64,000 nucleotides of DNA from assembly GCA_037176845.1 (NCBI GenBank), contig JAYKXP010000032.1, positions 62,001 to 126,000 of the forward strand, given 5' to 3'. Below the pieces are notes generated by a model that ran no database searches, was not told the origin of the DNA, and saw nothing but the letters and a program-made list of their open reading frames with translations. Below, one piece after another: positions 1 through 64,000 of this stretch. Position 1 is the stretch's first letter. The number at the start of each line of letters is the position of its first letter. A program made the position numbers and the translations under genes. This stretch comes from Paramarasmius palmivorus. Taxonomy: Eukaryota > Basidiomycota > Agaricomycetes > Agaricales > Marasmiaceae.

Positions 1-28
1 CTGCATTTCTACGATACAGTTCTGAGTA

Positions 29-888
29 CTACGAACGGCCAATAGTAGACATCAAGTCTGTATCCGGTGCGCCTGCCCTTCCATCAATGAACTCCTGGTT
101 TCCGGAATCTTGAAAAGCCAGTTTCCGTCTGTCATAGGCAATCTGAGGGTCTTCGTCTGGGTCGAGGATATACATATCTATATCATCGAGACAGCGAAGA
201 ATCCAGCGCACTTGCTGCCGAAAGGCCTCCACACGCTGATATTCCGAGCCCGCCCCGTGATCATTGAGAACCAGATTCTGCAGTCGGTCAATGGTTGAGA
301 GTGTAGCGGAAAACATTTCATAGGCTTTGGTAAGGGGAGTCGAGGAATATCTTGCACCGGAAGCTCGGATTTGCATGGTGAGCCTGAATGCATTGTCGAT
401 ATACTGGCTAACTGAGCCATGGGTCTCCCGCTTCATTTTCGATCTCAACCGTTGGAGACGGCCTAGAGGATCTCTGGTTTCGAGTCAATACATTTCTTAG
501 AAAGAATGCTGTATCACGTACAAAAAGTCTGTTGCATCTCTTCCCATTGCTGCCTGATACTGCTGGAAACGCTGCTGGTTCCGATCCTTTGTAGCTTGAA
601 ATTCAGCTTTGGCTGCGTTAAGCCTAAGTACAATGAGCATCTAAACTGTAAGGACTACAAGCGGGTCGAGTAAACATACCTATCAATCTCCTCGTTACGC
701 TTGGCTCGTTCACGGTGAGCTTTGTGTTTCGCAAGGATGGTCTCGCGATTCCTGGAAATTCTTCATTAGATTGATGCACACTTCTTTTCTTCTGGTACTA
801 CTTGCCGGTAGTAGTAGGTGGATGATTTACGCCTGTTGGCTTCTTTTATTTCACGTATGGAGCGTTGGCGTCTCTTGCGTTGGGGCAT
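29..888 (-). CDS. Lineage-specific basic coiled-coil protein, function unknown
   Basis: I do not recognise a characterised family. The gene reads on the minus strand from the ATG at 886-888 (protein starts MPQRKRRQRS) to the stop at 29-31. Three short introns give one continuous frame. The first uses a GC donor (exon end YYYR, next exon NRETILAKHK), the second GTATGT, and the third (GTACGT...CAG near 470-525) joins ATDF to LDPLGRL. The first third is very rich in Arg/Lys and predicted helical; the rest is mixed and soluble-looking. No signal peptide or membrane segment is seen. The motif Y-x-R-N-R-E-x-I resembles basic repeats found in many agaric orphan proteins and in the passenger protein at 25.3 kb inside the KDZ element. 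A mobile-element origin is therefore possible but unproven. Confidence 0.55.
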
Positions 889-1883
889 GAGGGAGAGAGA
901 GAGGTAAGAACAGAAGCCAATGCCCGCGGCGAGACCAGGTCATGCATAGGTTATAAGTCATTGAGGTGGTGATACACCCGATTTTCTTACCTCTTTCATT
1001 TGCTTAGATTTTTTCATGGTAGCTTTCTATATACAGAACTAATCTAATGGCAAGACCGTTTTGCTTCACATTGAGTACAGGACTCACAATGGTCATTCGA
1101 ATGTCCTCAACGACAGGCGCTTCACCAGCGCTTAACTAGAGAAACACTGAATGTTCTACTATCGACTTTTATTAAGGCCTGTAAAAGGTGGTTAGAAGAC
1201 ATAGATATTGTTTAATGAGTGTTATATGGCATAGAGACAGGTTATACCACTCACAGTGAACGTTATGTTGCATGACAGACACGAATACTGCTTGTCTAGC
1301 TGCAGCGCGACCTGACGATGACATTATATAGCTCAGATTCAATTGTGGAATATTTTAAGTAAGTCTGTACATAACCCACTGCAGTAGATGAGAATATGTT
1401 CAGATTCTTAGATTGAAGGTCTACTGTCGTGGCGTTGAGTGAAGCAACGAAGTTGCGTTTACATACTCTCACGTGCTGGGAACCTGGTTGCCGTTGAGTA
1501 CGCTGAGTCGTCTGACGTTGCCTTGCTACCTTCACCGCTACCACTGTTCCCATTGGCCAACCATTACTTCCACTCCTCAAGACCTCAAGCTATTCCTCAT
1601 GGAAACATGAAGCTTTCCGTTCATGGGTACTGAGCAGAAATCTGGGATCCAACCGGCCGCCTGTAGGGATAAACTGCAGATTCCGATATGTCGCGCACTG
1701 CCGCATGGTAAGGATCTCAGGTTTACATCCCCAGAGGGAATTGTTGACAACGCTCTTGCGATATCAGATCTGATGTCGCACTGGGAAAATTTGCCATTTC
1801 TGTCCGTTACCCATTGTCCCAGAACAAACCGCCACTTTCGTATTTCCTACTACCAAGTAACCCCTCCGCGAGAACGACATACA
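889..1883. other. Intergenic, divergent upstream region
   Basis: About 1 kb between the minus-strand gene ending upstream and the plus-strand gene starting at 1884. Short open frames exist on both strands near 1.3-1.8 kb, but none shows splice-supported continuity or a recognisable motif. I see no repeat or RNA gene here. Confidence 0.5.
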
Positions 1884-4344
1884 ATGGCTGGCTCCAAGTC
1901 CAAGAAGAAAGGGAACAAAAAAGGTACCTGCCAACTATCTGCCATCCATACGCAGTATCTGACAGATTGGTTTTCCTACTATACAGTGGCCAGCAAGGAG
2001 CATCCAGCGTCCGAGTCGGGGCCTATGTCCGTAGCAGAGGCAGCTGCAGGTAAGAGAGAATGCTGGTATTCTTCTGCTCACAACTGACACTCTTGTCAGC
2101 TGTCAAGGCGGCAGAGGCGGCAACCGAAGCGGCCAAGCAGCACTGGACTCGTCTTCTCAAAGAGAGCACGGAGGCTGACAGGGCTCGTGGTCATGCTGAA
2201 CATGAGTACAGTCTACGGCCAACCGAAGAGACCAAGGAGAAGCTCACTCGTCTGACGGAACTTTGGAAGGCGCAGAGGTTGCTGACCCAGAAGGCTAGTC
2301 GCGACCACGCAGACGCTAAAAACCAACTCAGGCTGATGAGGGGCGCCCACAGTAAGTACACCAACCGCCGATATCAACCACGCCCTGATTCTTGAATAGC
2401 TCGTGCTAAAAACCGTCAGCCGGCTGCCATTGCAAACGGTGGGACCACCAACGGACCGTCGGAAGCAGCGACTAGCCATCCTAGTCCACCGCTGTCTGCA
2501 CTCTCGGAACTGGAAGACGATGTGGACAATGGTGAAGCCCAGCCTCAGACCTCGGCCGGTGAAGGTGAGTAACTTTATCTTCTTTTTTCTGCCAAAAATT
2601 GATTGGCATCAAGGTGAACATGCCGTACAAGACTCAGTAAAAGCACCAAGTAAAGGCAACAAAGGCGAACTCGAAGCCAATACCAGTGCGTTATTGATTA
2701 GCTGGTTAATGCAGGCTTACCGTTTATTAGACTCTCTGCTACCTTCAACCATAGATCATGGACAAAAAGCTAGCGGTGGGTGCAATTCAGTAGTATCGTC
2801 GCATTGTTTGACCCTATCCTTTTTCTAGACACGTCAGAAGTCACAAGTGAACAGCAAAGTGAATCTTCGGCACCTCAGGCACCGGACACCAAGACCTCGT
2901 CGTCGGCCAAAGGTATAGACTTCACGTGTCTCCAGAATATTGGTTAATCTTTCCCAGTAGCTAATCCATCGAGGGCCGACAATACAGAACCTTCCCTAGC
3001 TGCCCCGACTACGTCGAAAAGTGGCCACAAGCGCCAGCTGTCAGACGAAGCAGAGACAGAGGATCGGCAGCAACCACAGAAGAAGAAGAGGAAGCCGAGG
3101 AAAAAGAAAGGTATCTGTCCACATGAATCAATTTATGGCTTTCATTGACAATGAAAACAGACAACAAAACAGAAGCTCAGTCGAAGGGGAAGGGGAAGGA
3201 AAAGGGTACATTATCCGTTGTATTTCCACAACTGAGCGCTGAGTCATGTGTAGCAACGGATGACGGCGTTGATGCAGAGGAGGCTACTCGTACACAGAAG
3301 GACAAAGGGGTGAAGAAACCACAAGACAAGTTAGACGGCAAGCCCACTGCGAGTGCGTACTTTATTTTCATCAGATACGAACATATTCAGATGTCGAATC
3401 TACACCTAGGTTATGCGGCGGAATGGGTGCGAAATTGCAAGAAGTCCTGGGGACCTGGAGGTATTCCCAAACCAACACAAGGTCTTACTGGATTTGTGTT
3501 GGAGCACTCCTCCCATATTCCTGAAGCGGCCACCTTGTCCTGGGAGATTGCTCTCACGGCTCTTACCTCGCAGAAACGCTTCGCCAAATGTCGCTTTCAC
3601 ACGATCACAGACAAAACAACTGGGCCTCACTTCGACAACGAGGACAGGTTGTATGGGACGCCGTGGTGTGGAGTATCTCTGGCAATGAAGGAAAAGAACG
3701 ACGCGAATGCTGCCGGTGCTGAGGCAACCAATAGCACTACTGCAACCAAGAAGGGTCGGAGGCAAGTTGACGAGGAGGAAGACGATGACGAGGACGATGA
3801 CGAGGAGGAAGTTCGAGAGTTGGACCCCATGCACTGCAAGTGCTGGGCTCCGAACGGATGGTTGCGTGTCAAGGGAAGGCACGTGCGGGCTTTAGATTGC
3901 GGATGTGATGCGGAAGAAGTGTTGCTGGATTTCTGGATGTTCAAGACGGCCGAGCTCACTTCTCTATCGCAACTTCGTATTGAGGGGTGGAACAATGACT
4001 GGGTCAGACCACGGCAGCGGGCACTCTATCTTTCTTCGTGGCGTGCATCGACGAAGCTCACAGTCTACGACCTGTATTCTATGGTCTCAGTTAACGGCAG
4101 GTGGGTGCGCAGGACCCCAGAAGACGTGACTCGTATCCAGATCAGCCGCTTGCAGATCTCGTTGGGTCTGGAGGTCACAGTCACCTTGCCGAATTGGACT
4201 CCTGATCCTACTCCTTCCTCTGTATCAACTCTGGAATTTGAGCAAGGTTCGTCTGGACAGTCCGCAAAAACAGTTGTTAAGAAGGCAGTGAAGTATGTCG
4301 ATGTTGACGAGGATGATCCCATGGCCGCTTGGGCTGAGGAGTAA
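1884..4344 (+). CDS. Lysine/glutamate-rich lineage-specific protein, many small exons
   Basis: Starts at the ATG at 1884 (MAGSKSKKKGNKK) and ends at TAA 4342-4344. At least eight short introns, each with a GT(A/G) donor and an AG acceptor, keep one frame. Examples are 1924-1962, 2050-2099 and 2355-2400. The N-terminal half is low complexity, with Lys/Glu helices, Ser/Thr-rich linkers and a KKKRKPRKKK nuclear-localisation-like run near 3085-3110. The last exon, about 3.2-4.34 kb, holds a more globular part with conserved-looking Trp, Cys and His residues, split by an acidic EEEDDDEDDDEEE loop near 3770-3815. One further optional intron may lie at 3352-3410. Function is not recognised. The composition suggests a nuclear protein, by inference only. 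Confidence 0.6.
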
Positions 4345-4445
4345 AGGCAGTCAGTTCTCTTTGGTTCATAGTGGTAGATTAGAGTGTGTATAAACTATCT
4401 ATCAAATGCTATACATATATAGACGGACTCGGAGAAGTGGGCACG

Positions 4446-5151
4446 ATGCTATACCCTGTCCACCGCTTCATCGCTTCGTTACAAGCAGTTACACAAGGCG
4501 CAATGAATCACATTCCTGATTCATCACGCTCGCTTCTTCAAGGTCCGGATACCGACGTTGTGGTGGATGCTGTCAACACATGTTTAGGGTTTCTTCAGGG
4601 CCACTCTTGTGTAAGTGTTGTGTTCGGAGGCTTGTGTTCTATGGTGCTGAGACGGAAATAGGGATTTCCGCATTCTACAAAAGCGTTGTACTGGGGTACC
4701 ATGTGTCACATAGTACATGTGGTACATGTGCCTTTCAGGGAAAGATGCCCAGACTTGTACCACATTGACGACGCAGCAACTCTGCCCTGGTTTCCTCCGT
4801 ATAAGGGGCATGCACCATTGTGGATAGATTTACTGCAGCCTACTGTCAACATTCAGTATCGGGCGTTCTTTTGGAACCAGACTCATAGAGATTTGGACAC
4901 AGTCAAAGACTTCAACGTCTTTGTCCAGAGTCAGACAGATGACTCGACACCTTTTCTTGGCCCTGTTCTAATCATGGCGTTCTCGCTTAGTGATAGCACC
5001 CCGTTAGATTTGGATGATTGTAATCCGTCCGATCTGATGCAACTTTTTACAAGGCAAGTCTTGATTTACAATGAATCAGGTATATCAATCTTGATCCTTC
5101 TGAAACAGGCGGTTGAAAGAAGAAGGGCTTCACTATGGAGCGCATGAATAG
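4446..5151 (+). CDS. Hypothetical protein of about 200 residues
   Basis: ATG at 4446 (MLYPVHRFIASLQ). An intron with a GTAAGT donor after HSC, ending at ATAG near 4661, restores the frame into GFPHSTKALYWG. A second intron near 5056-5109 uses a GC donor (GCAAGT) and ends CAG, giving a terminus LFTRRLKEEGLHYGAHE before TAG at 5149-5151. Reading through this intron instead gives a slightly different tail ending at 5147. The protein looks soluble and alpha/beta, with conserved-looking Trp and Pro residues (LPWFPPYKGHAPLW). It begins 100 bp after the preceding gene on the same strand. I do not recognise a domain. Confidence 0.5.
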
Positions 5152-5428
5152 CTGGGGAAACCACGCCAAACGTTTGGGCTAGTACACGATGAAACTAAAA
5201 TGCTGTATCAATTTCAAAATCAGTGATAGCACGCGTCGTGATAAGGATAGTCTGATAGCACATGCCGCCGGCTAAAAAAAGGGTACCTCATACATCCTAA
5301 GTCTATTGGCGCACTTTGAAGTAGTACAAAAACACAAACTGGAGTCTTCAATCGTCAAACGTTGATCTCAGAGCAAGGTTGTATTATTCTAGTAGTAAAT
5401 CCAAAACGGGCCTGACATAGTATCAAAG

Positions 5429-6985
5429 TTAGGGATCTGTAGTTGCATCACCATAACCTCCCGAACTACCATCGTCCCACGCGTCGGGCCATGAATTATT
5501 CATCCGCCAACCCCAGGAAGGACTCGCGCCACCCCATTCCTCTTCGACCGAAGATGCGAGAGAATCGGAGTCCTCTACCCGACCATCTCGCCGCCATGTC
5601 CAGGGCTCAACATCCCATGATAATCTCCATCGATATTGATCAGATGACGCATAAAAGAGCTGGCTTGCAGATCCCATCATTGCACGCGCCTCTTGAAAGG
5701 AGAAGGGTGTACCCAGGAGCGTGAGGTCCCTGAAATCATCCAACAGCCAGATGAACTTGTCCATGGCGGCGAAAAGACCACTAGTAATTTTGGGTTGGGA
5801 AATATTCCAATGAACAACCATACTCCGAGTCGAAGGAGCACGGAGGTAGCGAAAGAAGGGAAGGAATTCTTCTCCGGGGTACGCGTCAACAGAAACCTCA
5901 ATGTACTCGATTGTTGGCATGGTAAAGGTGAGGTACCATTCCGGGACGTTATTGCCGACCATTACTGCTTCTAGACGCCGGACGTCAGAACACCCTATCA
6001 ACACTGTGAAGATAGACCTGAGACATCCCCGAACGCGCAGATCTGTGATATGGGGAAGCGAAATCGCGAAGGATACGGGAGTGTCGGGGTAGCCGCATCC
6101 AAAACTGAGCCGAAGTGTCGTTATGGTACTTGGGAGGCGCGACAGCTCTCGATACGAGTCGCGAGTGGGTCCTTCAGCAATATGAAGTTCCAGCTGCGTC
6201 AAGACGTTGGGAGTGATGAGGGCGATGGTCTGTCGAAGAAGAAGGATTGTCGCGTGTCTGGCTGATCCCTGGATGTTGTATGATTTCCATGGTCTCTCCA
6301 GAAGTCGTTTGATGATAGGGCATGTCGGAAGAGCCGCATCGTGATTTTCATCTCCCCATTGGAGAGAAAGAACAACCTTGACATGGAGAGGGAGTGCTCC
6401 GGAAAGGCTCAGGAAGAAATTGAGTTTTTCCATGAGCACAGGACGGTGTGCACCTTTGCCGACACATCGAGGGTGGCGATGGATGACAATGTGATCGAAA
6501 AGCCGTGGAGTAGTAAGGAGGGCTCTGCGGAATTTGGAGGAGACATATGCCCAGGGATATAAAGGAGTGAATTGAGCTAGAGGATTGCTGTTACCACCCC
6601 AAGTACCCAACGTCATTTCTGTGAGCTCCACGGGTTGAATCGCATGGGAAAGGATAGTTGAAAGGACCTCCAGTGGGCAGCCCTGGATGGGAGAGGCAAG
6701 TCTTTGACCGTCTTGGTAACGATGTCGAAGTTTACGTCGCAGACGTTTGAATTCGTCTTCTGGGAAGGTATTTCGGAATTGTTTAAGGCGATGTCGGAGT
6801 GGTTGGAGCTCAAAAAACAGCAGGGAAGCCATTTTCTTGTTGACGTGCCACTCGTCTGTTGCTCTGAGGTACCGCAATGAACAGCAAGATTTAATTTTTG
6901 GCAAGAATACTCACTTGGGACACGGGGGTAGATTGTCGATGTCTTGGGAAAGCTGAGCGGCGACTTGACTGAGAGTAGAACCCAT
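5429..6985 (-). CDS. F-box-like / degenerate LRR protein
   Basis: Two exons. The ATG at 6983-6985 opens MGSTLSQVAAQLSQDIDNLPPC. A GTGAGT...CAG intron (about 6918-6868) joins PK to ATDEWHVNKK, and the long exon runs to the stop at 5429. An F-box-like segment (PIQGCPLEVLSTILSHAI) near residues 70-115 is preceded by a helical region, the usual layout of agaricomycete F-box proteins. The middle has irregular LRR-type hydrophobic periodicity (LTQLELHI, ITTLRLSF, ITDLRVRG). The C terminus is rich in Trp, Ser, Asp and Gly and looks disordered. Such proteins are thought to recruit substrates to SCF ubiquitin ligases via Skp1; here that role is inferred only from the F-box resemblance. Confidence 0.75.
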
Positions 6986-7097
6986 TGGGAGATGTGAGTC
7001 AAGACTGAGTGGACGGCGAGAAAAAACAAAGGGAACGTTGACAATACCTTGCTCCGATGTAGAGGGACATAGGCCCAATGTTTTCCTAGAACCACAT

Positions 7098-7180
7098 TCA
7101 CCTCTCGGCGCAGTGGTTTCGCGGCCCGTGAATGTGTATGCTCACGCATTGATGTCGCGGGTTCGAGTCCGGCTGTGACT
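7098..7180 (+). other. tRNA-like sequence with A and B boxes (tRNA relic or SINE head)
   Basis: An exact B box (GGTTCGAGTCC, 7160-7170) lies about 54 bp downstream of a near-consensus A box (CGGCGCAGTGG, 7106-7116), the spacing expected for an internal RNA polymerase III promoter. A short stem CGTGA/TCACG could form the anticodon arm. The flanks do not form a 7 bp acceptor stem and no normal 7-nt anticodon loop is seen, so this is not a functional tRNA by eye. It lies upstream of the F-box gene and next to the tandem repeat array. Confidence 0.35.
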
Positions 7181-7399
7181 GTCTATCGCATTAGCACGGG
7201 ACATGTGCTGAGCATGGTCAGAATTTTTACCATTCTGGTCTTCAGGTCATGGATGTTCAGATTCGGGTAGTCCAACACGAACAGTTCGATGCCCATGAAT
7301 AGGCAGACTGAAGATTTAGGTGGTCATTGAAGACAGGTTAGCACATGGTGTCGCAAGGCTTCTGGACCACTTGCAGGCTGAGTAGAGTATGTGTGAACT

Positions 7400-8640
7400 G
7401 AGATCTTTACTCGTAGTCTGGGTCATACGAATATGGTCTGAAGAAACTCATTTCAGATTCAGGCAAGTGAAACAGTCTGTCTGAACCAAGATTAGCCGTA
7501 GCATCATAAATGAGTGTGATTGAACTCACCAAGACGGAATGGTATGGGGAGACTGACTTCCGGCGACTCACTGTTGGCTCACGTAATAGTTCGGAGATAC
7601 CAACTTCAGGTAGGCGCGAGCGAAAGAGTCTGCATGAACTAACTTCAGCATCAGCATGGAAAATGAGTGCCAGGGAACCCACCTGGGCTAAATCGTATGG
7701 GCAAACTGACTTTGAGAAGTCGAATTGGGTACCACTGAGTGCGATGATAGTTTGACGAAACCGACTTTCTGCACATGTTAGCGAAATGGTTTGTATGAAC
7801 CAAGATCAGCAAACCAATCAGAAATGAGTGTGGCTGAACTCACCAAGGCGGAACGGTACATGGAAACTGATTTCGAGAGGTCTCTGTCGGGCATGGGAAT
7901 GGTTCAGAGATACCGACGTCGGTGGGCTTGAGCAAAACAGTCTTCGTGAACCGACTTTAGTGCCAGCATCGGAGATAAGTGCTGCGGCACTCACTTGGGC
8001 TAAATTGTATGGGTATACTGACTTGTTGAAGTTGGTCACGAGCGCAATAATAGTTTGGCGAGACCGACTTTGGGCGAGGGTGGATGAAACGGTCTGTATG
8101 AACCAATATTAGTATCCTTCAAGTTGTCGGAAATGAGTGTGACGGAACTCACCGAGGCGGAATGGTTCAGGTGAACTAATATCGAGAGGTCTCTGTTGGG
8201 GATAGTATTGGTTCGGAGATACTGAGTCGGGTGAGCTTGAGCAAAAGGGTCTTTATGAACTGACTTCGTTAGCACCCTGGCCAAATGAGTGTGACTGAAC
8301 TCACCGAGGCAGAACGGTTCAGGTAAACTGATATCAAGAGGTCTGTGTTGGGGATAGTAATGGTTCGGAGATACTGACTTCGGGTAGGCTTGAGCAAAAC
8401 GGTCTTCATGAACTGATTCCGGCATCAACATTGGACTATTGCACTCAATTAGGCTAAATGGTATGGGTAGACTGAACTAGATAAGTCACCTTCGGGTACC
8501 ATTGAGCACGAAATTAGTTTGGTAGAACTGACTTTGCCTGGCCATGAGCAAAATAGTCTGTACGAACCAATATTAGCATCAACGTCAGAAATGGGTGCTA
8601 TGGTACTCACATTTGTGTAACAGACCTGAGATGCAGCAAC
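7400..8640 (+). repeat. Tandem ~155 bp repeat array with alternating A/B units
   Basis: Diverged units begin near 7508, 7661, 7822, 7974, 8131, 8283, ~8430 and 8588, a spacing of 147-161 bp. Type A units share AAATGAGTGTG, then GAACTCACC(A/G)AGGCGGAA, GAGGTCTCTGT and GTTCGGAGATAC. Type B units share GGGCTAAAT(C/T)GTATGGG, AACTGACTT and ATAGTTTG(A/G)CGA. The order reads A-B-A-B-A-A-B, so a ~310 bp dimer appears to be the higher-order unit. Every unit ends with a GTCT(G/T)(C/T)ATGAAC motif. Small open frames here are repeat artefacts. No coding function is seen. Confidence 0.8.
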
Positions 8641-8884
8641 GCGAGAAACGGTCTATACAAACTATTTGTGTCTCGTCACATAGCAAATGGTTTGTCTACA
8701 CTGAATCCTTTCGCGTGTCGTGATCTTCGTTGAAGTTTGTGTTACGGTTCCCACGAACTCAAATAAATAATGTATGGCTGTGCAAATTCATTGCGTAGTA
8801 TGACGGGAGGAACAGAAAGTGGGCGGGCGTGTATTCAACAAAGAAAAAGGCAGGGATGGTCACTCCGGGTCTTTTCACACGCGG

Positions 8885-9623
8885 CTATCTGCGGACTTGA
8901 GTATAAGGGACGCTGTAGATAGCTGAGCTTTCGGGGATTTTAACATTGCGATAGTCATCGAGGTCGTCAAGGTGAGGGCTATCGAGGACTTCTTGGACAC
9001 TTCGGCACTTGTTTTCGGTGGCTTTTTCAGCGTCGGAGGATACTATGTGGCGATCAGCATCAGACGAACACTGCACCGCGACGCGACACGCACCTGCAAC
9101 AACCTCGCAATCTTCATAACACTCTACCAAGGACATCAGAGACACGTATCGATCTTCAACGCATCCTAGATGTAGTTTCAGTAAAGGCGTTTCAACAGTA
9201 ATAAGCTTGGATGGACGTACGGGGACTTTGAAGATCGAGCGCGTCCGAGTTGGCACAACCGAAAGAAATAGGTTCGGACCTAGAAAAAGATGAAGCAGCA
9301 GTGTCAATAGTTCCAACAACAGAAGGCTGAGAAGAAGGAGAAACTGTCTCTGAGTCTGTAGTCAGAGATGGAATGGTAGGGTAAGACTCTTTGGTCTCGG
9401 TGACTGACGCGTCGAATGCACCAGGCATCCACGCGTCAACGTCTATACCAATATGCTCTCCGAAAGAGAGCTCAGGAATGATTGGGGAGCCACTGTCAAC
9501 GACGTCGACAGGGCCAAAAGTCGCGTCTTGCTCTTGTTCGTTGATGACGGACTCGGGCTTGACGCGGCCAGCTTTTTTCAGCAATTTCTTGCCGATAGAA
9601 GCAAAGACTGAAGTGAACTTCAT
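8885..9623 (-). CDS. Small hypothetical protein, two overlapping frames unresolved
   Basis: An ATG at 9621-9623 opens a frame beginning MKFTSVFASIGKKLLKKAG that runs about 143 codons to a stop at 9192. A second minus-strand frame, offset by one base, covers 9319 to 8885 and ends PYTQVRR. Both have protein-like composition in their non-overlapping parts. The simplest reading is one gene whose two halves are joined by an intron in the 9200-9450 overlap; TTTTTCTAG near 9278 is a good acceptor, but I cannot fix the donor. A frameshifted pseudogene is the alternative. No domain is recognised; the N terminus is a short basic amphipathic segment. Confidence 0.35.
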
Positions 9624-10308
9624 GTCTGAACGGTTTTTGAGAGGTTTTGGGGGTTGCAGGTGTGGTATGCGGTGAGGCACGGTGAGGGTAGCTGGGGAAG
9701 CTGAGGAAAGCAAAGTGGCGGAAACGGTTTCAGTTATGCATAATCGATTGTTTGGTCGCGGCTGAGGGTGGTACAAACAAAGGAGAATATTGGTTGCTCG
9801 TCGTCTTGCACGATGAGCAGCGCATCTTGGGCGATGAGCACGAGGATATGGGCAGGGAAGATGGTCAGGAACTGCGTGGTAATTTTTTGGGGGTCTGGGG
9901 GGCATGTGATGGGAAATAATGGGCCCTTTTCGGAGTTTTGATGGAATTCTTGGATTAAATATATTATTTATGTCCCAAATTTAGTATGATTTGGTAATAA
10001 ACTTTTAGCACGTGCCTCTACAATGCGTTACACTCACTTGGTACTGCCGAAGAAAATTCATTTTCTTCACCACCATTGCCCCACGACCTCTGAATAGCCT
10101 CGGAATCAAAGCAGCAGCTCTATAGTTGATCATATCCAAGAAATCCGAAAAGCAAGTAGATCTACTGCGTACTATTTTACATCTGGACCTAATGTAGACG
10201 CATTCTGTATATACGATAACGAGCGAACGACTCGAAAGTCCAAGAACTGAATTATGTGTGTGCGTCCATCTGTTGAGAATTTTTCCTCTGCCGTGTAAAA
10301 TTCACCGA
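9624..10308. other. Intergenic, AT-rich
   Basis: About 680 bp between the small hypothetical gene and the 3' end of the PTM1-like gene. An open frame continues upstream of the ATG at 9623 to about 9905, but it is Pro/Arg/His-rich and looks like 5' leader. No repeat or RNA gene is seen. Confidence 0.45.
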
Positions 10309-12726
10309 TTAATCTCTCTCACTCATAAGACCCTTCCGTTCATCCTCTCCGTCCCGTACTTGTTCGCCAGACAATTTCGGCACCCGACGTGGCGTTTGTT
10401 CGTCGTCATCGTCTCCAATCTCAAATACTACGCTGTCTTCAGTGACAGCTGGGCCACGGTGGGTACCGACGAGGGTGGCCTCGTCGTCATCGCGAATCCT
10501 GGTACGATGTTCGATAGCTTCGAGGTCATAGTCTTCTGCATCTTCTTCGTCTTGTGCAATCTCATCTGACATTGCTAATGTGGATATCCGAACAGAGGTC
10601 AGCTTGATATGCGAGGGAATGATTTCAACTGGACTCATCTTCTGTTGTTTTCTGAAGGCCGCCAGAGATAGGCGATCGAGCAGAAAGAGACCAGATAGAG
10701 CAATGCCAACCAGCCGTCAAGAAGCCACCAGCGGACCTTCCATGACTTGGCAGCGTAATCTAATGCTGATCAGCCTCGTCCGATGAAGTAGAAGGGAAAG
10801 GACTACCTTCTGCAAGACGACCAGAGAAAGAGAAGGATGATACCACGAAGAAGATCAAGATGACCAAGACCGAGAACATGAGAATCCAGTTCAATTTTTC
10901 GAACATCCTTAATTTATATCGTTGTTTACGAGCCCTGAGTTGGGCGATCGTAGCTGGGAAATGAGATACGTCAGCATAGCCATGGAAGCTTGTTTGATTG
11001 AGGCCCAAACTGACCATTGAGGGAGTACATGATCCAGAGTAAGAAGCCGCTCAGGGTGAAGGCAAGCGGTATAACGAATAGCAGCAGGACGAGACCGGAC
11101 GTGGATTCCAGCTCCAATTCAACGATTCCAATGGCGTAGAGAACTGGAACGAAATGAGTACTATAGCATGACAAGGATCGATCTGACTTACTGCCAAAAA
11201 TGAAGTGAGCGACTGCAAGTGCTTGACACTTGAGCATTGTACGACCCAGTGATTCCCGTACCACGCTCAGTCCCAAACATACAACAAGAAGCATAAAGAA
11301 TGACATTGAGTTTCTGCCCGCATCAAGCACGGCAACTACATAATATATGAGCGATTCCCTCACCATGAACAAGAACTTCGTTACTTACCAACAATGAGGA
11401 ACACAGTCGAAGTTGTACTTCTTCCATGAGCATTCAAATACCGATAGTAACCTCCAAGAACACTAAGCTTAGCTTGCCAAGAAGTTCTAAGAATCCAAGC
11501 TCACCCCAATTTGCAACCATTTCAATGACAAGAAGCGCAACCAAGCCCGAAAGATAGTACTGCACCCTAATCAGTACACTGTTTTTGCATTGCGGGAAGG
11601 ACCTGCCTGAAGAGGAAGGATATCCTGTATATGTCGGTAGCATAGCCATCCCCATGCTGCGGCTACTGCTGCGTACACGAGGAACATCGCAAAGTAGAAC
11701 TGTCTCAGAATTATGAGATGGTGGGGGAAGAGAACTGTATCGACACTCACGTTGACTTTAGGATAATCAGTAGCTGGTAATTGTCCGTTGAATTTGTTTT
11801 TGAAAAGTACGGAACCGGAATACGTGGGATGGGGACCTTCTGCATCTTGACGAGATTTTGCATTACGGACGGTAACAGGAACCATGGCTGGACAATACTG
11901 AGATGCAACCAAATTTAGACACACTAGAAATAGCCCTTACCGACACAGTAGTACCCTGTCTTCCTGACCTGATATTGAATGGGCTTGTCCACGTTGTATT
12001 CATAAACACCGTCTGGGCTTGGGTTCAAGTTGGCGCGAGATAGTAATTCTCTCTTGAATGGAGAGTCGAATTCGCTGGAAGGTGGCGTCGGGTTTCCTTC
12101 AGGGTTGTTCCAGAACGAGCTTGTAGAGACGTCGCCTGAAGTACCACTTGTTCGATTGGCTGGTAGTTCAACTCTTGCTGACCAGAAGCTTGTGTTGTCG
12201 ATCGTCATCCCTGATGGTAGGTCGAGGATGAAGCGTCCAAGTTGACTGCTTTCGCAGAACCCTCCAATAACTGCATCTGACGTGCAAATGTATGTTTTCT
12301 TCTCAGACTTTGGATTTCAATATATTTTTTTCGTAGAAATAGATGCCACTCACTGGACGGGTATCATCCGACATAGAAGTGATCTTTCCAAGGTAGGGGG
12401 CATCGGTCCATTCGTATATCACCATAGCTAGCTGGCCCTGCGATTTTGCATCGAATGTCACTAAGGAGAACATCAGGAGCATTCACTACGATATCATGCC
12501 AAACTGACCATTGATATATGTATGTTCATTTGCCCACATTCCACTGCATATTTGGCGGTCAAAGTCTGGTGTCGTCAATTAGACGTGTCAGTAGCACTCG
12601 AGTCTTCAGACGAGCACATAACTTGCCTGTTTCGTGTACAGGGACCTCATACGCAAGAGAAGGAACTGCGAATAGCAGCGAGCAGAATAATACAAGAAAG
12701 AAATTTATGCGGTCGACGACCGACAT
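10309..12726 (-). CDS. PTM1: PTM1/GOST-family Golgi seven-transmembrane protein
   Basis: Multi-exon minus-strand gene with ATG at 12724-12726. Residues 1-26 form a signal peptide (INFFLVLFCSLLFAVPSLA). The lumenal domain carries several N-x-S/T sites and paired Cys (KKTYICTSDAVIGGFC, TGYYCV). Seven hydrophobic segments follow: FYFAMFLVYAAVAAAWGWLCY, the YYLSGLVALLVIEMV exon and five more through 10.8 kb. The family hallmark CYRHIQDILPLQ follows TM1. The tail (10.3-10.6 kb) is acidic and cytosolic. Layout matches yeast Ptm1 and animal GPR107/TMEM87 (GOST family), Golgi/endosome proteins thought to act in membrane trafficking. The first intron reads as GC-AG (GCAAGT donor at about 12625). It shares a 98 bp divergent promoter with SNX4. 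Confidence 0.88.
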
Positions 12727-12824
12727 GGCGAAAGGAGAATGAATTGTATGTGTTGATACGCGTTTACCACGCACAGTCATCTTCGTCGGTCACTCGACAA
12801 TTCGTCACTCAATCTCAATCTGAC
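12727..12824. promoter_or_regulatory. Shared divergent promoter, PTM1-like / SNX4
   Basis: Only 98 bp separate the two ATGs of divergent genes, both inferred trafficking proteins, so their core promoters and 5' leaders must lie within this interval or overlap. No clear TATA box is seen. Confidence 0.5.
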
Positions 12825-14605
12825 ATGCTCGGCGACGATGAAGACGTATTCGACAGTGTAACTTGGGAATCTCCTGCTGCACCGACGTACGAGACGACAC
12901 CTTCTGGACCTGGTTTCAGGCAAGACACTGCGGAGGGTAGCGAACCAGGCCCCCATGAACCCAAATGGGAAGGCTACCTCATTACCTCGGTACAGGATCC
13001 TATGAAGGAGCTAGCAGAGACTAAGGATGCATATGTTTCTTACTTGGTGTCGGCGAAGGTGAGCGCACAGTATTTATTCTTCAACTCCTTGTCTCAATTG
13101 AATGTCCGGGATAGACCAACCTACCGATTTTCTCAACGCCCAACCCATCGTCAAGGAGAAGATTCCAGGATTTTGTATTTCTAAGAGACCACCTTGTCAA
13201 GGATTTTCCTGCTTGCGTGGTTCCTCAGTTACCAGGGAAGCATAGACTAGGTCAGCATCAATTTCTCCCGAATGACATTCCATTGACGACCATCGCACAG
13301 AATACATTACTGGCGATAGGTTTAGCCCGGAGTTTATGGAAAGGAGGCGGGCAGAGTACGTTCAATGTGATCCATCTCTCTAAACAGTCACTTGAGCCAT
13401 TCTACAGCCTCCACAGATTCCTACAACGGATCTCTCGCCATCCTACACTACAAAGAAGCACTTTGGTCCGAGCTTTCTTCGAATCTACAGAATGGGTACG
13501 TATGTCACTTCGAATCGAACACCGAATCTTCCTGACTGGAACATATTAATAGCACGTTCACATGCATCAACATGTCGCCCATCCACCAGGTCCAGAGCCG
13601 TCCGCGGGTCTTGTAGACAATATCACGGACACGCTTCTCAATGCGTTCTCCCGTGTTCGCAAACCTGATGAGAGATTCATTGATATGCGTGACACGGTGG
13701 ACAAATTCGAAGAGGGCCTTACGGTATCCGAGCGCTTATGGACGAGAGTAAGGGGTCGAACAAGCGGTGAGTTTATCTTTCGCTAGCAACTGCTTCCTTT
13801 CCCTCTAAGGCTAAGCAAGACGGTAATCCGGAATCCGGTGAAGACCTGACAGCAGATTACCATGACTTGGCTGTCGCTGTGCAAGGCCTAGGATTTCTGG
13901 AATCAGGAATCACCGATCCTCTCAACCACTTTTCGAATACGTTGCTAGAGTTTTCGGCATTACTGCGCCATTCTGTAAGCCACGTCAACCTCTGCTTCGA
14001 GTATGAAGCATCGCTAACCCTTTGTTACAGACGCAAACAAGCACTGACCCATTCCTTATCCACTTGCATTCTCTACTATCGTACTCCCACGCCAACAGGG
14101 CTGTTCTGAAGCTGCGAGACCAGAAACAGCTGGACTTTGAAGAGTTATCTGACTATCTATCTGGAGTCACTGCTGAGCGCGACCGCCTCGCAGCCATTAT
14201 TAATGGCCATGCTGGTAGCTCAGGCCTTGGTCTCGGTGCATACCTGAAGGATCGTGTAGATGCTATCCGGGGAGTAGATGACGATAGGAGCCGAGTAGAG
14301 AAGATGCGGAAGCTCGACGTGAAGATCAAAGAGGTTGGTTTGACCCCTTCTCTTCACTAAATCATGTATCTCACCTCCAAACTATCGCGTAGCTCCAAGA
14401 TGCGGTCACCACGGCGCACGAGACTTCTGACGCTTTCAGTGATGAAACCCTCAGGGAACAAGCAATCTTCCAACACGCGAAGGAGACTGAAATGAAGGAG
14501 ATGTTGGGTAACCTGGCAGATGGTCAAATCGAATTCTACAAGGCGGCAATGGAAGAGTGGGACAGAATAATACCGATAATTCAACGCATTCGGGTGGACG
14601 TGTAG
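12825..14605 (+). CDS. SNX4: Sorting nexin 4 (PX-BAR)
   Basis: ATG at 12825 (MLGDDEDVFDSVTWES), stop TAG 14603-14605, seven or so introns inferred. The PX domain covers residues ~50-170: exon joins give YVSYLVSAK + TNLPIFSTPNPSSRRRFQDF, then PACVVPQLPGKHRL + EYITGDRFSPEF, then MERRRAD + LHRFLQRISRHPTL. The RRRFQDF, PQLPGK and RRR elements are the PI3P-binding core. A C-terminal BAR-type helical region follows (FLESGITDPLNHFSNTL, then the last exon to IIPIIQRIRVDV). SNX4/Atg24 retrieves SNAREs from endosomes and supports selective autophagy. Head-to-head with the PTM1-like gene and convergent with REV7. Confidence 0.9.
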
Positions 14606-14717
14606 TATTATATTGGTGATTGGATTGCTCGATACTGTACAATACATCATGGAATTATCCTGTTCCATTAATATGGTCTTCTCTAACTCTCTCGCTGATC
14701 CTTCTCCCGCTTGAGTT

Positions 14718-15855
14718 TTATGTCGGACTCTTGTACAGTAAGCGATAGCTGGGCTTATGGATGAGACGAAAGGCAAGATACAGGTTAGCTCTTGACTGAC
14801 GTTGATGATACCAGTGTTCACGGCACGTATCATGTGAAGTTCTGCATCCTCTGAGGTGCCAGAGGTCGTGTGCTGAGATTCTGCCGGTATCCATGGTGCA
14901 GGTTCCTTGAACATGAATGAGTGAGTAGAATAGCTTGCGAGTGTGTTCGTCGAACCTTGCTGTTCTTTTGTGTCGGAGACTTGCCATCCTTCAATTCTAG
15001 TACGATAGCGAATGACACATCATCTGAAGAGCATTCAGAACAGGATGCGCAGCAAGACACGTTATAGCAGACCTCCGAGATACATTTGTCCCAGGGATGC
15101 CTCGATAAAATTCAATTTGACCAGGAAAGATCGGAAGTATTGCCCAAGCGCTGCTGGAGACATGGCATCGTCAACACTGATACCATGAGCCTTGGGCTTC
15201 GAGTTGGATTTTGAAGAAAACGAGCACACCTCGTATCTTTATTGAAAGTCTCCACTTGGATCATAGTGTCAACAGAGAATATGAATCTTTCCAAGGCAAG
15301 CTGATCTTTGTCTTTTATGACCACAACGATCTTCTCTACATTTCCCTGGTGCACTATCAGACGAACATTCTTTTTGGTATGCGCCTAAGACGCACCTGGA
15401 TCAACTCTTCCCCAATGGCCTTCACAGCACCAGAGATATACTCATTCAAGGCCGGATGACGCGATTGAAAGACAGGTGTATCGTATTTCTTCCGCCGTAC
15501 GAATATGTCGGCTGGGTATACTTGTCTGACATATAGTATCGTGTGTATAGCAACTTCGACTGAAGCGACATGTGAGCAAAGTTGTGAAGAGTTCAGCAGG
15601 TTGCTCACTGAATTCGGTGATACCACGAGCCGTTTCTAGTATTTCATGAGATACGGTTTTGCGATTTGAGGTAGTTGGACCGACGATTGAAAGTGAGGGG
15701 CTTGCTACTGGCCATTGTGTACCGGAGTTCGCATTGAATACGGTCGTAATACGATGCCAAATAGAGTTCTCGAGGCTCCTGGGATTTTTCTGAAGTACAG
15801 CGGGCCTCTCAGCCTGTGTCTGGCTGTTAGAGTAAGAGCTTGCTGATTGAGTCAC
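14718..15855 (-). CDS. REV7: REV7 / MAD2L2 HORMA-domain protein
   Basis: HORMA protein, the accessory subunit of DNA polymerase zeta in translesion synthesis. The intron at about 15629-15586 joins TARGITEF to IEVAIHTILYVRQVYP. The next exons give FVRRKKYDTPVFQSRHPALN, GNVEKIVVVIKDKD and LERFIFSVDTMIQ, all strong Rev7 signatures. Later exons carry MSPAALGQYFRSFLVKL, then VSFAIVLELKDGKSPTQK and AELHMIRAVNTGIIN, ending YRLLYKSPT before TAA near 14718. The start is uncertain: the frame opens at 15855 with a ~75-residue Ser/Thr/Pro-rich extension that animal REV7 lacks. An internal start or another intron in this extension is possible. It is 117 bp from YJU2, transcribed divergently. Confidence 0.85.
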
Positions 15856-15972
15856 TCGAGAATGTGGAGGTCAAGAGTTCGAACGTCTGATTAGTCATCG
15901 GACATACACTTCCTCTTCAACGTCGAGACTATCCCAACCTCTACTCGATTTCTATTGTAAAGCTCACTAAAT

Positions 15973-16997
15973 ATGTCTGAACGAAAAGGTAAGACATGCA
16001 TTTAGCAATAAAGGTCTCGAATGCTCACATATCTTTTAGTTCTTAACAAGTACTTCCCCCCGGACTTCGACCCAGACCTCATTCCAAGGCGTAAAGTTCC
16101 AAGGAATTCGCAGCAGGTCGTTCGTCTCATGGCACCGTTTTCTATGTAAGCCTTGACCCTTATCCACCATGAAAATGCTCTAACCTCAACTCTGACAGGC
16201 GGTGTAATACATGTGGGGAATACATCTATAAGGGAAAGAAGTTTAATGCACGAAAAGAGACTGTAGATGGAGAGGACTACTATGGGATCAAAATATTCAG
16301 GTTCTACATTAAATGGTACGTCTAGTCTTTCTATGACTCCTTGCTCTAGCTGACGCCTACCTCCAGCACACTTTGCTCCGCTGAAATTACGTTCAAAACC
16401 GATCCTAAGAACACTGACTACGCGGCCGAACATGGCGCGTCACGAAATTTTGAGCCTTGGCGTGACGAGGCGGCCGTTGAGGAGGAAGACCGTTTAGCGA
16501 AACTCGAGGAAGAAGAGAACAATCCCATGAAAGCACTCGAAAATCGAACAGTAGATTCGAAACGAGAAATGGACATTCTCGATGCCCTGCAAGACATCAG
16601 GGCTAGAAATGCCAGGAACGAACGGACGGGGAATGCAGTGGACCTGGTTGCTACGCTAGGAAAACGGGAACGGGAGGAGGAGGAAGACGAGGAAATCCGA
16701 CAGAAGCGGCAAGAGGATGAGGAGGACGAGAAGTTAGTTAGGGAAGTGTTCTCCAAGGTCGATATGCCAGTGGCAGGTCCATCTGGCTCCAGCTCCAGCT
16801 CTGCCACGGTCATTGTCAAACGAAAGGCAGATGCAGTTGCCGAGCCCAGCGTTCACAGCCTTTTGTCGGAATCTGCAAAGTCACTTGTAGATCTGAAACC
16901 AAAGGCAAAGTTGATCGAGGTGAAGAAGAAACCAGAAGTGAAGGGGAAGAATTCGTTAGGCATCAAGGTGGTGAAGAAACAGAAGGTTTCATCGTAG
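15973..16997 (+). CDS. YJU2: Pre-mRNA splicing factor YJU2 (CWC16 family)
   Basis: ATG at 15973 (MSERK). Introns then give [39 protein letters not shown] and [20 protein letters not shown]. The N terminus and the CxxC...CxxC zinc site are the CWC16/CCDC94 hallmark. YJU2 joins the spliceosome around the first catalytic step and contacts the 5' splice site/branch helix. The C-terminal half (residues ~120-310) is charged and coiled, with [12 protein letters not shown] repeats, a Ser patch and a Lys-rich tail ending [10 protein letters not shown]. Stop at 16995-16997. Divergent from REV7. Confidence 0.92.
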
Positions 16998-17690
16998 TAT
17001 GTATTTTATTGTTCTTATGGTTAGTGTACAACACACAGGTGTATTTTCCAGGATCATGAAGGTTTCTTAATCAATTGTCATGCATGTAATGTCCCCCGTA
17101 GGGATGGCAGCTGAATTTCGAATTCCTAGCACACAGATCTCGTCTCGACTTCCCCACATTCCTTTCGCACAGTGATGGGCTATCTGAGGTCCAAAAGCAA
17201 TCTTTTTGGTATTTTCCTCGGTCTTCTACAATTCCGTGTCCAATAAGAGCTAACATCACGACGACAGAGATGCTTCTCGTGTCTCGACAGGTCATCACCG
17301 GTGGTTGGAGAGTTCGTTTCGCCCGACGAACTGATATCACGGCTCGGCCATCAAACTTCAAAGTGGTGACGGACAACATGATCTCTATGAAAATCTATTC
17401 AGACGAGTACAGCATATCGCTCTTCGCTGAACACATGGTCTCGACGCATGCGATTGGTTTTGGTGGGGAGAAACGACTTATCGCCCCCAGAATCCATTTT
17501 TGGCAGCCAAATGATACAGTTCTTGTTGCGATCTCAGAACGAGGCGATAGGGGCAGTGGGTTCCGTCACATTGCCCTGTTCGCCGCGATTTCTTGCGCTC
17601 GGAACGGTAAATATTGCACACCCTCAAATACTTAGTCGGACCTTGATGGCAACACAGTCAAGTTTCTACCCATAAACCTCTTTCGTTGTA
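16998..17690. other. Intergenic
   Basis: About 690 bp between YJU2 and the 7TM gene. A 121-codon plus-strand frame at 17270-17635 shows no homology I recognise and no splice-supported extension, so I leave it uncalled. The stretch probably holds the YJU2 3' end and the promoter of the next gene. Confidence 0.45.
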
Positions 17691-18893
17691 ATGAGTCCTA
17701 TTGATCTATCGTTCGAACGCTCATTCTACATCGGAGGCCAGCTTACTGGGATATTATATGGTACGTCTACCTACCCTGCATTGTTAAACAACGATCAATT
17801 AGTATTCACTGGCAGGAATTCACCTCGTCCTTTTTACGCTTTCCTGTTATTACCTGTCTCGCCCGCAATACGGGGCCAAAACAACGTCGAGATTCTACAT
17901 CAGCTATAGCATGATTATGTTGCTGCTGTGGACCACAGCACTTGCTTGCAATGCCGTGTTTGGACAATTCGCATGGATTGAGCATCGAGATGTCGAAGGT
18001 GGATCTGCGAATTACATCGAGGACCACATCTCCGATCCCATGAATACGATAGGCACTGCAGCGGGTATTGCGATAAACATGTTATCAGATGCACTTTTGG
18101 TAAGCCTAGTTTCTGCTTTAGACCTTTCTGGCTGATTCTATGTGACTCCTTAGATCTACCGCAGCTATATACTATGGGGTTCCTCAAAGAGAGTCGTCGT
18201 ATTCCCACTTCTCCTTTTCTTCGGTGCATTCTGTAAGTGCCTTTTATTTATCTGTCCTTTTCCTGACATCAAACCTCCGCTCTAGCAATGTCGATCCTCC
18301 TCATATACGAGAGCGCGCGACCAGGTGCAAGTTTTTTCGGTGGTCCCGCAGTGGACTTTGGTATACCATACATAGCGCTTACATTGAGCGTCAACATCAC
18401 CGTAACAACTCTCATATGTGGTCGCCTTCTCACTGCTCGGAATCAGATGAAGAGCCTCCTCGGACCGCATCACGCAAGAACGTATACGAATATCATCGCG
18501 ATGATGATAGAGTCCGCTGCCCCGTTTACCGTTCTCGGCATCATCTTCGCCATCACATATGCTCTACATAGCAGTATTTCTATTGCTTTCGTCCAGGTTT
18601 GGGGCGACTTCTGCGTGAGTAGCTAGTTCTTTTTGATGCGTGCGTCCATCTGAGTAAGAGTATAGGCGATTTCACCCCAACTCATCATTCTTCGAGTGGC
18701 CATGGGAAGGGCGTGGTCAAAAGAAATATCCCAGAGTCTGATACATATGACGTTCAAAGCAGATGACGATAGCACCGAAACTTTGGATACGACATTGCCA
18801 ATAAACTTGACTCAAAGCCGTGGTATGGTAGCTGAAGCTGCCGCCGCTACTTTCTTCGTGCCACCGGAGCCTCAGTTGGACAAGACAGATTAG
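17691..18893 (+). CDS. Basidiomycete seven-transmembrane protein
   Basis: ATG at 17691 (MSPIDLSFERSFYIGGQL). Introns at ~17761-17816, ~18099-18153, ~18231-18286 and ~18615-18665 give one frame ending QLDKTD at 18893. Seven hydrophobic spans are visible, including IMLLLWTTALACNAVFG, VVVFPLLLFFGAF, IALTLSVNITVTTLICG and VLGIIFAITYALHSS. The pattern EHRDVEGG in the first loop, and QLIILRVAMGRAWS after the last span, match a large expanded family of agaricomycete 7TM proteins of unknown function (DUF653x-like, recalled from memory). Topology resembles GPCRs but no ligand or G-protein link is known. Confidence 0.75.
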
Positions 18894-19085
18894 TGTTGTA
18901 CGATTTAGATCTTGTCGTCCGCATTGGCCATGTGCGTCGTGATATCTCGAGTACTTATTCCGCCTCATGACCAGTTTGACAGAATGTAGTAGACTAGATG
19001 TGATCTTGAATGACTATCATGACTGCGGTATTGTACAAAATTTCTAGCTATCGATACCTCTAGAACTTTAAAACCTCTATAGAGT

Positions 19086-19820
19086 TTAAGGAGCACCCAC
19101 TAGATAGTTGTTAGTCAGGCCTGGCAGTACAATGAATATTTCGAACGGGCTTACGATAATCAAGTACGATTCGCTTTGTTATCCGCTTTCCGTCCTTGTC
19201 GGTGAGAAGCATTCGCCTAACAAATCTTCTTTCTCCGTTAACTTCTTCAACACCCCAAATCTGCGTGGTATTTTGTCAAACACAATGGCCAACCACTTGA
19301 ATGATAGGGCATACCTGATTCCACACCCAAGTCCTACCACTCTTCGGGGTATCACTCGTCATGACCGTCTGAACGACTCCATGCTCTAGGGTATCTGCAG
19401 TCCATCCCGTCTTGAGGAACTCGTCTTGTATCTCGTTAATGTCGGTGATCCGTTTGGCCTTGTCTCTGACATGGCCAAAGTTGAAATCACTGTAGCTCTT
19501 CTCGTCCCAGTTCAAAGTGCGCTCTTCGTTGTTGGCTGGGATACCTCCGGTCAAGTGTTGTGCACAGTCGAGGTGCTCGACCCCGTTTGCGTCTTTGTAG
19601 TTCTTGATAGTGAGAGTGATATAGGCAACGCCGATGGCTTTTCGTTTGAGCCAGCCAAAGCCTTGCGCGGCGAGCATCTCATCGGGAGTGTCACTGATGT
19701 CCTTAGCCTGCAATGTTCGTTGGTGATCAACACGGCGCATCGTACGCGAGACAATGGGAAGCGTACCACAGTGAACTTGCCGGTAAGGTCGGCGGTGGTG
19801 TAGTTTGTAGGAACGGCCAT
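19086..19820 (-). CDS. Small single-domain hypothetical protein (calycin-like guess)
   Basis: ATG at 19818-19820 (MAVPTNYTTADLTGKFTV). The first intron joins KFTV to AKDISDTPDEML. The main exon encodes WLKRKAIGVAYITLTIKNYK, HLTGGIPANNEERTLNWDE and VVQTVMTSDTPKSGRTW. Two more introns give IWGVEEVNGERRFVRR and a terminus DYLGAP before TAA at 19086-19088. About 200 residues with alternating hydrophobic strands and no signal peptide. The fold looks like a small beta-barrel (lipocalin/fatty-acid-binding type), but this is a guess from strand pattern. Similar proteins are common in ascomycetes and basidiomycetes and are uncharacterised as far as I know. Confidence 0.65.
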
Positions 19821-20106
19821 GGTGGAAGTGGAGAAGGATCAAGAGTTCATCTAAAGATGCATGATAAATAGGCTGGTGCGCTGAAGACAATTTCATAACT
19901 CACTCGGAGCAGATCCTTGTCCAAGCCTTGTCAGTGTTTGGCATCTTTGCGCGGCCGTTCTTCAACGTCCGTACGAACCGTTTTATGTTATGGCCTTGCG
20001 GAGCAAGGCAAAGATACAATTCGTGCGTGATCCATTCACACTGTCAATACACCTTTAATTCAAAAGATACTGAAGAGGTAAGGTGGGTTGTTGAGCATGC
20101 TAAAGA

Positions 20107-20511
20107 CACCTGATTCTACCGAATAATGGCTTGTACACAAGGCAACTAGGGACCTACAATTGCCTTGTGTACAAGACCATTTCTACCAAAGCTCCTTAGG
20201 TCCCTAAACTAGGGGACGGAAGACAGCAGTAGGATGTTTTCCTATGTTCCCCATCACTTGATATGTTGTGGGGTGACAGCGTCTTTTTTTGATGGGAATG
20301 TTCGGATATGTTTCCGACGTTCCGGCCATCAATTCCATGACCTCATGATGTTTGTCCCGACTTCTGCGCCTTCTGAGAGATGTCAGCGCCTCCCGAATAA
20401 TGTCACCGATGTTTTCCGCCGCTGTCCCGCCCCTTACATGTTGTCCTCAATGTATTATATGTCATTTCCCCTCAAAAATATCAGAAAAATCACGAAAATT
20501 TCACAAATATT
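20107..20511 (+). repeat. KDZ left terminal inverted repeat
   Basis: Starts CACCTGATTCTACCG and matches the reverse complement of 29419-29828 with only a few substitutions and one 5 bp indel (GGAGC present only in the right copy, near the run of T at 20285). Homology stops at 20511. Contains the 46 bp hairpin described separately. Confidence 0.93.
20130..20175. promoter_or_regulatory. Subterminal palindrome in left KDZ TIR
   Basis: Perfect 16 bp inverted arms, CTTGTACACAAGGCAA and TTGCCTTGTGTACAAG, separated by 14 bp, 24 bp in from the end. The same structure occurs at 29760-29805. Position and conservation suggest a transposase-binding or hairpin site, by inference. Confidence 0.6.
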
Positions 20512-20602
20512 CAAGTAACACACTGAGACCAGTTTTACATTATACAGCCAGCAATATGATAATTTTTTCAGCCAAACACAGATAACAACAATGTAATACA
20601 CT

Positions 20603-23086
20603 CTACTCTGAAAGAAGCTCATCCTCCTCACTGTCGTCGTCGTCGTCGTCGTCCTCCTCCTCATCTTCTCCTTCATCATCATCGTCCTCCTCAACGTCGC
20701 TGTCTGTCTCATCAGCCGAATCGTTGTCCAATGTTTTACGTTGTTTCTTCGAGGGACGCGAGCTCTTGGCAGCGGGCTGCTTATGTTTTTTCCCCTTGTC
20801 GCTTCGAGTAGCGCGCCGACCACTGGAAACCACTCCTCCGTCACGGTCCTTGTCCAATTGTTGCTTGAAAATCCGGAACTCATATGCCTGCATCTTTTTC
20901 CACTTACATACACCACCAACCAGAGCATCATGGAGCGTATGCACCTGGCCCATGTTCAAGTCATGGGGACCAAGGAACGGGACGTCGTCTGGCCACCCAA
21001 CCAGGTCAACCTTGAATTTTTCCTTGATATGAGTATCAAAGTGTTTGAAACTCATAGTCTTGCACTTCCCGCCGGTGACGTCCACTTTGAAGAAATGAGA
21101 AAATGTCACGTGAATACGCCGAAGACGCCGAGACGTACCTAGACCCTCAGTCAAGTGCTTGACTGCATCAGCCTTCTTCTCGTTTGCAGACATCGCTCGC
21201 GTTCCTTCTGGAATAGAGATTAGTGAACTCAAGAACAAGATATGGTAAGGCTGGGGTAACTTACTGGCAGTCCATTCGCAAACAAACCCTTCGTACATCC
21301 CGGCAAAGTCCCAGATGCTCACGTCAAACTTCTCTTTCAAGAAGTCAGCAAACGGACCGCGGCCAAACACACCAGCCTCGACAGATTGGTCGAACGCGGT
21401 CCTTGTACAAATCCCCACGACAGAAATGCTCCCTCGTTCCCACACATTATAAGCCTGAGAACAACGAGATCAGCTCGGCAACACAGAAGACAGAAAACCG
21501 AAATACCTCATTGTGAAGCCTAACCATGGTTTTATTTGCCTCAGTAGCCTCGCCTCGCCTCGAGTTACGGGCTCTGACCGCACGGTCCTGTCGCTTATCC
21601 TTTGCCTCATCTTCAAGGCGCTTGCGCTCCTTTACGTCGTTGAGTTTTGCCATGAGGACCTTATCAGCCCTAAGCCGGGCATGAACCTCAGCCATTGACG
21701 GCGCTTTATCCCCTCTGGCATGTGCTATCAAAACAATCATCAGCCTCATGAGTTATAACAGAGTGAGTGAAGACTCTTACCTTCCAACCTAAGCTCTTCA
21801 GCCTTGATTGCATACAAGGCATTGTAGGCACTAGGCGCCTTAGCCTCGGTGATTGAAGAAATTCGTGCCGCTTTCCTCTCGACAGTTCTCTCCTTGACAT
21901 GATTGTCCCCGGCGATCTTCTTACGTTTCGCTCTCTCATCGCTAAGCTGCGCAATGATCGCCAGGTTGAGCCTCTTGTTGCGCGAGAGTTTTTCCTTGAC
22001 CTCCTTCTCCTTGGTCCCCATCCGCACCTTTTTCTGCGTTCCAGACTTGGGGTCCGAGGTAGAATCTGCCGGAGGTGATGTCTCTAGAGAAGCCTCTGCA
22101 GGAGCAGGAGGTACAGGAGGTACAGGTGCCGAAGGACTGGGATCCGTAGTAGAGACCTGTGATGGTAGCGAAGGGGAAGTATCACTGACCGGGGCATTGT
22201 CTGATGACCCTGCCAAGTCAAGCTCCAAGACGCGTAGAGGATCATTGGAGTCCTGATTTGGCGGGGCTTCTTTACGAGCCATCTTCCGTTTGAAGATTGT
22301 GCTCGATGCTGAAGCCCCCACAGAAGGAACAAACGAGGTCGCAGATGGCGGAGCGGATGCCGGAACCTCTACAGGCTGAGAAGGAGGAGGTGCAGAAGTA
22401 TCCGGGGGAGCTTGTTGTGTTGTTTTATGTGCAACAGAAAGAGCCTGACGGCGGACCAGGGCAGCATCAACCAAATCGTTATTGATGACAGGATCCTGCC
22501 ACTGCAAAGGCGCCGGTCGAGTGTTGTTCGACACCTGAGCCTTTTTCGGAGGCTTTGGCTGGGTCCCTTGCTTTGGGCGGTGCACTGAAGGAGAAGGTAG
22601 AGGAGGCGCGCGTCCGACAGGAACAATTCCCGAGTGCACGGCCTGAGCATAAGACACCGGCATCTGTTGAGAGGTAACCGGGTGATTGGGCCGTTGCATC
22701 TGAACAAACCGGGTGTAATCCATGGTATTCTGGGTTGGCTAACAACAGGTCAGCCTGAGTGTCGAAGATTGAACGGATGATGAAAAACCACATACCGCAA
22801 GCCAAGGATCATCAGCATGTCCAGACGAGTTGCGAGGTACTGGACGAGCCGATGGACGAGGAGCAGGTACGTGACTGGTCTGCCTCAAAGCATGGGCCGA
22901 CGCGTTGGATCTCGAGTAGATAACCGATCCACCCAAGGAAGGATGACCCGGATGGGGAGCATTTTGTGGAGGAATATTTTGGAGCATATGTTGAATTGGG
23001 GGAAGAGTTCTTGAAGGGTGAGCATAAGAAGGTGAATAACCCCCAGCATTGGCTCCGAATCCTGGGGTGAAGTGGCGAGGATCCAT
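20603..23086 (-). CDS. KDZ passenger protein A (Pro-rich N terminus, acidic C terminus)
   Basis: ATG at 23084-23086 (MDPRHFTPGFGANAGG). An intron joins DDPWLA to PTQNTMDYTRFVQ. The long 21.7-22.7 kb exon is rich in Pro/Ser/Ala/Gln and ends in a charged helical region (KEVKEKLSRNKRLN). Later exons give MAEVHARLRADKVLM, then FADFLKEKFDVSIWDF...FVCEW, then HIKEKFKVDLVGWPDDVPF...GGVCKWKKM, and finally a Lys-rich then Asp/Glu-rich tail. The two segments with (K)EKF-V...C-W look like a duplicated or bipartite small domain; the K-V-x-L-x-GWP-x-x-(I/V)PF motif recurs, from memory, in many uncharacterised agaric proteins. Function unknown; nuclear or chromatin association is a guess from charge. Divergent from passenger B. 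Confidence 0.7.
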
Positions 23087-23281
23087 AGAGAAGTCGTCGA
23101 ATACCAAAACCTGCGGAGGCTTGAAAAAAAAAGGCCTTGAAAAAAAATCACGCGGCGGCGTCAGAATCACGATGCGACTTACTAAGCAAAGTTGAACGTC
23201 GTCTTTCTTCTCTGTTCCACCACCTTCTTCGAGCAAAAACTCCTCCTCCTCAACGAAAACAACGTCTGCCCGACCGTGGAC

Positions 23282-24620
23282 ATGACAAGTCAAGAAGAAG
23301 GTATGTCATACGTCTCACGTTATTTGTTTGATGAAATCAACATTCCCGGCAACAACATAGACACCGACACGCGGGACCGTGCCATAAATCAGGCTGTACA
23401 GGCTGTGCAAAGAGCTACGCAGCTCCAACAGGGTTGGTCTTTTCTTTTATTTCTAACTACGACACTCACCGTCATTCCCAGCTCTTGTTACTGCGGCGAA
23501 TCGTCGTGACTTTGCTACCACCCGCCGTGCCAACGCAGACCAGGAGGTAGTGCAGGCGGAGACTGAGATTGGTGATTGTCTCAATAGTCTTGAGGAGACG
23601 TTGGAGCAAATTCGAGGCACTATAGGTATGTTTCACCACATCGTATACTGGATACTATTGATGATCGACAGTAGGACAAGCCAAAAAAATTCTGTCTGCC
23701 CCTAGCACCCCAAAAACACCGAGGACAAGGAAGGGAGTTGGGACCCAGACCAGTGTTCATGCACTCACTCCGACTCCAAGCCAACATTCCGACCTTCGCT
23801 CAGCATCTGTGGTCAGCCAGGGAGACGCGGATGCTCACAGTGTACCAGGAACTCCACGCCAAAGGTCTCGACCGGCGCCCTTCTCTCCAATGGAGCTGCG
23901 TCACCTCACAGAGCTTGTCCAACCAAGTCATGGACCCACACCGCCCAACAGTCCCACTAAGCCAAGCGGACCATCGGCGTTTGTGATGCGCCTGCCCACC
24001 GCCAGTGCCACCATACGCCTTATCAAGCCAACGGATAGCATCGAGGTGCTCCAGATCCCGCCGCCCTTTGATGCCGGTGATCTGGAGGCTCTGGCCATCA
24101 CCGAGGAACAGTTTCTCCGCCCAGAGATGTCCCCCGACGGCTTCACTACACGTTACATTGTGTACTACGGCGTGAATCGAAGCTATGGGTATTTTGACCG
24201 ATGGTGAGTGTTCAGTCGTTTCGACATCAGTAACTAACGTAACAATCCATCAGGCCGACTCTCGAGAGGCAAGGAGACCGGGACATCCTCGGCGCAAGTA
24301 TCCTGTGCGACAACAGAAAAGGAACCGTCAAGAGGTCTTTCCATGACGGAGTTTGGGCCAGAAAGTGTTACGTCGAATGCCTCCAGTACAACATTTTCCA
24401 CATGCTCGGTCAAGACATAGGTACACGAGTCTTTTACATTGTAGTGAAGGGGGTGGAGCCTGGTGTTTACACCAGCCGCATGGGGCTGGTCAAGGATGGG
24501 CTTAACTGGCATGCCGGCGTCGTCTACAGGCTTCTCGGTGACAGGGCTGACGCCGAACGTCTATTCCGCCTCTTTGACGCCGCCGGTCATGTTGTCAAAT
24601 GGGCGCCTAAGCCAGAGTAG
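23282..24620 (+). CDS. KDZ passenger protein B with RNase H1-N/viroplasmin-like domain
   Basis: ATG at 23282 (MTSQEE). Introns join to DTDTRDRAINQAVQAVQRATQ, ALVTAANRRDFATTRRAN and VGQAKKILSAPSTPKTPR. Residues 1-110 form a Gln/Ala/Glu coiled coil, followed by a Ser/Pro-rich linker with SPT(K)P motifs. After the intron near 24205, the C-terminal ~130 residues include YIVVKGVEPGVYTSRMGLV and GDRADAERLFRLF. This is the layout of the small RNA:DNA-hybrid-binding domain found at the N terminus of RNase H1 and in caulimoviral viroplasmin proteins (aromatic, G-x-x-PG-x-Y). A nucleic-acid-binding accessory role is inferred. Stop TAG at 24618-24620. Confidence 0.7.
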
Positions 24621-25281
24621 TTTACGCATTTGTTTTTTTGTTCATTTGACTGTTATCTTGTTGCTATCTAAGTTTTCTGTAGTCGAAATGTATCATGTAT
24701 GTTATCTACTGCAAATGAATCAAGTTGTCGAATCCCTGAAAAAGCTGTGAGACGTCCACTATGTCGTATTGACGTATTCACAAGTGACTCACAACATAGG
24801 AATCTACCATAAAGTGCACAATCCATCACTCCCATTCACTGTATGACTACGTAGATGATACGCAAACCAATTGGCACCATCTGAGTTACAGGGGACACAC
24901 TGGGGACACACAGAAGGGGCCTATGACGAACACTTGATGTACCATACACTGTCCTGTTCTTAATCTTGTAAAGTCCGTGTGATGGCTTTGAAGCGTTTTT
25001 GTGTCCTCCCTCTAAGCGCGTATCTAAAAATCCTCAAAAATTCATTAACTTGTACTATTGTATCACAGCAACAACATATTATTATAGGTGCGTACATAGT
25101 AACGCAGAGCTAAGTAAATAAAATACGGAAGACCTCGTTATGAGGCACACTGAATTTATTGCGCACACTGAAAGTGACGTATGGCTCGCACCCAGGCCTT
25201 TCTGACTCATCTCTTTTGCATCTCTTACTCTTTGACTACGCCAGGCGGCTCGCCCACTGCCTCCCTTTGATCCACCATTCA
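24621..25281. other. KDZ internal non-coding stretch
   Basis: About 660 bp, AT-rich, with a short direct repeat GGGGACACACTGGGGACACAC near 24892. The frame opening at 25159 continues into passenger C, but I place that start at 25282. No other gene is seen. Confidence 0.5.
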
Positions 25282-25872
25282 ATGTCTCTTCCTGATGGCG
25301 ACATGGGCCACTCAGGAGCATCTCAGTCGCCATCGACCGCCGTAAAGACTATCAAAGCCGTTCTGCAAGGGCGAAAAAAACGGAAAGAGCCGACAAAGGC
25401 GCAGATTGAGGCGAGGAAAAAGAAAAAGGCCCGACGAGCTTCTGCCCAATATCGTGAACGGTACGTTTCTTCGGTATGGTTTATATGACATCTTATTTCT
25501 CATCTTCTCAGCAACTTGGATGCTTGTCGAGCGGCCTGCAGAGAGCAAATGGCTCGACGCCGTGCTGAGATGACACCAGAGCAGAGGCAGGATTACCGTG
25601 AGCTCAAAAAGGTTCAAAATGCAAAATATTATCAAACGTACGTCTGATCTCGACTCCCATTGAGCAACAGCTAACACATCTCTGACCTTAGGCATCAGTC
25701 GAAAATCCTGGCGAAGGCATCCCAGACTCGCATGGAGAAATACGTTGAGGCCCACGGATTCAACAATTTCATTGATAACTTTCATTCACGCACCCGTATG
25801 TGTACTATAGGTCTAATCGGAGAAGAGCACCGAGAAGACTTTTCTGACGATGACACTCCCGGCTTGCCATAA
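25282..25872 (+). CDS. KDZ passenger protein C, small basic helical protein
   Basis: ATG at 25282 (MSLPDGDMGHSGASQ), chosen over an upstream in-frame start at 25159 because the upstream part looks like leader. Two introns (GTACGT donors at ~25461 and ~25638) join QYRER to NLDACRAACREQMAR and KYYQT to HQSKILAKASQTR. TAA at 25870-25872. About 160 residues; the centre is Arg/Lys-rich helix with Y-R-E-R-N and R-R-R-A-E-M-T motifs, like the gene at 29-888. The tail is acidic. No catalytic motif is seen; DNA binding is plausible from charge only. Confidence 0.6.
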
Positions 25873-26051
25873 CATTTTGCAACTTCGTGTATTCACAAAA
25901 CCTCGTGGACTGCGACTGTACAAGTTATATAGAAAGTCTTCATGTATTCTAAATATCTACTTTGGTTGCAATTCCGAACGATAGAGAACAACCTTGATGT
26001 CCAGACTCAACCATCACGTGAAGTTCGTTGACTGCGTTCTTCCTTACCAAC

Positions 26052-29000
26052 ATGGGCAAGAGCAAGAAAAGCAAGTCTTACCAGACACTATCGGTCTCGA
26101 CTCGACGATTCAAGGCTCCCGGGCACAATCTCACTGGGGATTCAGAGGCCCAGTTATTCGCCTCTGGTTCAATTCGTTCCCTGTCATTTACACAGGTCCT
26201 CGCAGCCAAAGCCAGAGCCGAAGCGTCGACGACACGCGTAAACGATCATGAACGAGCTCAGCGGCACTTCCCTGTAAACCAAGACGAGAAGGAGCTGGTA
26301 GAATCTCAAGGTGTTGATGGTTGGCAAAAGTTGGATGGAGACCAAGAGGGTTGGATGGATTGCGAGGGTGATGAGGCTCTGAATTCCAGAGCTGAGGGAG
26401 CAGTTGTGCCGGATCCACATGAGGTAGAGGAGCAAGAATTGTCGAAGCTCCTGGAGCAAGCACGAGAACGTCGAATGTGGGTAGAGGTGTTTGTCTTTCC
26501 TGTTTGTCCGTTCTGATTTGGGCCCTAGAGAATACACCGAATATCGGACTGGCCGTGATACACATATCTACAACACTCAGGCCTGGGAACCTCAATATGA
26601 TTCAATGACCAAGGCTTACATGAATTGGACCTCCAGACTTGACACCGGAACTCCGTACGAGGGGTTCGAGAGTGAAGATGAACCCGACTTGGTTGTTCAA
26701 GTAGACCTTTTTTGTGAGCTCTACTTGAATACAGCAGAATGGTCCATTTACTCACCTCTATTACAGCTTGTAACAAAGTCGCTATGCCCTGCTACGCCGA
26801 CGAATTCAAGTCTGCAAGTTATGTGCGTCAAGGATTTTTCCCGTGCTCCCCGCTCCTTCACAACGTCGTCATATCAACGCAAGCCCTAGAGCTGTTCCAC
26901 AGCTTATTTGTTCGATGTCCCCGCTTGGGAATTCAGGCCTTTATTCGCGCTCTTTGTGATATCCAAGGCTTCCGATACAAGAACTACTTGACCATCCAAT
27001 TCTCCCAGGCATACGACGTGTATCTCGAGGTGAAACGTAGGGTGAAGACACAAGTGATGACAGCATTGGGTCGCTCGGACCCTAACTGGCGAATGCTGAA
27101 TTGCTGTCCGGCGTGTCAGTACGAGGTGAAGGGGGAAACAAAGCTGGAGATTAGGATGTTCACCTGTGGCGATGGAAACGAGTCCTTGAAGCGGGTGGAC
27201 AGACGTGGAGAAGCGGCAAGAGACTCTGCGGGGAACAACATGGAGTTGGGCGTCTCTCGTGAACGTCAGGATACCCGAGAAGGAGGAGAGGATTACTTTC
27301 TGAGTGAGGAAGCGGTCGATAAGTGGGCGGAAAAGGCCTGGACATGGGAGGCCGGAGACGAGAGACCGTCAAAGGGTGATCTGTCAAACCCTTGTGATGA
27401 GAAATGGCAAAATATGCAGAGCTCTCACACGGCCAAGTCCTGGGCCGTGTTTGATTGCCAGGGTTGGTTTATTGTTCTCTGTCGCCATAGCTTTCTGTTG
27501 AAGGCGTGCGACATGATTCGTTCCGGTGAACAGTAAGCTTCCCTGTTTCATGATCATTTGACGTGCGCTGACAAGTTTTAACTTATAGGTCAAAATACTT
27601 TCTGTCAATTCTACATTGCTTGTTGTCGGCTATGGAGGCTGATCAGAAGGAACGGGGTCTCCCGCCGCCCGAGGGAAAGTTTGGGTTCGGGTACGATTTA
27701 GGATGCAAAGCTCAGAAAACGGTCCACCGAAGCCCTCTTTTTTCTTTGGCTTCGAGACAGAAGCTCCTGATGCTCATCGGTATCCTCCATGGGCATGCTC
27801 ACCAGCGTCTCTGCCAGTTGGCATTCCTTCTGGCTTATGTGGTCGGCGCAGGTGCCGAAAACCTGGAGCAATGTGAACGGTACTTCTCGAAATCCAATGC
27901 GTTGGCAGGAGTCACTCGATATATGAGCAAGTTTCATCGGCGTCAGGCTATGGTTCAGTATATTTCTCATCACGACGACTACGAGGCCTACGCGAATATC
28001 TCCAAGCTGCTCTACACGAATTATAAGGCGGCGTTGAGTACCTTAGCAACCGCCGAGAAGGTCACGGAAATGATGGAGGCGATGGGAATCGGCGAAGATG
28101 ATGTGTGCCGCTGGTTAGGTGAAGAACGTGCTTACCTTGAGGATCGCAAAGACGCTGTTCCGGTGGATACTTCAGAGCGGGAATACCTCTCTAAACTTAA
28201 GGCCTTGGGTGAATGCCGGTAGGTTTTCATATCTTATCAGGTCCAAACGATGTCTGATGGGAATTGTGTCTCAGTGTCACTCTGGAGGCTGCTGAGAGGC
28301 TCTGGACCAACACATCAGCGAAAGTCGTGTTGGACTCCGACGCGGCAAAGAAGGATGCATCATTTACGCGAGCTGCCGAGCGCGCTGTGTACAATGCACA
28401 GGAGGTGGAGTTAAAGTTGCTACGAGACATTCAGACATTGGAGACCCATCTCAACATTTCGAAGGAGGAACGGTGGACTGCAACCTCGGCAAAATGGATT
28501 GAGGTCGAGCGTCTTATGCGAGACGAGGATTATATTGTCGCTCTCCGCAAGCTTCAAGGGTTGGTGGTCGGAAGGATCTTCGAGTTGGCGAAGGCGCATT
28601 GTGTGGGAACGTGTATGTGAATCTGCTTTGGGTCAGTACCATTTCTGACATCACCTACTCCAGGTTACAAGATGCGAAAGCATCTTAACGCGGCCTTGCA
28701 ATCAAGGTCGAAGCGGATCGAGTCGGCTCTAAACGCGTACAACAAAATTGCGTTGGACACGAAACGAGAGACTCTGCAGTGGAAGGATGTCGTGGACTAC
28801 ACCTTTCTGGGGGAGTTCGACCTTCTGGGTGCATTGGGTGACGATGTGCGCACCAAACAGTGGACCAAACCTGCTTCCCGCCAGCTTATGGTACTGGTGT
28901 TCAAGATCTTTCGCGCAGAGGAGGAACTTCAGCGATTACATGTGGAGATCAAGCGCCTGGTCACCTACATCAAGGAGGAGGACGCCTACCTCAATCATCG

Positions 29001-29325
29001 GCGGCTCCACCTGCATGAAATAGATCCCGACCTGTCACATCAGATCTACCGGTATAGCCATGTCCGCGGTCGCTTTAATGACCTTCACCTGGCACGACTT
29101 CGGCAAATCTGGGCGTTACCAGGGTTTGATATCAACAACAAGGTTTACTTTGAGCCTGGAGTGGGTTTGCGGTCGCAGATGCCACCCCAAGATGTGCAGG
29201 ATCACGCCGTACATGTTGCAGGAGATGCGGAATTAGGTGAGAGCGAGGGCGAGGACGAGGAGCTGGAGCGTGAACAACGTATCGAGCAGGTGCTAGGTAG
29301 TGCCTTTGATGACGAGCGCACGTGA
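26052..29325 (+). CDS. KDZ transposase
   Basis: Six exons, about 1000 residues, ATG at 26052 (MGKSKKSKSYQTLS), stop TGA at 29325. Splices join RERR to IEYTEYRTGRD, VDLF to SCNKVAMPCYADEF, SGEQ to SKYFLSILHCLL, GECR to VTLEAAERLW and CVGT to CYKMRKHLNAAL. KDZ hallmarks in order: CNKVAMPCYADEFKS, the CCPACQYEV zinc site, DGNESLKRV, WAVFDCQGWFIVLCRHSFLL, FGYDLGCKAQKTV, HGHAHQRLCQLAFLLAYV, ENLEQCERYFSKSNALAG-TRYMSKFHRRQA and the tail WKDVVDYTFLGEFDLL. Acidic residues in DGNES, FDCQG and CERYF are the likely RNase H-fold catalytic triad. No stop or frameshift is visible, so it may be active. Confidence 0.9.
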
Positions 29326-29418
29326 CTTTGGTTTATCTTCGGCGGGCTGGAAAACATATGTTTTGATATACGGTACCTTGCTTCTTGGACATAATACACT
29401 AATTATCTCCCTCTGTGT

Positions 29419-29828
29419 AATATTTGTGAAATTTTCGTGATTTTTCTGATATTTTTGAGGGGAAATGACATATAATACATTGAGGACAACATATAAGGGG
29501 CGGGACAGCGGCGGAAAACATCGGTGACATTATTCGGGAGGCGCTGACATCTCTCGGAAGGCGCAGAAGTCGGGACAAACATCATGAGGTCATGGAATTG
29601 ATGGCCGGAACGTCGGAAACATATCCGAACATTCCCATCAAAAAAAGACGCTCCGCTGTCACCCCACAACATATCAAGTGATGGGGAACATAGGAAAACA
29701 TCCTACTGCTGTCTTCCGTCCTCTAGTTTAGGGACCTAAGGAGCTTTGGTAGAAATGGTCTTGTACACAAGGCAATTGTAGGTCCCTAGTTGCCTTGTGT
29801 ACAAGCCATTATTCGGTAGAATCAGGTG
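29419..29828 (-). repeat. KDZ right terminal inverted repeat
   Basis: Reverse complement of the left TIR; ends ...GTAGAATCAGGTG at 29828, directly followed by the TSD GCTAAAGA. Carries the same 46 bp palindrome (29760-29805). Confidence 0.93.
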
Positions 29829-29836
29829 GCTAAAGA

Positions 29837-30640
29837 TGACTTAGTCCATCATGCATCAGAATCCGAACGCCGTGCTGCTGATGAAGCTTAAAGGATAACG
29901 TACTTTTTGAACTCGGAGGCCGGATTTGTGGATGCGGAAATCGGGATAAGTGAACGCTCATGGAGAGGTATTGAATGCGTCAAGCATCAAGAACAAGTTG
30001 AAGTGAGTTGCGAGTGAGCTGTCAGACGCACGGATCGGCTTCTCGGCCTTTCAATTTCCAGCTTCGGAGCTTTCGGAGCTCTTTACTTTGATAAAGCCAC
30101 AAGGAAGCTTAAGTCTGGGTGAGCGCGAAGGAGTTCAGCAGTTGCCACCATTATACGGCGGATATTTCTCGACACATAAGTGATCACGCAGAATCGACGT
30201 GGGCAGAAATACTTCAAGTTAGTCGAACTTCTTCGATCTGGCGGCCTGAATCCTGATACACTCTGCCGTCTTCAGATAAACTTCAAAACTTGCGGAGCAA
30301 CATAAGTATACCAACAGTCACTGTCAAGCTTATTGGTCTACCCTGTCACCATCGAAGTCCCCATGCCCACTGCTTTAAGCACAGTAACATGTTACCAAAG
30401 GTCGTTCAATACTGAGCAAGGTATCGTCAGAAGGGCCCGTCGTTTGCTGCATACTTTGACATGCTAATAATCTCCTATAAGCAGACGGTCATACCTTTTA
30501 GAGGGGATGAGGGTGGTATTGAAAGGACAAAAGGCTAAAGCGACTCCGGTACCGTATGACCTCATAGATACAGTATCACGCGCCCACTGGCAGCACCATA
30601 TAAAATCGAATCGATTTTAGCTCGAGTCTCCCTGTACACG
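29837..30640. other. Intergenic, KDZ right flank to GFA gene
   Basis: About 800 bp with no supported gene. A short string near 30035 resembles the 5' end of U2 snRNA, but the similarity does not extend. The last ~150 bp is presumably the promoter of the downstream gene (TATAAAA at about 30598-30604). Confidence 0.45.
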
Positions 30641-31645
30641 ATGTCCCTAACTCTAACATCCCACTGCCTTTGCAAATCCCACATCTTCACCGCACAAATT
30701 TCTCCTTCCGATCTCCCTCTCTCCGCAGTAACATGTCACTGCAACTCTTGCCGACATGTTACTGGCGCGCTATACAGCACCGCTCTTCCTTGGCCATCCC
30801 AGACCCAACCAGATCTTTCGACTCTCAAAAGATACGACTTCAGTCCGCTGCTAAAGCTCTTCTTCTGTGAAACATGCTCGACACCCATGTTCTGGACCAA
30901 GAAAGGTCGTGAACGAGTTTCCGTGTTCACTGGCACACTGGACAATATTGCAGTGAGTGGAGAGGAAATATTGGTCAGGTTTGAGAGCTGTATCTACGTG
31001 GGTGATACATTGGACGGCGGAGCTTCATTGTGGCTGCAGAAATGTAACGCAGATGGAAGCGAAGTGAAGAGGTATCTAGAAGGGCCTGACAGCGGGGAGA
31101 TTACGGGTTCATTCGTCTCCGAGGAAAAGCAGGCCATGCCTTCGGTGCCTATACAATGCCACTGCAAAGGCGTGGACTTCGTGTTGAGAAAAGGAGACTA
31201 CGAGACCAAATCAAAGGAGGAGCTGCCCTGGTTTGTAGATCCGACAACCAGGAAGTATATCGCTTCGTTTGACGCTTGCGATACGTGCCGATTGAGTTCA
31301 GGCGTGGACCTGTTCAATTGGACCTTTGCAGAGCTGGAGAACATCACGCTCTCTTCGGATCTCAAGGTTTCGACGACGAAAGAGTTGCGAAAGTTGGTGG
31401 ACGATAAGAACCCTGCCGTTGGGACGCTAGCATACTATGCTTCCTCTCCTGATGTGCAACGGTATTTCTGCTCGAAATGCTCCGCATGCGTGTTTTACGC
31501 AGCAGATGATCGACCAGATATCGTGGACGTCGCAATTGGATTGTTGGTGGCAGATGGAGCACGAGCAGAGGGATTTCTGAGTTGGAATAGGGATAAAGTA
31601 GGATGGTCGCAAGATGTGAAAGGTGGTTGGAGGGAGGCATCGTGA
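30641..31645 (+). CDS. Protein with two GFA (CENP-V/Gfa-like) zinc domains
   Basis: Intronless, 334 residues. Two GFA-type zinc domains in tandem. The first (residues ~5-125) has HCLCKSHIF, CHCNSCRHVTGA and FFCETCSTPMFW. The second (~168-320) has CHCKGVDFVL, CDTCRLSSGVD and YFCSKCSACVF. Each has the C-x-C, C-x-x-C, C-x-x-C pattern that holds zinc. The family is named after a glutathione-dependent formaldehyde-activating enzyme, but most eukaryotic members are uncharacterised, so no reaction is assigned. No signal peptide or membrane segment. Confidence 0.85.
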   Translation: MSLTLTSHCLCKSHIFTAQISPSDLPLSAVTCHCNSCRHVTGALYSTALPWPSQTQPDLSTLKRYDFSPLLKLFFCETCSTPMFWTKKGRERVSVFTGTLDNIAVSGEEILVRFESCIYVGDTLDGGASLWLQKCNADGSEVKRYLEGPDSGEITGSFVSEEKQAMPSVPIQCHCKGVDFVLRKGDYETKSKEELPWFVDPTTRKYIASFDACDTCRLSSGVDLFNWTFAELENITLSSDLKVSTTKELRKLVDDKNPAVGTLAYYASSPDVQRYFCSKCSACVFYAADDRPDIVDVAIGLLVADGARAEGFLSWNRDKVGWSQDVKGGWREAS

Positions 31646-31792
31646 GACGTGTTGAGCAGGTGCTTGAGGAGAGGAAGATTACTAGGCGCGAGCAAGGCGG
31701 GGATAATTGAATACTGGGAATGTGATAGGTTTATAAACGCAAGATGTCATGACAAGTCGGACTCACTAGCTTTGACGATTGGGACGATATCT

Positions 31793-32925
31793 TCACAATA
31801 ATGCCAACTCCTCTGGAACATTTGTCTTCTTTTCATCTTGAGGATGAGGCTTTGTCGGAACCGTGTCATCCGCTCGTTGCTGAGGCTCAAGGGAGGCGGT
31901 ATCGAGGTTACGACGCGCCTCCTGTTCAGTAGTGTCTTGCACAAAGTCCTTCAGAGATGTCTCTGCTCCTTCTGGACCTTCCCAGCCGGATATGGGTACA
32001 TATTTCTTTCGAAGTGTCTCCACTCTACGAAAGAACTGCGGCCGTATGTATCCCTGCTCGTCGCCTTCCGTTAGTATGACTCCGTTCGCCGACAAGTAAA
32101 ACTTGAGTCCGGCAGCCATAGCCTTTGCTAGGTCGATGTAGATTAACAACCTTGCCGAACTTCGCATTCCTGGACATTTATGAGAATAGGAACGACGCGT
32201 ATATGGTACTGCTGACTTACCACTAATCACGTCGCCCCGCGCCACACCTTGAGCCAGATGAATGTGATTTCGCGTCATTCTTGATAGACCTTCGACAGCT
32301 ATGGTCTGATTCAGAAGACGCACACAGATATCTCCATAGTCACTGACATATCTTGTCCCACAAGTTTGGGGACGTTCCATGAACGGCCATAGGAACTTCA
32401 TCCGGGGTAGTGATTCTTTTCAGCTCAAGGTCCACCACGCTCTGAATAAATAATGAGTTAAACACATCCAGAGGCAAGCAGGGGACTCACATTCATGGAA
32501 TGTCCCTGATTGGCTCTAATCCACCAATTGTCTGCCTGGTTCGACGTTCCCTCAGCAGCTGGGTTATAGGACAACGTGAACCTCTTTTTGTTGTCCAGCT
32601 GCACAATCTTCTCCAGCTCTAAAAAACTCAGATGGCGAAGTTCAGCCGTTTTGAGCTGCGACACGCTAAGTACGATGCACGACGGGACTAAATCTCCACG
32701 TACCAGATCCTTCACCCGTACGAATCCATCCGAACGCATTGGTAGTCCTCTTTCTTTTGCACCATGGCGCAAGAGATATGACATTGCTTTCGAATTCTGA
32801 ATACGCCGGTCAATGCTCTTCTTATTCCTGTCTTCGTGGTGACCTCCACCAGTCTTCCCATATTTACGTGGCTGCCACCACGGCTGTGGGTCTCCGGAGC
32901 TGTAAGCCTCTGCGAAATGAGGCAT
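31793..32925 (-). CDS. TPT1: tRNA 2'-phosphotransferase (TPT1/KptA)
   Basis: Removes the 2'-phosphate left at the splice junction of ligated tRNAs, using NAD+. ATG at 32925 (MPHFAEAYSSGDPQPWW). Motifs in order: MSYLLRHGAKERGLPMRSDGFV, LEKIVQLDNKKRF, WWIRANQGHS, AVHGTSPNLW and MTRNHIHLAQGV, then VISG and LIYIDLAKAM. The Arg of LLRHGA, the His/Arg of RANQGHS and the His of NHIHLA belong to the conserved active site. A GTACGT...GTCGCAG intron removes VRGDLV...SVSQ, which would otherwise insert between KDL and LKTAEL. Further introns lie near 32487-32439 and in the HGT region. The C-terminal ~80 residues extend beyond the core and look disordered. Divergent from ZIM17. Confidence 0.9.
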
Positions 32926-33049
32926 TCGTATGCTTTCGTGCCGAATGAGTAAGATACCGAGTCAGAATGTGGTTCATAATGGTGACGGTGAGAAGAGAAA
33001 AATCCGACGCGACTTCAAGTCGGAGTTTTCACCTTTCCTTCCGACCACA

Positions 33050-33706
33050 ATGCTCCCATCCAGACTATACCGAAATGTCGGCTTACCACCACCTCTCAGA
33101 GCACTCATAACACCTCATCCTTCGTTACCTGCGCAGATCAAGGTTCAGCTACGCCTCCGACTGGGTATTATTAATCCCGCCGCTGCAGCAGCTTCGACAC
33201 TTTCTTCGGGAGCAACAAGACCTTACAGCAGTACTGCATCAGCGTACAGCTCCAAACCTGGAAATGCTCCTGCATCTAGCGGTCCTGCTATAGGACTTGG
33301 TGCTGGATCCAGCGGTTCGAATGAAGCAGGCTCGTCGGGGTTGACATCGTCCCAGGCTCTGCCGGAAGCCATGGAACCAAAGCTACAGATGACATTCACA
33401 TGCACGGTGACTGATTGTGGGACGCGGTCAACGCATGAGTTTACGAAGAGGTCGTATGAGAGAGGGATTGTGATTGTGCAATGTCCGGGTTGTAAGAACC
33501 GGTATGTGTATCCCAGTTTCTTACATTTTACTTGGTTTACCTATTGAATGTGTCATAGGCATCTCATAGCAGACCACCTGGGCTGGTTCAAGGAAAGCAC
33601 GGAAGAAGGGAAACTACGGACAGTTGAAGACCTATTACGGGCAAAGGGCGAAAAGGTCAGACGAGGGAAACTTGGTGCCGACGGAGATATTGAAATCGTA
33701 GAGTGA
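33050..33706 (+). CDS. ZIM17: DNL-type zinc finger protein, mitochondrial Hsp70 escort (ZIM17)
   Basis: ATG at 33050 (MLPSRLYRNVG), preferred over an in-frame upstream start because it gives a basic, Ser/Ala-rich mitochondrial presequence. One intron (~33503-33559) joins PGCKNR to HLIADHLGWF. Residues ~115-200 form the DNL zinc ribbon: FTCTVTDCGTRSTHEF, YERGIVIVQCPGCKNRH and DHLGWF, with the C-x4-C and C-x-x-C zinc ligands. ZIM17/HEP keeps mitochondrial Hsp70 soluble and supports protein import and Fe-S biogenesis. A Gly/Ser-rich linker separates presequence and zinc domain. It starts 125 bp from TPT1, divergently. Confidence 0.9.
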
Positions 33707-34003
33707 CCTGGTCGCATCTGGCTTTGCATGTATCGTTCATGAAGATAGAGGGGCAGTATAGACTCGGAGACAGGAAAAGTACCCAATGTATTTGTTAATC
33801 CCAGCTATTGTAGCAGCACATCATAATAGACTATACCCTCACTCGCTGAACCATACCTGAGTGATTACCCAGAAGGAACGTGTCCCTACCGGGTCGCTGG
33901 ATGGTAACGTCTATCGTTGAACCTAGTCCATTGGCTCGAGACCAAGGGAAGCGCCTGAGAGTTCAAAAGACAATCGAATCCCGAGCCACGGTATATTGCG
34001 GCT

Positions 34004-34626
34004 CTATGACGAAGACGGTTCGGGTTCTGGGCTAATTGTAGCAATCTTATTTTCCTGAAGGAATTTTTCGAGCTCCCCAGATTTGTGCACTATTAAGGAC
34101 GTGAGGAACGAGATCTTGCACGAAGTGTCAAGAACTCACTAGCAAGAAGGATGTCACATCCACCTACAAACTCTCCATTCACATATAACTGTGGTATTGT
34201 TGGCCAATCCCTATACACCACCTCAGTAATTCGCATTCGCGGAAAACTGGTTAACGATAGACTCACGAGAACTCCTTGATATCCTGCCTCAAGTCAGAGT
34301 CCTCCAAAACGTTATACGTTTGTATCGAGGACGGGTCGACGCCTTCCAGGTCCAAAATCTGAATTGCAGCACGCGAGAAACCACATTCCGGGTACTGTGG
34401 CGTTCCTTTCATGAACAGCACAACAGGCTTTGCCTTGACAAATTCCTGAAGCTTAGATCGTGCTTCCTGGGATAAGAGGCGACATTGTGCTGCGAGAATG
34501 CTAGATGTGAAGAGTAGAGATGACCTGGGACGAGCAGCGGCTAGCTGTGAAGAACATAAGCCGAGATATAAGGAGAGAGCTGACAGTGAATATAATCACA
34601 GAGGATCGTAAAGAGAGTCCTAACAT
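34004..34626 (-). CDS. GRX5: Mitochondrial monothiol glutaredoxin (GRX5)
   Basis: Assembled from four short exons. ATG at 34624-34626 opens [10 protein letters not shown] 55 bp intron ending TTCACAG leads into [15 protein letters not shown], a mitochondrial presequence. The core follows: [24 protein letters not shown], with the CGFS monothiol site, then [15 protein letters not shown] + [22 protein letters not shown] + [15 protein letters not shown]. Stop TAG at 34004-34006. The WPTIPQLY and GGCD motifs bind glutathione and help coordinate a shared 2Fe-2S cluster. Role: Fe-S cluster transfer in mitochondria. About 155 residues, normal for the family. Confidence 0.92.
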
Positions 34627-35070
34627 TTTGAAGAGTTCACGACAAGAGGATGAAATTCAAGTGTCAGTGACACTGAACGAGGCCGAGGCTAGACTCAAAG
34701 GGCGCTTATTAGCCAGTTCCACGTGCACGTAGGCGCTTAAACCTGTTCATTGGCCCTTCTCCAGGCGTAGGTGTTTGTCCAAGCATTCAAAATTGCTGCG
34801 TTTGAACTTAATTAGCATATGAGATACATGTGGCAGGACTGTGTGGCAGGAAAAGATAATGCCAACAAGTGGCAGGTGAGTCAGGAGATGACATATTTAT
34901 TTCCCATGTTTCACTTTCTCCACCACCATCGCTACCATCCCTGCCCGCGAAAAACTCGCGCTTCGATTTTCTAGCATAGGTGTGTCTAATTTGACTTCTC
35001 TCTATCATAGCTAATACGTCAAAGTAGCCCGTTTGACACTCTTTAATCGCTCATCGCGTCTATCAATATC
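34627..35070. other. Intergenic
   Basis: Divergent upstream region of GRX5 and the F-box/WW gene. Short open frames only; no motif or repeat recognised. Confidence 0.45.
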
Positions 35071-36775
35071 ATGGACGAGTCAGGTCTCGACAAGCTCTCC
35101 AAAGAATATATGGACTCCCTATTCCGCCTCACCTTCACCGAGCATCACCAAAAGCATGTCTCGCAGTTCATATCTAGCACTGAACAGAAGTGCAATGCCC
35201 TGGGCTTGGAGATCGACAAGCTGAAGGTTGAAATAGTTCGTCGAGAGCATCAGAGGAAGGGATTGGAGAAAGATATGGAGCGATACGGCACACTTCTCAA
35301 GTCGCCAGTTCGTCGTATGCCCCCAGAGATCTTGGGACTCATATTCGCGATAGTGTGCGAGGACAACAACGTAGGGCCATACCAGCTACCACAAGCTGTT
35401 GTCTTGTCCCATGTTTGTCGACGTTGGCGCCAAGTAGTTGCGGAAACACCTCGTACCTGGTCATCTATGACAATACCTTTTGACGAGTGGGAAGAGAAAG
35501 AGGATGATTGTTGCTTGCCCGTGATCATCCAGCTGTTCCTGGAGCGTTCCAAAGCCTCCCCGTTGATATTAATGCTGGAATTCGAATACGACTCGGATTT
35601 CGACTTGGACCGGAATTGTCAGGTAGACGCCGTTGATCTCCTTATCAAAGAGTCCCACCGTTGGGAGCGGTTCGACATACAGGCCGGAGGTTATCACACT
35701 ACGCATCCCATTTTCGAACACTTGTTTGGAAACCTTCCTATTCTCAAACATGTAGGCATCAGTGGGCTGGATTCTCTTGAAGTTGCGGAGGGCTTCACCT
35801 ACTTGCAACAGGCGCCATCACTGCGCTCTGTAGCAATCAAGTCTTCCTTTTACGCGAGCGAGGTTTCCCTACCTCACTCGATGATAACTACTCTGAAGTG
35901 GGAACGTTTGGATCTCTCTGTTCTTCCCCTACTATCCTCGTACAGCAACCTTGAAGATCTTCATGTGTCACAGCTTGCCGATGAAGACGACAGCGATATA
36001 GGAATCGAAGTGTCGGACACTTTGGTATCTTGTAATACACTACGGCGCCTGGCAATAGATACCGCGATTCAAGCCGACGTTTTCTATCTCCTCACTCATT
36101 CCATATTCTCATCTCTCTGTTCACTGGAGATATCAGGTGTATTCGAAACCCCGGGTAAGCGCTGGCCATCGTGGAACAACGACACTCTCATCGAGTTCCT
36201 TCGCCGTTCATCGTGCCCCATCACGACTCTGTCTCTGAAGTGGTTGCCCATTACAGAGGAGCAGGCTATAGGAATCCTTCGCTTCCTTCCGACCATCAAA
36301 ACTCTTTTCCTTGAAGAGTTCCGGAGAGGCAACGACTCCAGAGCTCCGGCCCAAAATCGATTCATCACCAACAATTTCTTCGCCAAATGCCTCCACTTCA
36401 TTGCCCACACCAATCTTGCCTCGCCTCACCCACCTCAAGCTCGTATATCACACACACGGGCTCGACGACGACGTTATCACGGAAGCTTTGATGTCCAGAT
36501 TACGCCCCGCGTGTCAGGAAAATGGGGTTGCCTGTCTTTCCTCCATCTCACTGAGCCTCATTGTCAATGTCCCACTTCCCCCAGGATGGAAGTCGGGTGT
36601 TGATTTGAAAAAGCGACGCTATTTTTGTCATGTTTCGACGCCAAATGTTACTACGTGGAAGGATCCTCGCGAGGGAGACGAGACAATAAATTTGTCTCCG
36701 ATAGTTGATCGTTTGGCGTGCCTTAGGACTACTGGGCTATTGGTAGACATTACACACATTCCGATAAAAGTATAA
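35071..36775 (+). pseudogene. F-box / WW-like protein, copy 1, frameshifted near its 3' end
   Basis: ATG at 35071 (MDESGLDKLSKEYMDSL). N-terminal coiled coil (~residues 30-75, EIDKLKVEIVRREHQ), then an F-box-like domain (RRMPPEILGLIFAIVC...VCRRWRQVVAETPRTWSSM), then LRR-like repeats. It matches the neighbour at 37267 along its length. Near 36391 it lacks 5 nt relative to copy 2 (after AAATGCC), shifting the frame to an unrelated tail and a stop at 36603. The other frame resumes the homologous C terminus, including a WW-like motif (LPPGWKSGVD...TWKDPRE), to TAA at 36775. Either a recent pseudogene or an allele with an altered C terminus; an unseen intron across the site is possible but no clear pair is visible. 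Confidence 0.75.
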
Positions 36776-37266
36776 CCTAAGATTTACTTTATTCCTGTAT
36801 ATAGTAAGTATGTGTTCGTGTACTTGTAATTCAAAGTCTTGTAGAACGGCAGTTTCGCAACATTCCGACGCCCATTGACAAAGATCCTAGACAAACGCTA
36901 CAGGCATTCAACGACGTCAACAGTCTGGATCCCAAAAATCTGAGTACCAGGCAGATCTACGAACTTTACATGGAATGAGCCGTGGCCCGTCGGGCAAGAA
37001 AGTGGTCATATAGACTGAGAAGGAGAGGGCAGCGCGTGAGAAGTGTCTCTCTTCCCCAACCACTGCCAGTATCATCGCGCTTGCTTGCAAGACGCTTTTC
37101 ACTCTCGACGCAGGTATATCTTCACTGACTGATTCGATATTGCCTCTTCGAACGACTAACACTTCATGAACAGAGTCCCAAATCGCGCTCGACGTGAAAA
37201 TTTCCGCATCGTCACGCTCGTCGTTCGGTTTCAAGCTTCCTCTTCAGGACACACAGATATCCAATC
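36776..37266. other. Intergenic between F-box paralogues
   Basis: About 490 bp, presumably the 3' UTR of copy 1 and the promoter of copy 2. No repeat or RNA gene is seen. Confidence 0.45.
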
Positions 37267-38964
37267 ATGGACGCGTCAGGCATCAATAAAACCTCCAGGG
37301 AATATCTCGAGACCCTATTCTATCACACAATTGACGACTCCCATCGAAAACATGTCTCCCAATATATGTCCAGTGCTGAACAAAAACGGAACATCCTCTC
37401 CTCGGAAATCAACAAGCTCAAGACCGAAATCACTCGCCTGGAGTATCAGAAGAAGCGGTTGGAGAAAGATATGGAACGATATGGCTCAATTCTCAGGTCA
37501 CCAATTCGTCGTATGCCACCAGAGATCTTGGGACATATATTCACGATGGCATGCGAGGACAACTACATTGGGCCATTTCAGCTACCCCAAGCCATTGTTG
37601 CATCCAACATCTGCCGACGATGGCGTGAAGTAGCCATGGAAACACCTCGTATGTGGTCCTCCATGACCATACCCTTCCAGGAGTGGGAAAGGGATCTCCC
37701 CCGCTTACCCCAGATCATCCAGTTGTTTCTGGAACGCTCAAAAACGTCTCCACTGACATTGAGGATGAATTTCGGTACATACTGCCACGTCATCCCCGCA
37801 TCAGTATTCGATGCTGTTGACTTTCTGGTCATGCATTCGCACCGCTGGGAGCGATTGGACTTCGAAGGCTGCGGTGACCCATTCTTTTTCCCCGTATTCA
37901 ACAACATGGATAGAAATCTTCCTATTATGCAACACCTGGGCTTAACCGGGAGAGGACATAGAATGGACGGCGAGCTCATTGACATCTTCCAACATGCTCG
38001 ATCTCTTCGTTCCGTAGCGATCAAATATTCCTCGCTTGTGGATGTCTTCTTATTACCTCGCTCGACAATTACCACCTTGCAGCTGGAACTTGTCGAGCTC
38101 GAGATTCTTTTCGGCTTGTTGTTATCCTACGACAATCTCCAACATCTTGAGGTGTCACGGCTTACCGACGACCTTGGATTGCAGGACATGTGGGACCCTC
38201 ACTTTATCATGGTGGCTCGTAATACACTTCGGAATCTCACTATAGGAGCTGTGGATCAAAGCGACATATGCTGTCTTCTTCGCCATTCCACATTCGCATC
38301 ACTCGATACATTGAAGATAGCGGGTGTATACGATACTCCAGATGAGAGCTGGCCGTCTTGGGATAATCACACTCTTGTCGAGTTTCTTCGCCGTTCATCA
38401 TGTCCCATCACTACGCTTTCGCTGAAGTGGTTGCCGATTACAGAAGAGCAGATTATACAACTCCTTCGACTTCTCCCCGCCATCGAGAATCTTCAGCTTG
38501 AAGAGTTTCAGAAAGGAATCAGGCCCAGAGATGCGGTCACGAACCAATTCATTACCAACGATTTCTTTACGAAATGCCTTTCTTCCACTTCATCGCCTAC
38601 ACCAGCTCTACCTCGCCTCACAAATCTCAAACTTACCTATCATACCCACAAGCTCGACGAGGACGCTGTAATGGATGCTGTAATGTCTCGGATGCAACCA
38701 GTTTGTCAGGATACTGGCGTTGCGTGCCTTGCCTCCGTTTCATTGACCTTGATCGTCAATATCCCACTTCCACCAGGTTGGAAGTCGGGCGTTGATTCGA
38801 AAGGACGGCGGTACTTCTGTCATGCATTGACGCCCACGGTGATCACGCGAAAGGATCCCCGCGAGGAAGACGATTCGACTTTCTCTCCGATAGTGGACCG
38901 TTTGGCGCGCTTCAGGACTGCTGGGTTGTTGGTGGATATTGCACAGATTCCTATGAAACCATAA
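37267..38964 (+). CDS. F-box / WW-like protein, copy 2 (intact)
   Basis: Single exon, 565 residues. Coiled coil at ~25-75 (INKLKTEITRLEYQKKRLEK). F-box-like domain at ~78-135 (RRMPPEILGHIFTMAC...ICRRWREVAMETPRMWSS). Irregular LRRs follow to ~470. The C terminus has a WW-like motif (LPPGWKSGVDSKGRRYF...TRKDPRE) in which the second signature Trp is Arg, so classic Pro-ligand binding is doubtful. The F-box suggests an SCF substrate adaptor. Tandem duplicate of the frameshifted copy directly upstream. Confidence 0.8.
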   Translation: MDASGINKTSREYLETLFYHTIDDSHRKHVSQYMSSAEQKRNILSSEINKLKTEITRLEYQKKRLEKDMERYGSILRSPIRRMPPEILGHIFTMACEDNYIGPFQLPQAIVASNICRRWREVAMETPRMWSSMTIPFQEWERDLPRLPQIIQLFLERSKTSPLTLRMNFGTYCHVIPASVFDAVDFLVMHSHRWERLDFEGCGDPFFFPVFNNMDRNLPIMQHLGLTGRGHRMDGELIDIFQHARSLRSVAIKYSSLVDVFLLPRSTITTLQLELVELEILFGLLLSYDNLQHLEVSRLTDDLGLQDMWDPHFIMVARNTLRNLTIGAVDQSDICCLLRHSTFASLDTLKIAGVYDTPDESWPSWDNHTLVEFLRRSSCPITTLSLKWLPITEEQIIQLLRLLPAIENLQLEEFQKGIRPRDAVTNQFITNDFFTKCLSSTSSPTPALPRLTNLKLTYHTHKLDEDAVMDAVMSRMQPVCQDTGVACLASVSLTLIVNIPLPPGWKSGVDSKGRRYFCHALTPTVITRKDPREEDDSTFSPIVDRLARFRTAGLLVDIAQIPMKP

Positions 38965-39281
38965 CTTCGCCGTGGGAGAATGTATCTTCTTGTCACTTGT
39001 GTAGTAGATAGGTTGTATGTACCTTGATTTTGTTGTAATATAGCCTTTGTATCCTTTACTCGTTCTCATTCGTATCCAACATGAAATCGTAGGGTCACAG
39101 CACCACATCGGGTAGTGAATGCAAGGTGGCCCGTCTTGGCATGCCAAAAGCGTAGGACAATGAATCCGGCGCTAATCATTCCTGGAATGGGTTCCCTTCC
39201 ATTGTTCTTTCAAACGGCCACCATCAATGTCCACATTTTTTTCTCAACCACAACCTCTTTTCCTATATAAGCACCTCAAGA
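38965..39281. promoter_or_regulatory. FunK1 copy 1 upstream region
   Basis: Contains a TATATAA box at 39264-39270, only ~12 bp before the inferred ATG, and a block (TTGTTCTTTCAAACGGCCACCATC, split here as TTGTTCTTTCAAACGG + CCACCATC, near 39205) repeated upstream of FunK1 copy 2 near 56180. The same paralogous upstream homology starts near CCGGCGCTAAT. Confidence 0.55.
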
Positions 39282-41551
39282 ATGTCAGAAGAACCTGAAA
39301 TCATCCTACTTCCAGGGCCCTCTCCTGAGAATCATGAGTAAGCCTCAGCCTTCTAGTTTTACTACGCCCGCCAAACGGACCGGCATTCGTAGCGTCGTTC
39401 CATACACTTCCTTGCATGTCTTTCGCGACAAGAGAATGGAGCGAGTGGGATGTGAAATGGCTCGAAAATACGTTGGGCCGATGGAACCCAAGAAGTTTCT
39501 CGACGACTTCTTACCTCGCGGTCAGAGACGGACAAAGTTGTTCACGGCACACGTACAGCAGCAATTATACAATGTGGGATATGGTACAGGAGTCCGTGCA
39601 GAGAAGGACATGTATGAACCTTTGGTATGTTTTGACTCCTGGGACGTGCGCTCTGTGCTCAAAAATCTTCCTTGGTATCCAGATGACGGTATTGGCAGAC
39701 TTTTGTCCAGATATTCGTCTTGTCGACACTTCCGACGATGCTGATGACACTACATGGGCTCACCAACCTGGGCTCATAAAACCAGACATCTCCGCTTACA
39801 CCAAGGAATCTGGTGTCGATCGCAACGATATCTCTCGCACGGAGTTTTGGATGGAATTGAAGTGGTATGACACCGCCGACGGCTTTGACGACACAGAGAA
39901 CATGTCCTTTGAGAAGGTTGCAATGCAAGCTCGGGACACTCGTGCTCAACTCTCAACTTATGCTGGCGCGCAGCTTGTCAGTCAATTCCGCACGCACGCA
40001 TTCTCTGTTCAGCTCACTCGGGGCTACGCAAGGCTCATAAGATGGGACCGGGAGGGTGCCATCGTCACCAAGAAGTTCTGCTACTATAATGAACCTCACC
40101 TGGTCGATTTCTTATGGCGTTACAACCATGCGTCGTCTGAGGCTCGAGGATACGATCCTACGGTCGTCGAGATTACGAACCCGGCGCGCGCACAGGAAGT
40201 TCGTGATGCTTTGGAAATGGATGCCACGGATAGGGTATGGGAGTTCACGATTATCGACGAGCAAGGAGAGAAGCATGTCTTTACCGGTGGTAAGCTGGAG
40301 TTCAGAGGCGTCGCCAGTCCTGCTGGTCGTTCCACTCGCGGCTTCCTCGTGCTTGATCATCAAGGCGAGCGCCGCTACTTGAAGGATACTTGGAGGATTC
40401 TCAACAGCGCCATCCAAAAAGAGGGAGATGTATACGCCGTGCTCAAGCAACACAACGTTTCTCATGTTCCAGACGTCGTGGCATCTGGCGACGCAGTCGG
40501 ATCTTGGCAAGTTACAAAGACTAGCAAGTATCGAACCATTTCCCCTCAGGCAGCGCAGCTGGAACTTCGTCTCCACCAGCACTATTTCATCGTGTTTGCC
40601 CAAGTCGGCACTACTATAAAAAACTTCAAAGACAGCCACGAGCTAGTCCAGGCTACTGCCCACGCTATTCAAGGTTTGCTTCTCATATCTAATGTAAATT
40701 TGGTTTGGTTGCTTATCTATCCCTTAGCGCACAGGGAAGCTTACGAGAGAGCTAAAGTCTTACATCGAGACGTTAGTGCCGGAAACATCTTGATTACCCA
40801 GGAGGGTGAAGGACTCTTAATCGACTGGGAGTTTAGCAAGCCATTGGACTCCACAGCACCCAGGATCCTGGAGCGTACGGTACGTCCGTCACTCTTGTAA
40901 ATAGAATCATAACTAATGTCGCTTCAGGGAACATGGCAATTCATGTCCGCAATGCTTTTGGCAGACGAGCCGGGCGAGGTTGACCACATGCTTGCCGATG
41001 ACTTGGAGTCTTTCTATCACGTCCTTTGCTGGGTCACTCTTCTACACGGCCAACACGGTCTTGAGGATGACCAGGTCAAAAGACAACTTGCGCGGGTATA
41101 CGATTCTTGGCATGGCGTTGGTGCAGTGCCTGCGACAGGAGGTGAAGTGAAGAAGGTCACTCTCAACGAACGATGGATGGACAAAAAGGCGAAGCTTGCA
41201 CCCGGACCCTTTCGGAAGCTGGTCGTTGAGCTTGAGCAGACCCTTGGGGTGCGCTACATTGGGAATGGACCGTTCGTGAACCAAGACATGGTTAGAGAGT
41301 TCTTGAAGAAACTCGATAGTCATGACGCCTTTGTGGACATCTTTTCTCAGGCGCTTCAACACAAAGATCAGCTGAAGTCGCAAACGAGAGATACCCGCCG
41401 TGACATCAAACTGTTCATACTAGATCTCCGATCTGCAACGACGAGCGACAGAAAGCGGAAGAAGTCAGACTCTGAGTTAGAAGCGGAAGAGGAGATGGCT
41501 AAGGATGGGGGACGCCCTCCACAAAGGCTCAGGATCGAGTCCGAGTCTTAG
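39282..41551 (+). CDS. FunK1-type protein kinase, copy 1
   Basis: The inferred start is ATG 39282 (MSEEPEIILLPGPSPENH). A GTAAGC...TTCGTAG intron (39340-39393) then leads into VVPYTSLHVFRDKRM; the paralogue at 56268 keeps the same structure. Starting at 39334 without the intron is the alternative. Further introns give EPL + MTVLADFCP, AHAIQ + AHREAYERAK and ILERT + GTWQFMSAML. Kinase motifs: RRYLKDTWR (likely ATP-anchoring Lys), LHRDVSAGNILI (catalytic loop) and LIDWEFSK (DFG replaced by DWE). C-terminal RKRKKSDSELEAEEE is a nuclear-localisation-like tail. FunK1 kinases (PF17667) are expanded in mushrooms and of unknown substrate. Confidence 0.85.
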
Positions 41552-41810
41552 GATGCTTGGAAGTACTGCATTTCCCTTCATGTGTCCTAACTCTGTTGCC
41601 TCTGTGCCTATTACAAACTCACTTTACTCACGTTAGTTAAACATTTCACTTCCCCATACTTACGCGCATCCTTACATACACATATGTCAATACGTACTCT
41701 TGACTCAAACCTGAACCACTTTCGTTCACAACTGCCGGGCTCGAATTCGGTTGGTGGAAGGAAGGAAACCGGCACGTGGTCCTTGTACTGTAGAAGAACT
41801 TTGCGTATCA

Positions 41811-41921
41811 TAGCGTTGGGTAAAATCTGGAGCAAACTTACCAATTTCAAACTTACAAGGTAAGTTACTAGTAAGTTACTGGTAAGTTACTGGGGGACCC
41901 CGAAGCACCCAGGTAAGTTAC
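41811..41921 (+). repeat. hAT left end: 13 bp TIR and GGTAAGTTAC cluster
   Basis: TIR TAGCGTTGGGTAA is followed by subterminal motifs: AAACTTAC at 41834 and ~41849, and (G/A)GTAAGTTAC at 41859, 41870, 41881 and 41912. Subterminal short repeats are typical transposase-binding sites in hAT elements. From 41922 to 42508 I see no supported gene; a 90-codon frame at 41935 is not conserved-looking. Confidence 0.8.
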
Positions 41922-42508
41922 CGCGAGGTATCATGTGACCACCTCAATTACCATATACGGAAGGCTCCTTCTGGGAGCGACACGTCGACCAAGGACCTTC
42001 GACGAATCGACATCGCGGCATCGCCCATACCTCCCCAGTCCTAACGCTGAGCTTCAAGCGAGTATCCCTGCACTCGCGCTGACAATGTCACGCCTTACAT
42101 CTCATGCAGTATTCATCTCTAACACAGACTCAGTTCAGTTTCAACCACCTGTAGGTCCGATGGAGGTTGCCTGGGCTGCGGGCATTGCAGTAGAGCAAAG
42201 GAGATAACATGGTGCGTCTTAGTTATAAGTGAATACCTTCAGGACCCTAAATTGCCCTCCAGGAATCTACCTCAACCTTTTTGTGAAGATTCATATCCTC
42301 TATTACTAGTATTCCTAGGTCTTTTTACACTGCATGTACATTGGATATTAGAAGATAAGAATGAATTTCACTGATATACGCCATGCCCATCCTCTGGAAG
42401 AACCAAAGTCCGCCGGAGTAACGACCGACGTCCCGATCACCGACAGATTTTTTTTGATTCCTGTTGCAACGAGCGCGCTCTGCCCGACATCTGCCCAACC
42501 CCTTCATT

Positions 42509-43398
42509 ATGGCCGCCTCTGACAGTCCTACGCCCATAGCTGTCATTACCGAAGATGAAATCCCCGACACCCTCGCTACACAACTCCAAAAACACTTTCC
42601 AATACCACAATCAATGCGAGACGCGCTCCTGCTCGATGAGTCGGCATCGCTCACCGCACTTTCAGAGTTCCGGACACCCGATCGAATCCCTCCAGAAGCC
42701 TTCGATATCACTGCCGTTGCATTCTTCAACCAAAAGTGTATGATTAGTGAAGAAAATACCGAACAATTAAAAAGCCTTCTCACCGGTATTCGTTCCCCAC
42801 CAGCCGCTCAACTAGACAGCCTTTACGAACGTGCTCTTGATGCAAAAGAGAACGGTAACCACACACTGGCCATAGGCCCTACTTCCCCTGCTCGGATCCC
42901 ACTGTGGGTACTGTCGTACTGGTTTGAGGTCGAGGAGATCATGGTTGCGAAGGAAAAATGGAGCACAGCTGAGAAGTGGTTGAAAGCATGGCATAAGGAT
43001 GGCCTAATGCAGCTACGAGGATGGCCATGGAAGACAGAGTGGTTGGGGAGCTGGGTTCCCTTTACGGAGCATGTTGGACGGTTTTGCAGTGATGATTGGA
43101 TTGGGGACGAGCAGATGAATATGGTTGGGAGTATGGTGCAGTCAAGGCTTGACCAGAACGCAACGTTTGGCGAGTCGAGTTCACAAGTGATGAACACATT
43201 CTGGGTTCTGAAGCTCGTGCAAGCATTCCGGAAGGGGCAGAACGACTACCAAATCAACCCGAAAAGTTACGGGGCCTTGCACAATGCTGGGGAACGAGTT
43301 GCAGTAGGGAGTTTGAAGACCATTGCATTCAATGCAGGTGTGCGCCTGGGGAGTAACGGAGCAGAAGTGGTGGAGAGGGAAAGAGATGCGAATCATTG
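42509..43398 (+). pseudogene. Ulp1-hAT fusion gene, 5' part (broken at protease His)
   Basis: ATG at 42509 (MAASDSPTPIAVITEDE). About 300 residues encode an N-terminal region with WVLSYWFEVEEIMVAKEKW and PWKTEWLGSWVPF, ending ...ERERDANH at the retrotransposon junction. With the 5 bp duplication collapsed, the frame reads DANHWVTIKLC, the His-Trp-x-x motif of C48 (Ulp1/SENP) cysteine peptidases. The N-terminal region before the catalytic core resembles the substrate-gripping part of plant/fungal transposon-encoded Ulp1 proteins. As it stands the frame runs 5 codons into the LTR and stops (43414). Confidence 0.8.
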
Positions 43399-43614
43399 TG
43401 TAACGGTTCTGTGACTCGTTATCTTTACCCTAACCTTACGCTCACTTACCTTCCCTTTTCCGCTCACGGACTCTGGGTCTTTTCGTATATAAGGCCCCGT
43501 ACATTCTCTGTATTCCGCTTAGTCTCTCTTGAATCAACTGTGGTTACAACGGTTCTCTCGAGCGACTACCTATCTCGTGTGAGGTCACTGTGATCCCGTC
43601 ACGCTGCCCTTACA
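43399..43614 (+). repeat. 5' LTR
   Basis: 216 bp, TG...CA ends with 5 bp inverted tips TGTAA/TTACA. TATATAA at 43486-43492 is the likely core promoter. Directly downstream is TTTTTTGAACCCTCGAC; no TGG-initial tRNA primer-binding site is seen, so the priming mode is unclear. Confidence 0.95.
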
Positions 43615-43764
43615 TTTTTTGAACCCTCGACAACCACTCGAACCTCTGCGCTTACTCTAAAACTCTTCTCGTCGTCGTCGTCTCTTGCGTTCGGGCACCC
43701 CAGGTCTGATCAACCGCGGCTACCACCTCTAGGCGACACATACCCAACTTTTTCGGCTTTTTCT

Positions 43765-46700
43765 ATGTCTTCTCGTTACAATCTCCGAAGGACGGCTACT
43801 CACAGCCAAATCTCTGTGACGGCTACTCTCGATACCCAGGAGACGGTCGCTGGCGCTGACGAACAGCAGCGACAACATCGTCTCGAGTCCATCTCTCAGG
43901 TGAGTAATTCCGAATCTTTATCTTCTTTGTCCCCAAGTCGTGCTTCTTCACCCGAAGTACGCGTACCTGGCGTTTCTGCTGTGCAGAATGGCCGTGGTAC
44001 TCCCTCTGCCATCATGGGCGATGAGGCGGTCGACACCCTTGATGGTGTTGACATGGGTACGGATGGACAGTCAAGTGGTGTCATGGCGGACCCTGATTTA
44101 CGGGCGCCTGACCCTTGGCAAAACGTGCGCCCTCGTCGTAGGGCTGCGAGTTTTTCAAATGAAAACTCTGCGCACATAAACTCGAATAATTCGAGTATTC
44201 TGACCGACGAGCAGCGAAAAGCTGTCCGTGAAGCAGAAAAAAGTATGTCTGATGCGGATCGTCGTCATGTACGCGAACGCATGGGCATGATCATCACCAA
44301 TAGTGATGACGATACTGATTCCTCTGAAGAGGAGCAGGCTGATCCTGGCCCTAGTACCCTGAAGAAGGGAAAGGCTACTGATCCCCGTAATTGGGGAAAT
44401 GTTGGAATTGATGCTGACGAGCTCAACGCCAACAGGCAGCAAGCTGAGTTTGACCGAATTGCTCGAGAACATCAAACTCAACAGGAACCGCAACCTGACC
44501 CGGCATCTACGCGTGTTCCGAACAACACGCCGGTCGAACCGTCTGATGATGGGCATGTTCCAAAGAAAAAGGTGAATGATTCTCACCACAAGAGGAACAA
44601 AGCTCACCGGAAATCTCTCAAGGAGAAGAAACGGTCTCGCGAACGTGAACGGGCTGGCTCTGAGGCTATCAATGACCTCGTTGAAGACCGCATTCGTGAC
44701 CTTGTCGAAGACCGTAACCCCAAGAGCAAGAAACCGGGACGTCTCGCGTCAACTCAACTTCACAGCCGCCGAGACATTGACCGAATTGTTCGGCCAAGTG
44801 AACTCATTGCGCCAACTAATCATTTGGCCAAGATCTTGACTCCGGCGAAGAAAAGGAAGCGTCTCAGCTCCAAAAGACGTCGCAAGATGGGTTCGGGTCC
44901 TCCTGATGGTCCGTCCAGCTCATCTTCAGGTTCTTCAAGTTCCGACTCTTCTGATTCTGACTCAGATTCAGGTTCAGGTAGCCCGCCGTCTGATGATTCT
45001 AGTTCTGACTCAGGATCTGATTCCTCGAGCTCAGATTCTAGCTCAGACACTGACTCTGATGATGATCGTCGTCACCGTCACCGCCGCCGACACCACCGTC
45101 ATCGTTCTCGAGGCCGAAAACATCGTTCCAAGATGCTACTCAAACCTCCACCTCCTGAAATGTATGATGGATCCCCGGATGTTCGTTCATTCATGAAATT
45201 TGTCACGGAGGCTACGGCGTATGTCAAAGATGGTAGAATACCCAAAAAGCGACGTGTATTTTGGATAGCCAAGTACCTGAGTGGTAAAGGTTATCAATTT
45301 TACCTTAATGTCGTAGCTAGTTCTCCGTTTGAATGGAGGCTTAAGCAATTTTTCATTGAATTGTATAATTATTGTTTCCCTGTTACATACAGGCTGGATC
45401 AGCGCAAGAAACTTAAACGCGCTTTTCAGAATGACATGTCAGTGCGAGATTATCTCGCAGTTCTCAATGACTTGTACAATACCGTTGGACTTGTTGATGA
45501 GCGTGAAAAGGTTCACAAGCTCTGGTCTGGACTCAATAAGAAAATTCAGAAGGGTTTGTGGCGTGAAAAGCTCAACCCTGAAGTATCTTCGTATGATGAT
45601 GTTGCACGAACAGCTGAATTAATTGAAATTATTGAAAACGTGGATACAGGGCCTGATCCAGGTACCGGTAACAAGAAGAAGGAAAAGAGAAATGATCAGC
45701 CTTCTTTGTCCAAATCTCAGAATCCAAAACCTGGAAATGGACAGAGTCAGAAGCAGTCTCAAAACACACAGAATAATGCTTACCGTACTCAGAATCAAGG
45801 CTCCTCTAAGGGCCCGTCAACCCAATTCAAGTCTAATCAAAAGAATCAGGGTCAACGAAAAGGCAACCTGCAACGTCGGGAACTCACCGAAAAGGAAAAG
45901 GATGAGTACCGTGCTGCTGGTAAATGCTTCCGCTGCGGTCAAACCGGACACATGAGTCGGCAGTGTCCTCAGGGTAAAACTGTCCTATCAAACGGAAATG
46001 GGCCGCCGGGTGTTGCTGCTAATAATATCAACCTTGACATGGAAAATCTTCGAAGTCTTGCTGATACAACTGAGGAAATCACTGAAATTGGTATCAGTAT
46101 GCTTGAGCCAACTGATGATTTTGACTACGACACTTACAGTGGACACGTCTGGTCAGAATCCGGTGATGATGGCATGCCTGATCTTCAGTTTGTCGGTGAC
46201 ACTGAAGAAGAATGGTCAGATCTGGGTTCGGAGCCAGAAATAGAATCTGAGAACTTACCGGAGCGTGAACCAAGGCCATATGGCCTCACGGATGGTGTCT
46301 GCTGGCTGGAAACCCTGAAACAGCACACTGACTGTGAGTACGTACCCCCTGAGACTCGAAAAGAGTACTCTAGGCCCTGGTTACACAATGAAATCAATAA
46401 TGAAATCTTTGGGTTTGAAACAGATGACGCACCCAACATGGTTGGTGATATCCTCGGGCAAAGAGCAACTATGTGGTTGGATGCTCTCGCACCCTATCCA
46501 GGTGACCCAAAGAAGCTGAAATATCCAATATGGGAACGCTTCATGGTCTTCCAAGTGTCAGACGGCTTGTATTGCATTGAAGACCAGGAGTACTTTGGTA
46601 TTCCACATCCCACAATGGAAGAGCCTCAATGGATGTATATTGAGATGAAATTGCTGGAAAACCCTGACTTTCGGATTGGGGAATGGTATGCTTTTGAACG

Positions 46701-49700
46701 CGCTAAGCTGAATGAAGTACCTGTTGAACCATCAATGAGATGGGATGCACTTGGACAAATGAGAGACACGTACGGAGATGCCATTGAAAAGTGTCTCGAA
46801 GTCTCTGCTCCTCATCTCGATGATTCCCTCACTCCAGAACCGTATGATGGCCGTTTCATCGTCACCCGCAAAGGCCCAGAACTGTACTGCATCTGGGACC
46901 GTATCCGAGACTTCCGAACTGAACTCCCCACTAAATTCCTTCGAAATCGCCGCTTTGACCTTGCACGATGGTATCGGGTGAAGTTGGCAAAGGACAATAG
47001 GGATATTCGACTATGGATGCTGAAAAATTCACAGTTTCCGCGCTTGGATTTGTTTTTTGAGTGTATAAGCCATGCTACAAATCAAGCTATGGAAGAATTA
47101 GAATTGAATGGTGTTCAAGTACCTCAAGGAACGTACCCTGCTGTCCAGAGGAATGCAGCCATGACAAAAGACTTTTCAAGGAAGATCCCAAAGCCTATTG
47201 TGATCGTTGTGAGAGTTAATGGTGAGCCAGGTCGCGCGCTCATTGACACTGGCTCTCTTGGCGATTTCATTTCCTCAACATTTGCAGACCAGCTCAGGCT
47301 CAAGAAAATTGAGCTATTGAAACCCTTACCCTTACAATTAGCTGTTCAAGGATCACGATCAAGGATCAACTGGGGTGTCAAAGTCAATTTCAAGTATCAA
47401 TCCATCTCGGAAACCCGCTACTTCGATGTTGCTAACCTCTCAAGCTACGACCTTATCCTCGGAACTCCCTGGTTGTATCAACACCAGATCACGGTTGGAT
47501 TCCATGATGCCAAGGTGATCATTGGGAGTGGAAATTCTCTGCCGATTGAAGGAGAGAATGTTGCAAAGTTGTCTTCTCGGGCTATGGATGTGTACGAAGA
47601 TCAATTAGAGGCTGCCAGGCAAGAATTAACCAGGTACGCCCTACCTATTTGCCGTGAAGTTGGTGAGACTGAACTTCCTCCTCTCCGTGCCATCAACCAC
47701 ACTATCCCACTCATTGACCCCTCCAAAATTTACCCATGGAGACCGTCACGCTGTCCGGAAATGTTTCGCGCACAATGGGCCGAAAAACGCAACGCATATC
47801 TCAAATCTGGTCGCTGGAAGATGACTAGTGCTGGTAATACTGTCCCTATGCTTTTGATACGCAAGCCGGGTACTCAAAATCTTCGTGTTGTTGTAGATCT
47901 TCGTGCTCGCAATGCCAACACTCACAAATTATCCTCTCCAATGCCGGACATTGAAGGCATCAAACGACGGGTTGCGAAGGCGAAATATCGGTCTATTATT
48001 GATGGAAAAGATGCCTACGAGCAAATTCGTATCATTCCCGAGCACGTTGAACGCTCTGCCGTGACTACGCCCGATGGAAACATGGTGAGTCTTGTTGTTC
48101 AACAAGGGGATTGTAATGCCCCTGCTACATATCAGGCACTAATGAATTATCTGTTCTCAGAATTCATTGGACGGTGGATGGATGTTTATTTAGATGACAT
48201 TGTAATCTACTCGTCTACACTAGCAGACCATGTACAACATGTCAAAACTGTTGTTGATATACTGCGTCGTGAAAAGCTATACCTGAGTGCTAAGAAACTA
48301 AGTTTTCTTCCTAAAGAACTAAAGATTCTTGGGTGCATAATTGATGATAACGGAATCCGAATGGACCCGCACAAAGTTGATTCCATCCTAAAATGGCCAA
48401 CTCCAACCAACCGAGATCTTCTACGTGGATTTCTTGGTTCGGTTGGGTATCTGGCTGATGACATCGCGACTGTTCGGATACCTATGGGACAATTGAGCCC
48501 TATTACTGGTGATACCGTACCATTCAGATGGACCCACCTTGAGCAACGTGCCTTTCAAGATATCAAGCGCCTAGTGGAGGGCGCAAGAAATCATTCCCAT
48601 GTCCCTCTTGATTACTCTAAGAGTGCCGATCCCGTTTGGTTAGTAACTGATGGTTGCGGAACTGGTATCGCAGGAGTTGTATGCCAAGGGAAGGACTGGA
48701 AGAACGCAAAAGTTGCTGCGTTCTATTCGGCGAAGCTAAATCCGGCTCAACAGAACTACCCTGTCCATGAAATTGAAATGTTGGCTGGTGTCGAAAGCAT
48801 GCTGCGCCACCGGGATATCTTGCAGGGTCTTCAATTCACGTGGATAACTGACCACAAGGGTCTTGTTCATCTGATGAACCAAAAAGATCTATCAGGTCGT
48901 CAGGCTCGCTGGTTGGAGAAGATTTCGGAATTTGACTTTACCGTGCAGTACGTTGCCGGTTCCGAGAATGTTCTTGCAGATGCTCTCTCGAGGATCTATG
49001 CAAATGATAGGCCTGGAACGGTGAGAGCGAGAAGTGAATACACTTACCATGATGTCATTAACAATGACATTCTACTCTCGCACAACATCACCATGCCTGT
49101 TCTCGTTGATGTTGAGGCCTCGTGTCTTGTTCCTGAGTTGTTTGCCATGACCACTCGCAATGGCGGAAAACGGGTCAAGACCAGCTGGGAATTTGCCAAG
49201 CGAATGCGAGATCGTTTCGTTCTTCACGGTCCCCGAGAACGAAAGGAGGGCGAGGATGTACCACAAAGCCCTGAAACTCCTCAAATGTCAGCTACAGAGC
49301 AACCAAAAGTCGTCAATAAACCCACCGTAGCGGAGAACCTTGACACTACACCAGTAGCGGAGCCTAGTGTACCGGCCGACGAAACACCTGAGATCACTGA
49401 TACCATGCCTGAAAAGGAAACTAGCATGAGCATCAGGGATGCAGAGGGCGCGACTGATGAAAACATACCTAAATCCGACGCCGATGCATCTCTACTCACG
49501 GTGCTTGCAGCTGGGAGACTAAAGGTTGAGCTTGAAGTAATCCTGAAGAAACGGTATGCCGAAGACAGGTTCTTCAAACAGATTGTTGCCAAACCCAAGG
49601 ATTTCCGAAACTTTGAGGTTGAAAATGACTTGGTGTACCTCGTTAAGCCAGATCGAAAGGTCTTGTGTATTCCTAAGATACTGGTTAATGGCCGTAATAT

Positions 49701-52176
49701 CAGAGAATATGTGATAGATGAAGCTCACTCACTTTTGGCTCATCTCGGTCCCAAGAAGACACTTGATTATCTTCGAGACCACGTTTGGTGGAAAGAAATG
49801 GTCTATGATGTAAATGCATTCTGTGAGTCATGTCACACATGCAAACGCTCGAAGCCAAACAACCAGAAGCCCTATGGGCTGCTCAACACGCTCTCAGTAC
49901 CCAATTACCCTTGGGAAGCTATCGGAATTGATTTTGTTGGACCTCTTCCTGAATCGAAGGACCGGAACGGGTCGTATGATATGATTACCGTGGTCATTGA
50001 TCTTCTTACGGGAATGGTCCACTTGATCCCGAGTCGCACGACGTTTAAGGCGAAACAAATTGCTGAGCTTGTGTTTGCGGAAATCTATAAACATCACGGA
50101 CTACCTAAGACTATAGTCAGCGACCGTGATTCATTGTTCACGAGTATATTCTGGACTCACCTACATAACCTAATAGGCACGAAGCTAAAGATGTCAAGTG
50201 CTTATCATCCCCAAACGGATGGATCGACCGAACGCGCCAATCGTACGGTAACGCAAATGTTGCGCCAATGTGTTGCTATTGACCAGAAGGATTGGGTATT
50301 GAAGTTACCAGCTGTAGAATTTGCAATCAATATTGCGAGATCTAACACCACGGGGTATTCACCTTTCTTCTTGAATACGGGTCGTACTCCACGTCCATTC
50401 CTGTGGAACTCGGCTGCGAAAACAGAATATCCAGGTATCCGAGTATACGCCCAGCGAATGAAGCAGGCTATCATGCAGGCGCACGACAGTATCCTAAACG
50501 CTCGTGTGAAGCAGACACGCGACGCAAATCGTCGTCGACGCCCTGCCCCGTTTGCGGAAAATGATCTGGTATACTTGTCAACAGAAAATATCTCATTTCC
50601 AAAAGGTTACGCACGTAAACTAGTCCCAAAGTTCATTGGACCATACAGGATCTTGAAAGATTTCAAGAATTCATCATATCAGCTTGATTTGCCTTCACGT
50701 CTGAAGCAACGAGGCATCCACAATGTGTTCCATGCATCATTATTGCGAATCCATGTTCCGAACGATGATCGGCTCTTCCCTGGCCGTCTCGAAACTCAAG
50801 TTGCCGATTTTGGTGTAGTTGAAGGTGAATGGGCCGTCGACTCAATTATCGGACACTCTGGAACGAAGTCAGATGCACTATTCAAAGTGAAATGGAAGTC
50901 CGGGGACGTTACCTGGCTGCCATACCATGCAATAGATGGACTTGATGCTCTAGGTGATTATCTTGACTCTGTCGGAGTTTCTGACATTTCGGGACTTGTG
51001 ACAGGTGGTCAGGACGTTCTTGACCCTAATCTCGCTTCGTTTCAGGACCCTGAAGCGTCGGGAAGTGTTGGAGATACCGCTGGAGGGCGCAATGAACGCG
51101 ACTCCCGATTGAACTCCGACACTGATCTGGGAAGGAAGGAAATTAGCGGAATGTTTGTAGGAATGATGGGATGGCTGGAAACGAAGGAAGGAAAGGATAG
51201 AAAAGACGAAGAAAACATACCTATGGACCCCAAAACCCCTACTGGCACTCATTCACCTCACTCGCAACTCGTAATCGCATCTCGCACCATGCCAATCCAA
51301 AACTGGCTCACCCGTACCCCAAACTCCCAGACCGTTATCATTAACGACGTCGTCGGCGGCACTCGATTCACCATTACCCCCCTCGACGTTCATCGTTGCC
51401 TCTACACCGACTACGCACTTCGCAAACCGAATGCCAATCTCGCGGACATTCATATCCCCATGGCGTACACCACCATTGCTACCCTCTTCAACAACGACTC
51501 TGCATACTCTTGCAAGTTCGCCGTATTCAACCTGGGTGCCAACACCATTGTCGCGAACGGTCAGCCCGTCGATCGTCGACTCTTCAAGGAATATACCCGC
51601 GGTGCGACTTCTAGTCAGCCTAAGCCCCCACCACAAAACTCCTTCTCCGAATTTGGAGCCATGGCACCTTGGAAAAGGGAGGCGTTGAGTAATAGCCTCT
51701 GGCTCGCCTTCGAGGCCCAGCAGGATAACACTCTGAAGAAGAAACAGGGACGTCTTAGCCGAAAACAACGCAAACAAAACCGAGGAAAGAACACACCAGC
51801 CAAAGGTGTCCAATTCAATCAGGCTCTGGTAGCCTCCTCCTCTACCCAATCTGCTCCCATTCCTGCAGCTGACAGCCCAGCTCTCATCCATATGCTGACC
51901 CCGGCTCCAGTTCCCACTACAACTCCTCCTCCTCTCCCTAATGAACCCATTCCCTCTATCTCCGACCTCTTCAATGGCTCATTGCAGCCCATCGACGATT
52001 ACAATCTCACTCCCGAAGAAGTGAACGCATTTCTCGGAAACACTGACCCCATGATTGCTGGTACCTCGGCAGGTGGAAGTACTGATGACGATGTTGGAAT
52101 GACGGATGGTAACGGCGCGGCGGAAGGAACTGATAATGTTGATGTTGATAATTCTGGTGTCGGAAACACTGTTTGA
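43765..52176 (+). CDS. Gag-Pol polyprotein, single 2803-residue frame
   Basis: Single exon and frame, ATG at 43765 (MSSRYNLRRTATHSQ). Residues ~1-455 are disordered and basic, with a Ser/Asp run then Arg/His-rich stretch. Gag capsid-like core ~455-640 (PEMYDGSPDVRSFMKFV...). CCHC knuckle CFRCGQTGHMSRQC at ~720. A duplicated ~60-residue module lies at ~920 and ~1028. Protease DTG (LIDTGSLGDFIS) ~1158. RT from ~1340 with VVVDLRARN, DCNAPATYQ and YLDD (~1475). RNase H ~1627-1740 (VTDGCG...ADALSR). Integrase zinc HLGPKK...CESCHTC ~1990-2025, then catalytic D ~2055, D ~2118, E ~2153. Chromodomain-like VDSII...VTWLPYHAI ~2357-2388. A ~410-residue C-terminal extension of unknown function follows. 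Confidence 0.95.
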   Translation: MSSRYNLRRTATHSQISVTATLDTQETVAGADEQQRQHRLESISQVSNSESLSSLSPSRASSPEVRVPGVSAVQNGRGTPSAIMGDEAVDTLDGVDMGTDGQSSGVMADPDLRAPDPWQNVRPRRRAASFSNENSAHINSNNSSILTDEQRKAVREAEKSMSDADRRHVRERMGMIITNSDDDTDSSEEEQADPGPSTLKKGKATDPRNWGNVGIDADELNANRQQAEFDRIAREHQTQQEPQPDPASTRVPNNTPVEPSDDGHVPKKKVNDSHHKRNKAHRKSLKEKKRSRERERAGSEAINDLVEDRIRDLVEDRNPKSKKPGRLASTQLHSRRDIDRIVRPSELIAPTNHLAKILTPAKKRKRLSSKRRRKMGSGPPDGPSSSSSGSSSSDSSDSDSDSGSGSPPSDDSSSDSGSDSSSSDSSSDTDSDDDRRHRHRRRHHRHRSRGRKHRSKMLLKPPPPEMYDGSPDVRSFMKFVTEATAYVKDGRIPKKRRVFWIAKYLSGKGYQFYLNVVASSPFEWRLKQFFIELYNYCFPVTYRLDQRKKLKRAFQNDMSVRDYLAVLNDLYNTVGLVDEREKVHKLWSGLNKKIQKGLWREKLNPEVSSYDDVARTAELIEIIENVDTGPDPGTGNKKKEKRNDQPSLSKSQNPKPGNGQSQKQSQNTQNNAYRTQNQGSSKGPSTQFKSNQKNQGQRKGNLQRRELTEKEKDEYRAAGKCFRCGQTGHMSRQCPQGKTVLSNGNGPPGVAANNINLDMENLRSLADTTEEITEIGISMLEPTDDFDYDTYSGHVWSESGDDGMPDLQFVGDTEEEWSDLGSEPEIESENLPEREPRPYGLTDGVCWLETLKQHTDCEYVPPETRKEYSRPWLHNEINNEIFGFETDDAPNMVGDILGQRATMWLDALAPYPGDPKKLKYPIWERFMVFQVSDGLYCIEDQEYFGIPHPTMEEPQWMYIEMKLLENPDFRIGEWYAFERAKLNEVPVEPSMRWDALGQMRDTYGDAIEKCLEVSAPHLDDSLTPEPYDGRFIVTRKGPELYCIWDRIRDFRTELPTKFLRNRRFDLARWYRVKLAKDNRDIRLWMLKNSQFPRLDLFFECISHATNQAMEELELNGVQVPQGTYPAVQRNAAMTKDFSRKIPKPIVIVVRVNGEPGRALIDTGSLGDFISSTFADQLRLKKIELLKPLPLQLAVQGSRSRINWGVKVNFKYQSISETRYFDVANLSSYDLILGTPWLYQHQITVGFHDAKVIIGSGNSLPIEGENVAKLSSRAMDVYEDQLEAARQELTRYALPICREVGETELPPLRAINHTIPLIDPSKIYPWRPSRCPEMFRAQWAEKRNAYLKSGRWKMTSAGNTVPMLLIRKPGTQNLRVVVDLRARNANTHKLSSPMPDIEGIKRRVAKAKYRSIIDGKDAYEQIRIIPEHVERSAVTTPDGNMVSLVVQQGDCNAPATYQALMNYLFSEFIGRWMDVYLDDIVIYSSTLADHVQHVKTVVDILRREKLYLSAKKLSFLPKELKILGCIIDDNGIRMDPHKVDSILKWPTPTNRDLLRGFLGSVGYLADDIATVRIPMGQLSPITGDTVPFRWTHLEQRAFQDIKRLVEGARNHSHVPLDYSKSADPVWLVTDGCGTGIAGVVCQGKDWKNAKVAAFYSAKLNPAQQNYPVHEIEMLAGVESMLRHRDILQGLQFTWITDHKGLVHLMNQKDLSGRQARWLEKISEFDFTVQYVAGSENVLADALSRIYANDRPGTVRARSEYTYHDVINNDILLSHNITMPVLVDVEASCLVPELFAMTTRNGGKRVKTSWEFAKRMRDRFVLHGPRERKEGEDVPQSPETPQMSATEQPKVVNKPTVAENLDTTPVAEPSVPADETPEITDTMPEKETSMSIRDAEGATDENIPKSDADASLLTVLAAGRLKVELEVILKKRYAEDRFFKQIVAKPKDFRNFEVENDLVYLVKPDRKVLCIPKILVNGRNIREYVIDEAHSLLAHLGPKKTLDYLRDHVWWKEMVYDVNAFCESCHTCKRSKPNNQKPYGLLNTLSVPNYPWEAIGIDFVGPLPESKDRNGSYDMITVVIDLLTGMVHLIPSRTTFKAKQIAELVFAEIYKHHGLPKTIVSDRDSLFTSIFWTHLHNLIGTKLKMSSAYHPQTDGSTERANRTVTQMLRQCVAIDQKDWVLKLPAVEFAINIARSNTTGYSPFFLNTGRTPRPFLWNSAAKTEYPGIRVYAQRMKQAIMQAHDSILNARVKQTRDANRRRRPAPFAENDLVYLSTENISFPKGYARKLVPKFIGPYRILKDFKNSSYQLDLPSRLKQRGIHNVFHASLLRIHVPNDDRLFPGRLETQVADFGVVEGEWAVDSIIGHSGTKSDALFKVKWKSGDVTWLPYHAIDGLDALGDYLDSVGVSDISGLVTGGQDVLDPNLASFQDPEASGSVGDTAGGRNERDSRLNSDTDLGRKEISGMFVGMMGWLETKEGKDRKDEENIPMDPKTPTGTHSPHSQLVIASRTMPIQNWLTRTPNSQTVIINDVVGGTRFTITPLDVHRCLYTDYALRKPNANLADIHIPMAYTTIATLFNNDSAYSCKFAVFNLGANTIVANGQPVDRRLFKEYTRGATSSQPKPPPQNSFSEFGAMAPWKREALSNSLWLAFEAQQDNTLKKKQGRLSRKQRKQNRGKNTPAKGVQFNQALVASSSTQSAPIPAADSPALIHMLTPAPVPTTTPPPLPNEPIPSISDLFNGSLQPIDDYNLTPEEVNAFLGNTDPMIAGTSAGGSTDDDVGMTDGNGAAEGTDNVDVDNSGVGNTV

Positions 52177-52220
52177 ACTTTGACGGACTCTCTTTGTAGA
52201 TAGAAATTCATTCTGAATCC

Positions 52221-52232
52221 CTGGAGGGCGAA
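52221..52232 (+). promoter_or_regulatory. Candidate polypurine tract
   Basis: CTGGAGGGCGAA immediately 5' of the 3' LTR; purine-rich (GGAGGGCGAA), in the position where plus-strand DNA synthesis is primed. Confidence 0.6.
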
Positions 52233-52448
52233 TGTAACGGTTCTGTGACTCGTTATCTTTACCCTAACCTTACGCTCACTTACCTTCCCTTTTCCGCTCA
52301 CGGACTCTGGGTCTTTTCGTATATAAGGCCCCGTACATTCTCTGTATTCCGCTTAGTCTCTCTTGAATCAACTGTGGTTACAACGGTTCTCTCGAGCGAC
52401 TACCTATCTCGTGTGAGGTCACTGTGATCCCGTCACGCTGCCCTTACA
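52233..52448 (+). repeat. 3' LTR
   Basis: 216 bp, no difference from the 5' LTR noticed on reading. Followed by the duplicated CATTG. Confidence 0.95.
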
Positions 52449-52453
52449 CATTG

Positions 52454-55400
52454 GGTGACGATCAAACTCTGCATCCCGACGATGACATTGGCTTTCGGGG
52501 ATTCTTGGTCGGCCAATCACGAAATTCCTGGCGAGTTGAGGCAGATGATTGAGTGGTGGTTAGAAAAGCATGGGCAGGGAAGTGTGTTGCTCGACGCACC
52601 TCTTCCATGTAGCACCCAGACTGACAGCAGCTCCTGTGGGATCCTGGCTGCCAACGCTCTAATGCATGCTTTTTTCCCGGATGACTTCCCACTTCTTGAT
52701 CCACGCAATTGCAAGAGGGGTCGAGTAGATCTATTCTTGAGGGTCTTGACCTACTTTGTAAAAGGGGTGAGTCAAGCCTTTAAGTCAACGACTAATATCA
52801 CTCACCGGCTTCTAGGAACCTGGAATCAGGACGACAACAGCTCTCCCTCAGCTCTCTGCATTCAACTTCAGCTGCCCGCTGCCAACAAAATCACAGGATG
52901 ATGGCCCAACAAAAGGAGGTCCAAAGAAAGCAGCTACAGGTTCTGCACACTCGGTCTCAAAAACCAAACCGAAAAAGCAGGATAGTGGCACACAGGATAA
53001 ACGGAGCTTCTTGGCAGCATTCGGTATGGCACCAGATGATGGATCCGAGGACGAGTTGGATGATGATGGTGATGGTGAGGGAGTAAGAGAGGTGACGGCT
53101 GACACAAGCAACTGGGTAAACTCCCCAGCAGTACCGAAGAAGAAGAAAGGGGGACGAAAGGGGGACGAGCTGCTGAAGAAGCTAGCAATACGAGCGTATG
53201 ACAAGTCAAAACCTGCACCGCGGGTGTATTTTTATCGCTGCCTCACCCCTGGTTGCAGTGGGCGTTATGCTAACCAGAATAGAAGACGATGGTACAACCA
53301 CGCTTATGAGGGTTGTCCGAGGATTTCTAAGGAGCTGAAGAAGGCGGTGGAGGCGGCGTTGGTCCAAGAGGCACCGTCCATGGTTCTAGCTCTCGCAAAG
53401 AGCAATAAAGAGGCTGGTGAGGAGCCTGAAGAAGATGACGAAGATGGTAATATGGAGGAACAAGCGTCCAAAAGGCTGAAAGGAGAGGATGGTGAAGGTG
53501 TTCCAGTTACCGTTGATCCCAAGCAACCTTCCGTGGTTGCAATTGTGCGTCGAGCTGGTCGCCAAATTCGCCATGTCAAGATGGACCTCGCAGTCACAAA
53601 GTTGGTCTGTATCGCTGGATTGCCACTTTTCCTAGTCGAGCGTCCTGAATGGATCTACCTTCTTCTCATTGCCGACAAAACCTATAAACCACAGACACGA
53701 AACAAGCTTCTCGAAGATATTCAGGCGGAATCTGCTCTATGCATTGGGCAACAACTTATATACCTCAAGAACCACCAAGACCTCACTTACTCCTGTGATG
53801 GGGGTACGAGTCGAGGGAGAGACTCGTTCTGGAACAGTCATGTATCAACAGCAGATGGCGACGTTTATAAGATGGGAACACTTGAGGCTACATTTGTGTC
53901 TCATACTGCCGAATGGATCCTCAATTCTGTCTGTCTACCGGTGAGTCTGAAAGCCTTTCTCCTGCATACTGTTTCTCATGGATGTTTAGATAATCGACGA
54001 CATAGGCCGTGATCGTTTTGCTGGTGTTGTATCAGACAGCACTGGTAACACTAAAGCCTTTCGGGGGCTTCTCGTCAAGCTTATTCCGACAATTATTGAG
54101 GTTCCCGATTGTGTTCATCACTTAAACCTTCTGGTCAAAGACCTCGCCCAACTGAAGTTCTTCGAAATGGTGTGTTTATACTGAAAAGATTTCTTAACTG
54201 AATGTTGACGTTTTCGCTAGGCTATCAAAGTTGACCGAATGGTTATTCAGCGCTTCCACAAATCCCACTTTGGGATATATGAGCTGCAGGAAGAGCGGAA
54301 GAAACAGGGCGTGGGGCGTGGTCTTGAAGCTATTGGGAAAACTCGATTCGGAGGTGTGGTACATGCAGCTATTTCTGTCCAGCGTTGCAATGGATCTATT
54401 CAAGCTATTGTTAAACGGGGAGCGGTGAACTGCCAGGTGAGAAAAGCTGTTAAATCAAGTGTTACCATTCGATCTGAATCCTTCTTGTGACAGGGATTTT
54501 CGGCGTATTTTGGAGAGTCGCGGCGTAAAACTGCTGAATATGAAACGCTCCACAGCCAGTTCATTTCTGTTGGTGAACCGATAGTGGCAGCTATTCGGTG
54601 CATGGAAGCTACTCAGGCCACATGCGCTGATGTCTGGGTATACTGGCATGCTCTCGTGTACACGATTAAAGCTGCTATTGAGAACGACGAGGAGATGGGT
54701 GATGAAATCCGAAATGACATCATGGACATTGTGGCGTACCGGTACAATCAGCTGTTTGGACCAAAACCGTCCCTTGGCAGTTCGATTTACATTGCTGCAG
54801 CCTATCTTAATCCTGGTAATGTTGACAGTCTCTGATTTCATTTTATGAAGCTCATTTCTGCGCGCAGGATACAAGGATGCTGTAAATGGCTTGTTCTCAG
54901 AAGACCGTGATACGTCAAAGGAGGAGTACCGTGGGATCCATTCTGTTCAAGTGTTCAAGGTTGTCCTCAAGTTCCTGCATGAGCATGCAGTCAATGAAGT
55001 CAAATACGGAACCAAGCCGATGTTCGTGCAATACAGGAACCACGGTGAGCAGTTTACCGCCAAACTCAAGGATGAAATGATTCGCTATGCAAGGGGATCA
55101 TTCCCCTTTGACGGCGTGTTTGACGTTGACTCGACGAGTCCACAAGAATGGTGGAGGCGTGTTCTGAAATATGATCCTAAGTCCATTCTGCCGGTAAGTA
55201 ACATTCACTGTAGCACCGTAACCATACCTGATATGAGACTTTCTCAGCTTATTGTACTCAAGATATATGCCATTCGCCCAAACTCTATGGCAGAAGAGCG
55301 AACGGTCTCAAACTTTACTTGGATTACACCCCCTGTCCGAAACAGGATGAGCACCGCAACGATGTCACAAATGACAACGGTACGTCAATACTATCAGGCC

Positions 55401-55864
55401 AACGAAATCAAGGTACAGTTCAGAGTTGCATGAATGATGGGAAATGGTCATTTAGAAGTTATTTATTATAGTCCCGCAAGTCACATTCACGACCGATCTT
55501 GAGGTACCACGAAATAGCCAAGTCAAGGTCTACCCAGCCAGAGTCTGTGGATAAAGATACGCCAAACACGGTATCGGAGGACCCCGATATTCAACCAGCT
55601 GAGGAAGAAGAAGATGACAGCTGGCTTGACACGCGCACAGAGGATGATGCGGCTGCGGAGCAGAGTCGGCCTGGACAGTGGCACAGCTTGCTTACAGCGC
55701 TGGCTAAGAACGTCAACCTGGAGAGTCTGTATTTCAGGGGGCTTTTGTCGAAGAAGGAAAATATGATGCCTGGGGCATTGATGCGAGCAAAAGGTGAGTC
55801 GGCAGGGACAAAGAAAACAGAGAGCATGGGTAACGAAAACCAAAACTTCGGCTTGGATATTTAA
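52454..55864 (+). pseudogene. Ulp1-hAT fusion gene, 3' part (protease core and hAT transposase)
   Basis: Resumes the frame broken at 43398: WVTIKLC, FGDSWS (catalytic Asp), then STQTDSSSCGILAANAL (oxyanion Gln and nucleophile Cys) of the C48 peptidase. An intron at ~52768-52816 joins TYFVKG to EPGIRTTTALPQL, and the frame continues without a stop into the hAT part. This has CLTPGCSGRY...HAYEGC (BED-like zinc finger), LVCIAGLPLFLVERPEW, YSCDGGTSRGRDSFW, VVSDSTGNTKAFRG, DCVHHLNLLVKDL and the dimerisation region WWRRVLKYDP...RPNSMAEERTVSNFTW. Six or so introns; stop TAA 55862-55864. Without the insertion this would be one protein of roughly 1,200-1,300 residues. Confidence 0.82.
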
Positions 55865-56018
55865 CTATGTGTATACAGTAGCATAGTGTCAAAAATCAAC
55901 ATTAGTGTCTGGCATAAATTACTACAATCACTTAGTAATAAAGGTGGTTGGCTTTGGGAACGCGCGAAGCGCGACGAAAAATTGGCCCACTTTGGGACAG
56001 CACGTGACCTAACTTACC

Positions 56019-56109
56019 GGTAAGTTACCTGGTAAGTTACTGGGCCCTCCGAGCCGTCCGTAAGTTACCTGGTAAGTTACCAGCGCCGAGGCAAACTTAC
56101 CCAACGCTA
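56019..56109 (-). repeat. hAT right end: GGTAAGTTAC cluster and TIR
   Basis: (G/C)GTAAGTTAC at 56019, 56031, 56059 and 56071, AAACTTAC at 56093, then TTACCCAACGCTA, the inverse of the left TIR. The TSD GCGTATCA follows at 56110-56117. Confidence 0.8.
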
Positions 56110-56267
56110 GCGTATCATCATCATAACGAATCCGGCGCTAATCGTGCCAGAAATGGGAATCCTGTGGTCTCTTCATTGTTCTTTCAAACGGCCACCATCA
56201 TCAATGTTCACATTTCCTCCTCAACCACCGACTCTTTCTGTAGATAAGTGCCACAAGTGCCATAGGA

Positions 56268-58539
56268 ATGTCGGAAGATCCAGAAATCGCCCTCGTTCCA
56301 AGGCCATCTCAGCATCCTGAGTAAGCCTCAGCCTTCTAGTTTTACTACGCCTAACAAATGACCACCATTCGTAGCATTGTCCCATATACCTCCATGCAGG
56401 TCTTTTGCGATAGTAGAATGACCAGGGTTGGTCGGGACATGGCTTACAAGTTTGTGGGACCAGTTGACCCAAAGAAGTTCCTTGACGACTTTTTACCTTG
56501 TGAAACAAGACGGACGAAGTTATTTACAGCACAGGTGCAGCAGCAACTGTTGGAAGTGGGATATGGGAAAGGTATTCGTTCCGAAAAGGATATGTACGAA
56601 CCCTTGGTGCGCTCTAGTTCCGTTTCTGTCTCTATTCTATGCTTAAAGAAAGCCACTGTTATGGTCAGATGATGGTTTTAGCGAACTTCTGTCCAAATCT
56701 TCAACTCGTCGATACTTCCAACGATGCTGACGATACCAATTGGGCACATCAACCAGGCCTCATCAAGCCAGACATATCCGTCTACACAAAGACATCTGGT
56801 ATCAATCATAACGACATTTCTCGTACCGAGCTCTGGACGGAAGTCAAATGGTATGACGGTGCTGACGGGTTCAGCGACGAGCCTCTAGAAAAGCTCACGA
56901 CGCAAGCTCGTGACACTCGAGCTCAACTCTCAACCTATGCCGGAGCGCAGCTTGTCAGCCAGTTTCGTACGCACGCGTTCTCTGTTCAGCTCACTCGGGG
57001 ATATGCGCGACTCATTCGATGGGACCGGGAAGGTGCTATTGTCACCAAGAAGTTCTGCTATTACAATGAACCTCATCTGATCGACTTCTTATGGCGCTAC
57101 GACCATGCGACATCCGAAGCTCGTGGACATGACCCCTCTGTCATCGAAGTAACCGACCCAGTGCGCGCACAAGAAGTACGGGACACTCTAGGAATGGACA
57201 CTACAGATAAGGTGTGGGAGTTCATTGTTATCGACGAACAGGGAGAAGAACACCGCTTCGTTGGCGGCAAGCTGGAGTTCAGAGGCGTCGCCAGCCCCGC
57301 TGGTCGTTCCACGCGCGGGTTTCTCGTGCTAGATGGGCAGGGGAAACGCCGCTACCTGAAGGATACCTGGAGGATTCTCAGCGATGCTATCCAAAAAGAA
57401 GGAGAGGTATACGACTTGTTGAAACAGCATGATGTATCTCATGTCCCAGATGTTGTGGCCTCCGGCGATGCAGTGGGACCTTGGCAAGCCACGATGACCA
57501 ACAAGTATCGATCCTGGACGGCTCACGATGCGCAGCTCCAGCTACGTTCCCATCAACATTATTTCATTGTGTTCGCTCAAGTTGGGAGGACTATCAGAGA
57601 CTTCAAGGACAGTCTCGAACTGGTGCAGGCTACCTTGCACGCGGTCCAAGGTTCGTGTTCATCGCATACCTGTGTCTTTGGTGCAATATTGATTTCTGTC
57701 TTAGCACATCAAGAAGCCTACGAGAAGGCCAGAATTTTGCACCGAGACATAAGCATCGGAAACATCTTAATCACCGAGGAAGGTGAAGGACTCTTAATCG
57801 ACTGGGAATTTAGCAAGCCGTTAGACTCCACCAAACCTCGAGTGCTTGAAAGAACGGTAAGGGTATTCCTTCGCTTAGAAGAACACCCATGACTGACGCT
57901 CATTGATAGGGAACCTGGCAATTCATGTCCGCTAGACTTTTAGCAAACAAGCCAGGCGAAGTCGATCACACACTCGCCGATGACTTGGAGTCTTTCTATC
58001 ACGTCCTCTGTTGGGTTATTCTTATGCACGGCGAACATGGACTCACAGACGACGAAGTCAAGAACCAGATTGCCCGAGTGTACGACTCATGGCATGGCGT
58101 TGGTTCAACGGCTGCAACCGGCGGCGAAGCGAAAAAAGTAAACTTGACCGAAGGATGGATGGCCGACAAGGCGAAGCTTGCTGAAGGTCCTCTTAAGGAC
58201 CTGATTGCTAAGCTCGAGGATGCTCTCCACGCACGTTATGTCAGAACGCGCCTAGTGAACCGAGAGATGCTCGATGCTCTCTTGAAGGATCTAGAGAGTC
58301 ATGCTTCGTTCATGGATATATTCTCGGAAGTACTTCAACAGAAGGATCAGCTGAAGTCACAAACGCGAAACGACCGCCGTAACATCAAGTTGTTCGTCCT
58401 TGATCTAGAGTCTACCGACATAGCGACCGATAGGAAGCGCAAGAAAACGGACTCTGAGCTAGAAGCGGAAGAGCAGGAGGAGATGGCTAAGGATGGTGGA
58501 CGTCCTCCACAAAGGCTCAGAATCGAGTCAGAGTCTTAA
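56268..58539 (+). CDS. FunK1-type protein kinase, copy 2
   Basis: ATG at 56268 (MSEDPEIALVPRPSQHP). A GTAAGC...TTCGTAG intron leads into IVPYTSMQVFCDSRM. Here the intron contains an in-frame TGA, so the spliced start is required unless translation begins at the ATG near 56358. Other introns match copy 1 in position. Motifs: RRYLKDTWR, LHRDISIGNILI and LIDWEFSK; the tail is RKRKKTDSELEAEEQ. The segment SQFRTHAFSVQLTRGYARLI is identical to copy 1. The kinase is likely a tandem paralogue of the gene at 39282, now 14.7 kb away because of the transposon insertions. Substrate unknown. Confidence 0.85.
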
Positions 58540-58903
58540 GATCCTACCTCTGCGCTCATCACGACTACAAACACAGATACTTCACTTAAGACATGTATGT
58601 AGTTTAACTGGATTCGCCTACTCACTTCCCATACGCACATCCTTATACGTAAATTCTTTACGGAGCCGCTCTCGGACATCGCTCGCGACTGTCAGGATCG
58701 ATTTCGGTTTCTCCCTCGGATCTTTATCATTGTACGAAACTCCATTGAAAGCGATAATGAACGTAATTAGCCAAATGCAACACTTGAGTATTATTATAAG
58801 CACAACATCCAGCACTTGAACGGCACAATATCAATAATAAATACAACCGTTTGAGATGTATGATATGAAAAGACGTGACGACTTGTCCAGAACGTTTAAC
58901 CAA
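58540..58903. other. Intergenic, convergent 3' ends
   Basis: About 360 bp between the 3' ends of FunK1 copy 2 and the OSBP gene. No gene or repeat recognised. Confidence 0.45.
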
Positions 58904-60605
58904 CTAACCAGAGGGAGATGTTGCTGAGCCTGAGCCACTACGGCCAGGTTTCGAAGGCCATATCCACTCTCGTACGACCTTCTCTGCCTCGACAGGATCC
59001 TTTGGAATACTAAAAGGTCAAGATCGTTAGTACAAACCACAGAGTATAACCTGACGGGGTCACTGACATCAGCTTGGGCTCCCACCTCCCATTCTTCAAC
59101 TCGAAGAATCTCGGAACGTGCGTCTTGCCAGTTTCCTCCATTCTCTTCCGCTGCTCACGTTGAGCATCCTCCACCTTTGACTTGGCATCAGTCGCTGCCT
59201 CCATGTCTTTGGCAATGATGGCCTGTGTCAACTTTGACCATAATCTCCGCGATTCGTTAGGTTCTTGTTCGTCTTCAGGGGCTACCCACTTTGGGCAGAT
59301 GTTCTGACCATCCCTCACTGCGTCGAATAGCACACGTTTAGTACCAGTCTGTGTATTCGAGTGAGTCAATAGCTCATAGCTAAAGGGGTAATAGAGTCAC
59401 CTTCGCACTCTGGAAATTCATTACATGGCTCCACCGACCAGACACCTCACCAACATCCGTAGAGTTGTGTCGTATACGACCAGCAATGGCGTTATACGTT
59501 CCCGAGAAGAATCCCTGTAAGAGTGTGAGAAGGCCGTCCAATAAGGTTTGTGTGATGTTGTACCTTTGTCTTGAACTCGAGATCGCAATATAGACCATTC
59601 TTCTCGTTCTTCGCGATACAGGTATCTCCCAGTTCGAGTACCATCTTCCCGAATAGTATTCCTCTAGCGTACATATTAGGCATCGTGATCACGTATTCTG
59701 CAACATATCCGAGTCATTAATCGGCGTGCGGACCACAGCAACAAGCCGACTCACCGCCATCCTCTGGCTTGCCGAGTAATGTTACTCTATTCTCCCCTTC
59801 CATTATTGTTGAAACACTGTTCCCCAAGAATCTAGACTTTGGCTTCAACTCCCCGAGAATGAGAACGCGATTTGCTGGTGAAATATAGAAAAAGGCTGAT
59901 ATAGGTGGGTGATGGGAAACTTGTTCGGCGATGTAGAAGCCTTGTGTGCCATTTGAGTAGTCGTATCGGCAACGGAAGAACTCTCCTAGAACAGGATTGT
60001 ATCTAAGGGCAACAAGATGAGGAACATGTCTGAGAGGAGTCAATAATAAACGCACGGTTTCTTGACACCCTTGGGCTTGATGTGCCATCCAGCTAGGTAG
60101 TATTGCAGCACTCGTAGGAATCTCTCTTCGGGATCGTCAATTGATTCGGCGCTGCCACGTAAAAGATGAGAAATGGCCACATTTGCGAGTTATTGGGAAC
60201 GCACCCAAAGATGAGGTCAGGATGAGACATGAAATCCGTAATTCTCTCCAACATGCTTCGTGGCTCCAATACGAACGTCGGGAAGGTGACTCTGGAGAGA
60301 TCCATCCCCACTCTGAACACATACCAAGGCAAAATTGAATAAAATGATAATAAGGAGTCGTTTCCGAAGACTCACCGTAACTGGGAGATCAAGGAGGTGA
60401 TTATGGATCCTTCATTTTCGTCTCTGCAATAGTAATCGGAATCAACATCACGAAGGCCCATAGCTGGTGAACGAGAAGAGAATTAGACGGACAAGATGGA
60501 GGTATCGTCGTCCTCAGTATCAGAGGGAACCTTGTCTTCTTCACGAGGCTTGGCACCTGTAACACCCCGGAGATGAGAGCCGGCCTGGCTGAAGAGGCCC
60601 ATCAT
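58904..60605 (-). CDS. Oxysterol-binding protein homologue (OSH/ORP family)
   Basis: Short ORP, a lipid transfer domain without PH or ankyrin parts. Spliced exons read [12 protein letters not shown] + [27 protein letters not shown] + [20 protein letters not shown] + [14 protein letters not shown], then [14 protein letters not shown] (family signature), [47 protein letters not shown] and [14 protein letters not shown]. Stop TAG at 58904-58906. The layout matches yeast Osh6/Osh7-type proteins that exchange phosphatidylserine or sterol for PI4P at membrane contacts; which lipid is not decided here. Start uncertain: ATG 60461 ([12 protein letters not shown]) opens the main frame, while an upstream exon from ATG 60605 ([14 protein letters not shown]) is likely but its splice is unresolved. 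Confidence 0.88.
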
Positions 60606-60812
60606 GTCGGTCTAGGATAAGGCAATGAGGCTTAGGTGAGGATGAGGAATCGGATGAACAGGCGGAAAACGGGCGATTTCAATGAGGTGAACAGTCAGAG
60701 TAAAGGAGGAACACAGGGGACGGCTCAGGTATTTCCAGACACTCTGATCACGATGTCATCATTTCTACATACAGTAACCCCCACAAGGAAACCGCAGGGC
60801 CTCTACAGCACT

Positions 60813-63032
60813 TTAGAAAACAATCTTCTTCCGCTCAGTGACAGGTATATCATCCCTGAAGAACGCCCCATAGGCGCTGTGTTCCTTCTTTTTAATTGTC
60901 GTCGGGAACCTTTGTAGGTCGGGACAGTCAAATCCGCTATCCTTCAATACTCTCAACAGCTCGCCCGCGAGTCCCCTTTCCTGGTTTTCTCCGGTGAAGA
61001 ACGTAATCGATTTCCCGTTTTGCCCACCACGGCCTGAGTCAATGTCAGCAGCCCGTAAGCCAACGCGTCAGCACCAGTCACTCACCAGTCCGTCCTATCC
61101 GATGGATGTAATCCTCTGTAGTAAGTGGATATGTATAATTAATGACCGCTTTGACGTTGGGGATATCTAGACCTCTAGCGGCGACATCTGTGGCCACTAG
61201 AATCCCTGTTTGACCAGTCTTGAACTTTTCCAAGGCTTGTATACGTGCGTTCTGATTAATATCGCCATGGAGCGCGCTCGTTGCATAGCCTTCTCGTATC
61301 AGCATTTGCTCCACACGAGATGTTTCCTTCTTGTAGAGCGCGAATACAATGATACGAGCTTCATCGGAGCTTCCCGTTGGGCGTTTAGGGTGGCCCAGAT
61401 TGCGCAGGTGATGCAGAAGGCGAGAACTGTACGAATCAAGTCAACAACTGTGCTAGAACTGTGCCGTGCATCTGGGACACGTACTCTTTCTGCCGACTGT
61501 CGTCTAGGACTTCGACAGATTGTTCTACGCGTCTGTTCGCAGTCAAGTCGTCGCTTCCGACAGTCACCCGAACGGGTTTATTTTGGAAAGTGCTAGCAAG
61601 GCGCCTGACGGCCTCCGGCCACGTAGCACTGACTACGTGCGATGAGTACGGCACTGCGGTTCAAAGAAGTAGACCGAAGCTTACACATAAGGGTTTGGCG
61701 CTCCTTCGAGGGTTTTGTATGGGATATAATCTTCCGAATGTCATTTTCGAAACCTTTGTCTAACATTCTATCGGCTTCGTCTAAAACCAGAAAGTTGACA
61801 CTGCGATTACTATAAGTACGGCAACGAGGATACGCGCTAGAAGACTTACCCGCTCAGATCGCAAACTCCATCATTCATCAAGTCTAGTATCCGCCCCGGC
61901 GTGCCAACGATAACTCTCGTAGTCAGACCAGTCTTGCCCTTATCAAGATTTTGCAGCATTTGAACTTGGGGTTCTTTCGGTACACCACCGAAAACAGCCA
62001 CACAAGCAATCCCAAGAGGCTTTCCCAGCGTACTTAGCGTTTCGTGTGTCTGTAGGGCCAATTCTCGGGTGGGCGCGAGAACGAGTGTAGTGATAGTAGA
62101 GGTTCCTTTACCACTCGCAGGAGGCGATGTAATTAGGCGCGAAAGTGCGGGTATACCAAAGGCAAGCGTTTTGCCGCTATGGTGATTGTCAGGATAACGG
62201 GTAGAATGGGGATGGGCTGGATCTTACCTGCCAGTCTCTGCAATACCGACGACATCCTTTCCATCTAATGACGGCGGCCATGCACACGCTTGAATAGGTG
62301 AGGGTTCTTTAAATTTGGCGGAGAAAGATCGTAGACTGTCAGGAATATCCAACTGGTCGAAAGCCAGTATAGGTACGACTTCTGGTTGGCCTGGAGGAAC
62401 GTGTATGGTGATGCTATTTTCTGAAAGATATTGGGAGGCTTCAGATGGCGAAGCTTTTGGCGCTTTCGATCTTGAAGGTGAACTCGATTTTGAAGATTCG
62501 GCAGTTGTGGTGGCCTGGCTGTCTGTAGTGTCTTTAGAGCTCTTTTTCTTGTCCTTCTTCTCTTTCTTGTCCTTTTTATCCTTCTTGCCCTTTTTCTTGT
62601 CCTTCTTCTCGCTCTCGACGGCTTCTCCGTTGGTAACTTCCTCTGCAGGTTGCATCTCTACATCCTCAGCATCATGAGATCGTTTCTTCTTCTTTTTCTT
62701 TTTCTCTAAAGCCAGAACTGCATAAACAATCGTACTCCAATGTAACCACGATGTGGGGCACACCTTCTTCGCCGGCCTCTGGGATATCCTTTGATTCCGC
62801 AATAACAGGCTGTTCCGATTCTAACTCTTCATGCTTCCGCTTTTTACTCTTCTTCTTATGCTGTTTGACCTCGGCTTCAGAAGTTGAGTCTTCGACCTTG
62901 CTTTTACTTTTACCCTTTTTCTTCTTGTGTTCGAGATCCACGTTCCCTGTATCTTCTAGATATCAGGATTTTAAGCACACCAGATATCTGATAGCAGATA
63001 TATAACGTACCTTTCGCAATAGCGACAGTCAT
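60813..63032 (-). CDS. DBP3: DEAD-box RNA helicase DBP3 (ribosome biogenesis)
   Basis: ATG at 63030-63032 (MTVAIAK), stop TAA 60813-60815. The N-terminal ~200 residues are Lys/Glu/Ser-rich ([25 protein letters not shown]), a nucleolar-type extension. The helicase core follows: [10 protein letters not shown]...[10 protein letters not shown] (Q motif), VVGIAETG (motif I), [25 protein letters not shown] (DEAD), [12 protein letters not shown] (SAT), [13 protein letters not shown] and YIHRIGRTG. The tail ends [10 protein letters not shown]. Several short introns. Dbp3 acts in 60S rRNA processing in the nucleolus. The charged N terminus plus FDQLDIP favours DBP3 over other DDX5-like helicases. Confidence 0.88.
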
Positions 63033-63230
63033 GGTTGCGGGAAGATAAGAGGCAAGTACAAGCGGACAGGGCAGAAAATTTTTTGATGGCCTCTGATGCG
63101 GCCCGTGTTTTCGCACAGGCAGCTTCTTTCTTGACTATCATCACAAGTCCTCGTTCCACATGCTCGACCCTCGAGAGATATATAAATCCGCATTCCGTAT
63201 CGAAAATGGTTCTTTCCAGGGCCCACAAGG

Positions 63231-64000
63231 ATGAGGTTCTCAATCACGGCAGTTGTCGTTCTGGCGACATCTTTACTTCGAGTTCATGCCCAACTCACTC
63301 CAGAGCAGTTGCAGCCTCTTCTCGATGGACTCGCGCAAAAGCTTTCCAATGATATCGAGAAGCGCGTACCGTTAATGACGGATGACCCCACTGTCGCGCC
63401 GTTGATAGATTTACAGATTTTTGCCCCGCCTGTGACGCCGAAGGATGGAACGAAATGTGAAGTAGAGTTGTTGAAGCACAGTTTTGGTGAGTTAGCATGG
63501 TATGTTATCTGCGAAGTGAACTGAGAATGCATAGGTGATGGTTCATATGGCGCGCCTGCTGTCGTTCCTTATAGTCCACCGACTGGTGAAAGTTGCGGCG
63601 AAGTGGGGAAATGGGCTGCCATCAGTCTGAATTTGTCTGTTTATTGGTGAGTTTTCTGATAACATGTTAAAGGCACTGCGTTGACATAAGGATCCAGCAT
63701 CGGTACTCAGTATGATCGTCTGAGTGTACGTGAAAACAATAGAAGTGAACTCACGTCTAACACGAGCACTTTCAGTCGGTTTATCTTTCGCATGTTGAAA
63801 GTGAGTATGAGCATAAAATTCGATGGTGTATTATATTGATAATCTTCCTAGTTTGGCGACACTCGAGTGCTGAGCCGACGAAAACTGGCACTATATGGAA
63901 TACGTGAGCACGCGATTTCTCGAAGAATGAAGACCGATATTGACGGTGTATGAAACTATCAGGATCAAGGACGTCACGCACTTCACGCCTCTCTTTGCTC
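63231..64000 (+). CDS. Peptide-N4-asparagine amidase A-like secreted protein (5' part)
   Basis: ATG at 63231 gives a signal peptide (MRFSITAVVVLATSLLRVHA). Introns with GTGAGT/GTACGT donors join KHSFG to DGSYGAPAVVPYSPP, LNLSVY to CIGTQYDRLS, SVYLSHVE to IWRHSSAEPTKTGTIW and then IKDVTHFTPLFA at the window edge. IFAPPVTPK, HSF...SYG, QYDRL and EIWR-SSAEPT are signatures of PNGase A-type amidases (PF12222), which cleave N-glycans from glycopeptides in the secretory path or outside. The catalytic residues lie beyond the window, so activity cannot be judged. Divergent from DBP3, 198 bp apart. Confidence 0.85.

Follow-up and report, generated by a model that had tools for sequence, protein, structure and literature searches.

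Ulp1 domains are already known inside or beside transposases, namely in Ginger1, CACTA, MULE and Crypton elements, and the comparison below holds for the available portions of the papers cited. Ginger1 (PMC2836005) resembles the fungal element described here in being a cut-and-paste element with Ulp1 in the same protein as the transposase, an arrangement predicted here, but its Ulp1 or OTU domain is C-terminal, its transposase is Gypsy-integrase-like and the hosts named are animals, whereas here the Ulp1 part is N-terminal, the transposase is hAT-like with a DUF659-like core and the host is a fungus. In plants, CACTA-ULP elements (PMC2528002), members of the CACTA superfamily, combine Ulp1 with a transposase, and rice proteins with both Tnp2 and ULP1 domains have been described. 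Kaonashi and VANC-Ulp1 of the Vandal elements (PMC13317346, PMC6117577) share with our element a retained Ulp1 and an anti-silencing context, which for our element is a proposed one, but these plant elements are Mutator-like and keep the Ulp1 gene separate from the transposase, unlike the predicted fungal hAT fusion, which has an 8-bp duplication, a hAT-like core and, in its uninterrupted copy, a single open spliced frame. Crypton elements with a C48 peptidase (PMC3212892) likewise encode an Ulp1-type peptidase within a transposon; they are, however, tyrosine-recombinase elements of oomycete hosts, and the CryptonS peptidase is an additional protein.

Extra enzymes are also found in fungal hAT elements. 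The hAT7 elements (PMC12730594) carry a TET/JBP gene with a proposed anti-silencing role, in some families upstream and in the same orientation, as is the Ulp1 part here; they differ in their 7-bp duplications (8 bp here), in the enzyme, a dioxygenase, and in their rust fungus hosts. The main text of that paper contains no occurrence of Ulp, protease, peptidase or SUMO. An N-terminal Ulp1 part on a hAT transposase was not found described in the titles, abstracts and passages covered by the literature searches. The initial annotation had called such a fusion a less common architecture; its novelty is smaller than that wording suggests, as the available parts of the Ginger1 (PMC2836005) and CACTA (PMC2528002) reports already describe fusions.

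A hAT-type element and its second copy

The window, i.e. the whole stretch of 64,000 nucleotides of Paramarasmius palmivorus DNA that was analysed, is part of contig C32 and contains a hAT-type element at 41811-56109, with TAGCG ends and an 8-bp duplication. Elements of the hAT superfamily have short inverted repeats with TAGNG/CAGNG-type ends, and those of the window element are 13 bp long and perfect. Its boundary features are as follows.

41803-41810, unstranded: left 8-bp target duplication GCGTATCA
41811-41823, + strand: left terminal inverted repeat TAGCGTTGGGTAA
41860-41921, + strand: left subterminal repeats, four copies of GTAAGTTAC
43399-52448, + strand: later LTR retrotransposon, outside the hAT element proper; its 216-bp LTRs are identical and its duplication is CATTG
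56020-56080, + strand: right subterminal repeats, four copies of GTAAGTTAC
56097-56109, - strand: right terminal inverted repeat, reverse complement of TAGCGTTGGGTAA
56110-56117, unstranded: right 8-bp target duplication GCGTATCA

A search of the genome (68.3 Mb, 393 contigs) with the pieces flanking the retrotransposon recovered a second copy on contig C40 (234854-240097, 5,244 bp) that lacks this insert, has ends identical to those of the window element and lies within its own 8-bp duplication, GTGTAGTA. Since this duplication is a different one, the boundaries of the window element are supported independently and wrongly placed ends can be ruled out; the target duplication and TAGCG ends reported in the initial annotation are borne out. 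With the retrotransposon excluded, the two copies differ at 20 of 5,244 positions. A relative on contig C52 also has an 8-bp duplication, CTCTGAGG (such a pair appeared in 1 of 200 shuffled flanks), and TAGGG ends matching at 12 of 15 positions, while no convincing duplication or ends were found around a further relative on contig C131.

Exact matches to the 13-bp end were confined, genome-wide, to the four ends of the window and C40 copies. A DNA search with the first 690 bases of the element returned the two copies and one 38-bp match on contig C148. A large family of short derivatives sharing these ends was considered and rejected: with at most one mismatch the end occurred at 51 places, the four ends included, against 72 in a backwards control. 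The subterminal repeat GTAAGTTAC occurs nine times in the window (0.28 expected), eight of them within the two ends of the element. Similarly, all eight occurrences of GTAANTTAC in the C40 stretch and all five in the C52 stretch lie near the element ends, and there are none in the C131 stretch or in that of a different element on contig C248 (see below). Judging by this placement near both ends, the GTAANTTAC repeats are likely transposase sites, and their presence at the ends of both the C40 and C52 elements leads us to read them as a binding site common to the two proteins. Just outside the window element, matches to Pkinase_fungal (PF17667, cut-off 24.1 bits) were seen on both sides (40913-41551, 24.3 bits; 56618-57892, 82.6 bits).

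The retrotransposon sits inside the first exon of the element's gene, in the protease part, with the His-Trp motif at the insertion point. CATTG stands on both sides of it (43394-43398 and 52449-52453) and only once in C40, and its two 216-bp LTRs show no differences; identical LTRs together with the 5-bp duplication indicate a young insertion. It carries one frame of 2,860 residues and looks Ty3/gypsy-like by eye.

The gene and the identity of its parts

Once the retrotransposon is set aside, the following gene model is obtained for the window element.

42509-43398, + strand: first segment of exon 1, with a putative start ATG and the N-terminal portion of the Ulp1-type protease as far as the His codon
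52449-52766, + strand: second segment of exon 1, carrying the protease motifs His-Trp, GDS and Q...SCG; the repeated CATTG occupies 52449-52453
52767-52815, + strand: putative phase-0 junction intron of 49 nt with a CTAAT motif
52816-53940, + strand: exon 2, linker, BED-like finger and the opening stretch of the transposase core, in which the first D lies
53239-53316, + strand: BED-like finger, C-x4-C...H-x4-C
53990-54169, + strand: exon 3, region of the second D (DSTGNT), matched weakly by DUF659
54221-54436, + strand: exon 4, transposase
54494-54815, + strand: exon 5, transposase
54868-55193, + strand: exon 6, transposase
55248-55412, + strand: exon 7, dimerisation region, aligned weakly to Hermes, in which NSMAEERT holds the putative catalytic E
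55472-55864, + strand: exon 8, acidic tail and stop

In the C40 copy a single open frame of 1,309 codons in eight exons spans both the protease and the transposase; its first exon (401 codons) carries the Ulp1 part, and the transposase part begins in exon 2. The seven introns, placed by hand from the sequence, are 49–59 nt long and GT-AG throughout; one is in phase 1 and the other six are in phase 0. In the window the junction intron reads GTGAGT...CTAG. Its phase, again placed by hand, is also 0 in C40, C131 and C52, and the CTAAT motif is present in C40 and C131 and absent from C52. Of the diverged relatives, C131 contains a single in-frame TGA, whereas C52 has decayed further, exon 2 holding two stops, and also shows a frame break. 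The window and C40 differ in 15 of the 1,309 codons, nine differences being silent and six replacing. Without selection, replacing and silent changes would be expected at roughly 3:1, and the replacing changes are fewer than this. The Ulp1 exon alone has one silent and two replacing differences, too few to judge selection.

A single frame running from the C48 motifs across the junction intron into the finger and hAT core had been proposed from the window, and it is found intact in C40 and again in a protein of another fungus, Marasmius tenuissimus AAF712_004054 (P0003), which is annotated as one gene with Ulp1 part and transposase. As read from these frames, the element's one gene very probably encodes a protein in which protease, linker, BED-like finger, hAT core and dimerisation region follow one another, i.e. 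a fused architecture.

The C48 motifs expected from the initial reading (HW, D, Q...C) are present in the window and in C40 as NHW, GDS and Q-x-D-x-x-S-C-G. The protease part of these two copies gave neither a Pfam match nor a PDB match by phmmer when searched alone, and its identity therefore rests on relatives. PF02902 (cut-off 20.7 bits) was matched by C131 (25.1 bits), C52 (24.8), C248 (36.1) and, narrowly, a Trametes protein, P0005 (20.9). A profile built from six related modules, one of them partial, had yeast Ulp1 (1euv) as its best PDB match (E 8.6e-8), followed by SENP1 and chlamydial deubiquitinase/deneddylase enzymes, and its His, Asp, Gln and Cys aligned with the catalytic residues of yeast Ulp1. 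These four residues are kept in all six modules that cover them, at pairwise identities of 20–46%. The Ulp1-type part is thus expected to be active on a ubiquitin-like protein, the solved enzymes matched by the profile covering SUMO, NEDD8 and ubiquitin cleavers.

For the transposase, an RNase H-like core of the DUF659 type, a family reported in the available part of PMC3985635 as hAT transposases, was recognised through PF04937 (cut-off 34.7 bits), whose cut-off was just exceeded by P0004, a protein from another M. tenuissimus record (35.2 bits), narrowly missed by P0003 (33.1) and missed by a wide margin by C40 (24.2). A profile search of the joined product had been suggested for both domains; in C40 it brought out DUF659, at this sub-threshold score, but not PF02902. 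The best PDB match of the family profile was the Hermes transposase, in the dimerisation region, and was weak (E 0.089), and the element loci were not listed in a PF05699 profile search of the genome. D334, D397 and E749 (P0004 numbering) are invariant in the four sequences compared, and we take them as candidates for the D-D-E residues, an assignment made by motif and not by structure. A structure prediction for P0004, aligned with P0003, had a mean pLDDT of 28.9, too low for use. The BED-type finger (C-x4-C...H-x3/4-C) was recognised by its pattern in C40, C131 and C52, and searches of the window and C40 gave no Pfam BED match. As sequence features, the length of the duplication, the ends and the patterns of the finger and of D-D-E are in line with a hAT assignment.

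Linkage of the two parts in relatives

Each of two transposase queries found the same number of loci in the genome, four (C32, C40, C131 and C52), and each of two Ulp1 queries found five, the additional one being on contig C392. The Ulp1 part lies on the same strand and just upstream at 4/4 transposase loci, and a transposase accompanies 4/5 Ulp1 loci. The C392 module (stretch L021 2282-3220) belongs to the same family, breaks off after the catalytic His and has no transposase part in a tblastn search of the piece up to the contig end; it is likely a remnant. None of the remaining hAT-like loci in this genome (34 PF05699 matches and four of six DUF659 matches) was among the places found by the Ulp1 searches. 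Four DUF659-like hAT loci (C278, C232, C94 and C49), all under the Pfam cut-off, are possible outgroups for the transposase tree.

Divergence among these loci is large. Measured against C40, identity in the Ulp1 part is 26% for C131 and 27% for C52, and in the transposase 32% for both; between C131 and C52 it is 34% and 45% in the two parts, respectively. Chance adjacency or an assembly artefact can be rejected, given that the order is shared by the two copies, which lie at separate sites, and by the two diverged loci. In the trees of both the Ulp1 and the transposase part, C40 and P0003 form one group and C131 and C52 another, the pattern one would expect had the two parts travelled together. 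The recurrence of the Ulp1-hAT design in such diverged relatives suggests that it is probably useful to the element and not an accident.

Outside this genome, the nearest proteins found by protein search were from Marasmius tenuissimus and Trametes. P0003 (1,343 aa) is 49% identical over 100% of the query and bears the UniRef name ubiquitin-like protease; it is a database entry for which no description in print was found. It has 23 extra residues at the position of the last C40 intron, between dimerisation region and acidic tail, and for this reason the model may have kept an intron. A third protein search, with a three-sequence profile, returned P0003 only; both this search and the one that had yielded the Marasmius and Trametes proteins scored the 7,995 candidates with the most words in common.

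A second Ulp1-bearing element was seen on contig C248 (20379-26778; stretch L032 2380-8779), where the Ulp1 frame is followed by a different transposase-like region related to P0005. The element is bounded, over 6.4 kb, by inverted ends that agree at 32 of 34 positions and by an 8-bp repeat, TCACGTCC; behind its Ulp1 part there is a possible 51-nt phase-0 intron, read by hand. P0005 is built alike, with a related Ulp1 part and then a different region, in both cases without a Pfam match, and in the Ulp1 tree, which has no outgroup, this pair falls between the C40/P0003 and C131/C52 groups. The different architecture behind the Ulp1 part leaves room for a mobile Ulp1 exon. It is conceivable, although we would not expect it, that the phase-0-ended exon is a portable cassette placed before at least two transposase types (the hAT group and that of C248/P0005), with retention of the junction intron switching between a free and a DNA-tethered protease as a local anti-silencing device.

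A proposed tethered protease and its alternatives

Taken whole, the explanation we favour, by a modest lean, is a fused gene whose protease acts as a tethered, local de-tagging enzyme; the mode of action as such, in which an element-bound protease strips tags locally, we would put slightly below an even chance. The finger would dock the protein on the subterminal repeats and so bring the protease to the element, where it may free the transposase complex, or proteins of silencing and repair, from SUMO or a different ubiquitin-like tag, and removal of the tag would allow the element to be expressed or moved. Being linked to a DNA binder, the protease would exert its effect locally. The suggestion in the initial annotation that the element edits SUMO- or ubiquitin-like tags on its own transposase or on host silencing factors is thus a plausible one. 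Several published observations provide a background, each as given in the available part of its source: the Sleeping Beauty host factor HMGXB4 is under the control of SUMOylation (PMC10138897); the Ulp1 and OTU domains of Ginger1 have been suggested to act on repair factors (PMC2836005); the fungal hAT7 elements with their TET/JBP genes offer an analogy (PMC12730594); and VANC of plant Vandal elements, some members of which have an Ulp1 domain, lowers the methylation of its own family (PMC13317346).

The target of such a protease could instead be mainly the transposase itself, affecting its stability, nuclear localisation or assembly, and not host silencing or repair proteins. Fusion in cis would suit this, as would a site resembling the SUMO consensus that lies between finger and core in C40, P0003, P0004 and C52, but the site is absent from C131 and its basic context could equally be a nuclear signal. 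Moreover, the number of SUMO-like sites per protein is near or modestly above the shuffled expectation (observed/expected 3/1.37 in C40, 0/1.08 in C131, 2/1.19 in P0003, 5/0.74 in P0004 and 2/0.84 in the partial C52), and we regard a mainly self-directed protease as unlikely.

The region could also give two products, a free Ulp1 protease made when the junction intron is kept and a transposase translated from an internal ATG, the fusion then being a minor product or not made at all. Retention would indeed end the protease frame after a tail of 44 (C40), 9 (C131) or 48 (C52) residues, and in the window the unspliced Ulp1 frame meets a stop at 52899-52901; P0004 (908 aa), too, is predicted as a transposase only, its Met lying about 20 residues behind the junction position in P0003. 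Against this, the first in-frame ATG behind the junction comes 70 codons on in C40 and 127 in C131, and in C52 only behind the zinc finger, although in both C40 and C131 exon 2 can be read from its first codon onwards, with no stop in the spliced frame. An intact copy with a stop and a separate ATG between the two parts, which would have spoken against the initial reading, is not what C40 is, and exon 2 of C131 has likewise neither a stop nor a nearby ATG. P0003, in turn, was predicted as one gene. The Ulp1 exon used as a query, in a search that needs shared short words, returned the window's own piece alone among 5,512 candidates, and hence no separate relative of 220–702 aa was found. On balance a two-product arrangement appears distinctly unlikely.

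Transposons often capture pieces of genes. That the Ulp1 exon is a passenger taken from a host gene, with a protease that has no role in transposition, has a parallel in the plant MULE and CACTA elements that picked up Ulp1 (PMC2528002, PMC13317346, in their available parts), but is improbable given that the Ulp1 part accompanies the transposase at 4/4 loci and, across a deep divergence, in Marasmius, and that the catalytic residues are kept in 6/6 covering modules.

Under the favoured reading of a fused, tethered protease, the element bears on a wider question. Ulp1-type domains recur in several unrelated transposon groups, and in plant elements their precise function is unknown according to the available part of a 2026 review (PMC13317346). 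With a protease joined to a DNA-binding transposase, and with an uninterrupted copy whose ends are defined, the question of Ulp1 function becomes open to experiment. Were its action confined to the vicinity of the element, the protease would amount to a de-tagging enzyme with natural targeting.
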